Source of the DNA: a virus
Virus record (IMG/VR): IMGVR_UViG_3300030329_004824
Coordinates: 1-38,545 of that record
Length of the DNA stretch: 38,545 nucleotides
Direction: 5' to 3' (one strand)
The translations under genes were made by a program, and so were the position numbers. Shown piece after piece: positions 1-38,545 of the stretch. Within the stretch, counting starts at the first letter, position 1, and each line of letters begins with the position of its first letter. The notes beneath the pieces were generated by a model that was given only the letters and a program-made list of their open reading frames with translations, searched no databases and had not been told where the DNA came from.

Positions 1-141
1 GGGGGGGGTATGGGGGGGGGTGTGTACTCTCAGAACCCTGGTACATACCCACCCATCCACAGTACACCAGAGGGGAGTACCCCCTCCCAGAAGTGTACTA
101 CAACCCCACCACCCTGGTCTCGCCCAGCGAGCGATGGGTGG
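1..141. other. Left-end non-coding region: G-tracts, GTAC cluster, inverted repeat
   Basis: The window opens with eight G, TAT, then nine G. Five GTAC tetramers follow within 75 bp (24, 41, 62, 77, 95). GTGTACT occurs at 22 and 93, and its complement AGTACAC at 61. ACCCACCCATC (47-57) is matched by its reverse complement at 133-143, so the region could fold or hold paired protein sites. I see no convincing sigma-70 promoter. The G-tracts could be genuine terminal sequence or a sequencing or assembly end effect. Confidence 0.4.
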
Positions 142-243
142 GTGGGTGAGAAAAATAAACTGGATGTGGTGGAGGTCGCCTTCTCCTGCCTGCTCATCAC
201 GCTCCTTCTGATCCTGGCCTTTTTGGTTCCGGAGGCAGCATGA
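142..243 (+). CDS. 33-aa single-pass membrane micropeptide
   Basis: This short gene would start at GTG 142. It has a charged N-terminus (MGEKNKLD) followed by about 20 hydrophobic residues (roughly 13-30, rich in Leu and Ile), giving one membrane helix with a short tail. The stop overlaps the next start in an ATGA arrangement (240-243), which suggests translational coupling and supports it as real. The frame is open further upstream to position 10, but that part is Pro/Thr-rich and lies over the repeat-rich end, so I do not count it. Function unknown; small early membrane proteins of phages often interfere with host or superinfecting phage, but nothing here shows that. Confidence 0.4.
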   Translation: MGEKNKLDVVEVAFSCLLITLLLILAFLVPEAA

Positions 244-806
244 GCGCCACCAAAACCAGGACCAATCCTATCGAGGTGCTGGACCGCGAATTCCTGCGAG
301 CCGGCCTCTTCCGCAACCTCCCGCCAGCACGTCGTCGATACGCAATTCGCTGGCATCAGGCCGGTCTCACTCCAGCCGATTTTGCCCGCTACCACCAATC
401 GGTGGTCAAGCGTCGACCGCGCTCACCAGCTGCGGTCATGGGTGCCGAATTCAAGGACTTCGAGACCCTCGTCAAGACCATGAAATACCAGCCTGAACCC
501 AAGCCCCAGAAGCCCTCGTATTTCGAGAGCCAGCTACGCCGGCTCGAACCCTCTGAACGCGAAGCCTATCGCCGAGATACGGCGCTTGGCCACATGCGCG
601 AGAAGGTCGATCACTGCGACATGACGCTCACCGACGCGCTGGCGTATGTCAACACGACATTCCAAATTGAGATCTCAGAAGCCGAGGCTCAAGCATATCT
701 CGACGAACGACCCGGAAGGATCAAGGCCAGCCCACGGGCTCGCCAGGCGTTCTTTCAAATGCTCAAAAAAATCAAGGAGAAGAACCATGAAGACAATTCC
801 AACTGA
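240..806 (+). CDS. Hypothetical protein, 188 aa
   Basis: I do not recognise this protein. It starts at ATG 240 with a good Shine-Dalgarno (GGAGG about 5 nt upstream) and overlaps the stop of the preceding small membrane gene. It is basic and predicted mostly helical, with a Pro/Lys-rich linker near residues 80-92 and a charged Lys-rich C-terminus. No membrane segment, Cys cluster or catalytic motif stands out. Its 3' end overlaps the next gene by 20 bp, so it belongs to the same rightward early transcript as the exonuclease and RecT genes. A nucleic-acid-binding role would suit the composition and position, but that is inference. Confidence 0.7.
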   Translation: MSATKTRTNPIEVLDREFLRAGLFRNLPPARRRYAIRWHQAGLTPADFARYHQSVVKRRPRSPAAVMGAEFKDFETLVKTMKYQPEPKPQKPSYFESQLRRLEPSEREAYRRDTALGHMREKVDHCDMTLTDALAYVNTTFQIEISEAEAQAYLDERPGRIKASPRARQAFFQMLKKIKEKNHEDNSN

Positions 807-1071
807 CCTCTACGCCTGCCGTGCTAACGGCGAGGTCCAGATCTGTGCGGATCTTCCGAAAGGCACCGCCTACATCGCCACCGTCAATGACACGGACGAG
901 TATGCGGGTCCAATTCCAGCCATGGAAATCGGAAAGCTGTTCGCGCTCGCACCAGCTCTCTTTCAAGCAGCCGAAACTCTGTGTAGCCGGCTCGACGAAG
1001 ACGACACCGACGCCAATGTCACGGCGGCCATCCTAGATCTCGTCGATGCGGTGAATCGCTGGAAACGCTGA
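787..1071 (+). CDS. Hypothetical protein, 94 aa
   Basis: An unrecognised small acidic protein. The frame is open further upstream, but ATG 787 is preferred because AAGGAGAAG lies directly upstream with good spacing and the protein from there (MKTIPTDLYACRANG) looks natural. The N-terminal half looks like beta strands; the C-terminal half is a predicted helix pair with an Asp-rich turn (DEDDTD) near residue 73. It overlaps the end of the 188-aa gene and lies just before the exonuclease gene. It may be a small accessory factor of the early recombination module; there is no direct evidence for this. Confidence 0.65.
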   Translation: MKTIPTDLYACRANGEVQICADLPKGTAYIATVNDTDEYAGPIPAMEIGKLFALAPALFQAAETLCSRLDEDDTDANVTAAILDLVDAVNRWKR

Positions 1072-1077
1072 AACGTC

Positions 1078-1881
1078 GTGACTTGGCTATACGGACTCAC
1101 CGAATCAGACCTCTACAAAGGAGCAGGATTGAAAGAAACGAATGACCTTCCGCGATGGCTGGGTGTTTTCGACATCGAAACCCATCGCCATCTCGAGATG
1201 ACCGAACGGCTCGGACACGATCAAAAGATCGCTGTGCTGGAGAACATCACTGAGTATAGCGACCTCGTCGACTTCGCGGCGAGCGAGGGGATCTTGCTCG
1301 GAAATCGGAAAGACCCTGACAAGGTCCGCGCACACATCATTGCCCACTTCCAGGGCATCATCGAAAAGGCTGCGCTCAAAGCCTACGGAAACCAGATCTA
1401 CGCGATTGGGATCGCTGACTTGGCGGGGGGAAACCCTCGAGTCTGGTGCGCGGATGACAAGCACGACGAAGGCGACGTTCTTCGAGGGTTTATCGAGTAT
1501 CTAGCATCGAAGGGTCCATGCGTCCTCGCTGGCTTCAACATCCGAGGCTTCGACCTCCCCACCATTCGGATTCGTGCCGCTGCGTTGGCGATCAAACTCC
1601 CGTGGTGGTGGCCAGAGACGGTGCGCCGGGACCGCTATGAAACCTCATGGGTTTTTGACGCCATGGATGTCCTGCATGAGGGCACCTGCGACCAGTGGCT
1701 TCGGATGTTTGGCTTGCCCCCCAAGACAGGTAGTGGAGCGAACATCGCCAACATGACACCCAAGCAAGTCGCTCAGTATTGCGCCGACGATGTCGAGCGC
1801 GAGCGGTTGCTGATTCAACGCCTAGCGAAGAACAATTCCATGGTCTCCAAATTCGCCCCTAGCCAACCAGTAATGCAATGA
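1078..1881 (+). CDS. DnaQ-like (DEDD) 3'-5' exonuclease
   Basis: A predicted 3'-5' exonuclease of the DEDD/RNase H fold, about 267 aa. Three exo motifs are visible: Exo I FDIET (about residues 30-34, Asp and Glu metal ligands), Exo II AGFNIRGFDLP (about 151-161, catalytic Asp), and Exo III YCADDVER (about 233-240, the Y-x3-D form of DEDDy enzymes). It resembles stand-alone proofreading-like domains of PolB-type polymerases, but no polymerase domain follows. It sits directly before RecT, sharing an ATGA overlap, so it may supply the resecting nuclease of a phage recombination pair. Start: GTG 1078 is the longest; TTG 1129 has a stronger ribosome site (AAAGGAG, 5 nt spacing) and keeps all motifs, so it may be the true start. 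Confidence 0.8.
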   Translation: MTWLYGLTESDLYKGAGLKETNDLPRWLGVFDIETHRHLEMTERLGHDQKIAVLENITEYSDLVDFAASEGILLGNRKDPDKVRAHIIAHFQGIIEKAALKAYGNQIYAIGIADLAGGNPRVWCADDKHDEGDVLRGFIEYLASKGPCVLAGFNIRGFDLPTIRIRAAALAIKLPWWWPETVRRDRYETSWVFDAMDVLHEGTCDQWLRMFGLPPKTGSGANIANMTPKQVAQYCADDVERERLLIQRLAKNNSMVSKFAPSQPVMQ

Positions 1882-2852
1882 CAAATCTCGCGACCCGCTC
1901 TCAGAACCCAATCGTCGAAGTTATCTATCAGAAGGAATCTGCGCTCGCTGAACTTGTCGGCCCTAAGAACATAAAGTCGTTCATGGCGAACGTCCTGGCC
2001 CAGCTGACCAAGAACAAGCAACTACAGCGGTGTTCGCCTAGCAGCTTCTACCAAGCCGCCCACCAGTGCGCCCGCTTGAACCTGCAACCAGGAGAGTTCG
2101 GCCATGTCTACTTGGTGCCGTATGGCAAAGATGCCAACCTCCAAATCGGATACAAGGGCCTCATGGAGTTGGCGCAGCGCCATCCGCGTGTGGCAACAGT
2201 CACCGCTGAATTGGTCTACAAAGGCGAGCAATTCAAGTATGACAAGGCGACTGGTGTGATTGAGCATCCCGGCGCAGAACTTGGATCGATTGAGTTCAAA
2301 GACGAGAACATCCTGGGTGCCTACTGTCTTGTGGAGCTTCGCGATTGGGATCGGCCGATCAGCTTGGTGATGACCAAGGCCCAAATCGAGGAGCGCCGAA
2401 ACCGGAGCGCAGCGAAGAACTCCAACTTCTGGCGCAACGACTACGCCGCTATGGCTCGGAAGACGGTGATCCGTGCGTTGCTGAATGGTGGGAGCGTTCC
2501 CATGTCCACCGAATTGGCGTCCGCAATCGCGCTCGACATAGAGCAAGACAAGCGAGTGGAGGTCGTCGAGGTAGCGAGCGAACCCCTCACCCAGGTCGAT
2601 ACAGGTTGGGAGGTGGAGACACCAGAGCCGGCACCCGACCCAGTAGACAATTTTGGCCTGGGCGAACCCGAAGCTCCTCCAGCCAAACTCCCCAAGAAGG
2701 AAGTCCTGAAAGCCATCGGGGAAATGGGGCTGACGGATGCCCACATCACAAGCATGGCCAGCGACCTCATGGGTGACACTGTGCTGGATATTTCATCGCT
2801 GCCGGTCACGGAGCTACGGATTCTTCATGCTCGACTGAAGACCACCATCTGA
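1878..2852 (+). CDS. recT: RecT-family single-strand annealing protein
   Basis: Annealing recombinase of the RecT family, which pairs complementary single strands and usually works with a 5'-3' or other phage exonuclease. The core is typical: KSFMANVLAQLTKN near the N-terminus, the SFYQAAHQCARLNLQPGEFG block at about residues 55-74, then VYLVPYGK and LQIGYKGLMELAQR. The central WRNDYAAMARKTVIRALL segment (about 185-202) is also characteristic. The C-terminal third (about 225-295) is a Pro/Glu-rich linker followed by a small helical tail, as often seen in phage RecT proteins. Its length of 324 aa is normal. The start overlaps the exonuclease stop (ATGA) and its own stop overlaps the next start (TGATG), so the three recombination genes form a coupled unit. 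Confidence 0.9.
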   Translation: MTNLATRSQNPIVEVIYQKESALAELVGPKNIKSFMANVLAQLTKNKQLQRCSPSSFYQAAHQCARLNLQPGEFGHVYLVPYGKDANLQIGYKGLMELAQRHPRVATVTAELVYKGEQFKYDKATGVIEHPGAELGSIEFKDENILGAYCLVELRDWDRPISLVMTKAQIEERRNRSAAKNSNFWRNDYAAMARKTVIRALLNGGSVPMSTELASAIALDIEQDKRVEVVEVASEPLTQVDTGWEVETPEPAPDPVDNFGLGEPEAPPAKLPKKEVLKAIGEMGLTDAHITSMASDLMGDTVLDISSLPVTELRILHARLKTTI

Positions 2853-3247
2853 TGGTTGCCTCCCCCACCGCTCGAACCCTGGAACGCTGCAGGAAATGGC
2901 AGTGGCGAGCAGGCGTAGTCGAGCGTTGGATTCCTCAAATGAGGCGCAGGGCTGACCTTTTCGGATGCATCGATCTGGTGGCCCTGGACAGCAGCGACGG
3001 CGTCCTGGGAATCCAGGCGACCAGCACGGGCAACATGTCGAGCCGGCTGCATAAGGCAACGACCGACTGTCGCGACGATCTCACGCGATGGCTAGAGCGG
3101 AACAACCGCTTCGAGATCTGGGGTTGGGCAAAGCGAGGACCACGGGGCAAGCGCAAGCTGTGGACGCTGAGACGGGTCGAGGTCTATCTGGCGTGGGATC
3201 CTTCTCCCACCCTGTGCCACCGCGAACTCGATAATGACCCCAGCTGA
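2852..3247 (+). CDS. PD-(D/E)XK-like nuclease, resolvase or VRR-NUC type
   Basis: A 131-aa basic protein that looks like small phage PD-(D/E)XK nucleases. The recognisable block is RRADLFGCIDLVAL (about residues 32-45) followed by GIQATSTGN (about 53-61). The two Asp residues and the Q-x-T in place of E-x-K match the catalytic core of the Holliday-junction-resolvase-like family found next to recombinases in phages. Upstream, RKWQWRAGVVERWIP fits the preceding helix and strand. It is coupled to RecT and overlaps the RNA polymerase start by 14 bp. Likely role: cutting branched recombination or replication intermediates. The fold call is by motif only. Confidence 0.65.
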   Translation: MVASPTARTLERCRKWQWRAGVVERWIPQMRRRADLFGCIDLVALDSSDGVLGIQATSTGNMSSRLHKATTDCRDDLTRWLERNNRFEIWGWAKRGPRGKRKLWTLRRVEVYLAWDPSPTLCHRELDNDPS

Positions 3248-5363
3248 AAAGGAACTCGCTCGACAACTCGCGCAGAGATTTGAGCTATATCTGAAGGCGT
3301 GGTTCACCAAGGCGTCCAAAGCCTCGCCTCTGTACGTTGTCCGGACCCAGTTCGGAATCGCCACTACAGCTGAGATCACGACTCGCGTCATTGTTCGGCG
3401 GTTGGTGACCACCCCGGCCTTGAAAGATCTAGGTCGTGAGATCGTCACGCTCTTGATCCATGAGAAGAACGTCGGCCGGGATCTGACGTTCCGACAGCGC
3501 ACCCGTGTCGGCGCCATCTTAGTCATCCTCTTCGAGAAGGCGACTGGTGCCGTCAGGTTCACGTCGAGTCTGACGCGCATTGGTGGCCCCAAGATGTTCG
3601 CGACGAAGGAGGTCCACCCCACCGACGAGACGCTCGCGTGGATGAACCGGAACAAGGCGATCTTCAACTCGCTGGATCACATTACAGCAGTCTCTCACAC
3701 GCCACACGGCGACTGGCAGGACTTCGTCATCAATGACCTTCTGGAGTTCATTCGACCGTCAAAGAAAAACCACTTCACCAACACTATGGCCAACGCCCCA
3801 CTCTTCATAAACCAACAAGAACGCATCGCAGCTGCGGCCATGGCCATGAGCACAGCAAATCGCTTGCAGCGGACAGCCTGGCGAGTGAACCCCCAGGTCT
3901 TGTCGGTGTTGGAAACGGCATTCCGATCCAAGCGTTCTATCGCGGACCTCCCATCGTCCGAGCCTCCGCAAAAGCCAAACTCACAAACAGCAACAAAGGT
4001 GGAGTGGGGAACCCACTTCGACTTGAAGCGACGGTGGGACAATCGACGGCGTCTCATGGCCTTGCACTTGAGTGAGGCTAGGCACTTCGGAGATCGCCCT
4101 CTGCACTGGAGATGGAATGCCGACTTCCGTGGCAGGATATATCCAATCGCTCGCACCAACGTGCATCCTCAAGGACCCGACCTCGCTCGCGCACTTCTCG
4201 ATCTCGACGAGGGAAAGGTGATCGGTGACAAATGGAATCACCTCGCATACCACGGCGCGAACGAATACGGCATCAATCGAAAGTCGCGACAAGATAGGCT
4301 CGACTGGGTTCTCGAAAATACCGACGAGATCTGCCGGATTGCCGAGGACCCATGGGCCAACGATCACTGGTGCCATGCCAGCCATCCATGGAGGTATCTC
4401 AGATTCTGCTTCGAGTGGGCGCGCTTTCAAAAGCAGGGGGAAGACATGATCACCAACCTCCCATGCCAGATTGACGCTACCGCGAGCGGGATGCAGATCA
4501 TCGCGCTACTCACTAACGATGCAGAGCTCGGCGCAATGGTGAACCTCACGGACACCGATACGCCGTCAGATTTCTACACTCAGATCTGCGACATTGCCTA
4601 CCCTGAGATCCGCAAAACCAACGACGGCATGTTGTGGGAGCAAACTCACGGGAGGATTCCTCGAGCGCCAATCAAGCTCGCGTGCTTCACCATTTCCTAC
4701 GGAGGGGGTCCAGGCGCAGCATCAAACAAGGTGAGAACTTGGATGCGCGACGAAACTGAGAGATATCCATTCGACGGAAAATCTCGGACTCGCCTGAGCA
4801 GCATCATCGCACAGGAAGTATTCAAAGCCGTCCGACAGACCGGGAAACAAGCTGCGGAGCTGACGCAGTGGCTCAAAGACCTCCGCTTCGTAGCGAAAGA
4901 GAGAAACAGCTGGGTCCATTGGAAAACCCCATCCGGCTTCGTTGTTGTCAGCGACTACCGCAAGGGCGAGTCGGTTCGGATTGGCCTGAGTCCATCCTGC
5001 GATGAAAACCAGGCATGGGAATTTTTCGATACCGTCCCGACACCTCATCTGAACCTGCGGCGGATTGGATCCACGATGCCGGTGAACTTCATTCACGCCA
5101 TGGATGCGGCGATCATGCATCACATCGGCGTGGAAATGAATCGTGAGGGAATCCCCTTCGGTGCCAACCATGATTGCGTGTCGGTCACGGCCACAGACAT
5201 GGAACGGACTCACGCAATTGTCCGAGGCTCCTACCGCAAAGTTTTTTCCCAGGACATCCTGGGGTCCATCGCAGACGACTTCGGTGTGGACAGGTTCCAG
5301 GTCACTTCAGAGAAGCAGCAATCACTCACGCAATTCGAACGCTTTGACTACATGTGGACATGA
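3234..5363 (+). CDS. T7-type single-subunit DNA-directed RNA polymerase
   Basis: A phage/mitochondrial-type RNA polymerase of 709 aa that would transcribe the virion genes from phage promoters. Key motifs: WNADFRGRIYP (about 294-304, T7 DWRGRVY); LPCQIDATASGMQ (motif A, about 407-419, catalytic Asp); KLACFTISYGG (motif B, about 481-491, with Lys and Tyr spaced as T7 K631/Y639); HDCVS (motif C, about 645-649, the second catalytic Asp). FIHAMDAAIM matches T7 FVHSQDGSHL. At 709 aa it is well short of T7's 883; motif A lies about 125 residues earlier, so the N-terminal domain that binds promoter and nascent RNA is reduced. It sits between the recombination genes and the virion operon. Confidence 0.97.
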   Translation: MTPAEKELARQLAQRFELYLKAWFTKASKASPLYVVRTQFGIATTAEITTRVIVRRLVTTPALKDLGREIVTLLIHEKNVGRDLTFRQRTRVGAILVILFEKATGAVRFTSSLTRIGGPKMFATKEVHPTDETLAWMNRNKAIFNSLDHITAVSHTPHGDWQDFVINDLLEFIRPSKKNHFTNTMANAPLFINQQERIAAAAMAMSTANRLQRTAWRVNPQVLSVLETAFRSKRSIADLPSSEPPQKPNSQTATKVEWGTHFDLKRRWDNRRRLMALHLSEARHFGDRPLHWRWNADFRGRIYPIARTNVHPQGPDLARALLDLDEGKVIGDKWNHLAYHGANEYGINRKSRQDRLDWVLENTDEICRIAEDPWANDHWCHASHPWRYLRFCFEWARFQKQGEDMITNLPCQIDATASGMQIIALLTNDAELGAMVNLTDTDTPSDFYTQICDIAYPEIRKTNDGMLWEQTHGRIPRAPIKLACFTISYGGGPGAASNKVRTWMRDETERYPFDGKSRTRLSSIIAQEVFKAVRQTGKQAAELTQWLKDLRFVAKERNSWVHWKTPSGFVVVSDYRKGESVRIGLSPSCDENQAWEFFDTVPTPHLNLRRIGSTMPVNFIHAMDAAIMHHIGVEMNREGIPFGANHDCVSVTATDMERTHAIVRGSYRKVFSQDILGSIADDFGVDRFQVTSEKQQSLTQFERFDYMWT

Positions 5364-5548
5364 CGAACATCTACGAAATACCAGAGATCCCCAAGGCACT
5401 ACTTGACGCCCTGCGCGACCAGTTCCCTGTCAACTTGCCGAGTCCCTCCACAACTGAGCGCGAAGATCTATACCATGCGGGTGAGCAAGCCGTTCTCGAA
5501 TACCTCGAGTGGCTAATTGAAAAGCAGCAGGAAACCAAATGTGTGTAG
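5360..5548 (+). CDS. Small hypothetical protein, 62 aa
   Basis: An unrecognised small acidic protein, MTNIYEIPEIPKALLDALRD at its start. ATG 5360 overlaps the polymerase stop (ATGA), the usual coupling in this genome; a GTG at 5354 is in frame but less likely. The C-terminal half (about 34-58) is a predicted amphipathic helix with Glu, Gln and Leu. Its stop overlaps the start of the next small gene. Position between the RNA polymerase and the portal is where T7-like phages hold small host-interaction or virion-accessory genes, but no function is visible. Confidence 0.65.
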   Translation: MTNIYEIPEIPKALLDALRDQFPVNLPSPSTTEREDLYHAGEQAVLEYLEWLIEKQQETKCV

Positions 5549-5718
5549 CAACCGGGGCTACCCCTCCTCCTAAGACGCAAACCAATACTCCAGCCGGCGC
5601 TGTCCAGGGCATCTTCGCCAAGCAGCGGCAGCTGAAGAAGGACAAGCGCAAGGACTGGGCGACCGCCCAATTGCCGCTACGCACTAACCCAGGGCAGTTG
5701 TCGTCGCTGACGATCTGA
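5539..5718 (+). CDS. Small T7 gp7.3-like virion or assembly protein (tentative), 59 aa
   Basis: A 59-aa gene from ATG 5539 (MCVATGATPPPKTQTNTPAG) to TGA 5718. It overlaps the stop of the gene before and ends one base before the portal start. It has a Pro/Thr-rich flexible N-terminus, a basic helix in the middle (AKQRQLKKDKRKDW, about 27-40) and a C-terminus ending LPLRTNPGQLSSLTI. Short proteins with an MC start, a Pro-rich segment and a conserved LRI-x-hydrophobic tail sit just before the portal in many T7-like phages (T7 gp7.3 position, a tail assembly or virion protein). The assignment rests on place and general style, not strong similarity. Confidence 0.55.
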   Translation: MCVATGATPPPKTQTNTPAGAVQGIFAKQRQLKKDKRKDWATAQLPLRTNPGQLSSLTI

Positions 5719-5719
5719 G

Positions 5720-7288
5720 ATGGCACAGGAATACGAGGGAATAAACGAAGCGCGCTACAAGGCATTGGCGATTGATCGCGAGCCATACCTCACCCGTGGA
5801 CGCAGGGTCTCGAGACTCACGATTCCGACGCTTCTCCCAGAAGAAACGATCCTCCAGCACGAATTGCCTAAGCCCTGGCAATCCATGGGCGCTCGCTGCG
5901 TGAACACGCTCGCAAGCAAGCTCCTGCTTGCCTTGTTCCCCGTGAACCTTGCGTTCTTCCGGCTGCAAGTAGACGAGTCGGTCTACATGGAAAACCCGGA
6001 AGCGGAAGCCAACCGGACCGAGATCGAGGAAACCCTCGCCGGCATCGAGAAAGTCCTGGCGACGGACATCGAACTCGACAGCGTGCGAGTCAAGGCTTTC
6101 GAGGTATTGCGGCAAAGCCTGGTCACGGGCAACGTCCTGCTTCACCTCCCATCGAATGGCCGTCGACCTCGAGTCTTTCGACTGGACGCGTTCGTATGCG
6201 ACCGAGATCCTCGGGGCAACCTGATCGAGATCGTGACGAAGGAAACGGTTGCTCCGGTCCTCTTATCAAAAGAGACGAAGGAAGCGATTGGGTACCATGA
6301 TGACACGTTTGGATCCGGCGTGAATTCAGCAGCAGGCACGGGGCAAAAGGGATGCGACATCTACACCCGCTGCGTATTGACGGACGAGGGTTGGGTGGAA
6401 ACCCAGGAGGCCAAGGGGGCCTACATCCCAAACTCGAGAATCGAGCACGGGACCGACATCCCATACATCTGTCCGCGCATGATCGCGGAAGACGGCAGCA
6501 GCTACGGGAGATCGATTTGCGAAGAGTATGAGGGAGACTTCCGAGTATTGGAGGTTCTGCACCAGTCGGTGGCGAAGGGCGCCCTGGCATCTGCACGGCT
6601 CATCCCACTGGTCAACCCGCAAGGCCGCACAAACATCAGCGACTTGCAGAAAGCAAAGGACGGACAATTCGTTCAAGGCCGTCCGGAAGATGTTCAATTC
6701 CTGCAGACCCAGAAGCACGCAGATCTCAGTGTGGCAGCTGGTCAGATTCAGACAATCGAGAGGCGGCTGGCGCAGGTCTTCTTGATCAATACACCTCGAG
6801 ATGCCGAGCGGGTAACGGCGCAAGAGGTCAGATTGCTTGCTTCGGAATTGGAGTCCAGCCTGGGCGGGCTGTTCTCACTCTTGTCTGAGGAGTTCCAGCA
6901 ACCGATGGTCGAGACCTATCTCGCTCGCGCTCAAGCGGCTGGTCGGATTGAGGAGATCCCTGATTGGGTCTCGGTCTCCATCAGCACCGGACTCAGTGCA
7001 ATCGGACGAGGCCATGACCGCGCTCGACTCGAGGGGTATCTGCGCGACATCACCCAGCTGGGTCCGGAGGCCATGCGCTACATAAACATGCCGACGTTGC
7101 TCAGGCAACTGGCGACGGCGGATGGAATTGACACGACGGAACTTCTCCGGACAGAGGAGGAGATCCAAGCTCAAATGCAACAGGCCCAGCTCGCGGAGTC
7201 CGTGAACAAGTTGGCGCCCACTGCAATGCGGGAGTTTCCTGATGAGGTTCGAGAGGCGATGGCGGCAGCACAGCCGCGTCTGGCATGA
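5720..7288 (+). CDS. Portal protein (head-tail connector, T7 gp8-like)
   Basis: Portal of the T7/podovirus head-tail connector family; it forms the dodecameric ring at the capsid vertex through which DNA enters and leaves. The 522-aa length is close to T7 gp8 (536 aa). Typical blocks: an N-terminal helix with REPYLTRGRRVSRLTIPTLLP, then LPKPWQSMGARCVNTLASKLLLALFP (about 47-72), the conserved lead into the wing domain, and a C-terminal stem and crown region with RVTAQEVRLLASELESSLGG (about 360-379). Position before scaffold and capsid genes agrees. The stop overlaps a 17-codon reading frame. Confidence 0.95.
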   Translation: MAQEYEGINEARYKALAIDREPYLTRGRRVSRLTIPTLLPEETILQHELPKPWQSMGARCVNTLASKLLLALFPVNLAFFRLQVDESVYMENPEAEANRTEIEETLAGIEKVLATDIELDSVRVKAFEVLRQSLVTGNVLLHLPSNGRRPRVFRLDAFVCDRDPRGNLIEIVTKETVAPVLLSKETKEAIGYHDDTFGSGVNSAAGTGQKGCDIYTRCVLTDEGWVETQEAKGAYIPNSRIEHGTDIPYICPRMIAEDGSSYGRSICEEYEGDFRVLEVLHQSVAKGALASARLIPLVNPQGRTNISDLQKAKDGQFVQGRPEDVQFLQTQKHADLSVAAGQIQTIERRLAQVFLINTPRDAERVTAQEVRLLASELESSLGGLFSLLSEEFQQPMVETYLARAQAAGRIEEIPDWVSVSISTGLSAIGRGHDRARLEGYLRDITQLGPEAMRYINMPTLLRQLATADGIDTTELLRTEEEIQAQMQQAQLAESVNKLAPTAMREFPDEVREAMAAAQPRLA

Positions 7289-7338
7289 AGAAAAAGCCGA
7301 AGCCCCGACCAAAGCCGAAGCCTCGGCCTAGTTACTAA
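7285..7338 (+). CDS. 17-aa Lys/Pro/Arg micropeptide
   Basis: ATG 7285 overlaps the portal stop (ATGA) and gives MKKKPKPRPKPKPRPSY, ending at TAA 7338, 15 bp before the scaffold start. The peptide is almost wholly alternating basic residues and proline. Such a peptide cannot fold but could bind DNA, RNA or an acidic partner such as the scaffold. A similar KPKPKPKPKAK tail ends the small protein after the large terminase (25732-25932). Translation is not proven; the coupled start and the clean placement between two virion genes are the reasons to list it. Confidence 0.4.
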   Translation: MKKKPKPRPKPKPRPSY

Positions 7339-7353
7339 CCAAGGAAATAACCA

Positions 7354-8133
7354 ATGGGCGAAGTCGCCTCCCAATCCGTTGACCCTTCACAGGTCACCGA
7401 AGAACAGATCCAAGAACAAGTCACTGCCGAGATTCTCGGAACTGACGATACCGCTCAGAGCTTCGAGATGCCTGAGAAGTTCGCCGGCAAAACTGCGGAG
7501 GAGATCGCGCAGAGCTACCTCGAACTCGAGAAGCAACTTGGATCTGAGCCTGCGAAGACTGAAGAATCGGTTGTCAATGACGACCTCACCATCAAGGAAG
7601 AACCGGACGCTCCAGAACCGGAGGAGTGGAACTTCCAGCAATACGCCGACGAATACGCTAAGTCCGGAGAGTTGAGCGAAGGCTCTCGAAAGGAACTCAC
7701 CGAGCGCGGTATCCCTGAAGAGATGGTCAACCAATACGTAGCCGGCGCTGCTGCGCTGGCACGCGACTATGACCGGCAAATCCTCGAGGCCGCAGGGGGC
7801 AAAGATGAATTCGAATCGATGGCCAACTGGGTAAGAGCGAACGGTCAAGATTCCGAACGCCAGGCTTTCAACCAGGAGATCAAATCCGGCGACGTTGAAC
7901 GGGCGAAGCTCGCAGTCGCAGGAATGATGGCCCGCTACAGGATGTCGCCACAAGGCCACCCAGGAAACCTCGAAGGAAGGCCTACGGATAGCCCGGCCAT
8001 TGCCCCCTTCCGGTCAACCCAGGAGCGCACGATGGCGATGATGGATCCACGCTATGACAACGATCCGGCATACAGGTCCGACGTTGACGCACGCATTCAA
8101 GCCTCCGACCTCGGAGATTCTCGAGCACTATGA
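7354..8133 (+). CDS. Scaffolding (capsid assembly) protein, T7 gp9-like
   Basis: Internal scaffold that guides procapsid assembly and leaves before DNA fills the head. Evidence: position between portal and major capsid, 259 aa, strong acidity and Gln/Glu richness. The layout is typical: a disordered acidic N-terminus, a motif EMPEKFAGKTAEEIAQSYLELEKQLG (about 29-54) shared by many podovirus scaffolds, a helical middle (NFQQYADEYAKSG, GIPEEMVNQYVAGAAALARDYD), and a basic C-terminus that would contact the capsid protein. Start ATG 7354 has AAGGAAATAACC upstream. Its stop overlaps the next start. Confidence 0.88.
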   Translation: MGEVASQSVDPSQVTEEQIQEQVTAEILGTDDTAQSFEMPEKFAGKTAEEIAQSYLELEKQLGSEPAKTEESVVNDDLTIKEEPDAPEPEEWNFQQYADEYAKSGELSEGSRKELTERGIPEEMVNQYVAGAAALARDYDRQILEAAGGKDEFESMANWVRANGQDSERQAFNQEIKSGDVERAKLAVAGMMARYRMSPQGHPGNLEGRPTDSPAIAPFRSTQERTMAMMDPRYDNDPAYRSDVDARIQASDLGDSRAL

Positions 8134-8438
8134 ACAAGACCACCTATTGCGTCCTTCTAGCCCTGGGCCTCGTCGCTCTGGTCACCACTGGCTGCATTTC
8201 ACCTGATATTGCTGGTCCGGTTGTCGACCAACTCGGACAAAGCGGCAAGTTTACCGCCGATCAATTGAATCTGATCCGCATGGCTCTCACCAATGGTGAC
8301 GGCAATTTCTGGGGAGACATCGCGACAGAGGTCACAAAAGCCGTTGGAATTTTGGCAATGAACTTCCTCGGCATACGGGTATGGCGCGGATCGCCAAGCA
8401 ATCGCAAGGGACTCCCCCCCTTGACTGCATCCGAGTGA
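8130..8438 (+). CDS. Small lipoprotein-like or membrane protein
   Basis: A 102-aa protein with a clear N-terminal signal-type segment: short basic start (MNKTTY), a hydrophobic run (CVLLALGLVALV) and TTGC with Cys at residue 22. The TTGC site is only a weak lipobox (no Leu at -3), so lipidation is possible rather than sure. A second hydrophobic stretch (AVGILAMNFLGIRVW, about 72-86) could be another membrane segment. It overlaps the scaffold stop (ATGA) and precedes the capsid gene, an unusual place for an exported protein. Options include a superinfection-exclusion lipoprotein or a lysis-related membrane protein; neither is shown. Confidence 0.65.
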   Translation: MNKTTYCVLLALGLVALVTTGCISPDIAGPVVDQLGQSGKFTADQLNLIRMALTNGDGNFWGDIATEVTKAVGILAMNFLGIRVWRGSPSNRKGLPPLTASE

Positions 8439-8593
8439 ACGTGCGACTCTGCTGACGATCAGCTAGTAGAACTGTAGTGAGGGCCGAGCCTAGTGCGCTG
8501 GACAACTCGGAATCCCGAATCGATTCGAGAGCGGGTCAGAATTCAAACATCTGAAAACCCAATCTCCTCCGAGCGAGGAAGGACACAAATACT
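8439..8593 (+). promoter_or_regulatory. Non-coding leader before the major capsid gene
   Basis: This 155-bp gap is the only sizeable gap in the long virion block, and T7 has its strongest late promoter (phi10) at the same place. It holds a perfect 12-bp palindrome CGAATCGATTCG (8516-8527). A GAGGAAGGA ribosome site lies about 12 nt before ATG 8594. The segment TAGTAGAACTGTAGTGAGGG (about 8464-8483) ends in GAGGG and could be the initiation end of a phage promoter, but there are too few copies in the window to define a consensus. Confidence 0.4.
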
Positions 8594-9598
8594 ATGGGCG
8601 CTGTAACTGCCACAACCAGGTTCGGCAAATCGGACCTCTCCGTTTTCCTCAAGGTCTTCTCGGGCATGGTAGCAACGAGCTACGCACGCAAGACCGCTAC
8701 CGATGGACTCATTCTCAAGCGGACCATCCAGCACGGTTCATCTGTGCAATGGCCAATGGTCGGCAGCGCGAAGGCCGTGTATCACACGGTCAACGAGAAC
8801 ATCATCACCGACACGACGGGAAGCAAATACCTGTCTGATCCTGGCGCTGGCGAACGCGTTGTGCAAGTGGACAATCCGCTGGTTGCTGCGGAGGTCATCG
8901 CCTCAATCGATGAGGCCATGAGCCACTTCGAAATCCGGTCGCATCACGCAGCGGCTCTCGGCGAAGCACTGGCTATCGAGAACGACCTCAACGTGCTGAT
9001 GTGCGTCTGCAATGGTGCAGCAAAGTCTGCCCTTCTCAGTGGCACTGGTGCTGGATCCTGGGCCGACGAGGGTGATGAAGTCGTCGATGCCGACTTCCAC
9101 ACGTCAGCGTCATCTGCTCGCGACACTCTGAAGAGCATCGCGCAGAAGATGAACGAGAACGACGTTCCCCAAGACGGTCGCGTTGCAATCGTCACTCCAG
9201 GCTGCTATGCAGCTCTGGCTGACGACGTGTCTGGAATCGCGAATGCCGATATCAACATGAACACTGGTGGCGACGTTGGTCTGCACCGAGTCCTGCGGGT
9301 TCACGGATTCGAGATCCGCATGTCCAACCGTATCGCTGACCTCCAGGGCTACGATACCGACTACGCTTCTTCCGCCAAGACCGGTCAACGCGGCACTGAT
9401 TACACGTACGCCGACTTCAGCAAGGTGAGCGCCGTCGTTTTCCAGAAGAGCGCCATCGGTCAGGTTGAACTCGGCTCCATGGCCCTGAAGGCCGAGGAGA
9501 AGCCAGAGTTGCTCGGCACCTTCTTCATCGCTTCCAAGACTGTAGGCAATGGCGTCCTTCGCCCATCTGCCTGCTTCGTTGTCAAGAACGCAGCGTAG
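8594..9598 (+). CDS. Major capsid protein, T7 gp10-like
   Basis: Major head protein of the HK97 fold, 334 aa against 345 aa for T7 gp10A. The N-terminus runs through SDLSVFLKVFSGMVATSYARKTAT into GLILKRTIQHGSSVQWPMVG (the N-arm and E-loop region). This is followed by a helical spine with AEVIASIDEAMSHFEIRSHHAAALGEALA (about 97-125). The central RVAIVTPGCYAALADD (about 195-210) is typical of T7-like capsids. The C-terminal KAEEKPELLGTFFIASKTVGNGVLRPSACFVV is also family-like. It is the only virion gene with its own leader and a strong ribosome site, in keeping with high expression. Confidence 0.95.
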   Translation: MGAVTATTRFGKSDLSVFLKVFSGMVATSYARKTATDGLILKRTIQHGSSVQWPMVGSAKAVYHTVNENIITDTTGSKYLSDPGAGERVVQVDNPLVAAEVIASIDEAMSHFEIRSHHAAALGEALAIENDLNVLMCVCNGAAKSALLSGTGAGSWADEGDEVVDADFHTSASSARDTLKSIAQKMNENDVPQDGRVAIVTPGCYAALADDVSGIANADINMNTGGDVGLHRVLRVHGFEIRMSNRIADLQGYDTDYASSAKTGQRGTDYTYADFSKVSAVVFQKSAIGQVELGSMALKAEEKPELLGTFFIASKTVGNGVLRPSACFVVKNAA

Positions 9599-9601
9599 AC
9601 G

Positions 9602-10207
9602 ATGACAGACATCGACACCTCGCAGCTGGCCTGCGTCAACACGATGCTGAGTCTCATCGGGGAAAGCCCGGTGAACTCACTCGCGGTGACCGATACAGCC
9701 GAGGTGGCGATGGCCGTTCAGACAATCTCTGAGGTGAGTAAGGAGTTGCAGGTCCGTGGATGGCAGTGGAACACTGAAATGGAATACAAGCTAACCGCCG
9801 ACTCCAATAGTCAGTACCCATGGCAACCGCACTGGGTCCGATTTGATGCGGACCCTGACCAGCACTCCTCTCTCCACCTCGTTCGTAGGGGTGAGTTCCT
9901 CTACGACACCAAGACCTCAAGCAACGTCATTTCCGCGTCGACAGTGACCGGGACGCTGGTCATCTACCTCGATTGGGATGACCTCCCAGAGGCCGCCCGC
10001 AACTACATCCAAATGCGCTCGAGCCGGAAGTTCCAAGACCGCATCCTCGGCGATGAGAGCAGGCACGGATACTCGCGCCAGGATGAAGAGGACGCGTGGG
10101 CGCTTCTGATGAACGAAGAACTGCAGCAGGGTGACTACAACATTCTGCGAGGTGGCGCAGCTGCCTACGTCGTCGACCGCTTGGGGGGAGGCGGAATTGA
10201 GTCGTGA
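9602..10207 (+). CDS. Tail tubular protein A (adaptor/gatekeeper, T7 gp11-like)
   Basis: The adaptor between portal and nozzle in T7-like tails. Its 201 aa fits T7 gp11 (196 aa). Family-typical blocks: ACVNTMLSLIGESPVNSL at the N-terminus (about 10-27), an alternating segment LQVRGWQWNTE (about 49-59), and the C-terminal helix AARNYIQMRSSRKFQDRILGDE (about 129-150). It starts three bases after the capsid stop and overlaps the nozzle start by 4 bp. Confidence 0.93.
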   Translation: MTDIDTSQLACVNTMLSLIGESPVNSLAVTDTAEVAMAVQTISEVSKELQVRGWQWNTEMEYKLTADSNSQYPWQPHWVRFDADPDQHSSLHLVRRGEFLYDTKTSSNVISASTVTGTLVIYLDWDDLPEAARNYIQMRSSRKFQDRILGDESRHGYSRQDEEDAWALLMNEELQQGDYNILRGGAAAYVVDRLGGGGIES

Positions 10208-13200
10208 GCAGGCGGGTCATTCGTACCGATGTGCAATCGCTGATCGGCGGCGTCTCGCAACAACCCGCTGCTATCCGGCCTGAGAATCAGTGCGACATTC
10301 AAGACAACGCATTCTCCTCGGTGATCGACGGTCTGGGGAAGAGACAGCCCACGGAGTTCATCAGCGTACTCTCGGCGCTTGATAACACCGACCCAGCCGT
10401 AGCCTCCAAGATCTCTTCGGACTCCCTGGTGCATTGGATCACCAAGGACAAAGGCGAGCAGTATCTGGTAGTCGGAGACTCCAACATCGGCTCAACACCG
10501 ATCAAGGTCTTTGACCTGGCGGATGGAACGGAGATGACTGTGACCGGTGCGGATGGCGGTTCCGTAACGACATCCACTCAGGACTATCTCAAAGGAAACA
10601 TCCCAGAGCTTGCGGTCACGGGAGCCACTCAAGCCGCCCCGATTGTGATCACCGTGTCGAGCACTGATTCGCTGTCCAACGACAGACAGGTGACGATTGC
10701 TGGGGTGACAGGTAACACTGCAGCGAACGGGACATGGTCGATCAAGGTGTTGAACGACACGACGTTCAGCCTGACAGGGTCGGAAAGCAACGGCGCATAT
10801 GTGAGTGGCGGCACAGTCAACGGCCTCTATTCAAACGGGACCGCCCGTGAATATCTGAAAGCCACGACTATCGGTGGATCCACCTACATTCTGAACAACG
10901 CTGTCATCACTCGAGCGGAAGCGGGCACGCCGACCGACAGCTACGACGTGACGCCAGCTGCGACAACCCGAGACTACCGAAGCAAGTCATCTAGGCGCTG
11001 TTTCCTGACTCTTGCCTACTCAAACTTGCTGACCAAGTATGCGGTTCGATTGACAACGAAAACGGGCGCGAATCACGCGCACATATCCGACACCATCGAG
11101 CCACCTCAGTCGGATGCTGACCACAAGGCCCGAAGCATCGCCTGGGTGAAGACAAATAACGGTGACGCGAGCAAGCGCAGTCACGGAAACGCACTAAGCG
11201 ACCCAAAGTGGAATACGGATAGCGGAGACACGGGGGGCTTCCAGGTTCTGTCGAGAACGCCGACCGATATTCTCTGCGACCTGTACCATGAGTTGGGAAT
11301 ACCAGAAGCGTATGGCACGCCTCCTGTACAAGAGGCACCCTCCCCGCATACGACCCCGATGACCACCGTCTTTCACGGTGGAATCGAGGATGTCTATGAT
11401 CGCGAACGTCAACGTCTGACCTCTGGTGGTTTGGTGCGTGGATCCACACTCTCATCGGTCATCACCACAGAGGACTATCGAGACGAGCGTGACAGGAATA
11501 AGGATGTCACGTTCAAGTTCTTCGGGACCGGGTCAACCTATGATCACCCGGAGAAGGCTCGTTGGTCTAAGGACATCACAATTGCCCCTCTGGCCGGCAA
11601 CGTGATGATGTTCGAACTCAAAGAACTCACCGATACCTCCAGCAACGATGCGTATCGCACCGAGATCAAGCTCGAGGTAATCCACGACGGCGAGGACGGT
11701 CTCTTCACTTTCTCCGATTCGGTCCAACGCCTCGACCAGCTCCCTCTGATTTGCAAGCATGGCCACCGCGTCAAGATCACCGGACTCGTTGAGGGGGAGA
11801 GCGAAACTGGGGATGACTGGTATGTTGAGTTCGTCAAGTCGAGCACAAGCACTACTGATTCGAAGGAACTCGATGACGGATACTGGAAGGAATCCTGCGC
11901 GTCAGGAATTCAAACGGACATCGACGCGTCCACCATGCCCCACCAGCTAGAGCGGGTCGTAGATGGATCGCAGCCAAACGGGTATCGATTTGAACTGAAG
12001 CCGGCCTCTTGGAAGAGCCAGGAATCTGGCGACAAGGAGACGAACCCAGACCCACACTTCATCGGTCGAACCATTGAGAACCTGTTCTTCTGGCGCAATC
12101 GCCTCGGGGTTCTCACTGGCACCCATGTGGTGTTCTCAGAGGCGGATGACTACACCAACTTCTACCGCACCACCGTTCGCCAGGTGATCGACTCCGATCC
12201 AATCGACCTCGACGCCGGCCACACAATGGTCGCGAAACTTCGCACGGCGGTATCGACGGACGAGGTTCTCGTCGTGTTTACCAACAACGCTCAATTCGTT
12301 GTGCGCGGTGAGCCAATCTTGTCGCCGAAGACTGCGTCGATCCGGCTCTCCACGGAATACCAGAACATCCCTGGGGTCGACCCGGTCGGAATGGAGAACG
12401 GCGTGTTCTATTCGCACATCGCCGGCAGCGGTGGATATTCAGGCGTGAAACAGCTGGTGACCGCTGACCTCTCTCGGAGCTTGCGCCAGATCGATAGCTC
12501 TGGGCAGATCCCCCGATATATCACGGGGAACATAACCCGGATGGCTGCGACATCCATCGAGAGCGCATTGGCAGTAACCACCGATGATGCCGAATCAGGT
12601 CACATTCTATACGTCCACAAATGGTTCGACCGAGGAGACGAGCGGCTGCTATCAAGTTGGATGCGCTTCCTCCTGGGACCAGGCACAACGGATACCAACG
12701 GTTTGCAGCACACGCAGATCGTCGGCATGACGTTTGTCGAAAACGATCTCTACCTATTGATGAGGCGCTACAAGCAGGAAGCGTCTATCTCAAACGGAGA
12801 CATCTGGTTTTCGCTCGAGAAGGTGCGATTCACCGGCATACGGCAACCGGACATCTATCCATTGGCTGGTGATCCCGCAGCCTCCGATGCGGCACGGGGA
12901 ACATATCGAACATTGCTCGACCGACGCATCACCGAGAACGACTGCACGATTAGCTACGACACAACCTCGGAGAGCGTGTTCATCGACCTGCCCTGGAAAG
13001 CTCAGAGCGACGGATCCGGAACAGCATCGACCGTGGTGATCTCGCGGGTGAACAGCACAACCAACGCCATCCCAGAAGGTCGTCAATACTCGCACACGAT
13101 TTCAGGTGGCAGGATCACAATTCCCGATCAAGACCAGTCGATCAAGACGGCCTTGGACGACGGCACGCTCTCGCTGTTCATCGGTCAGAGCTACGAGATG

Positions 13201-13596
13201 CTCTACCAGTTCTCCGAGTTCGTACTGAAGGACACCAAGAGCACAGGTGCGAGGGGCGAGGTTGCGACGGGACGCTACCAGCTGATCCGTGGAGTCCTGA
13301 CGTATGAAGACTCGGGAGGCATGACTGTCAGAGTGGCGCCGGCCTTGCATAGTGATGGGACGCCGATTGTAGCGCGAGACAACCGCGACTACATCTTGCC
13401 CCCCATGGAGGTTGGATTGGGGCGGTCGCACATTGGCGATGTGAACATCCGCGACGGCAGGATGTCTTTCTTCATCCAGAGCACGCCCGACAAGGCTCGC
13501 GTGCAGATCATCAACGCTACGCCATACCCGTGCAACCCGAAAGCGATGGCCTTGGAAGGGACGTATACGAGAAAGTCAACTCCGTTCAGGGCGTAA
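10204..13596 (+). CDS. Tail tubular protein B (nozzle, T7 gp12-like) with an inserted FCCH-like domain
   Basis: Tail nozzle protein forming the tip of the stubby tail. The N-terminus (TDVQSLIGGVSQQPAAIRPENQCDIQDNAFSSVIDGLGKRQPTEFI) is diagnostic. Later blocks such as RNRLGVLTGTHVVFSEADDYTNFYRTT and AQFVVRGEPILSPKTASIRLSTEYQN also match the family. At 1130 aa it is far longer than T7 gp12 (794 aa). Much of the excess is an inserted beta domain at about residues 136-208 (10606-10827), with the pattern TGAT..PIVIT...VTIAGV.GNT.ANG, the so-called FCCH-like phage domain. The same domain recurs in the protein at 23178-23777. The start is GTG 10204, coupled to the preceding stop. Confidence 0.93.
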   Translation: MSRRVIRTDVQSLIGGVSQQPAAIRPENQCDIQDNAFSSVIDGLGKRQPTEFISVLSALDNTDPAVASKISSDSLVHWITKDKGEQYLVVGDSNIGSTPIKVFDLADGTEMTVTGADGGSVTTSTQDYLKGNIPELAVTGATQAAPIVITVSSTDSLSNDRQVTIAGVTGNTAANGTWSIKVLNDTTFSLTGSESNGAYVSGGTVNGLYSNGTAREYLKATTIGGSTYILNNAVITRAEAGTPTDSYDVTPAATTRDYRSKSSRRCFLTLAYSNLLTKYAVRLTTKTGANHAHISDTIEPPQSDADHKARSIAWVKTNNGDASKRSHGNALSDPKWNTDSGDTGGFQVLSRTPTDILCDLYHELGIPEAYGTPPVQEAPSPHTTPMTTVFHGGIEDVYDRERQRLTSGGLVRGSTLSSVITTEDYRDERDRNKDVTFKFFGTGSTYDHPEKARWSKDITIAPLAGNVMMFELKELTDTSSNDAYRTEIKLEVIHDGEDGLFTFSDSVQRLDQLPLICKHGHRVKITGLVEGESETGDDWYVEFVKSSTSTTDSKELDDGYWKESCASGIQTDIDASTMPHQLERVVDGSQPNGYRFELKPASWKSQESGDKETNPDPHFIGRTIENLFFWRNRLGVLTGTHVVFSEADDYTNFYRTTVRQVIDSDPIDLDAGHTMVAKLRTAVSTDEVLVVFTNNAQFVVRGEPILSPKTASIRLSTEYQNIPGVDPVGMENGVFYSHIAGSGGYSGVKQLVTADLSRSLRQIDSSGQIPRYITGNITRMAATSIESALAVTTDDAESGHILYVHKWFDRGDERLLSSWMRFLLGPGTTDTNGLQHTQIVGMTFVENDLYLLMRRYKQEASISNGDIWFSLEKVRFTGIRQPDIYPLAGDPAASDAARGTYRTLLDRRITENDCTISYDTTSESVFIDLPWKAQSDGSGTASTVVISRVNSTTNAIPEGRQYSHTISGGRITIPDQDQSIKTALDDGTLSLFIGQSYEMLYQFSEFVLKDTKSTGARGEVATGRYQLIRGVLTYEDSGGMTVRVAPALHSDGTPIVARDNRDYILPPMEVGLGRSHIGDVNIRDGRMSFFIQSTPDKARVQIINATPYPCNPKAMALEGTYTRKSTPFRA

Positions 13597-14045
13597 CCTA
13601 CCGACCAGCCACACAGCACGATGCCCAAGATCTAGCGCATCGATTGCGCCATGTTGACAACCGGGAGATTGAGGCACTTGGCCTGGACCCTTTTTCGGCT
13701 TTGTCCAACTCGGTTTCGGTAACGGAAAACCCTGTGGCCCTGATCTCCGACGACGAGGTCACTGCGATATTTGGGTGCTCAACCTCCGTCGATGACCAGG
13801 GTGTCGTGATAGGAGGGATATGGATGCTGGCTTCGGAGCGGATATACGACGTGCGAAGAGTGTTCACGTCGGATGCACCCAGGTGGCTTGACATACTCAC
13901 AGCCGGTTGTCAACGAAGCGGGAACGTGGTGGACTGCCGTTCGACAGCGAGCATTCGCTGGCTAAGGAGAATGGGCTACTCCTTTGGCAGACGATTCCAC
14001 ATTGGTCGCCACCAATTCATCGACTTCTACAAATTCCATGTGTAG
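13530..14045 (+). CDS. Internal virion protein A, T7 gp13-like (GNAT-fold)
   Basis: Small internal core protein resembling T7 gp13 and related GNAT-fold virion proteins. The conserved part is TYRPATQHDAQDLAHRLRHVD (about 23-43), then IWMLASERIYDVRRVF and NVVDCRSTASIRWLRRMGYSF. The last resembles the acetyl-CoA-binding end of GNAT proteins, though these virion versions are not known to be active enzymes. GTG 13530 is the only usable start before the conserved TYRPAT block and makes the gene overlap the nozzle gene by 67 bp, which is long for this genome. It is followed directly by the gp14-like gene. Confidence 0.8.
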   Translation: MQPESDGLGRDVYEKVNSVQGVTYRPATQHDAQDLAHRLRHVDNREIEALGLDPFSALSNSVSVTENPVALISDDEVTAIFGCSTSVDDQGVVIGGIWMLASERIYDVRRVFTSDAPRWLDILTAGCQRSGNVVDCRSTASIRWLRRMGYSFGRRFHIGRHQFIDFYKFHV

Positions 14046-14592
14046 CGCACCCGCCGCCTTTATGTTGTTGTCCACCGTTTGGAGCGGCATAGCTCAAAGC
14101 CGCCGAGAAGGACAGTCGAGGCGACTACAAGAACGAAACGCCGCCGACAAGAGACGACTCGCTGTCCAAAACGCCCGCCTTCAACGGCAGGAATTGGCCA
14201 TCAAGCAAGAGCAGGAATGGATGGCCATTCAAAGCGAACTCTCGGAGGCCGAACGTAGAAGCGATGCAGCCATCGGAACCGCGACCGTTGTTGCCGGCGA
14301 AGCTGGAGCTTTCGGGGGATCCTACGAAGCACTCGTCTCCACCTACCGCCAATCTCAAGATGAGTTGCGCTCGGCTGCATGGGAGAACACGGCGAACTCT
14401 CGCGAGGCGTTCGCTCTCGGATTAGGCGGACTCGACCTTGGCTTGGACGCCGACTTCGTCAACGCCAGGTTGGGGCCAAAATACCGACACGACTGGCTGG
14501 GCACTGGCTTAGGCGTAGCGGCGTACGGTGCTCAAGGCTACGCGTCACGATTCAAAGGCGGGATAGATCGCGGCTTCTGGTTAACGACTTAG
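14038..14592 (+). CDS. Internal virion protein B, T7 gp14-like
   Basis: Predicted internal core protein of 184 aa (T7 gp14 is 196 aa), part of the set ejected into the cell envelope during infection. ATG 14038 gives MCSAPAAFMLLSTVWSGIAQ, a hydrophobic start like that of gp14 proteins. A long coiled coil of Arg, Gln and Glu-rich heptads follows (about 20-75, SRRLQERNAADKRRLAVQNA and onward), then a Gly/Ala-rich part with short hydrophobic patches. The frame is open to 13984, but the MC start after the gp13-like stop region is preferred because it matches the family. Stop and next start abut exactly. Confidence 0.82.
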   Translation: MCSAPAAFMLLSTVWSGIAQSRREGQSRRLQERNAADKRRLAVQNARLQRQELAIKQEQEWMAIQSELSEAERRSDAAIGTATVVAGEAGAFGGSYEALVSTYRQSQDELRSAAWENTANSREAFALGLGGLDLGLDADFVNARLGPKYRHDWLGTGLGVAAYGAQGYASRFKGGIDRGFWLTT

Positions 14593-17500
14593 ATGGCAAC
14601 ACAACGCAGAAGGATCACTCTCGCAGATGTCACTGACCCAAACGTCGGTTGGCGTCAACGCGGTATCTCGTCCAATGTCGGTAGGTATCTCGGCAACGTC
14701 CGTGGACCGTCCACTCGCATTCCAGGTCGAGACCTAATCGGACCCGCGTTGCAGCAAGCGGCAAAAGCCGCAGAGCAAATTGGAGAGATGAGCCAGGGCC
14801 AAGCGCAAGCGGAATCCGATGCTGCAGCATTCGAACAACAGTTTGCGTTGCAGAGCTCGAACGACGCTTTGGTTCAGCAATGGGTGTCAGAATTGAATTC
14901 GGCACCTGTGCAGATCGACCCGATTAACGGCAGCGTTGGGCCAATGAAAGAGGGATACCAATTCCCTCAATTCACTAGCCTGCAATTCGAACAACAGGGA
15001 ACGGGGGTAGTACTCGGATCCAACAAGGAAACGCTGATGGCTCCATCGGCGAAGATGGCTGGCCGAGAACTATCGAAGGCCGTCGCTGCTGGGGAAATCC
15101 CAGAGGCTGGGCATCCTGGCGGGGAACAGCTATCCCGAGAGATGCGAGGGAAACTCGCTGGATACGAGATGGTCAAGCAGCTGACCGACTACACGGGCAG
15201 GGTGTTCATCTACGACGCGGAAAAGGGTCGGACCGATGCAAGCCCGGAGTTCGCTGCATCTGTCATCTGGCACCAGATGAAACAGAACCATCCGTGGATG
15301 GACCCTGCGAGCGGCGAATACTCCCCCACCTCGGTGAATCAAGCCGGCGCTGTGTTTCACGACGGGATGCTCCGCTGGCGCAATCGCAATCAGGGGACGC
15401 TCAACGACTCGACCGCCAGTGCTCGACGAGACCAAGTCTTCAAAACCATATCAGAACAGGTTGAGCAAGCCATCAATCCAGAGTCAACCCAGACCGAAGA
15501 GGATCGCCAAGCGATCACCGCAGCTGTATCGACTGAGGTGTCGAACATGCAGGATCTTCTCCGCAGTGAGTTGGGGATCCGATTCAAATCGGGCGAGGTC
15601 ATCAATTGGGTTAAGAAGATGATTGACTCCAACCGGTCGAAGTTTGGAGACGAGGATGAGCATGACCCCGAAGAGCTTGAAGAAGCAAACGACACGGTCA
15701 TTGCCATCTTCGAGAACGTCAAGGTTGGCAATGCTTCTCTGAGCGACCATGAGGACTGGGCGTCGGTTGAGCTATACGCCGACAGAATGTCTGCCGGCTC
15801 ACAGCGAACGTCAGGACTCGGAAGATCTGGGCATGGTCGGGACTACACACGCGTGTTCACCCACGAGGATTCGCCATGGGGACGGATGATGGTGACGATG
15901 GGCGACCGACTATCCGACGCCAATCGACGCGGCGATGACGCCGCAGTGAATGACATCTTCCGGATCGGCCGTGAGCAGATGAAGGACTACCTCGTTGGCC
16001 TCGGCAAGTACTCCGCGCCCCAACGCACGGAGATCCTGCGCCAATTCCAGACGACGTTCTATAACCAGGCGCAAGGATACACCAAGCCAACCAACAGCCA
16101 GACGCTCGATGACATCCATCGCATCGCGTACACGGGAGACCCGGACGGAGCACAGGTCGAATTGGACGAGGCCCTGAAAGACGGGACGCTCACGTATGCG
16201 AATACTCGCATACTCCAGAACTCGATTGATGAGCTTCGTAAAACCACAGAGTCTCGAAGCGTCGGGACGATCTACGCAGATCGGGAACGCGAATACGATG
16301 CGATGCGGAATACACTGACCCGCTCAGGACTCCCGGTTGACGTAGTCAACGAAGCTCTGAACCAAGCGCGATCCGAATGGAGAAACTTCGGATCCGCCCA
16401 CCAGAGCGCGGCGTCCAAGGTGTTCGCAGAAGAGGGCAACACCAAAGCAATGATCGAGGGTGGCGACACCTACGCCTCGAGCGCCCAGGGGACCGCAGAC
16501 TTCAACAAGGTCATGAGCCCCATGCTGGACTTGATCTCCAAGCGAGACGATCAGCTCACCATCATCACGGATGCGATTACGAAGGAGGTGGCGATCACAC
16601 CAAAGCAGTGGGACTTGGCCAAGACCTACCTCGGTGCGGCGAAGGTTGCATCACTGAGAGACGAACACGCCAAGCGAGTGTCGCCGGTCAAGATTCGGAG
16701 CCAATATCGAACAGAGATAGAAATGACCCAAGGGCGGCTCGGCATTGATCTGAGCCAGCGCGCTCTTAAGTCCGTCACGGACCCAAAGCTCGCATCCGAA
16801 TACGTGCAAAACCGAGGTCTAATCTGGTTCAACTCTGAAGTATTGAAGCTATCGAACGACCTATCGGGCAAGCCTAGATCGGGGGACTTGTTTATTGAGG
16901 GCCTCAAGAAACTCGAGGACCAGTTCAGGGATAAGAACGACGAGTGGATTCAGGACTTCCAAGCTCTGACCAACCAAGAGCAATCGATCCAGATGACCAC
17001 CGGTCGGATGACGAAGATGGACACGGCGGCCCAAGAGGAGGACCAGAGTCAATACGGCAACGAATTGGAGAGCTACCTGCAAGGGTCGCTTGACCCCCAA
17101 ACCCACGGCGCTCTTGGCGACCTTCGCGAGTCGCTGGTCGCTTACTACACTGGGCGAAGGTTCGGCGCAACGCGTGACGACAAAGGATTCTGGGATCGGT
17201 TTATGACCGGCCTTTCTGCCTCTCGATTCATGGAAACTGCAGCTGCCATCCGCGAGGACCGAGACTACAGCGCGTGGGATGCCTTCTGGTCGACCGTACT
17301 ACCCGCACCCATTCAAGTGCACTCCATGCCAAAAGAGATGGTGGGCACTTTGGATTCGCTGGCATCTCGGATCTCGAGCGGATTCGACCAGTTTGGACAA
17401 CTCTCCAAGAAGAGTAGAAATCAAATGCTTCTCGAGCTTGACGCCATGGTGCCTGGCGGCCTCAACAAACGGTGGTCGTGGAAGAGAATGGTGTCACTGC

Positions 17501-17736
17501 CCGACGAGGAGAGACCCGACATCAAGCCACTCTCCATTCCGGTGTTCCGGGGCACGGAGATGAACGACCTCCTGAATGACAAGGATGAGTTCTACAAGGT
17601 CTATCAGTCTCTCGGATTCGCCAAGCTCGATGAGACAAAGGAACCGAAGGATCACCCGGAGGTGATTCGATGGGCGAAGACTGTCAACGCCGTGAACCTT
17701 CAGTTCGGTCGGCCTCAAATTAGGGGATCGAAGTAA
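14593..17736 (+). CDS. Internal virion protein C, T7 gp15-like
   Basis: Large mostly helical internal core protein, 1047 aa compared with 747 aa in T7. Order and composition fit gp15, which forms the periplasmic part of the DNA ejection conduit with gp16. The N-terminus is basic (MATQRRRITLADVTDPNVGW) and is followed by a helical repeat-like segment PALQQAAKAAEQIGEMSQGQAQAESDAAAFEQQ (about 50-82), which is typical. No catalytic motif was seen. Stop and next start overlap (TAATG). Marine and environmental T7-like phages often have longer gp15 proteins, so the size is not alarming. Confidence 0.85.
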   Translation: MATQRRRITLADVTDPNVGWRQRGISSNVGRYLGNVRGPSTRIPGRDLIGPALQQAAKAAEQIGEMSQGQAQAESDAAAFEQQFALQSSNDALVQQWVSELNSAPVQIDPINGSVGPMKEGYQFPQFTSLQFEQQGTGVVLGSNKETLMAPSAKMAGRELSKAVAAGEIPEAGHPGGEQLSREMRGKLAGYEMVKQLTDYTGRVFIYDAEKGRTDASPEFAASVIWHQMKQNHPWMDPASGEYSPTSVNQAGAVFHDGMLRWRNRNQGTLNDSTASARRDQVFKTISEQVEQAINPESTQTEEDRQAITAAVSTEVSNMQDLLRSELGIRFKSGEVINWVKKMIDSNRSKFGDEDEHDPEELEEANDTVIAIFENVKVGNASLSDHEDWASVELYADRMSAGSQRTSGLGRSGHGRDYTRVFTHEDSPWGRMMVTMGDRLSDANRRGDDAAVNDIFRIGREQMKDYLVGLGKYSAPQRTEILRQFQTTFYNQAQGYTKPTNSQTLDDIHRIAYTGDPDGAQVELDEALKDGTLTYANTRILQNSIDELRKTTESRSVGTIYADREREYDAMRNTLTRSGLPVDVVNEALNQARSEWRNFGSAHQSAASKVFAEEGNTKAMIEGGDTYASSAQGTADFNKVMSPMLDLISKRDDQLTIITDAITKEVAITPKQWDLAKTYLGAAKVASLRDEHAKRVSPVKIRSQYRTEIEMTQGRLGIDLSQRALKSVTDPKLASEYVQNRGLIWFNSEVLKLSNDLSGKPRSGDLFIEGLKKLEDQFRDKNDEWIQDFQALTNQEQSIQMTTGRMTKMDTAAQEEDQSQYGNELESYLQGSLDPQTHGALGDLRESLVAYYTGRRFGATRDDKGFWDRFMTGLSASRFMETAAAIREDRDYSAWDAFWSTVLPAPIQVHSMPKEMVGTLDSLASRISSGFDQFGQLSKKSRNQMLLELDAMVPGGLNKRWSWKRMVSLPDEERPDIKPLSIPVFRGTEMNDLLNDKDEFYKVYQSLGFAKLDETKEPKDHPEVIRWAKTVNAVNLQFGRPQIRGSK

Positions 17737-20700
17737 TGCCAGAACGATTCGATTTCACCGGCTTGAATCCGATAACGCAGGACCAGGAGTTCGCACCGCA
17801 GCGCGCAACCACTCGATCAATTGACCAAGCCCTGGGATTGTCGACTCCCGACGACGGCCTCGACAAGTCCTTCAGCCTCTACGACTACGCTGTAGATCTC
17901 TGGAAGGCACCGGCCGCAGGAGCAGAAGGGTTTCTCCGCTCGATCTACGGGTTGGCCGATACCGTACTGGGCGACGTGCTTCCGGATGAGGATCGACTCG
18001 GCAGGATCATCGGCCGAACGGAGACAATCCCTGGCTCTATGATTGAGGGAGTAACGCAGTTCATGCTGGGGTTTATTCCCGTCGCTGGGTGGATCGGTCG
18101 CGGGGCGAACATCGGAAGGGCAGGCACAACCGCAGCCGGATTGTCCAAGCTGTCCAAGGCGGCGGCAGCCAAGAGCCGATCACCCAAGGCAATCAATTGG
18201 ACGCGGAATGCTGTTGCTTCGGGCATCGCTGATTTTGCTGCGTTCCCAGGACATGAGAAGCGTCTGAGCAATCTTCTCGCCGACCACACAGACCTCGCGG
18301 ATCCGGTGTTCGAGTTCCTCGCTGCCAATGACGACGACCCTGAGATTGTTGGCCGGCTCAAGGCTAGTCTAGAGGGATTTGGCATCGGCGGTCTTGTAGA
18401 CGGGATGGTCAGGGCACTCGTCTCAATGAAGAAGGCCGCCAACTTCAAGGTCTTCGGATATGGGAAGTCGATCACCGCTGATGAAATCCGCAAAGCCAAG
18501 GGGTGGAAGGAAGGCCAGGATGCGGGGGAGGTTCTCGATCCGGACACTACCCCACTCAACAACAAAGAGGTCTCCGCGCTACGCCAGGAGTATGACACCG
18601 ATGGCTACACCGAGACCTTCACGATGTCTAGGGAGGGCACCGACCGAACCTTCGCCATCTACAATGACGATGGTCGCGTCACCCTGATCGAGTTCGATGA
18701 CGACTTCGGGGTTGGGCGTAGTTCCACCCACGACTCTGTTGCTGAAGCTCGAGCCGCTGTGGGATACAAGCCGTCCATCGAGCAGGAGCGGGCGATCCTC
18801 GGCCAGCTTGACCAAGCGAAGAAGGGCGAGGACCTCGAGACGATTCCGACTGAGGACGACGTGGTCCCCACCATTCAAGGATCGGTTCGGAAATCCCAAG
18901 AACAACTCGATGCCCACAGCCGGCGCGCAGCTGTCTCGAGCCAGATGGTTCCCCCAGGGACACGCACCGAGCATATGAACATGACGGCCGATATCTGGGA
19001 GCCGAGCGATGTCAAAGGCGAGTGGGTCGCCGTCATCGGAGACACGTCTACGGGATACCAGACCTTCCGTATTGCCCGCCAGAAAGTGGAGGGGCAAAAG
19101 AATCCAGTCTGGGTGGACATCGATTCTGGAAAGGTGATGGGCAGGACCAAGGCTGAAGCTGCTCGCCAAGCCGGCGCGCTTGCCGAAGGCCGCGACTCTG
19201 CACGCTCACTCCGCAACCGTTCGGCGCATGAATTCAGCGATGAGCAAGAAGCTCTGGTAGTCAACTCCACGGTCGACGATATCCGGGCGCATCTCAAGCA
19301 AGCTCGCAATGACGTGAACCCCAGGGAATTGGATGTCGCCAGCCGCACGGTTCTCGCGCTCGAGAAGAACGACCTGAACCTGAAGTTGTTGGATGCCGAG
19401 CCAGCGGCAGTCGCTCGCACATTTGAAAAGATCCTCCGAGCAAACCGAGATCGTCTCAGGGAATTGCGCCAAACAGATCCCAAGGAAGCCGCAAAGTTCG
19501 AACGCCTGGCTGGACCTCAACGGTCGAGCCTCAAGGATCCCATGGGAAACACGCAGCTGCTGCGTGAATCCATGGAGTGGGAACGCCAACGCCTTGCGGA
19601 CATGACAGACGGCGATCCGGATTCTGTCAGCTTGAAGATCCGCGCCGACGAGTCTCTCGATGTAGCCGAGAAGTTCCTCTACCAGTTCCAGTCATGGCGT
19701 GCGACTCTCGAACTCACCGCTCGAGACGTGATGCGGAGAAGCAAGGCCCTGATTCTTGCTGGTCCGGATGAAGCCCCAACTGCAGCGTCATCTCTAGCAG
19801 CCGCAGAGCTACGGCATATGGAAGCTCTACGGACTCTCGAAGGATTGTCTGCTGTTACGGGTCGGGTCTTGCAAAGCCACCGAATCCCGTATGCACGTTC
19901 CCGAGACGCACTGCTCCGGAATTACAGCCACCCCAAGTACATGAATGATGCGGTGGAACGGGCACGCCAAAACCTTGCAGCTAATGACGACCTCGTAGCG
20001 ATCAGTCGCAACGTCAAGTCAACGAACGGAGGGATGATGGATAAGTCGATCCGAATCGGAACGGAATTGTTCATCAATAACATCCTCGGCGGCGGCAAGA
20101 CCCTGGCCATCAACATGGTTTCCGGTCTTGCGATGACCACATACCGACCATTTGAGAAGATGCTCGGTGCGACAATCACCAAGGACTGGGCCGGAATTCA
20201 AGACGCTGTGATGGACTACTCACGCATGGTCCGACACTTCAACTCCGCCATGAAGGCCGCGTGGAAAGCAACGAAAGAACAGCGCGCCCTGCTGATGGAT
20301 GACTCGAAGCTCGGCGAGTTCAGCCCTGGAGCAGTTGAGCGAGAGATCTCAGCCAAGAACTTCGGGATGAATCCAGACTCCGGATGGGGTCGGATGGTGG
20401 ACTGGATGGGCAAGTGGGGACTCGGCTATCCCAGCGCCATTCTTACTGGCACGGATGAGTTCATCAAGAACATGAACTACCAAGTCACAGCCGAGAGCAT
20501 TTTGTTCCGCGAAGGTCTAGCCAACGGCAAGAGCTACAAGGACGCGGCGAAGCACGCGGTCGAGAATGTGCGCGACACGATCTGGAATTACCAGATGATG
20601 AGCCAGGAAGTTCTTGAGAAGAAGATCTTCCGAGAGCTAGACCCTCGCGCCTATCAGTCCAAGAGCGAGATGCGGGAGCACGCTCGACTTGAAGCTGACC

Positions 20701-22193
20701 GGCAATGGAACAGCGACGATAACGCCCTGGTGCGATTGGTGACTCAGGAGTCTAAGCTCCAATCTGAGAAGGCGACCTTCACCGAGCACCTGGATCACAC
20801 GGGTGGCGATGCATTCGAACGGTTCACGGCCAAGTATGTGCAGGGCGCTGTCATCGAGCATCCAGCACTGCGGTTCTTCGCTACTTTTATCCGCACTCCA
20901 TACAACGTGCTGCGGTGGGGCCAGAATAGAACCTTCGACCCAATGATGGCGATCTCCCGATATCTGAGAGACACGACCTTCGACACCATCAAGATCGGTA
21001 ACAAGACTCGGCGACTCCAATCGCTCGAGAACACCAAGAATAAGTTCCTCCAAGACCTGCGAGCGGTGGGCGACGGAACCGATGTTGGGAACCGAGCAGC
21101 ACTGCGGAAGCAACAAGACGCGCTCGGCAAACTTGCATCTGGGGTAGGCATGATGGCGACCTTCACCCATTTAGCGCAGAACGGAATGGTGACCGGCGGT
21201 GGCCCTCGCGACAAAGAGCAGCGGCAGATTCTCATGGAAGCTGGCTGGCAACCCTACTCGATCAGGGTTGGAGACAACGCCTGGATTGAATACCGACGCC
21301 TTGATCCAATCGCCACCGTGCTCGGAACCGTGGCAGACATGTATGAGGTCGGACGTTTCGCACATGCTGACCAGCAGCCCGAGGCCGAGGATATCGGCAT
21401 GGCCATGGTGATCGCTCTCGCGAACAACGCAACCAACAAGACCTACATGACCGGCATCCGAAACCTGGTTGAGGGTGCCACCGATCCTGAGCGGAACATG
21501 GCCCGCGTGCTAAGAGGATACGCGAGCGCGGCAATTCCACGCGGCTTGTCGGATGTAGGCAAGTGGCTGGCTGGGGAAGACGAAGTGATGAAGGATGTTC
21601 GCACAGCCGTGGACGCACTTCGAAACCGTGTGCCCTATCTGGGAGACGACATCGACCCCCTTCGGAACTTCATGGGTGAACCGATCCGTCGCACCAACCA
21701 GCTTGGAGCAGACACCATCGGATCGGTCGCAAATCTGTTCGTTCCGATTGCCTATCGAGAGACGAAAGACAACTTGATCGGGATAGAACTCGCCACCTTG
21801 AAGCACGGGTTCTCTCCCCCGCGCCGCAAGATGCTAGGCATAGACCTGGGCGAAGTCCGCAGCGCAAGAGGTCAGTCGGCATACGACAGGATGCTCGAGC
21901 TGCGCGGGGAGATAATGATTCGCGGTGAGGATCTGCGGGCCGCTCTGCGGAAGCTGATCAACTCTCCGGAATACCAGCGAATGCCTCTTGAGTCCACGCT
22001 AGAAGAACCGAGTCCGCGCATCGACCAGATCAATCGCGTAGTGAACAGGTATCACCGCAAAGCCGCGACTCAGATGAAGAAAGAATTCCCAGACCTAGCC
22101 AACGCTCTGATCGAGATTCGCCGAGAGCGGCAATTGAACAGGCAGGGCCTCGGAACCACCAACAACCAATCCATCCTCCAGCAATTCAGATAG
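17736..22193 (+). CDS. Large internal virion protein D, T7 gp16-like, without a visible transglycosylase domain
   Basis: The largest protein in the window, 1485 aa, in the gp16 position. T7 gp16 (1318 aa) crosses the inner membrane during DNA ejection and carries an N-terminal lytic transglycosylase. Here the N-terminus (about 45-150) instead has two hydrophobic blocks, AAGAEGFLRSIYGLADTVLG and EGVTQFMLGFIPVAGWIGRG. I found no ES-x-G..GLMQ-type transglycosylase signature. The middle and C-terminus (NMVSGLAMTTYRPFEKMLGA, LRFFATFIRTPYNVLRWGQN, MATFTHLAQNGMVTGGGP) carry further membrane-like segments as expected for a conduit protein. It ends 4 bp before the tail-fibre adaptor gene. Confidence 0.85.
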   Translation: MPERFDFTGLNPITQDQEFAPQRATTRSIDQALGLSTPDDGLDKSFSLYDYAVDLWKAPAAGAEGFLRSIYGLADTVLGDVLPDEDRLGRIIGRTETIPGSMIEGVTQFMLGFIPVAGWIGRGANIGRAGTTAAGLSKLSKAAAAKSRSPKAINWTRNAVASGIADFAAFPGHEKRLSNLLADHTDLADPVFEFLAANDDDPEIVGRLKASLEGFGIGGLVDGMVRALVSMKKAANFKVFGYGKSITADEIRKAKGWKEGQDAGEVLDPDTTPLNNKEVSALRQEYDTDGYTETFTMSREGTDRTFAIYNDDGRVTLIEFDDDFGVGRSSTHDSVAEARAAVGYKPSIEQERAILGQLDQAKKGEDLETIPTEDDVVPTIQGSVRKSQEQLDAHSRRAAVSSQMVPPGTRTEHMNMTADIWEPSDVKGEWVAVIGDTSTGYQTFRIARQKVEGQKNPVWVDIDSGKVMGRTKAEAARQAGALAEGRDSARSLRNRSAHEFSDEQEALVVNSTVDDIRAHLKQARNDVNPRELDVASRTVLALEKNDLNLKLLDAEPAAVARTFEKILRANRDRLRELRQTDPKEAAKFERLAGPQRSSLKDPMGNTQLLRESMEWERQRLADMTDGDPDSVSLKIRADESLDVAEKFLYQFQSWRATLELTARDVMRRSKALILAGPDEAPTAASSLAAAELRHMEALRTLEGLSAVTGRVLQSHRIPYARSRDALLRNYSHPKYMNDAVERARQNLAANDDLVAISRNVKSTNGGMMDKSIRIGTELFINNILGGGKTLAINMVSGLAMTTYRPFEKMLGATITKDWAGIQDAVMDYSRMVRHFNSAMKAAWKATKEQRALLMDDSKLGEFSPGAVEREISAKNFGMNPDSGWGRMVDWMGKWGLGYPSAILTGTDEFIKNMNYQVTAESILFREGLANGKSYKDAAKHAVENVRDTIWNYQMMSQEVLEKKIFRELDPRAYQSKSEMREHARLEADRQWNSDDNALVRLVTQESKLQSEKATFTEHLDHTGGDAFERFTAKYVQGAVIEHPALRFFATFIRTPYNVLRWGQNRTFDPMMAISRYLRDTTFDTIKIGNKTRRLQSLENTKNKFLQDLRAVGDGTDVGNRAALRKQQDALGKLASGVGMMATFTHLAQNGMVTGGGPRDKEQRQILMEAGWQPYSIRVGDNAWIEYRRLDPIATVLGTVADMYEVGRFAHADQQPEAEDIGMAMVIALANNATNKTYMTGIRNLVEGATDPERNMARVLRGYASAAIPRGLSDVGKWLAGEDEVMKDVRTAVDALRNRVPYLGDDIDPLRNFMGEPIRRTNQLGADTIGSVANLFVPIAYRETKDNLIGIELATLKHGFSPPRRKMLGIDLGEVRSARGQSAYDRMLELRGEIMIRGEDLRAALRKLINSPEYQRMPLESTLEEPSPRIDQINRVVNRYHRKAATQMKKEFPDLANALIEIRRERQLNRQGLGTTNNQSILQQFR

Positions 22194-22197
22194 CCCG

Positions 22198-22581
22198 ATG
22201 CCCGACGCAGGAAAGAACGCAATCACGACGATCACCTATAGCTTGGCGGGCGATCCGCCGGTCTATATTGACTTCACCTTCCTCGACAAGGACCACGTCA
22301 AAGTCGAGGTGTCGACCGACTCAGGTGCGTCCTACACGGCGAAGACTCGCAACACGCACTACACCATCGACTCTCTGAATTTCATCAATTGGACGACAGG
22401 GAACGCGCCTCCTGCCGCCTCGACCACCAGGGTTCGCATGACCCGCGATACCCCGCACCCATCAGACGGCGGCAGCTACCTCGCAGCTGAGTTCACATCT
22501 CGAGCACCGCTAAACCAAACCGACCTCGAGAACTGCCTGAAGCAATGTCTCTACTACGCCGAGGAGGTCGCTGACGCGTGA
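22198..22581 (+). CDS. Tail-fibre adaptor protein 1 (T7 gp17 N-terminal-like)
   Basis: A 127-aa protein matching only the N-terminal, tail-attaching domain of T7-type fibres: PVYIDFTFLDKDHVKVEVST (about 20-39), then YTIDSLNFINW and RVRMTRDTPHP. T7 gp17 is 553 aa and continues into a shaft and tip, but this protein stops after a short helix (LNQTDLENCLKQCLYYAEEV), the usual lead into the shaft. It may therefore serve as an anchor for a separately encoded fibre. The next gene has the same design and starts within its stop codon (GTGA). Confidence 0.8.
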   Translation: MPDAGKNAITTITYSLAGDPPVYIDFTFLDKDHVKVEVSTDSGASYTAKTRNTHYTIDSLNFINWTTGNAPPAASTTRVRMTRDTPHPSDGGSYLAAEFTSRAPLNQTDLENCLKQCLYYAEEVADA

Positions 22582-22910
22582 CCAGTGCAGTTCCGAGCCT
22601 GCTGATTGAAGCGAGCGGCGACGGTGTTACCCGTAGCTTCCACATCTCCTTTGGGTTTCTGCAACCCAGCCACATCCAGGCAGAGATCGATGGCCAAGCT
22701 ACGACGGATTTCACCGTTAGCGGAGACACGCTCACCTTCACCACAGCGCCGGCTGACGGAACCTCGATCACATTCACTCGCTCCACACCGCACGACGAAC
22801 TCTACGTCAAGCCCAAGAAGTGGGCGCGGCTACCGGCACGCGATCTGAAGGCGGCCTTCAACCAAGTCCTCTACTACACAGAGGAAGTTCACTTCGCGGG
22901 AGATTCGTAG
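22578..22910 (+). CDS. Tail-fibre adaptor protein 2 (paralogous T7 gp17 N-terminal-like)
   Basis: A 110-aa protein starting at GTG 22578 inside the previous stop. Its fold pattern repeats that of its neighbour: FHISFGFLQPSHIQAEIDGQ (about 21-40), a strand pair with TLTFTTAPADGTSITFTRST, then a helix DLKAAFNQVLYYTEEV. The last resembles the neighbour's LENCLKQCLYYAEEV. The pair looks like an old tandem duplication of the fibre anchor domain. Like the first, it lacks any shaft or receptor-binding tip. Two different anchors could let the tail carry two fibre types or a branched fibre. Confidence 0.78.
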   Translation: MTSAVPSLLIEASGDGVTRSFHISFGFLQPSHIQAEIDGQATTDFTVSGDTLTFTTAPADGTSITFTRSTPHDELYVKPKKWARLPARDLKAAFNQVLYYTEEVHFAGDS

Positions 22911-22911
22911 C

Positions 22912-23160
22912 ATGGTGTGGGACGGCGTAGAGCGGAGGTCTGACGAACTTAACGGTCGCGTTGCTGTGCTAGAGGCGCAGACGCGAGCGGCTGACCAGAC
23001 GATCCGAGAGCTACGCGAAGATCTCAAAACCATTCGAGACATGTGCGGCCAGATACGAACCGACATGCACGCCGCCCGTGTCGTAGGAAAATTCTCACTT
23101 GGTGCCGCGATCACGTTGGGTGGCGTGATCGGATGGGCACTCAATTTCTTGAAAGCCTAA
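22912..23160 (+). CDS. Holin-like or XhlA-like coiled-coil membrane protein
   Basis: An 82-aa protein with an N-terminal coiled coil (ERRSDELNGRVAVLEAQTRA onward, about 7-50) and one C-terminal membrane helix (FSLGAAITLGGVIGWALNFL, about 61-80). This layout is that of XhlA-type (haemolysin XhlA) and similar small phage membrane proteins that act in lysis, often as holin partners. It sits in the place where many podoviruses keep holin genes, between tail fibre and terminase genes (T7 gp17.5). No endolysin gene is adjacent. ATG 22912 begins one base after the preceding stop. Confidence 0.6.
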   Translation: MVWDGVERRSDELNGRVAVLEAQTRAADQTIRELREDLKTIRDMCGQIRTDMHAARVVGKFSLGAAITLGGVIGWALNFLKA

Positions 23161-23177
23161 CCACCTACGCCATCACC

Positions 23178-23777
23178 ATGAGAGTATTAGCAATTGAGGG
23201 TGCCATCCCGCAACTAAGTATTACCGGGGCGACCAACGCCGACCCTATCGTTATCACCACTTCCTCTACCACCAACCTCGAAACGGGGATGAAGGTCACC
23301 ATTGCCGGCGTAGGTGGAAACACCAACGCGAACGGCGAGCACCGAATCACCGTGATCGACTCCACTACCTTCCGGTTGAACAAGGTAGCAGGCAATGCGG
23401 CCTACACGTCTGGCGGAACCATCGACGCCAACTTCTCTCGCGAAAAGCAATACTCCTCTGGCACTTCGTCGATGGGCAAGAAGCACTTCATCAACTGGAA
23501 GGCACCGATGTATAAGTCATCGCGCATATTCGTCCAGCTGGCGAGCGACCCGACAACCACCAATAAGGACATCAAGATCGAAGCTCTGGGAATGCCCACG
23601 GGCGATGCCGATTGGGCGGTTCTCGACACGGTCACCCAGGCGGACACCTTCACTCAGGACACAACTTGGCAGTACACCAGCGCCGCATTCGACAGCTACC
23701 CCATCATGGCGATCCGTGTGACGGCTGTTTCTTCCTCGACCAACGTCATGCGGGCCTGGATTGTGGCAGCTGAATGA
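23178..23777 (+). CDS. Putative virion or tail-decoration protein with an FCCH-like domain
   Basis: A 199-aa protein with no recognised enzyme motif. Residues about 13-83 are an FCCH-like beta domain, LSITGATNADPIVITTSSTT with VTIAGVGGNTNANG and SGGTID. It is nearly the same design as the insert in the nozzle protein at 10606-10827. The C-terminal half (about 100-199) looks like a beta sandwich with alternating strands (FINWKAPMYKSSRIFVQLAS), as in carbohydrate-binding or receptor-binding tips. ATG 23178 is preferred over an earlier in-frame start at 23043 that would overlap the holin-like gene. It overlaps the small terminase start (ATGA). Tail location is inferred from context. Confidence 0.65.
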   Translation: MRVLAIEGAIPQLSITGATNADPIVITTSSTTNLETGMKVTIAGVGGNTNANGEHRITVIDSTTFRLNKVAGNAAYTSGGTIDANFSREKQYSSGTSSMGKKHFINWKAPMYKSSRIFVQLASDPTTTNKDIKIEALGMPTGDADWAVLDTVTQADTFTQDTTWQYTSAAFDSYPIMAIRVTAVSSSTNVMRAWIVAAE

Positions 23778-23989
23778 TCGACTCTGATCGAAACACCGAT
23801 CTGGCTCGCAAGCTGGTCGAGACTTTGCTCGATGAGATTGACAACGGCAGGACTGATGCGCCGTTCTTGCAGGTTGTGCGACAGGTGATCAAGGATTCCG
23901 GCGTCGAGATGATGGCCGACGCCAGCAGTAAGATCACCGATTTGCAAGACGCGCTTCCACGGAAGCCGCAGTTCAAGACCGTTGACTGA
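23774..23989 (+). CDS. Small terminase subunit, T7 gp18-like
   Basis: DNA-recognition partner of the packaging motor. Its 71 aa is a little shorter than T7 gp18 (89 aa). The pattern ARKLVETLLDEIDNGRTDAPFLQVVRQVIKDSGVE (about 11-45) is the recognisable core of T7-type small terminases. It sits directly before the large subunit and overlaps it by 8 bp. Start ATG 23774 overlaps the preceding stop. Confidence 0.85.
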   Translation: MIDSDRNTDLARKLVETLLDEIDNGRTDAPFLQVVRQVIKDSGVEMMADASSKITDLQDALPRKPQFKTVD

Positions 23990-25742
23990 ATCGAGCAGCG
24001 CGACGGAATCGACTAGCGCGACTAACGCCTGGAGCGACGAAGACCTCAAGGACTTCCGGATGTTCCTATGCCTGGCGTTCCACACGCTGGACATCGGCGA
24101 GCCTACGCGCCTGCAATACGACTGTGCCAAGCATATGCAGCACGGTCCGAACCGGCTTGTGATCGAAGCGTTTCGCGGCTTCGGAAAGAGCCTGATCGCA
24201 TCGCTCTATCTGCTGTGGAAATTGCTACAGGACAAGGAGCGCAAGGTTCTCTATACGTCGGCGTCCGCAGGAAAGGCCAGCAAAGCGACCACTTTCATGC
24301 TGTCCATGCTGTCCAAGATGCCGCACTTGCGCGAGCTACTGCCCGAGATAGACCAGCGATCCTCGTCGCTGGGGTTCGATGTGGCCGGCGTTATGCCGTC
24401 TCAGGATCCGAGCGTCACCGCTTTGTCCATCACAGCCAACGCGATAACAGGCACACGGAGCACGGATATCTGCGCCGATGACGTGGAATCCAAGAAGAAC
24501 TCTATGACCGCTGGGATGCGCGAACGAATCCAAGACGTGTGTCGCGAGCTTGGCGGTGCATTGCTCAGGTCCGAGGACGAGGTCCCCGACGCTAAGGTCT
24601 TCTATCTGGGCACGCCACAGCTGGAGGAGTCGCTCTATCATGAGCTTCCCAAGCGGGGATACCGGGTGATGATTTACCCCATCACCTACCCCACACCCGA
24701 GGAGATCGATCTGTATATGGGTCGGCTCGCACCGATCATCCTTTCGGATCTTGAGAAGGACCCGAGCCTCGCAGGCCAGCCGACCGAGCCAACGCGGTTT
24801 GGATCTGAGGTCATCCTCCAACGCGAGGCCGAGTATGGGCACTTGGGATTCCTGCTGCAGTTCAAGCTCATGCCGACCATCGGCGCAGCCGAGCGGTTCC
24901 CGCTGCGCGTTCCCGACCTCATCGTCATGGATTGCGATGCAGAGCTCGCGCCCGAGCGCATGGTCTGGAGCAACTCCCCCGAGCTACGCTACGACGATGC
25001 CGAATTGGAGTGTTGCGGATTCAACCGCGATCACTTCCATCGTCCCGCTCAGATCCTGGGGGACTGGATCCCCTACACCGACAGCGTCATGGCCGTCGAT
25101 ATCTCCGGTCGAGGCAAGGATGAGCTGGGCTGGTGTGTCGCCAAATATCTGAACGGCACGGTGCATGTGTTAGATGTCGGCGGGATGCTGGATGGCACCT
25201 GCGAGACCACACTTGATCAGCTGGGCCGGCTCGCCAGGCGTTGGGGAGTCAAGACCATGATCGCCGAGGAAAACTGGGGCGACGGTATGTGGTCCAAGCT
25301 CATGCGCCCCCACCTGGAACGCCACCATCCAAAGTGTGCGCTGCAGGAGTTCAAGACCAAAGGCCAAAAGGAGACGAGGATCATTGGAATCCTAGATCCG
25401 CTCCTCGCATCGCATCGTCTGGTTATCAATCGATCCGCGATATTGAACGACACGGAATCCGCGAAGTCCTACACGCATATTGATCGTGACGCTTCACTGT
25501 CCTACCAGCTGATCTACCAGTTGAGCAGGATCACCACGGATCGCGGATCACTGCAACACGACGACCGTCTGGACGCGGTTGCACAAGCTGCGGCATACTT
25601 CGTCGACCTGATGGATGCTGACCAGGAGAGGATGATGCAGACACGCAGGCAGGAGGAGTTCGAAAATCGACTTAGCGATTGGCATGACTTTGTGTCCAAC
25701 GCACCCGCTACCCCCACCGATTGGTACCAGCATGACCACTAA
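23982..25742 (+). CDS. Large terminase subunit (packaging ATPase-nuclease, T7 gp19-like)
   Basis: DNA packaging motor, 586 aa, the same length as T7 gp19. ATPase: Walker A in AFRGFGKSLIA (about 63-73) and Walker B in TDICADDVESKKNS (about 161-174), with ITGTRS before it as in T7. Nuclease (RNase H-like): first acidic site MAVDISGRGKDELGW (about 370-384), then MIAEENWGDGMW, and HDDRLDAVAQAAAYF near the end. The only start that keeps the family's N-terminal helix (DEDLKDFRMFLCLAFHTL) is TTG 23982, which overlaps the small subunit; the first ATG (24060) would cut into it. A GACTAGC/GACTAAC repeat lies at its 5' end. Confidence 0.95.
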   Translation: MTESSSATESTSATNAWSDEDLKDFRMFLCLAFHTLDIGEPTRLQYDCAKHMQHGPNRLVIEAFRGFGKSLIASLYLLWKLLQDKERKVLYTSASAGKASKATTFMLSMLSKMPHLRELLPEIDQRSSSLGFDVAGVMPSQDPSVTALSITANAITGTRSTDICADDVESKKNSMTAGMRERIQDVCRELGGALLRSEDEVPDAKVFYLGTPQLEESLYHELPKRGYRVMIYPITYPTPEEIDLYMGRLAPIILSDLEKDPSLAGQPTEPTRFGSEVILQREAEYGHLGFLLQFKLMPTIGAAERFPLRVPDLIVMDCDAELAPERMVWSNSPELRYDDAELECCGFNRDHFHRPAQILGDWIPYTDSVMAVDISGRGKDELGWCVAKYLNGTVHVLDVGGMLDGTCETTLDQLGRLARRWGVKTMIAEENWGDGMWSKLMRPHLERHHPKCALQEFKTKGQKETRIIGILDPLLASHRLVINRSAILNDTESAKSYTHIDRDASLSYQLIYQLSRITTDRGSLQHDDRLDAVAQAAAYFVDLMDADQERMMQTRRQEEFENRLSDWHDFVSNAPATPTDWYQHDH

Positions 25743-25932
25743 CAAGACCGACTTCGCCGCCATCCTCATCGAACTCACGCAAGCCTGGAACCCAGGGGTG
25801 AAGTATGGAACACCGAAGAACACTCTCGAGTTCCGCGAATTGATGAACCGGGCCTGCATCGCGGTGAAAGCCAAGCCAGCGCAACCCGCACCACCCAAGC
25901 CAAAGCCAAAGCCCAAGCCGAAAGCCAAATAG
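25732..25932 (+). CDS. Small protein with Pro/Lys tail, 66 aa
   Basis: An unrecognised protein from ATG 25732, overlapping the large terminase stop by 11 bp. Residues 1-45 (MTTNKTDFAAILIELTQAWN) look like a small helical domain with an Asn/Arg-rich end. Residues about 48-66 are a low-complexity tail of Ala, Pro and Lys ending KPKPKPKPKAK. The tail resembles the 17-aa peptide after the portal gene. A basic Pro-rich tail could bind nucleic acid or act as a flexible tether. It closes the rightward virion block. Confidence 0.6.
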   Translation: MTTNKTDFAAILIELTQAWNPGVKYGTPKNTLEFRELMNRACIAVKAKPAQPAPPKPKPKPKPKAK

Positions 25933-25963
25933 TCCTGGCTGAGTCGGCCCACCCTGCTACCGT

Positions 25964-26533
25964 ATGCGTATGACTACGACCCAAGGGACAACGGGGGGTC
26001 GTTCTCGAAAGAAAGCGCACGACAAGCGCAAGAATCACTGGGCCAAGGTAGCACCGCGCTCAGAGATCGCACAGCGAATCGAAACGCTGGCGGTTGAGCA
26101 GAACCTGAGCAGGGTAGACCTCGCTCGCGCCGTGGATATCCGATATCCCACCCTCAATCGCATGATGAGGGTTGGCGAATTGCCGGCCAGGATCATCGCT
26201 GACCTGGCGAAGACGCTTGGCACCTCCACCGAGTTCATCCTCACGGGTGAGGATTCCGCGAGCGACCTGATCGGCGCCAGTGTCGCCAAACTCGACGAGG
26301 CACTGTTTGCGCTCAACGCCACCGCCGAGATCATCAGCCGCCTGCAATGCGACGATGCCGAGGACGATGGCGGCGACGATGCGGCACACCTCGCGACCAT
26401 CCTCGCGTATGTCGAGTGGAATGGCGATCAAGAGGGCACTACCTGTCCGTGCTGTCGACGCGCCAAGCCACACGGGCACCATCCGCAGTGTGCCCTCGGG
26501 GCAGCTGTCTCCGATGACGGATGCGGCGACTGA
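25964..26533 (+). CDS. XRE-family HTH regulator with a C-terminal Cys/His cluster
   Basis: A 189-aa DNA-binding protein (start ATG 25964, or ATG 25970 six bases on). The N-terminus is basic (GGRSRKKAHDKRKNHW). Residues about 36-90 form an XRE/Cro-type helix-turn-helix: IAQRIETLAVEQNLSRVDLA with RAVDIRYPTLNRMMRVGELP, then LAKTLGTSTEFILTGE. An acidic linker follows, and the end holds CPCCRRAKPHGHHPQCALGAA, a C-x2-C...H-x-H..C arrangement that probably binds zinc and is common in small phage proteins. It opens the accessory block after the terminase. It could be a Cro-like or late-module regulator; its target sites are not identified. Confidence 0.8.
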   Translation: MRMTTTQGTTGGRSRKKAHDKRKNHWAKVAPRSEIAQRIETLAVEQNLSRVDLARAVDIRYPTLNRMMRVGELPARIIADLAKTLGTSTEFILTGEDSASDLIGASVAKLDEALFALNATAEIISRLQCDDAEDDGGDDAAHLATILAYVEWNGDQEGTTCPCCRRAKPHGHHPQCALGAAVSDDGCGD

Positions 26534-26748
26534 GGCTCGCCGAGTCGATCACCATGATCTATACCGACGCGCACGGCGAGGTCGTCCTGATCTTGGATGA
26601 TGTGGTCAGATCAACGCTTCGCCTGGTCAGGGGGATGCCCCCTCCCGTGATCAAGAGCACGGTCGGAGGAGCCAGCTACCATCTGACCCAGCTGTGGGTA
26701 TGGGACGACATAGTCGAGATGGTCGAGTACCAGGAGGAGGCTCGGTAG
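26521..26748 (+). CDS. Hypothetical protein, 75 aa
   Basis: An unrecognised small protein. ATG 26521 overlaps the XRE gene stop by 13 bp; ATG 26554 is an alternative in-frame start (MIYTDAHGEVVLIL). It looks like an alternating beta and helix fold with YTDAHGEVVLILDDVVRSTL and an acidic C-terminus (VEMVEYQEEAR). Nothing in it suggests an enzyme. Being coupled to the regulator, it may work with it. Confidence 0.45.
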   Translation: MRRLRLAESITMIYTDAHGEVVLILDDVVRSTLRLVRGMPPPVIKSTVGGASYHLTQLWVWDDIVEMVEYQEEAR

Positions 26749-26845
26749 TGTCGCAGTGCCGCCAGTTTGCCCTGTAATCGATTCGGATGGGTCCGGAGTC
26801 TATTCATAGCTCCAAATCCCAACGCGCAGCACAGGCCAATCTGGA

Positions 26846-26880
26846 GCGACTAGCGCGGCTAACGCGACTAACGCGGCTCC
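26846..26880 (+). repeat. 9-bp tandem repeat (GCGRCTARC)
   Basis: Three consecutive 9-mers GCGACTAGC, GCGGCTAAC, GCGACTAAC and a partial fourth lie in the non-coding stretch 26749-26899, just beyond the end of the leftward RHH gene. The ten bases CTGGAGCGAC immediately before (26841-26850) and an 18-mer of the repeat also occur, in swapped order, at the 5' end of the large terminase gene (24011-24038). The rest of the 26749-26899 stretch shows nothing I can name. Confidence 0.6.
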
Positions 26881-26899
26881 AACGCCAGTCTACGCCAGA

Positions 26900-27115
26900 T
26901 CAGCGCAGATCGGAAATCGTCGGCTCGTCGACGGCGCTCGGGGTGGCTTGTTGGATTTCCGTCGCGGTTCCAAGCGTCAGATTTCGGACATACTGAGCGA
27001 CGGGGAGGTCGAGGGCGGCGGCTCGCGTTTTGACTCGCGACCACTCCGCGTCGGAAAATCGTACAGCGCGCATCCGGCGCTCGGTTCTGTCCTCGGATTC
27101 TCGGGGTCTTGCCAT
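26900..27115 (-). CDS. Ribbon-helix-helix (CopG/Arc-type) DNA-binding protein
   Basis: A leftward 71-aa gene inside an otherwise rightward block. After a basic, charged start (MARPRESEDRTERRM) comes a clear ribbon-helix-helix: strand MRAVRFSDAEW, then helices SRVKTRAAALDLPVAQYVRNLTLG (about 15-50). The C-terminal tail is short and Thr/Pro-rich. ATG 27115 is preferred over GTG 27121. It is divergent from the gene at 27235, with an operator-like inverted repeat between them, so it probably represses its own promoter and the neighbour's. This gene pair looks like a self-contained cassette placed into the phage. Confidence 0.75.
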   Translation of the reverse strand: MARPRESEDRTERRMRAVRFSDAEWSRVKTRAAALDLPVAQYVRNLTLGTATEIQQATPSAVDEPTISDLR

Positions 27116-27234
27116 CCCCACAGGCTAGGTGCTCGCAGGGAATTTTCGATATCCCCTTGCCGCTAGGTTGCAAGGATACCGATATCATTATACTCTACCA
27201 CCTGTAGCATTCCCTTTTGCCTACGGAGAAGACC
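27116..27234. promoter_or_regulatory. Divergent promoter/operator region for the RHH cassette
   Basis: Between the two divergent genes lies a rightward sigma-70-like promoter: TTGCAA (27168-27173), 15 bp, TATACT (27189-27194). The spacer contains GATACCGATATC (27175-27186), a motif repeated elsewhere in the accessory region. TATCCCCTTGC (27150-27160) and GCAAGGATA (27170-27178) form an imperfect inverted repeat, so the -35 region lies in a likely operator. The start at 27235 has ACGGAGAAGACC upstream as a ribosome site. Confidence 0.5.
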
Positions 27235-27612
27235 ATGAGCGAACAACGTAACACCCATCGCAACCCCGAAATGGCCAGGACCGGATGGTCCGATGACGAG
27301 ACGCGTAGCCTTGTGCAGTTGTACTTTCACATACTCGCCCTTGAGAAGGCAGGGAAGCTAGGCCGCGCCAAAGGGCAGACTACCAAGCGGTCTCTGGTCA
27401 CGGGCTGGCGGGAGGCACACGCCCCGCAACGGTCCCACGGTTCGGTCGAGATGAAGCTGATGAACATATCCGCCTCATGCGAGGCGCTCGGCCTGGATCG
27501 GGTTCAGGGATACAAGCCGATGGCGCGGCGGTCGAAAGCGTTAGATGAAATGGTCGCCCGCCTTGCTGGCCTTGCGCCGTTGCTCGCGCTCATGGCCTTA
27601 ATCGCGGCGTGA
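27235..27612 (+). CDS. Protein with a nuclease-associated N-terminal-type domain and hydrophobic tail
   Basis: A 125-aa protein. The pattern WSDDETRSLVQLYFHILALE, then RSHGSVEMKLMNISASCEALGLDRVQGYKP, matches a domain that I know from the N-terminus of many HNH and DUF3883-type restriction or defence proteins (W-S-x-x-E ... RS-x-GS-x-E-x-K-x-x-NIS-A ... GYKP). There it is followed by a nuclease part; here the protein ends in a short hydrophobic stretch (LAGLAPLLALMALIAA). It may be a defence remnant, an inhibitor of such a protein, or a membrane-targeted version. Start ATG 27235 has a ribosome site; a longer in-frame TTG start at 27217 is less likely. Confidence 0.55.
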   Translation: MSEQRNTHRNPEMARTGWSDDETRSLVQLYFHILALEKAGKLGRAKGQTTKRSLVTGWREAHAPQRSHGSVEMKLMNISASCEALGLDRVQGYKPMARRSKALDEMVARLAGLAPLLALMALIAA

Positions 27613-27671
27613 TCCCCAACCGGCCCCGGCGAGCCCATCGCCGCCACTAGCCTTTCCGGGAGTAGGCTCCC

Positions 27672-27693
27672 CAATAACTCCACTGAATAGGGG
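27672..27693 (+). promoter_or_regulatory. Candidate phage-type promoter before the GP88-like gene
   Basis: The segment has AATAA near its 5' end, then CTCCACTGAATAGGGG. The order and ending resemble the T7 late promoter (TAATA...CTCACTATAGGG), with a two-base length difference. AATAGGGG occurs again at 29779-29786 after TATACGT. With only two possible copies this is a suggestion. It lies just upstream of ATG 27700 and may simply supply the ribosome site. Confidence 0.2.
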
Positions 27694-27699
27694 TTCAGA

Positions 27700-28563
27700 A
27701 TGAAAACGAAAATCAAGCGCCTCCGCGCTATCTCTACCGCGCCCGTTGCGCGGTCATCATCCTGGGACCGCGACACCCTCGCGGCCGTCCGTCGCGAGAT
27801 CGCGCAAACCATTGGCGCCAGCTGGCCAGCCTCGCGATCTATCCTTTCTGTCGATCAAGATGTGAAAACGGTGAAGGGTAGGAAGGTTGGTTTTCTCACC
27901 GGCGCCGTCTTCATGGCGGCACACACTAAGGGCGGAATTGAAGTCTGCCGGTGGCGCAATCGGTGCGAGGCGTCTTGCATCGACGAAACCGGGATGGGGC
28001 AATGCCCGCCCGTAAAGGCCGCCCGGCTGGCGCGAAAGCGCTTGCTGGATTCTCACCCGTCGTTGTTCCTCCGGCTACTCCGGCTAGAGATTGCATCTCT
28101 ACAACGCAAGGCGACGGCGCAAGGGTTGCGCGCTGCAGTCCGCCTAAACGCCACTTCCGATATCCCCTACGAAGAGATCGCGCCGTGGTTGTTCGATGAA
28201 GCCGGTTCGGTCCAATTCTACGACTACACCAAATACCCGGCGGGTGATCGGAACACGCCCGCAAACTATCACCTGACATACTCGTGGGTGCCGTCCATGA
28301 CGCCTCGCGTTATGCGCCAGTATCTCGCGCAAGGTACCCTTGCGGTCCCGTTCGCGCGGTTGGATGAAGCCGACCCCGTCGCCCTTCCCGAGCGATTCCT
28401 CGGGCATCCCGTCGTCGACGGGGACGAGCACGACCTTGTTTTTCCACCGTTCCGCAACGTCGGAGATGTGGTGGGACTGGTTTTCAAAGGCAAGGGTGGA
28501 ACACGCCCGCCGTGGCGGCCGGGGATCTTCGCGCAACCTATCAGCGGGGGGGCGACCCGATGA
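27700..28563 (+). CDS. GP88/DUF7227-like phage protein with Cys cluster
   Basis: A 287-aa protein of a family common in phages and of unknown function. Family marks: KTVKGRKVGFLTGAVFMAAH (about 56-75), a Cys cluster EVCRWRNRCEASCIDETGMG followed by QC (about 80-102), LRAAVRLNATSDIPYEE (about 142-158), VQFYDYTKYP and NYHLTYSW (about 170-196). The HPVVDGDEHDLVF block near the end is also typical. Four Cys residues in a loop suggest a metal or Fe-S site, but the biochemical role is not known. Start ATG 27700. It is followed by a coupled 28-aa membrane peptide gene. Confidence 0.75.
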   Translation: MKTKIKRLRAISTAPVARSSSWDRDTLAAVRREIAQTIGASWPASRSILSVDQDVKTVKGRKVGFLTGAVFMAAHTKGGIEVCRWRNRCEASCIDETGMGQCPPVKAARLARKRLLDSHPSLFLRLLRLEIASLQRKATAQGLRAAVRLNATSDIPYEEIAPWLFDEAGSVQFYDYTKYPAGDRNTPANYHLTYSWVPSMTPRVMRQYLAQGTLAVPFARLDEADPVALPERFLGHPVVDGDEHDLVFPPFRNVGDVVGLVFKGKGGTRPPWRPGIFAQPISGGATR

Positions 28564-28646
28564 GCAAGACCGACAAAGACAAAGCGGAGACCCTCATTGG
28601 GTGCCTCGTCATGACTCTTCTATTCCTGCTGGCCATTCTGGCGTGA
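28560..28646 (+). CDS. 28-aa single-pass membrane micropeptide
   Basis: ATG 28560 overlaps the stop of the GP88-like gene (ATGA). The peptide has ten charged or polar residues (MSKTDKDKAE) followed by an uninterrupted hydrophobic helix (TLIGCLVMTLLFLLAILA). The layout is like that of the 33-aa peptide at the left end of the window. Coupling and composition support translation; function is unknown. Confidence 0.45.
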   Translation: MSKTDKDKAETLIGCLVMTLLFLLAILA

Positions 28647-28706
28647 GTCGAAACGCCCATCCGGGCGTCGTCGGGATTGTCCGCCCCGGCCTGAAGAGAC
28701 AGGACA

Positions 28707-28726
28707 CCAAACCAAACCAAACCAAA
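28707..28726 (+). repeat. Pentanucleotide tandem repeat (CCAAA)x4
   Basis: Four perfect CCAAA units lie 8 bp before the start of the 182-aa gene at 28735, within the 88-bp leader 28647-28734. Slippage here would change leader length but not reading frame. The leader also holds an AGAGACAGGA purine stretch (28695-28704), further from the start than a normal ribosome site. Confidence 0.6.
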
Positions 28727-28734
28727 CGAGAATC

Positions 28735-29283
28735 ATGATCACATCTTCTAACCCCCACCACCACCGCGTCCGTGAGGCGCTTAAGTCCTTCCTGTTGGCA
28801 GAGGACCGCAACGCCGATGTAGAAGCCTCACCGCTTGTCGAGCTACTGCAGGTCGCGATCTACGCCACAACCGGCGTACAGTTGGATATCCACACGGACG
28901 AACCAACCGTAGAAGCCTGGCGCGATGACGTGAGCCGATACGTAGAGCCCACAGCGGCGGACCTGGAAAATGCCACCCGCATGGCTTGGGGTTGCGGCGT
29001 GCTGGCCGCGGCAAGCCCGGATGCCGTAGCGGATATTCAGGAGAATCGTTCGGAAGGCTTGCTGTGCTTGAGCCAAGAGGAAATCGCGGAGGCCGAAAGG
29101 GAAGGCCGCCTTGCGTTCCGGACTGAGGTGGCATCCGTCGCGGAGGATCTCGACCGGCGCGGACTGTCGGCTCGGGAGGCCTTGCGTGAATTCGAGGAAC
29201 AGGGAGTGCGCTTCGCCCATCCCGAGGAACACGATCTGCGAACGATTGCCCTGCGGGAGCTAGTCAAGAGGGAGGACGGATAA
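28735..29283 (+). CDS. Hypothetical acidic protein, 182 aa
   Basis: An unrecognised protein, rich in Glu and Ala and mostly predicted helical. The central part (VEAWRDDVSRYVEPTAADLE, about 61-80) leads into GCGVLAAASPDAVADIQ. The C-terminal third is strongly charged (EEIAEAEREGRLAFRTEVAS, about 115-134) and may form a coiled coil. There is no Cys cluster or membrane segment. It is the last gene of the rightward accessory block and is followed by a strong terminator. Confidence 0.6.
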   Translation: MITSSNPHHHRVREALKSFLLAEDRNADVEASPLVELLQVAIYATTGVQLDIHTDEPTVEAWRDDVSRYVEPTAADLENATRMAWGCGVLAAASPDAVADIQENRSEGLLCLSQEEIAEAEREGRLAFRTEVASVAEDLDRRGLSAREALREFEEQGVRFAHPEEHDLRTIALRELVKREDG

Positions 29284-29323
29284 CCGATAGCGATAACCTG
29301 GCGAGCGGGTCCGGAAATTTTTT

Positions 29324-29354
29324 GGCCTTCCAGCTGCGGTTGGAGGGCCTTTTT
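29324..29354 (+). terminator. Rho-independent terminator of the rightward accessory block
   Basis: GGCCTTCCA and TTGGAGGGCC form a GC-rich stem around a short loop (29324-29349, one G-T pair), followed directly by five T. It starts 40 bp after the stop at 29283. Confidence 0.8.
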
Positions 29355-29804
29355 CGTCGCCGGGAGGCCGACCCTTTTCGGGAGGATTTGGCGTCGAGCG
29401 TGGTTTTTGAGGCGGTGGAGGGCCGCTTTCGCGTCCCACCATAGATAAGCGCTATCGGTATCCCGCTCGCCCAACGTCGACCAGGGCCGCCGGTACCGTT
29501 GTCCTGGGGCCTGGATACCGACAACCCGTCGACCCTTTGCCCGTGTTTGTCGACCACCTCCCCGGGGTTGTCGCTGCAATCTCGCGACAGGTCGACCGCA
29601 AGTCCCGGCAGTGTCGCCCTCCCCGCTAGGATGACAACCCAGCCACCCCCGCAATGCAGTACCGGCGGCGCGTCCCCGTCGCCCTGGGCCCAGCTTGGCG
29701 GCCTCTGATGTCGGCCGACCGTCAGGCCTTTCCCATGACCCCCCGGCAGGGGGGACTAGCGGGACTACAGTATACGTAATAGGGGGGAAAATGCATCCGA
29801 CCCC
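29355..29804. other. Non-coding cis-region with phased GTCGACC repeats between convergent terminators
   Basis: This 450-bp stretch lies between two converging operons, each ended by a terminator, so it is shielded from transcription. GTCGACC occurs at 29476, 29528, 29549 and 29591: spacings 52, 21 and 42 bp, all close to multiples of 10.5 bp. GTTGTC (29498, 29567) and its complement GACAAC (29520, 29633) also recur. GATACCGATAGC is present on the minus strand (29451-29462) and GATACCGA at 29514. A hairpin of six C, GGCA and six G lies at 29739-29754. I see no credible gene here. An origin, partition or other protein-assembly site fits best, but this is inference. Confidence 0.5.
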
Positions 29805-29830
29805 AAAACCCCGCAAAGGGCGACCGGGGT
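29805..29830 (-). terminator. Rho-independent terminator of the leftward accessory operon
   Basis: On the minus strand ACCCCG, an 11-nt loop and CGGGGT form a six-pair stem followed by T residues (plus-strand A-run 29805-29808). It lies about 90 bp beyond the last leftward stop at 29922. Confidence 0.65.
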
Positions 29831-29921
29831 GCCCATCTCCCGATCTACGCAAGTCCGCTGAATAACGAGGTAGGCGGCCTCCGTCCTTGCGATATCAGGA
29901 GTCTACCATAACCGCTATCGC

Positions 29922-30191
29922 TTACAAGTAAGCAGCGACAGCTACAGCTGCGAGTAGAGCTGCGATGAGGATGGCTCGATTGGCTTTCCTTCTGAGCGCC
30001 CAGGATTCGTTTCTATTGATCCAATTCTGTATGTGCAGTTCTCGTTGCTGTTGTTCTGCGACGGCCTGAGCGGAGCATATGACGCACCAGGAGGATTGTG
30101 GTTTGAGATTGTCTCTGCACTGGACGTTGTCGATGGCGATGCATTCTTGTCGCGCAAGCCAGGCTCGGAGGTCATTCGTATGCTTCGTCAT
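29922..30191 (-). CDS. Tail-anchored small protein with Cys cluster
   Basis: An 89-aa protein from ATG 30191 (MTKHTNDLRAWLARQECIAI); an in-frame ATG at 30224 would add 11 residues. Cys residues at about 17, 25, 37 and 40 (ECIAIDNVQC, SSWCVICS) could bind zinc. A basic helix follows (about 56-70), and the protein ends in one hydrophobic helix (AILIAALLAAVAVAAYL), so it is probably tail-anchored with its N-terminus in the cytoplasm. It overlaps the preceding gene by 20 bp and is the last gene of the leftward operon. Function unknown. Another frame starting at 30175 has an ATGA overlap but unnatural Ser/Pro-rich composition. Confidence 0.5.
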   Translation of the reverse strand: MTKHTNDLRAWLARQECIAIDNVQCRDNLKPQSSWCVICSAQAVAEQQQRELHIQNWINRNESWALRRKANRAILIAALLAAVAVAAYL

Positions 30192-30459
30192 CTGAGGATC
30201 CGTAGTCTTCTGGGAATTGCCCATTGATCATGGCTTTGTGCCATGAGGAGGTTCCCATGGTTTTGGTGAGGTGAGCTCTGGCGAAGAGTGAGAAGGCGAA
30301 TTCGGCTTCGGCGAGTAGGAATTCTTCTTCTGGTGATCTTGTTCCGTCGTCGGATTCGATTCCGAGTCCGTCGCGTCTCATGTCGACCCAGAGGTCGCGT
30401 AGTTTTGCGAGTTCTCGAGCTACGCGTCTGCGGAAGTCTCGGTTGAGAGGTTCGCTCAT
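30172..30459 (-). CDS. Hypothetical protein, 95 aa
   Basis: An unrecognised helical protein starting at ATG 30459, which overlaps the phosphoesterase stop (ATGA). The N-terminal half is basic (NRDFRRRVARELAKLRDLWV, about 6-25) and the C-terminal half acidic (EEEFLLAEAEFAFSLFARAHLT, about 45-66), ending in SSDDEAYE. The frame is open further upstream but that part lies inside the phosphoesterase gene and is not credible. It may be a small partner of the phosphoesterase. Confidence 0.55.
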   Translation of the reverse strand: MSEPLNRDFRRRVARELAKLRDLWVDMRRDGLGIESDDGTRSPEEEFLLAEAEFAFSLFARAHLTKTMGTSSWHKAMINGQFPEDYGSSDDEAYE

Positions 30460-31703
30460 GGGGTCATGTCCTCCCGAGTTTTTCTGGCTTTGTCTGTTGG
30501 TGTCCATGATCTGCCGGCGAAGGTCGCCCATTCTGGGTGTACGAGAATGATCTCTTGTGATACGCATTGTTTTGTTGTGAGTACGGCTGCGTGTCCGAAT
30601 CCTCCGTTCCATCGAGTTGGGTCGGGCATGTAGTCGGATCCGACGCAGGCGTGTGCCATCATGGGCGTGGACATCCAGGAGAGTGGTCCTGCGCCGAGCG
30701 TGTTATCGGTGAAGAGTTGAGGTCTGTGTGTATGTCCGGAGGTACCGGCCATGCCGTATCGCTTGAGCTGTTGTTGTGCGGCGTGAATGGCGATGGACTG
30801 TCCGTGGGTGATGGTGTAGCAATCGCCGTAGACGGCCCAGTTTTCGCGAACGTCTTTGGCTCGAGCTTTGGAGGTTGGTGCGAGGAAGCTGGATCTGCAG
30901 ACGAGGTTGACCTCGAACTCGGTGAGTCCGAATATTTCTTCGAACGACAGGCATGGGAAGCTCGAGAGTGCTGAGTCGGCGAGGTATCGGACGAGTCGAT
31001 ACTCGTGATTCCCGATGATGAAGGTGATCTCGGAGTTCGGGCATATGTGGCGTAGCCTGGCGAAGAGGTCTTTGCCCCAGACGCATTCGTCCCATGCGGA
31101 GATGTGGAAGTGCCCTGGTAGGTTTTGGTGTCTGGAGAATGCTGGGAAGTCGACGAGGTCACCGTTCACGGCGATGATATCGGGTTGCACCATGGCGCAG
31201 GATTCGAGGAAGACCTCAAGCGCGAACGGGTCGCAGAACTGCGAGTGGAAGTCGGACGCGACGAGTATCTCCAGGTGTTGTCGGCCGGCTGCGATCTGGA
31301 ATCGATCTGTGTATCGGAGGACGTTTTCCTCTGCGAACTCTGCGATGCGTTGGTGCGAGTGTAGTTGAGCGGCTCGGTTCCTGACCTTCGTTGTGGTTCG
31401 CAGGTCGTGTAGACCGGCTGCGCGTAGGAACTCGGTGTGGTTTCCGAAGAACGCGTGTACGAGGTGTTCTGGGTAGTGTCCGAGTTCTACGTAGCGTTTC
31501 CGGCTGGCGGCGAATCCGGAGAAGGGGTTGTCAGGATGATCGAAGACGCGCCGTAAATCTTGGATGAGATCTGCCCTGAGTTCACGTTGTCGCTCAGGGT
31601 GATCGAGTACATCGTGGAGGATCTTGCGGTTCTTCTCGCGGACCTTGGCGGCATCGTCTTTCGCGGCTTGGAATGCAGCCTTTCGCTTCTCATTCCTCGA
31701 CAT
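30456..31703 (-). CDS. Calcineurin-like metallophosphoesterase
   Basis: A 415-aa protein with the full set of metallophosphoesterase motifs: DFHSQF (D-x-H, about 151-156), GDLVDF (GD-x-x-D, about 180-185), GNHEYR (GNHE, about 231-236), then THGQS (about 300-304) and SGHTHRP (GH-x-H, about 322-328). These bind two metal ions and cleave phosphoester bonds. The substrate may be DNA, RNA, nucleotide or protein phosphate and cannot be told from sequence. The N-terminal 110 residues are a charged helical extension (MSRNEKRKAAFQAAKDDAAK) with a possible DNA-binding part. It is coupled to its neighbours on both sides in the leftward operon. Confidence 0.88.
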   Translation of the reverse strand: MSRNEKRKAAFQAAKDDAAKVREKNRKILHDVLDHPERQRELRADLIQDLRRVFDHPDNPFSGFAASRKRYVELGHYPEHLVHAFFGNHTEFLRAAGLHDLRTTTKVRNRAAQLHSHQRIAEFAEENVLRYTDRFQIAAGRQHLEILVASDFHSQFCDPFALEVFLESCAMVQPDIIAVNGDLVDFPAFSRHQNLPGHFHISAWDECVWGKDLFARLRHICPNSEITFIIGNHEYRLVRYLADSALSSFPCLSFEEIFGLTEFEVNLVCRSSFLAPTSKARAKDVRENWAVYGDCYTITHGQSIAIHAAQQQLKRYGMAGTSGHTHRPQLFTDNTLGAGPLSWMSTPMMAHACVGSDYMPDPTRWNGGFGHAAVLTTKQCVSQEIILVHPEWATFAGRSWTPTDKARKTREDMTP

Positions 31704-31953
31704 CGTCGGCTCCGATGCAGTAGAGGATGTGCGTTCGAATTGCGGAGTAGCTGTAGGGGTAGCCTTGCGTATCCTTCAGCCAGCGGTGAAAGGCCATGAG
31801 AGACCGGTTGGTTTCTCGCGCTTGGGCCAGCTTTACGAACTCGACTGCCAAGTCATGGAAATGCGGATCCTGGCACGTCAAGCACCGCTTCCGGGCAGGA
31901 CACTCTTCAGTCGCCCATTGGTTCAGCTGATCTTTTGGAGAACGGTCGGTCAT
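31690..31953 (-). CDS. Small Cys/His plus HTH-like protein
   Basis: An 87-aa protein from ATG 31953 (MTDRSPKDQLNQW). Residues about 16-32 hold CPARKRCLTCQDPHFHD, with three Cys and two His that could form a zinc site. The C-terminal half (RSLMAFHRWLKDTQGYPYSY onward) looks like a helix-turn-helix of the kind found in small phage DNA-binding proteins. The ORF is open upstream to 31995, but ATG 31953 is more natural. It overlaps both neighbours. Probably nucleic-acid-binding; target unknown. Confidence 0.55.
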   Translation of the reverse strand: MTDRSPKDQLNQWATEECPARKRCLTCQDPHFHDLAVEFVKLAQARETNRSLMAFHRWLKDTQGYPYSYSAIRTHILYCIGADDVEE

Positions 31954-32254
31954 CCTTGTCGGGCATCTGGTCGACGAAGTGCATGAGCATGGCAAGGTTG
32001 CTCGCTACGTGATCGAGATGTCCAAGTCCTGATTCGATATCGTTATCTTCTCCAGAGTACCACGCGAGCAGATGCCGCATCATGCTGGCGTAGACGGTTC
32101 GATATCTATAGGACCGCATGAAGTTGAAATCGTCGAGTCCCCTGTATTTGGCGGCACCGATAGCGAAAGCGCGGGCGGCACCGATCACCAGTTCTGGGGG
32201 AACCATGTCCACGCCAGGTTTCCCCTGGTTCTTGCGCGGGATCGCGTCAGTCAT
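31907..32254 (-). CDS. DUF5664 / dATP-dGTP diphosphohydrolase N-terminal-like protein
   Basis: A 115-aa protein from ATG 32254 (MTDAIPRKNQGKPGVDMVPP). Family marks: VPPELVIGAARAFAIGAAKY (about 18-37), YASMMRHLLAWYSGEDNDIESGLGHLDHVASNLAMLMHF (about 54-92). The E-D-x-D-x-E-S-G...H-L-D-H segment is the conserved acidic helix of this MazG-like helical fold. The family includes the nucleotide-trimming enzyme of the diaminopurine (Z-genome) phages, but most members stand alone and no PurZ-like gene is in the window, so a nucleotide-pool role is the safer reading. ATG 32254 has AGCAGG upstream; an earlier in-frame start at 32287 is less likely. Confidence 0.7.
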   Translation of the reverse strand: MTDAIPRKNQGKPGVDMVPPELVIGAARAFAIGAAKYRGLDDFNFMRSYRYRTVYASMMRHLLAWYSGEDNDIESGLGHLDHVASNLAMLMHFVDQMPDKDDRPFSKRSAEPMGD

Positions 32255-32273
32255 CCTGCTGTAGAGATAGCGA

Positions 32274-32285
32274 GATACCGATAGC
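32274..32285. promoter_or_regulatory. GATACCGATAGC operator-like motif
   Basis: This 12-mer stands 20 bp before the start of the DUF5664 gene. It is repeated exactly on the minus strand at 29451-29462 and with one change (GATACCGATATC) at 27175-27186 in the RHH promoter spacer. On the gene's own strand it reads GCTATCGGTATC followed by TCGCTATC. A common regulator, perhaps the RHH protein, is likely. Confidence 0.45.
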
Positions 32286-32326
32286 AATAAGGACGACCAA
32301 CCCCCCCACCAAAATGAATTCGCCAG

Positions 32327-33184
32327 TCACTCACCAGCCCCCTCTAGCTCGGAGTACGCGGAAGCCATTTGCAATTGCCAGTGGGACCACTCCGTTTCCG
32401 AGAGAGCGGATTCGGTCAGCGCGGTATACCCGACTGGCAGGCCCATGAGCCACTCGACCCAGTCCGCGCTCAGAGGCCCACCAACTACGTTGGGCAGCTG
32501 CTCTCCTTCCAGCTGTCCACCTCTCTCTTTTCGGGATCGGACGTTTGGGAAGCGGTAGTCTCGCGCCGCTGGGCTGGGCCAGAGTTTTTTCCTGGCCATG
32601 GTTTCCAGGCTGGGCGTGCCCTTGGTCTTGTACTCGCCTCTCCCGTCGCCTGGATCGCCGTTGTTCGTTGTCCCGTATTGGAAGGCGGTCGGGGTGGGCA
32701 GCAAGCACCAGGAGTCTACGTCGAAGGTGAGGGGCTCCCACCGCTGCTGCGCTGAACAGATCCCATTCCGCATCGAAGCCGAGACGGGCAAGTCCGGTGA
32801 GGAGATGTCCAAGTCCTCGACCCACAAGCCCAGGGACATTCTCACAGAAAACGAACGCGGGCTGGCATTCCTCGATGATGCGCTCGATGTCGGGCCAGAG
32901 CCAACGCTCGTCGCCTGTTCCTCGGAGGCTGCCGGCGGTAGAGAATGGCTGGCACGGGAACCCCGCAGTGACGATATCCACGATTCCACGCCACGCCTGG
33001 CCATCGAAGGATCGAGCGTCAGACCAGACAGGAGCTTCATCCAAGAATGCCTTTGCAACCTTGTCGACCAAGTGTGCTGCGGCGAAGGCTTCCCGTTCCA
33101 CCAGAGCGACCGTTCGCAAGCCAGGGACAGCGAGTCGGAGTCCAAGGGACATCCCTCCATTCCCGGCACAAACAGCCAGCTCAT
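32327..33184 (-). other. Second long open frame overlapping the methyltransferase on the same strand
   Basis: ATG 33184 opens a 285-codon frame (MSWLFVPGMEGCPLDSDSLS) over the whole methyltransferase gene, offset by one base, ending 4 bp beyond it. It contains RGVESWISSLRGSRASHS (shadow of motif IV), SMRNGIC, WCLLPTPTAFQYGTTNNGDP and ADWVEWLMGLPVGYTAL. I recall similar proteins (MSWL start, LPTP and WVEWLMG) annotated in other phage genomes. That may mean either a truly overprinted gene or repeated mis-annotation of the shadow of a conserved gene. It is listed as an open question. Confidence 0.3.
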
Positions 33185-33188
33185 TCAA
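32331..33188 (-). CDS. DNA (cytosine-5) methyltransferase
   Basis: A 285-aa C5 cytosine DNA methyltransferase, transferring methyl from S-adenosylmethionine. Motifs: I LAVCAGNGGMSLGL (about 4-17), IV TAGFPCQPFSTAG (about 74-86, catalytic Cys), VI FCENVPGL (about 113-120), VIII VGAPHLRRRLLVLAA (about 149-163), and a C-terminal IX/X block SLGNGVVPLAIANGF. The target-recognition part between VIII and IX (about 165-250) is short and basic. Start: TTG 33188, overlapping the previous stop. Possible roles: protecting phage DNA from host restriction or marking it. A second long open frame covers the same DNA on the same strand. Confidence 0.9.
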   Translation of the reverse strand: MNELAVCAGNGGMSLGLRLAVPGLRTVALVEREAFAAAHLVDKVAKAFLDEAPVWSDARSFDGQAWRGIVDIVTAGFPCQPFSTAGSLRGTGDERWLWPDIERIIEECQPAFVFCENVPGLVGRGLGHLLTGLARLGFDAEWDLFSAAAVGAPHLRRRLLVLAAHPDRLPIRDNEQRRSRRRERRVQDQGHAQPGNHGQEKTLAQPSGARLPLPKRPIPKRERWTAGRRAAAQRSWWASERGLGRVAHGPASRVYRADRIRSLGNGVVPLAIANGFRVLRARGGW

Positions 33189-33487
33189 ACGGCACCCAGG
33201 ACCTCTGACGACGTTACCAAACCAAGTCGAGACCCGCGGGGGTCAGGGTTATGGGAAATCCTGGGCGCCAAATTAGAATCACCGACCGACCAACGTGGTC
33301 GGCCGGGTCCGAGCGTCCCCGTATCATCAAAAACGCCCGGATGGATGAAAGTGCCGCGCTCGAGATTGGCTACTCGACGGTCAGGACAGCGGTTTCGGAG
33401 GGAGGTCGACCTCTCGCCCCTCGCAAAGCGGTGGTCGGGAACCCAGCTGTCTCCTGGTTGGCCCAGGGCGCACGCGGCGAATTTCAC
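33185..33487 (-). CDS. Hypothetical protein, 100 aa, doubtful
   Basis: An unrecognised basic protein rich in Gly, Pro and Arg. Its start (GTG 33487) overlaps the previous stop and its stop overlaps the methyltransferase start (TTGAATGA), the same chained arrangement as in the rest of the operon. That is the main reason to keep it. Composition is compatible with an untranslated frame, and the opposite strand also has an open frame over this stretch. Confidence 0.35.
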   Translation of the reverse strand: MKFAACALGQPGDSWVPDHRFARGERSTSLRNRCPDRRVANLERGTFIHPGVFDDTGTLGPGRPRWSVGDSNLAPRISHNPDPRGSRLGLVTSSEVLGAV

Positions 33488-33663
33488 TTGGCCCCCATCT
33501 TCTTTCGGAGCTTCAGGACATCCGCTCGCAGGCGCTCGCGCTCGTCACAACAGCTCAGGTGTGGATATCCGATGGGGACTTGATTTTGTTCCTGCTTGAC
33601 GGCCACGGCTTCGCAGACATCTGGCTCCGAGCACTTGGGCTTTCTACAAACCTGGCAATACAT
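33484..33663 (-). CDS. Small Zn-finger-like protein, 59 aa
   Basis: ATG 33663 overlaps the tail-fibre stop (TGATG) and gives MYCQVCRKPKCSEPDVCEAV. Four early Cys residues (positions 3, 6, 11 and 17) and a CC pair near 38-39 suggest one or two small metal sites. A short coiled helix (ERERLRADVLKLRKKM) ends the protein. Probably nucleic-acid or protein binding. It is coupled to the genes on both sides. Confidence 0.55.
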   Translation of the reverse strand: MYCQVCRKPKCSEPDVCEAVAVKQEQNQVPIGYPHLSCCDERERLRADVLKLRKKMGAK

Positions 33664-34631
33664 CAGAGCGAATCCCAATCAGAGCCGTTGTAAACCGAAA
33701 CAGCGGACAGGGTGGTATCCCACACCATGAGGCCGGCGGCCGGCGAAGAGATCGCGCTCTTCTGCACTGTGGTCATCCGAGGCAGCAGCAGGCCGCCCGT
33801 CGTGGACTTGACTTCCAACTGGGCGCAGCTTGCGGGATTTCCGCCGGTCCCGCCGATGCGGGCGGTGCCATTCTTGAATCTGCACACCTCGGTCGAACTC
33901 GCCCCAGCCGTGTGGACTGATGATGCTATGTAGAACCCGATTGCGGTGCAGGTATTCTCGGAGCTTGATCCGGATCCGCCGAGGTAGAGCTTCGACACGC
34001 CGGTCGTGTTGCGGAGGCGAAGGGCGCAGACATCTTCCTCGCTGTTGGTTGCGGAGGGAACCACGATGCTACCGATCTTCGTCGTAGCGTCCGAGGTCGA
34101 GTCGGCCAGCGACAGGGTAGGCTCCGCTGTGACGATTGTGATCTTGCCGGTCGCTGACCTGGCGCCGTCAGCTTTTAGATACTGGGTATGGTCGTCATCC
34201 GTCAGCCCACCGATTGCACCGTGATCGATTGACGCTTCGGTGAAGTGCTTGGTCGCATCACCCGTGTGCGCGTCAAGCTGGCCTTTGTTCACCGCGTCAT
34301 TGGTGTCGCCTCCATCGGATAGGCCGGTGATCTTGTTGGACCCCATGGCAAGGTCCGCAGCCATTGGGTTGCTGCCGTCTTCGCTGATGTATGGGGTGAC
34401 ATCAATCGCTTCGGCCGTGACCTTCGCAGCGTCAGCGGTGGCTTGAGCGTTATCTGCTGCCTGCTGGGCGCGCACGATGTCTTGTTGCTCTTTTCTGACC
34501 ATGGCCTCTGCGAAAAGCAGGACGATGGCAGCAGGGAGAAGAAGTCTGCTACCACCGCCCAGGTCGGACTGACCGGATTTCCCCGGAGCGTCCGAAATAA
34601 AATCCCGCCGCGCAAGGGGGCTGGCGCTCAC
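33663..34631 (-). CDS. Tail-fibre or receptor-binding protein on the opposite strand
   Basis: A fibre-like protein of up to 322 aa. Coiled-coil repeats (KEQQDIVRAQQAADNAQATA, about 47-66) are followed by AMGSNKITGLSDGGDTNDAVNKGQLD, a pattern common in phage fibres. Next comes GGLTDDDHTQYLKADGARSA, a well-known fibre repeat, then a beta-rich body and a C-terminus with GGLLLPRMTTVQKSAISSPA and YNGSDW. The start is uncertain: GTG 34631 adds a hydrophobic stretch (LLLPAAIVLLFAEAM, about 30-44), while ATG 34502 starts just before the coiled coil. It lies leftward, about 10 kb from the short fibre adaptors at 22198-22910, and is the first gene of the leftward operon. Confidence 0.75.
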   Translation of the reverse strand: MSASPLARRDFISDAPGKSGQSDLGGGSRLLLPAAIVLLFAEAMVRKEQQDIVRAQQAADNAQATADAAKVTAEAIDVTPYISEDGSNPMAADLAMGSNKITGLSDGGDTNDAVNKGQLDAHTGDATKHFTEASIDHGAIGGLTDDDHTQYLKADGARSATGKITIVTAEPTLSLADSTSDATTKIGSIVVPSATNSEEDVCALRLRNTTGVSKLYLGGSGSSSENTCTAIGFYIASSVHTAGASSTEVCRFKNGTARIGGTGGNPASCAQLEVKSTTGGLLLPRMTTVQKSAISSPAAGLMVWDTTLSAVSVYNGSDWDSL

Positions 34632-34682
34632 GCGACGGGAACGGGGGGTTTCTCTGGGGAGGTCGAACTGGTCGACGCGTTA

Positions 34683-34711
34683 TTTGTATCGAGTTCTACC
34701 CGGTGTGTCAA
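34683..34711 (-). promoter_or_regulatory. Sigma-70 promoter of the leftward accessory operon
   Basis: On the minus strand a perfect TTGACA (34706-34711) is followed after 17 bp by TACAAA (34683-34688, 4 of 6). It lies about 50 bp before the longest fibre-gene start, so host polymerase could express the leftward operon in the lysogen. Between it and ATG 34752 on the other strand are GGAGG and a short A/T stretch. Confidence 0.6.
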
Positions 34712-34751
34712 CTCAATCACCAGTAACCGTAGCTACTAAATCGGAGGCAAT

Positions 34752-35195
34752 ATGCTCAAACATCTATGTGCGGCCTTGGCGCTGGCTCTTCCATCTACTG
34801 GGCAGAGCGATGTTATCACCGCCCCTGGCAACATCCTCTACGGGAGCAGCTGCGATAAGGAGATCGCATTCTGGCTCTCAAGCCCAAAACGGGGAGAGGA
34901 TGTCGACATGATTCTCGACATTGGCGATTCGGCTCCCCCGCTTGCGGTGGCCTGGGTAGCGATTGGGTTCACAAAGGACAACACCCTGATCGGCGTGTCG
35001 CGGGGGATCCCCTGCTACCTCCTAGCATGGCCGCACTTCGTTGTGCCGGTTGTGCTCTTCAACGGCCTCGCAAGTCGACCCCTGTTTCGGGTTCCCAGCG
35101 ATCCCGCGTTGAAGGGATTGCCGCTCTATGCCCAAGCCCTGTCGGATGCTGTCGAGTTGACGATGAGCAGGGGAGCCGAGATGCAGGTTCGCTGA
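34752..35195 (+). CDS. Secreted cargo protein, planctomycete-type C-terminal domain
   Basis: A 147-aa protein with a clear signal peptide (MLKHLCAALALALPSTGQS, cleavage about 18-19). The rest is a small beta domain with GSSCDKEIAFWLSS near its start, a GIPCYLLAWPHFVVPVVLFN strand pair, and VPSDPALKGLPLYAQALSDA. The last closely resembles a C-terminal block (I/V-P-N-D-P-x-L-x-G-x-x-x-Y-x-Q-A) I associate with many exported planctomycete proteins. The ribosome site is GGAGG before ATG 34752. It stands alone, in the opposite direction to both neighbours, so it looks like a moron (cargo) gene expressed in the lysogen. It converges exactly with the next gene, with no bases between stops. Confidence 0.6.
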   Translation: MLKHLCAALALALPSTGQSDVITAPGNILYGSSCDKEIAFWLSSPKRGEDVDMILDIGDSAPPLAVAWVAIGFTKDNTLIGVSRGIPCYLLAWPHFVVPVVLFNGLASRPLFRVPSDPALKGLPLYAQALSDAVELTMSRGAEMQVR

Positions 35196-36044
35196 CTACT
35201 TGACGGCCTGGAATTCGGCGCAGATATTTTCGAGGTCGGAATGCAGCAAAGAGGCTGTGTCCTGCATCGGATACGTCGGGTCCATAGCACATTGGCGAAG
35301 AATCACGTATCCGCGTGCCATGACTCTATAGCTGACGTTTGGTTTCGACCAAAACGTGACGGTCCCCGACCTACGTGTTGCCGTGGCCTTCGTGACGGTC
35401 CCCGACCTATCTGTTGCCGTGCCCTTGTTGAGCCCCGGCATACTCGTGACGAGCCAGCCGTTCACTGGAACCGATTTCAAATCCGTGAGTAACGAAAGCC
35501 CAGTGATATGCGCTTGAATCGACTGCTTCTCGTCGGTCGTCGTGCCCTCGCGGCCGATGAAGGTCTTGGCAGCCAGCATGATGGTCTTCGAATGGAGATA
35601 CAGCGTTGCCAGCGCGAAGTGCAGTCCAAACGAGTTGTTTGCGGCGGGTTTGAGCGCGGTTTGCACCGCATTCAAATAGCCGAAGGTGGGCCATGCCCCA
35701 ATCGTGGAGGTTCCGCGTAGCTGTGCCGTGCGACGTTCGTGATTATTCGCAAGCGACGTAGCCCTCGGCTTCAGAGCGGTGAAGTCTGCATTCCTGTTTT
35801 GACCAATCTTCGGGACAGGGTTTTTCCTGTAGGCGATCTCACGCTTCGTCGCCTTTTGTTTCGCCTTTCCAACCGCCTCTGGGAGCTGGCCGCCCCCCTT
35901 CGTCGTAACCCGCTCCGAAAGCAACCAGATATTGCCAGCGACGGCCAGCCCAGCAATCACACCCAGGGCACTGACTTTATAACGCGTCCTAGCCTGCACC
36001 GATTTGTGCGCAGGCATACGCCACAAACGAGTAGGATTCACCAT
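35196..36044 (-). CDS. Single-pass membrane protein, unknown, 282 aa
   Basis: A basic protein with one N-terminal membrane segment (VSALGVIAGLAVAGNIWLL, about 24-42) after a positively charged start, so the bulk probably lies outside the inner membrane. The middle is Lys/Arg-rich, followed by helices (NNSFGLHFALATLYLHSKTI, about 135-154). A 12-residue repeat lies in the C-terminal part (ATDRSGTVTKAT, then ATRRSGTVT). The end has two Cys residues. I do not recognise a family. A SAR-type lysis protein is possible from the layout but no catalytic signature was found. It lies between the cargo gene and the repressor, so it may be expressed in the lysogen. Confidence 0.55.
   Translation of the reverse strand: MVNPTRLWRMPAHKSVQARTRYKVSALGVIAGLAVAGNIWLLSERVTTKGGGQLPEAVGKAKQKATKREIAYRKNPVPKIGQNRNADFTALKPRATSLANNHERRTAQLRGTSTIGAWPTFGYLNAVQTALKPAANNSFGLHFALATLYLHSKTIMLAAKTFIGREGTTTDEKQSIQAHITGLSLLTDLKSVPVNGWLVTSMPGLNKGTATDRSGTVTKATATRRSGTVTFWSKPNVSYRVMARGYVILRQCAMDPTYPMQDTASLLHSDLENICAEFQAVK
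35355..35426. repeat. 36-bp tandem duplication inside the membrane-protein gene
   Basis: Two adjacent 36-bp copies (35355-35390 and 35391-35426) differ at 3 positions. The length is a multiple of three, so the coding frame is kept and a 12-residue repeat is produced. It looks like a recent slippage or duplication event. Confidence 0.8.
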
Positions 36045-36087
36045 CTGGATACAGGTAATGAATTAGCGTTTGTCGGTCAAATGGTTT

Positions 36088-36615
36088 CTAGACCTCTTCG
36101 TCCAACGCATTCTCGAATCTCGAATACCACTCGGCATAAAGCCTGGGTTGAGAACCGCTTATTCTCCGCTGGATCTTCTCCACCAAGGCACGGCCCTCCT
36201 CGTACGAAACAAGACGAAATCGCTCAGGGAGGATGATCATTCCATTGACCAGGGGAGGATCCCAGGAGAGGAGCTTCCGAAGGCGTGCGGCACTCGGTCG
36301 CCTGGCGAACACGGCCTCGAGCACCTCCTCGTCAATCAAGACCGACCCGCGCTCCATCTTGTCTCCGATGGGCGTTCTCTGATCGGCGAGGCCCGTAAGC
36401 CAGTCCAGCGAGACCCCCAGCGCGTTCGCGCAAGGCGCGGCATTCTCTAAGGTTGGGCGAATCGGAGGGGTCCGAAACCAGCTATGGATAGCTGCGAGGG
36501 TCACGCCACTCTGCTCCGCGAGCTTGCGCCGGCTCCATCCTATGTCCTCCAGCGCCTCGGTGAGGCGCTCGGAGAAGATATCAGAATACTCGTGTTCAGC
36601 CGATGTCATGGACAC
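36088..36615 (-). CDS. CI-like XRE repressor
   Basis: A 175-aa regulator, start ATG 36615 (or 36609). Residues about 14-75 form a lambda-type helix-turn-helix: FSERLTEALEDIGWSRRKLA with EQSGVTLAAIHSWFRTPPIR, then CANALGVSLDWLTGLAD. The C-terminal part has no RecA-sensitive peptidase signature (no A-G cleavage site with Ser/Lys dyad that I can see), so induction may not follow the classical LexA-like route. It is divergent from the excisionase and integrase genes with a 224-bp control region between them, the usual layout for a lysogeny switch. Confidence 0.8.
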   Translation of the reverse strand: MSMTSAEHEYSDIFSERLTEALEDIGWSRRKLAEQSGVTLAAIHSWFRTPPIRPTLENAAPCANALGVSLDWLTGLADQRTPIGDKMERGSVLIDEEVLEAVFARRPSAARLRKLLSWDPPLVNGMIILPERFRLVSYEEGRALVEKIQRRISGSQPRLYAEWYSRFENALDEEV

Positions 36616-36839
36616 CCCGCCAGGACCCCCCTGGCAACTACCAGAGAGGAATTAGGGCTTTTGCGCCCAATTGCAACCGCTCAGATAATTTTGCGGAATT
36701 CGATCCACTAGGTTGAACATCAACTTGATGGATGGTATGTAGAGTATATTCACACTCCGGCAGACGCGGGCGTAGAGGGACCCGGCACAAGGTGTGATCA
36801 GGAAAGGGCGCCTGCGGCTGCCGATCTCCCCGAAAAACC
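36616..36839. promoter_or_regulatory. Lysogeny control region between repressor and excisionase
   Basis: This 224-bp gap holds a perfect inverted repeat CATCAA-C-TTGATG (36718-36730), a likely operator. A rightward promoter candidate overlaps it: TTGAAC (36713-36718), 17 bp, TATGTA (36736-36741); a TATATT at 36745-36750 is an alternative -10. On the other strand, TTGCAA with TAATTC after 16 bp (about 36652-36679) could serve the repressor, but is weak. Confidence 0.5.
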
Positions 36840-37064
36840 ATGACGAACACAATGATCGGTCAGGATCAACCTCAACCCACAGTTCCTACCCACCGCAAAT
36901 TGCTCCTTAGCAAGTCGGAAGCAGCGGCCCTTCTCGGCCTGCACCAGCAGACCTTCCAGAGATATGTCCAGGCCGGCGAACTCCCCAAGCCATTCTTCAA
37001 GAGTAGTAACGGTCGAGCGAACAAGTGGTCGCGACTGCAACTTGAAGCCTACCTCACGCAATAG
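36840..37064 (+). CDS. xis: Excisionase-like MerR/AlpA-type HTH protein
   Basis: A 74-aa protein with a winged helix-turn-helix of the excisionase/AlpA group: LLLSKSEAAALLGLHQQTFQ, then RYVQAGELPKPFFKSSNGRA and NKWSRLQLEAYL (about 21-72). It lies directly before the integrase on the same transcript, so it is the likely recombination directionality factor. ATG 36840 has no strong ribosome site. Confidence 0.75.
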   Translation: MTNTMIGQDQPQPTVPTHRKLLLSKSEAAALLGLHQQTFQRYVQAGELPKPFFKSSNGRANKWSRLQLEAYLTQ

Positions 37065-37089
37065 CCCCCCCCACAACCAGGAGAAGAAC

Positions 37090-38304
37090 ATGGTCTACAA
37101 GCGAGGCAACAATTGGTACTACAACGCTCGAAAGCTCCCTACCGGCAAGCGGGTGGTCAAATCCGCTGGTCCGTCCAAGCGAGCCGCCCAGCAACTCGAA
37201 GCCGAGTCCGAGCGACAATTCGCGGATTTCAAGGCTGGCCTTTACAACCCGATTGTGGAGGAGCGCGTGCGCCCCATCGGTGAACACGTCGAGAGCTTCT
37301 TCGAGGCGATGGAGATCGGATCGCTCAACAACGGTCGCGGGGCACCCTGCGACGAATACGTGGAGACGAACCGCAACCGCTTGGCTAACATGCTCAACCA
37401 CATGGGGGCGGAGACACTGGCCGACCTCACCGCCGAGAAGCTCAACGGCTTCCTGCTGGACCTCACCAACGGTGGCGTCGTCTCGGTTCGCAGCCAGCGC
37501 AAGCTGCGCCCAGCGAGCACCAAGACCCGCAACGACTACGGTGTCCTGGCCGCGCAATTCGGCGACTGGCTCGTTCGCCAGAAGAGGCTCGGAGAATCGC
37601 CTTTCGCAGACTTTCAGCGGACCTCCACATCTGGCCGCGAGGTTCGCAAGCGCATCAAGCTGCGGATCGACGACATCCGCAAACTCGCTTACGCCAGCCC
37701 TGAGCGCGCCATGGTCTACTGGGTGGCGGCCTTTACCGGCTTACGCCGCCGTGAATTGCTCGACCTCCGGTGGGGTCAGATCCACCTTGAAGAGGAGCGC
37801 CCCTACCTAACCACAAACGCGTCGGTCTCCAAGAACGGCAAGGCCCAGGTCTTGCCCCTCATCCCGTCGCTCGCCAAGAAGCTCGCCGACGAGAAGCTCA
37901 CCCAGGCCAAGCGGGCGAGCAAGGTAATCTCCCCAGATGACCTTGTGCTGCCGCAGATGCCGCGTGATTCGCATCTGCTGCCTGTGCTGGTGCGATCAGA
38001 CGCCGAGGCCGCAGGCATCGCCACAACGCAACTGGACGGCTCTAGGCTCGACTTCCACTCCCTGCGCGGCAGCTGCGCCACCATCCTGATGAACGACGTG
38101 GGGGTTGCCCCGGAGATGGTCCGGCGGATCATGCGGCATAGCGCCCTGTCCATCACGATGAAGCACTACGTCGGAATGGACGAGGGCGACCTGTTCGACG
38201 CGGTCAAGGACATCGAGATCGACTGTAGCGGATTTGTAGCGACACAAAGCACTAGCACGGATATAGCTGAGTTATCACAAAGCACTAGGGAGAAACACGG
38301 ATGA
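37090..38304 (+). CDS. int: Tyrosine-family integrase
   Basis: A 404-aa site-specific recombinase. The N-terminus (MVYKRGNNWYYNARKLPTGK) is an arm-binding-like start. A core-binding SAM-like part follows (about 55-190). The catalytic domain shows Arg I in FTGLRRRELLDLRW (about 215-228), a Lys in the strand NGKAQVLPL, HSLRG (H-x-L-R, about 325-329), MRHSALSITMKHYV (second His, then the Tyr nucleophile, about 350-363). The start at ATG 37090 has AGGAG upstream. The last residues include two TQST/SQST repeats coming from a duplicated 13-bp DNA sequence. The attachment region lies directly downstream. Confidence 0.95.
   Translation: MVYKRGNNWYYNARKLPTGKRVVKSAGPSKRAAQQLEAESERQFADFKAGLYNPIVEERVRPIGEHVESFFEAMEIGSLNNGRGAPCDEYVETNRNRLANMLNHMGAETLADLTAEKLNGFLLDLTNGGVVSVRSQRKLRPASTKTRNDYGVLAAQFGDWLVRQKRLGESPFADFQRTSTSGREVRKRIKLRIDDIRKLAYASPERAMVYWVAAFTGLRRRELLDLRWGQIHLEEERPYLTTNASVSKNGKAQVLPLIPSLAKKLADEKLTQAKRASKVISPDDLVLPQMPRDSHLLPVLVRSDAEAAGIATTQLDGSRLDFHSLRGSCATILMNDVGVAPEMVRRIMRHSALSITMKHYVGMDEGDLFDAVKDIEIDCSGFVATQSTSTDIAELSQSTREKHG
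38243..38288. repeat. 13-bp direct repeat CACAAAGCACTAG in the integrase 3' end
   Basis: Identical copies at 38243-38255 and 38276-38288 are 33 bp apart (about three helical turns). They lie just before the attachment region and could be integrase or excisionase arm sites embedded in coding sequence. Confidence 0.55.
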
Positions 38305-38323
38305 GACGCAACTCGTTGTTGAG

Positions 38324-38358
38324 TATCGCAATGCAATTGCTAGGCTATCGCAACGCAA
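38324..38358. repeat. TATCGCAAYGCAA direct repeats beside the attachment core
   Basis: TATCGCAATGCAA (38324-38336) and TATCGCAACGCAA (38346-38358) are 22 bp apart, two helical turns, and end 3 bp before the tRNA-like core. They are the best candidates for integrase binding sites. Confidence 0.55.
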
Positions 38359-38361
38359 CCA

Positions 38362-38403
38362 GCCCAGGTGGCGGAATTGGCAGACGCGCTAGGTTCAGGT
38401 CCC
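38362..38403 (+). other. attP: Attachment core: 5' part of a tRNA-Leu(CAG) gene
   Basis: The sequence has the acceptor 5' strand GCCCAGG, TG, the D-arm of tRNA-Leu (GCGGAATTGGCAGACGC), and an anticodon loop TTCAGGT with anticodon CAG. The match then breaks off: no variable arm, T-arm or acceptor 3' strand follows. It is therefore a tRNA fragment, not a gene, and fits a phage attP core for integration into tRNA-Leu. A T7-like cyanophage (P-SSP7) is known to carry a tRNA-Leu match of about this length after int. Confidence 0.75.
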
Positions 38404-38545
38404 AGGACCGATTCTCCGAAAGCCCCGTAGCAGGCGGCTTTCCAGCGACCGCGCCCGCGAGTGTAGCGGATATGCAGCAGGTCGGTGCTTCGCCCCCAAT
38501 TGTGCCCTGCTCCCCCTCCCGCGAGGGGGGGGGGATGGGGGGGGG
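38404..38545. other. Right-end non-coding region with hairpin and terminal G-tracts
   Basis: GAAAGCC (38418-38424) and GGCTTTC (38436-38442) form a perfect 7-bp stem but no T-run follows. TGTAGCGGAT at 38462 repeats a sequence in the integrase gene (38224). The end is ten G, AT, nine G, nearly the same as the first 20 bases of the window. No gene was seen. Confidence 0.5.

Follow-up and report, generated by a model that had tools for sequence, protein, structure and literature searches.

The largest gap between genes in the genome of an uncultured, T7-related phage contains four exact copies of the heptamer GTCGACC, all on one face of the DNA helix, and no second cluster of this kind is found in the 38,545-bp virus record (here called the window, meaning the whole stretch of DNA that was analyzed). 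The reading proposed for this array, at a probability of about 0.45, is that it is a short-repeat block for packaging, positioned at the concatemer junction like the SRL and SRR repeats of T7. This is the leading reading because T7-like phages cluster short-repeat arrays downstream of the large terminase gene (terL) and at their terminal repeats; it is held below one half because of a conflict in gene order around the GP88 gene.

The GTCGACC array

An earlier note on this DNA had described four GTCGACC copies in about 120 bp, spaced by 52, 21 and 42 bp and facing the same side of the helix. Both observations were borne out (Table 1), with a phase coherence of R=0.99 at 10.5 bp. The chance of such coherence is about 5e-5 at a fixed period and about 2e-3 with the period left free between 10 and 11 bp, for a word and a helical period that were both chosen after the sequence had been inspected. 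GTCGACC is the sole 7-mer in the 38.5 kb window with at least four non-overlapping exact copies in about 122 bp. When the 638-bp gap was shuffled 5000 times with its dinucleotides preserved, any such cluster appeared in just six shuffles and a phased one in none. Because the word and period were noticed before testing, and because GTCGACC is over-represented throughout the window (23 copies vs. 8.9 expected), the array is graded as probably, not certainly, functional.

Table 1. Positions of the GTCGACC copies, of other elements in and near the gap, and of the phage genes and sites discussed.
Feature	Position	Strand	Remarks
Small terminase (TerS), T7 gp18 / DNA maturase A type	23774..23989	+	candidate array ligand
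Large terminase (TerL), T7 gp19 / DNA maturase B type	23982..25742	+	phrog_38, E=2.7e-83
XRE protein	25964-26533		
RHH-like ORF, 71 aa	26901-27116	-	by eye; divergent from GP88 operon
GP88 gene	27700-28563		rightward operon
Gap, 638 bp	29284..29921		largest in window; between rightward GP88 operon and leftward gene block; from gap list and codon scores
Palindrome-like site GATAGCGATAAC	29286..29297		motif GATAnCGnTATC
Rho-independent terminator, rightward operon	29324..29349	+	good
GTCGACC copies with at most one mismatch, n=12	29367..29907	+	same strand; weak evidence
Palindrome-like site GCTATCGGTATC	29451..29462		motif GATAnCGnTATC
GTCGACC copy 1	29476..29482	+	
Degenerate GATAnCGnTATC-motif copy GATACCGACAAC	29514..29525		adjoins GTCGACC copy 2
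GTCGACC copy 2	29528..29534	+	52 bp from copy 1
GTCGACC copy 3	29549..29555	+	21 bp from copy 2
GTCGACC copy 4	29591..29597	+	42 bp from copy 3
Perfect C6-GGCA-G6 hairpin	29739..29754		
Terminator-like hairpin facing leftward genes	29796..29835	-	weak, 4-T tail
XRE protein	36088-36615		
Presumed attP, 5' half of tRNA-Leu-like sequence (GCCCAGGTGGCGGAATTGGCAGACGCGCTAGGTTCAGGTCC)	38362-38402		downstream of integrase

Phasing is limited to the four exact copies. Allowing one mismatch gives 12 same-strand copies (at 29367, 29393, the four exact positions, 29613, 29678, 29710, 29714, 29819 and 29901), against a mean of 1.5 and a maximum of 7 in 1000 shuffles; as a set these are not phased (R=0.23), the outer ones being out of phase. 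Near-copy counting was dropped as evidence, since coding DNA of relatives gave similar counts. The GTTGTC and GACAAC words said to accompany the array are each present twice, but mostly out of register with it (about 2.1, 4.2 and 8.7 turns). The perfect C6/G6 hairpin exists as described, but its segment folds no more stably than shuffled sequence (z=0.19). As for the two inward-pointing terminators thought to shield the region, the rightward one is convincing but the leftward one is weak.

Positions 29600-29900 are clearly non-coding, with a codon score below the 1st percentile of coding windows, and a hidden gene there is unlikely; at 29300-29450 its absence is less certain, with a borderline codon score on the minus strand. 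Neither an Rfam search nor ARAGORN returned anything in the window (no RNA family and no tRNA, respectively), and the ATCTGTT pause signal of T7 is absent from the gap. For a non-coding, same-face array at a single site, the suggestion of a nucleoprotein assembly site is a reasonable one.

The phage and its host

The DNA is that of a temperate phage of the T7-like kind, which encodes a tyrosine integrase besides its T7-type TerS and TerL. Autographivirus-like hallmarks are present, namely a single-subunit RNA polymerase (RNAP) together with T7-type genes for terminase, portal, nozzle and internal virion proteins that follow the order of T7; the TerL, TerS, RNAP, gp14 and nozzle genes are recognized as T7-type, and RecT and an XRE repressor are also encoded. 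TerS matches PF11123 at E=1.1e-5, slightly under the Pfam cut-off, and phrog_891 at E=0.0056, and it aligns with the TerS of seven T7-like phages. TerL is 40–44% identical to those of T7-like phages, and the RNAP mostly 25–33% identical to known RNAPs. A nine-bp tandem repeat (GCGACTAAC) lies between terL and GP88 at 26846-26875, and the start of terL contains a nearly identical copy of 19 bp (24010-24028).

No family A DNA polymerase or helicase-primase was recognized between the early and structural genes, where the 1078-5363 region encodes the RNAP, RecT and a PolB-like 3'-5' exonuclease. Neither Pfam nor PHROGs identified a replication initiator among the scanned proteins, several ORFs being without assignment. 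Since no DNA polymerase, helicase-primase or initiator was recognized in the scanned proteins, replication is probably host-dependent. Allowing one mismatch at most, the tRNA-Leu piece at the presumed attP occurs in 8 of 199 genomes of Planctomycetota vs. none of 200 in the phylum of Telmatospirillum, and a planctomycete host is suggested.

Both contig ends (1-240 and 38500-38545) have long G-runs, and no end repeat was found in the contig. Five GTAC-centered elements lie in the first 120 bp, near the early genes. For one T7-like genome, terminal repeats are reported to have led to a circular assembly, with the junction between the last and first gene (PMC3350473), and a single internal copy of the repeat would therefore be expected in the window contig.

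Relatives of the window

Close relatives were sought in several ways. Scans with single proteins found none for terL, and the best matches were 30–34% identical for the major capsid protein, at most 45% for the portal and at most 41% for GP88. Aligned terL scans of viral and genome contigs reached 44% identity at best, and 392 Planctomycetota genomes gave a best match of 41%. All relatives found are too distant for alignment of the gap, and a distant blastn search of the gap against phage records returned short chance pieces. With terL identity at or below 44%, the array could not be compared base by base, and a group-wide survey of T7-like phages was made instead.

The word itself was not found to be shared. 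Three GTCGACC copies including a 21-bp step occur in 25 stretches of viral contigs, none near relatives of the window's main phage proteins, and 19 of these records, searched whole, contain no T7-like terL.

Short-repeat arrays downstream of terL

In the survey, an array was defined as four or more exact copies of a 7-mer in a span of 125 bp. Among a redundant set of 172 loci, most such clusters lie no more than 2 kb past terL, at spacings that are not all multiples of three. Of 147 non-redundant T7-like terL loci, 21 have a cluster within 2.5 kb downstream and one has a cluster upstream, where 1.8 times as much DNA was covered; ten shuffles of the downstream DNA gave zero to one locus. Since the upstream control consists of coding DNA, whereas part of the downstream DNA is non-coding, the shuffles are the better control. 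Spacing was clearest when loci were counted per distance, a pooled Fourier analysis being uninformative. Exact 9-mers 10–11 bp apart were found downstream in 51 of the 147 loci, upstream in 7 and in shuffles in 3; for 20 or 22 bp the corresponding numbers are 29, 3 and 4. Spacings of 14–19 bp are near background.

Individual examples vary. In Limnohabitans phage YIMV22061 and in HTVC011P, the gap that follows terL contains an array. L242, a contig with GP88-like and RNAP genes, opens with variants of GGCTCCCTCTA repeated strictly every 11 bp over some 400 bp (positions 1-410). Locus L094 has two separate arrays, about 1.7 kb and 4.6 kb after terL (TCTTTAA at 10, 11 and 10 bp, and a tandem array with an 11-bp unit), which makes a second array at some distance from terL possible.

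Ten phages with mapped ends were examined by the same array criterion, with the left end starting with the terminal repeat. The repeat lengths of T7, SP6 and Syn5 were taken as known. The others came from the phage records (T3, gh-1, phiKMV, Pasto, LUZ100, ProddE) or, for P-SSP7, from PMC3350473. Arrays are significant in T7, SP6, gh-1 and Pasto, where they fall inside the left terminal repeat or immediately to its right (0 of 200 shuffles); that of T3 is marginal. By this measure Syn5, P-SSP7, LUZ100 and ProddE have no array at their mapped ends, and phiKMV none beyond chance.

Short-repeat arrays at one- or two-turn spacing downstream of terL are a group-wide pattern of T7-like phages, and the GTCGACC array probably, though not certainly, belongs to it. 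A search of freely readable papers found no description of such arrays as a feature of the group. More tentatively, T7-like phages might mark the packaging junction with a phage-specific word repeated at whole turns (10–11 bp, 20–22 bp and multiples), on one face of which the terminase would dock, word and spacing varying from phage to phage; this generalization is considered doubtful.

A proposed packaging junction and the position of GP88

If the array is a packaging signal, the gap would be the concatemer junction, the terminase would be the ligand and the phasing would matter for binding. Replication would yield head-to-tail concatemers, and a packaging complex of TerS, TerL and possibly other phage or host factors would dock on the same-face GTCGACC copies, in a stretch that the rightward terminator may keep free of read-through from the late side. 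A cut in the concatemer near the array would then produce terminally redundant virion ends. The earlier note had suggested that the binding protein may be new; in a T7-like context the first candidate is the gp18-type TerS, ahead of the XRE, RHH and Zn-cluster proteins.

The array sits downstream of terL and before the integrase gene, but beyond GP88, and this is the main objection to a packaging role. In GP88-bearing relatives with an array, it precedes GP88: it lies between terL and the GP88-like gene in six of them (L050, L052, L115, L141, L241 and L266) and directly before GP88 in L242. That of the window follows, on the far side of GP88 and 3.7 kb from terL. By the conserved order, the junction would be expected at about 26749-27216, a stretch with no array of this kind. 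Two explanations are at hand: a rearrangement of gene order in the lineage of this phage, or a true junction near 26749-27216, in which case the GTCGACC copies have another role. In favor of the first, the window offers nothing comparable between terL and GP88, neither a non-coding stretch nor an array; gene order favors the second, as does the palindrome GATACCGATATC, found at 27175 in a stretch that resembles a promoter. Also counted against a packaging role are the small number of exact copies and their wide spacing, the phages with no array, or none beyond a marginal one, at their mapped ends, and the fact that T7's own spacing of about 13 bp is not helical.

Other possible roles

If the junction does lie near 26749-27216, the gap could be a left-arm regulatory region in which the array binds a phage regulator, either of the XRE proteins or the RHH-like ORF. 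This is improbable, though the gene order of the GP88-bearing relatives points that way, and operator-like sites do occur here. Palindromes of the GATAnCGnTATC type are found in the gap (Table 1), at the heads of both converging operons (27175-27186 and 32274-32285) and at 32036-32047, mainly in intergenic or promoter-like positions, and are the probable operator of a phage regulator. They are, however, distinct from the heptamers, and those in the gap likely belong to a regulator separate from the array. There is no other GTCGACC cluster in the window, the promoters of the converging operons included, and the gap has no sigma70-like promoter that would be an obvious target for operators. Less probable again is that the array arose by chance or from base composition, the gap being GC-rich and unconstrained, or that it is left over from decayed sequence: the window-wide excess of GTCGACC, the post hoc choice of word and period and the near-copy enrichment, which is not unusual in relatives, all fit it, but not the rarity of exact and phased clusters in shuffles or the lack of a second cluster in 38.5 kb.

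A replication origin, with the copies as iterons bound by an unrecognized initiator, is if anything slightly less probable still, and a packaging signal is the more likely of the two. Phased direct repeats are typical of iterons, and the lack of a recognized DNA polymerase, helicase-primase or initiator among the scanned proteins, with the probable dependence on the host, also speaks for an origin. However, the copies are short and sparse, the region has no DnaA box, and its most AT-rich 60-mer is 48% AT, below the genome's 95th percentile. A GC-skew switch had been proposed as a check on an origin; both kinds of skew, GC and AT, indeed change over near 30 kb, yet this is the very point at which the genes change direction, which explains the switch and leaves the check confounded. 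Far less likely than any of these is a partition site (centromere) or a set of arm-type sites for the integrase. RHH centromere-binding proteins use 7-bp repeats, and both an RHH-like ORF and an integrase are present. Against a partition site, Pfam does not recognize that ORF, and no ParA/ParB- or ParM/ParR-type genes were found by Pfam or PHROGs among the scanned proteins; the phage has instead an integrase and a presumed attP. Arm-type sites are disfavored by the position of that attP, beside the integrase and 8.8 kb from the gap.

Implications

To our knowledge it is not settled how T7-type terminases recognize their own concatemers, or what purpose the short repeats of T7 serve. If the tentative group-wide generalization is correct, arrays of a phage-specific word at whole turns would be a general rule for recognition of their own DNA by these enzymes. 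With diverse T7-like phages sharing a one- or two-turn preference among different words, the question becomes testable. For the window, the small terminase replaces a new initiator as the target in the search for a binding protein. Most useful of all is the group-wide pattern of short repeats downstream of terL.

Comparison with known systems

Iteron origins and centromere arrays resemble the window in having same-face direct repeats, but no initiator or ParA was recognized in the window, and the gap has no DnaA box and no AT-rich element. Direct repeats also occur in the packaging-start (pac) DNA of SPP1 and SF6, which differ in being headful packagers with unrelated repeats. Small terminases of this type form helix-turn-helix rings for which a DNA-wrapping model has been proposed (PMC4737164, PMC9611059). 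They bind weakly, and the DNA-binding domain of the SF6 small terminase showed little preference for the pac repeats of SPP1/SF6 (PMC4737164); in a recent review, DNA recognition by small terminases is described as unclear and controversial (PMC9611059).

Among T7-like phages, the SRL and SRR repeats of T7 (CCTAAAG), which flank its 160-bp terminal repeat, share with the window a 7-bp word, a non-coding location in one place and T7-type TerS and TerL. They are denser, mostly 13 bp apart, and adjoin a mapped repeat, whereas the window has steps of 52, 21 and 42 bp, a GP88 operon between terL and array, and a terminus that is presumed. The arrays of SP6 (CTTAGTG), gh-1 (CCATAGG) and Pasto (GCACCCA) at terminal repeats, and those of HTVC011P (ACTATTA) and YIMV22061 (CACCAGG) after terL, use other words and are nearer to terL or a mapped repeat. 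Like that of the window, they consist of clustered short exact words, in several cases at roughly one- or two-turn spacing; and LUZ100 has terminators at its right end, as does the gap described here.
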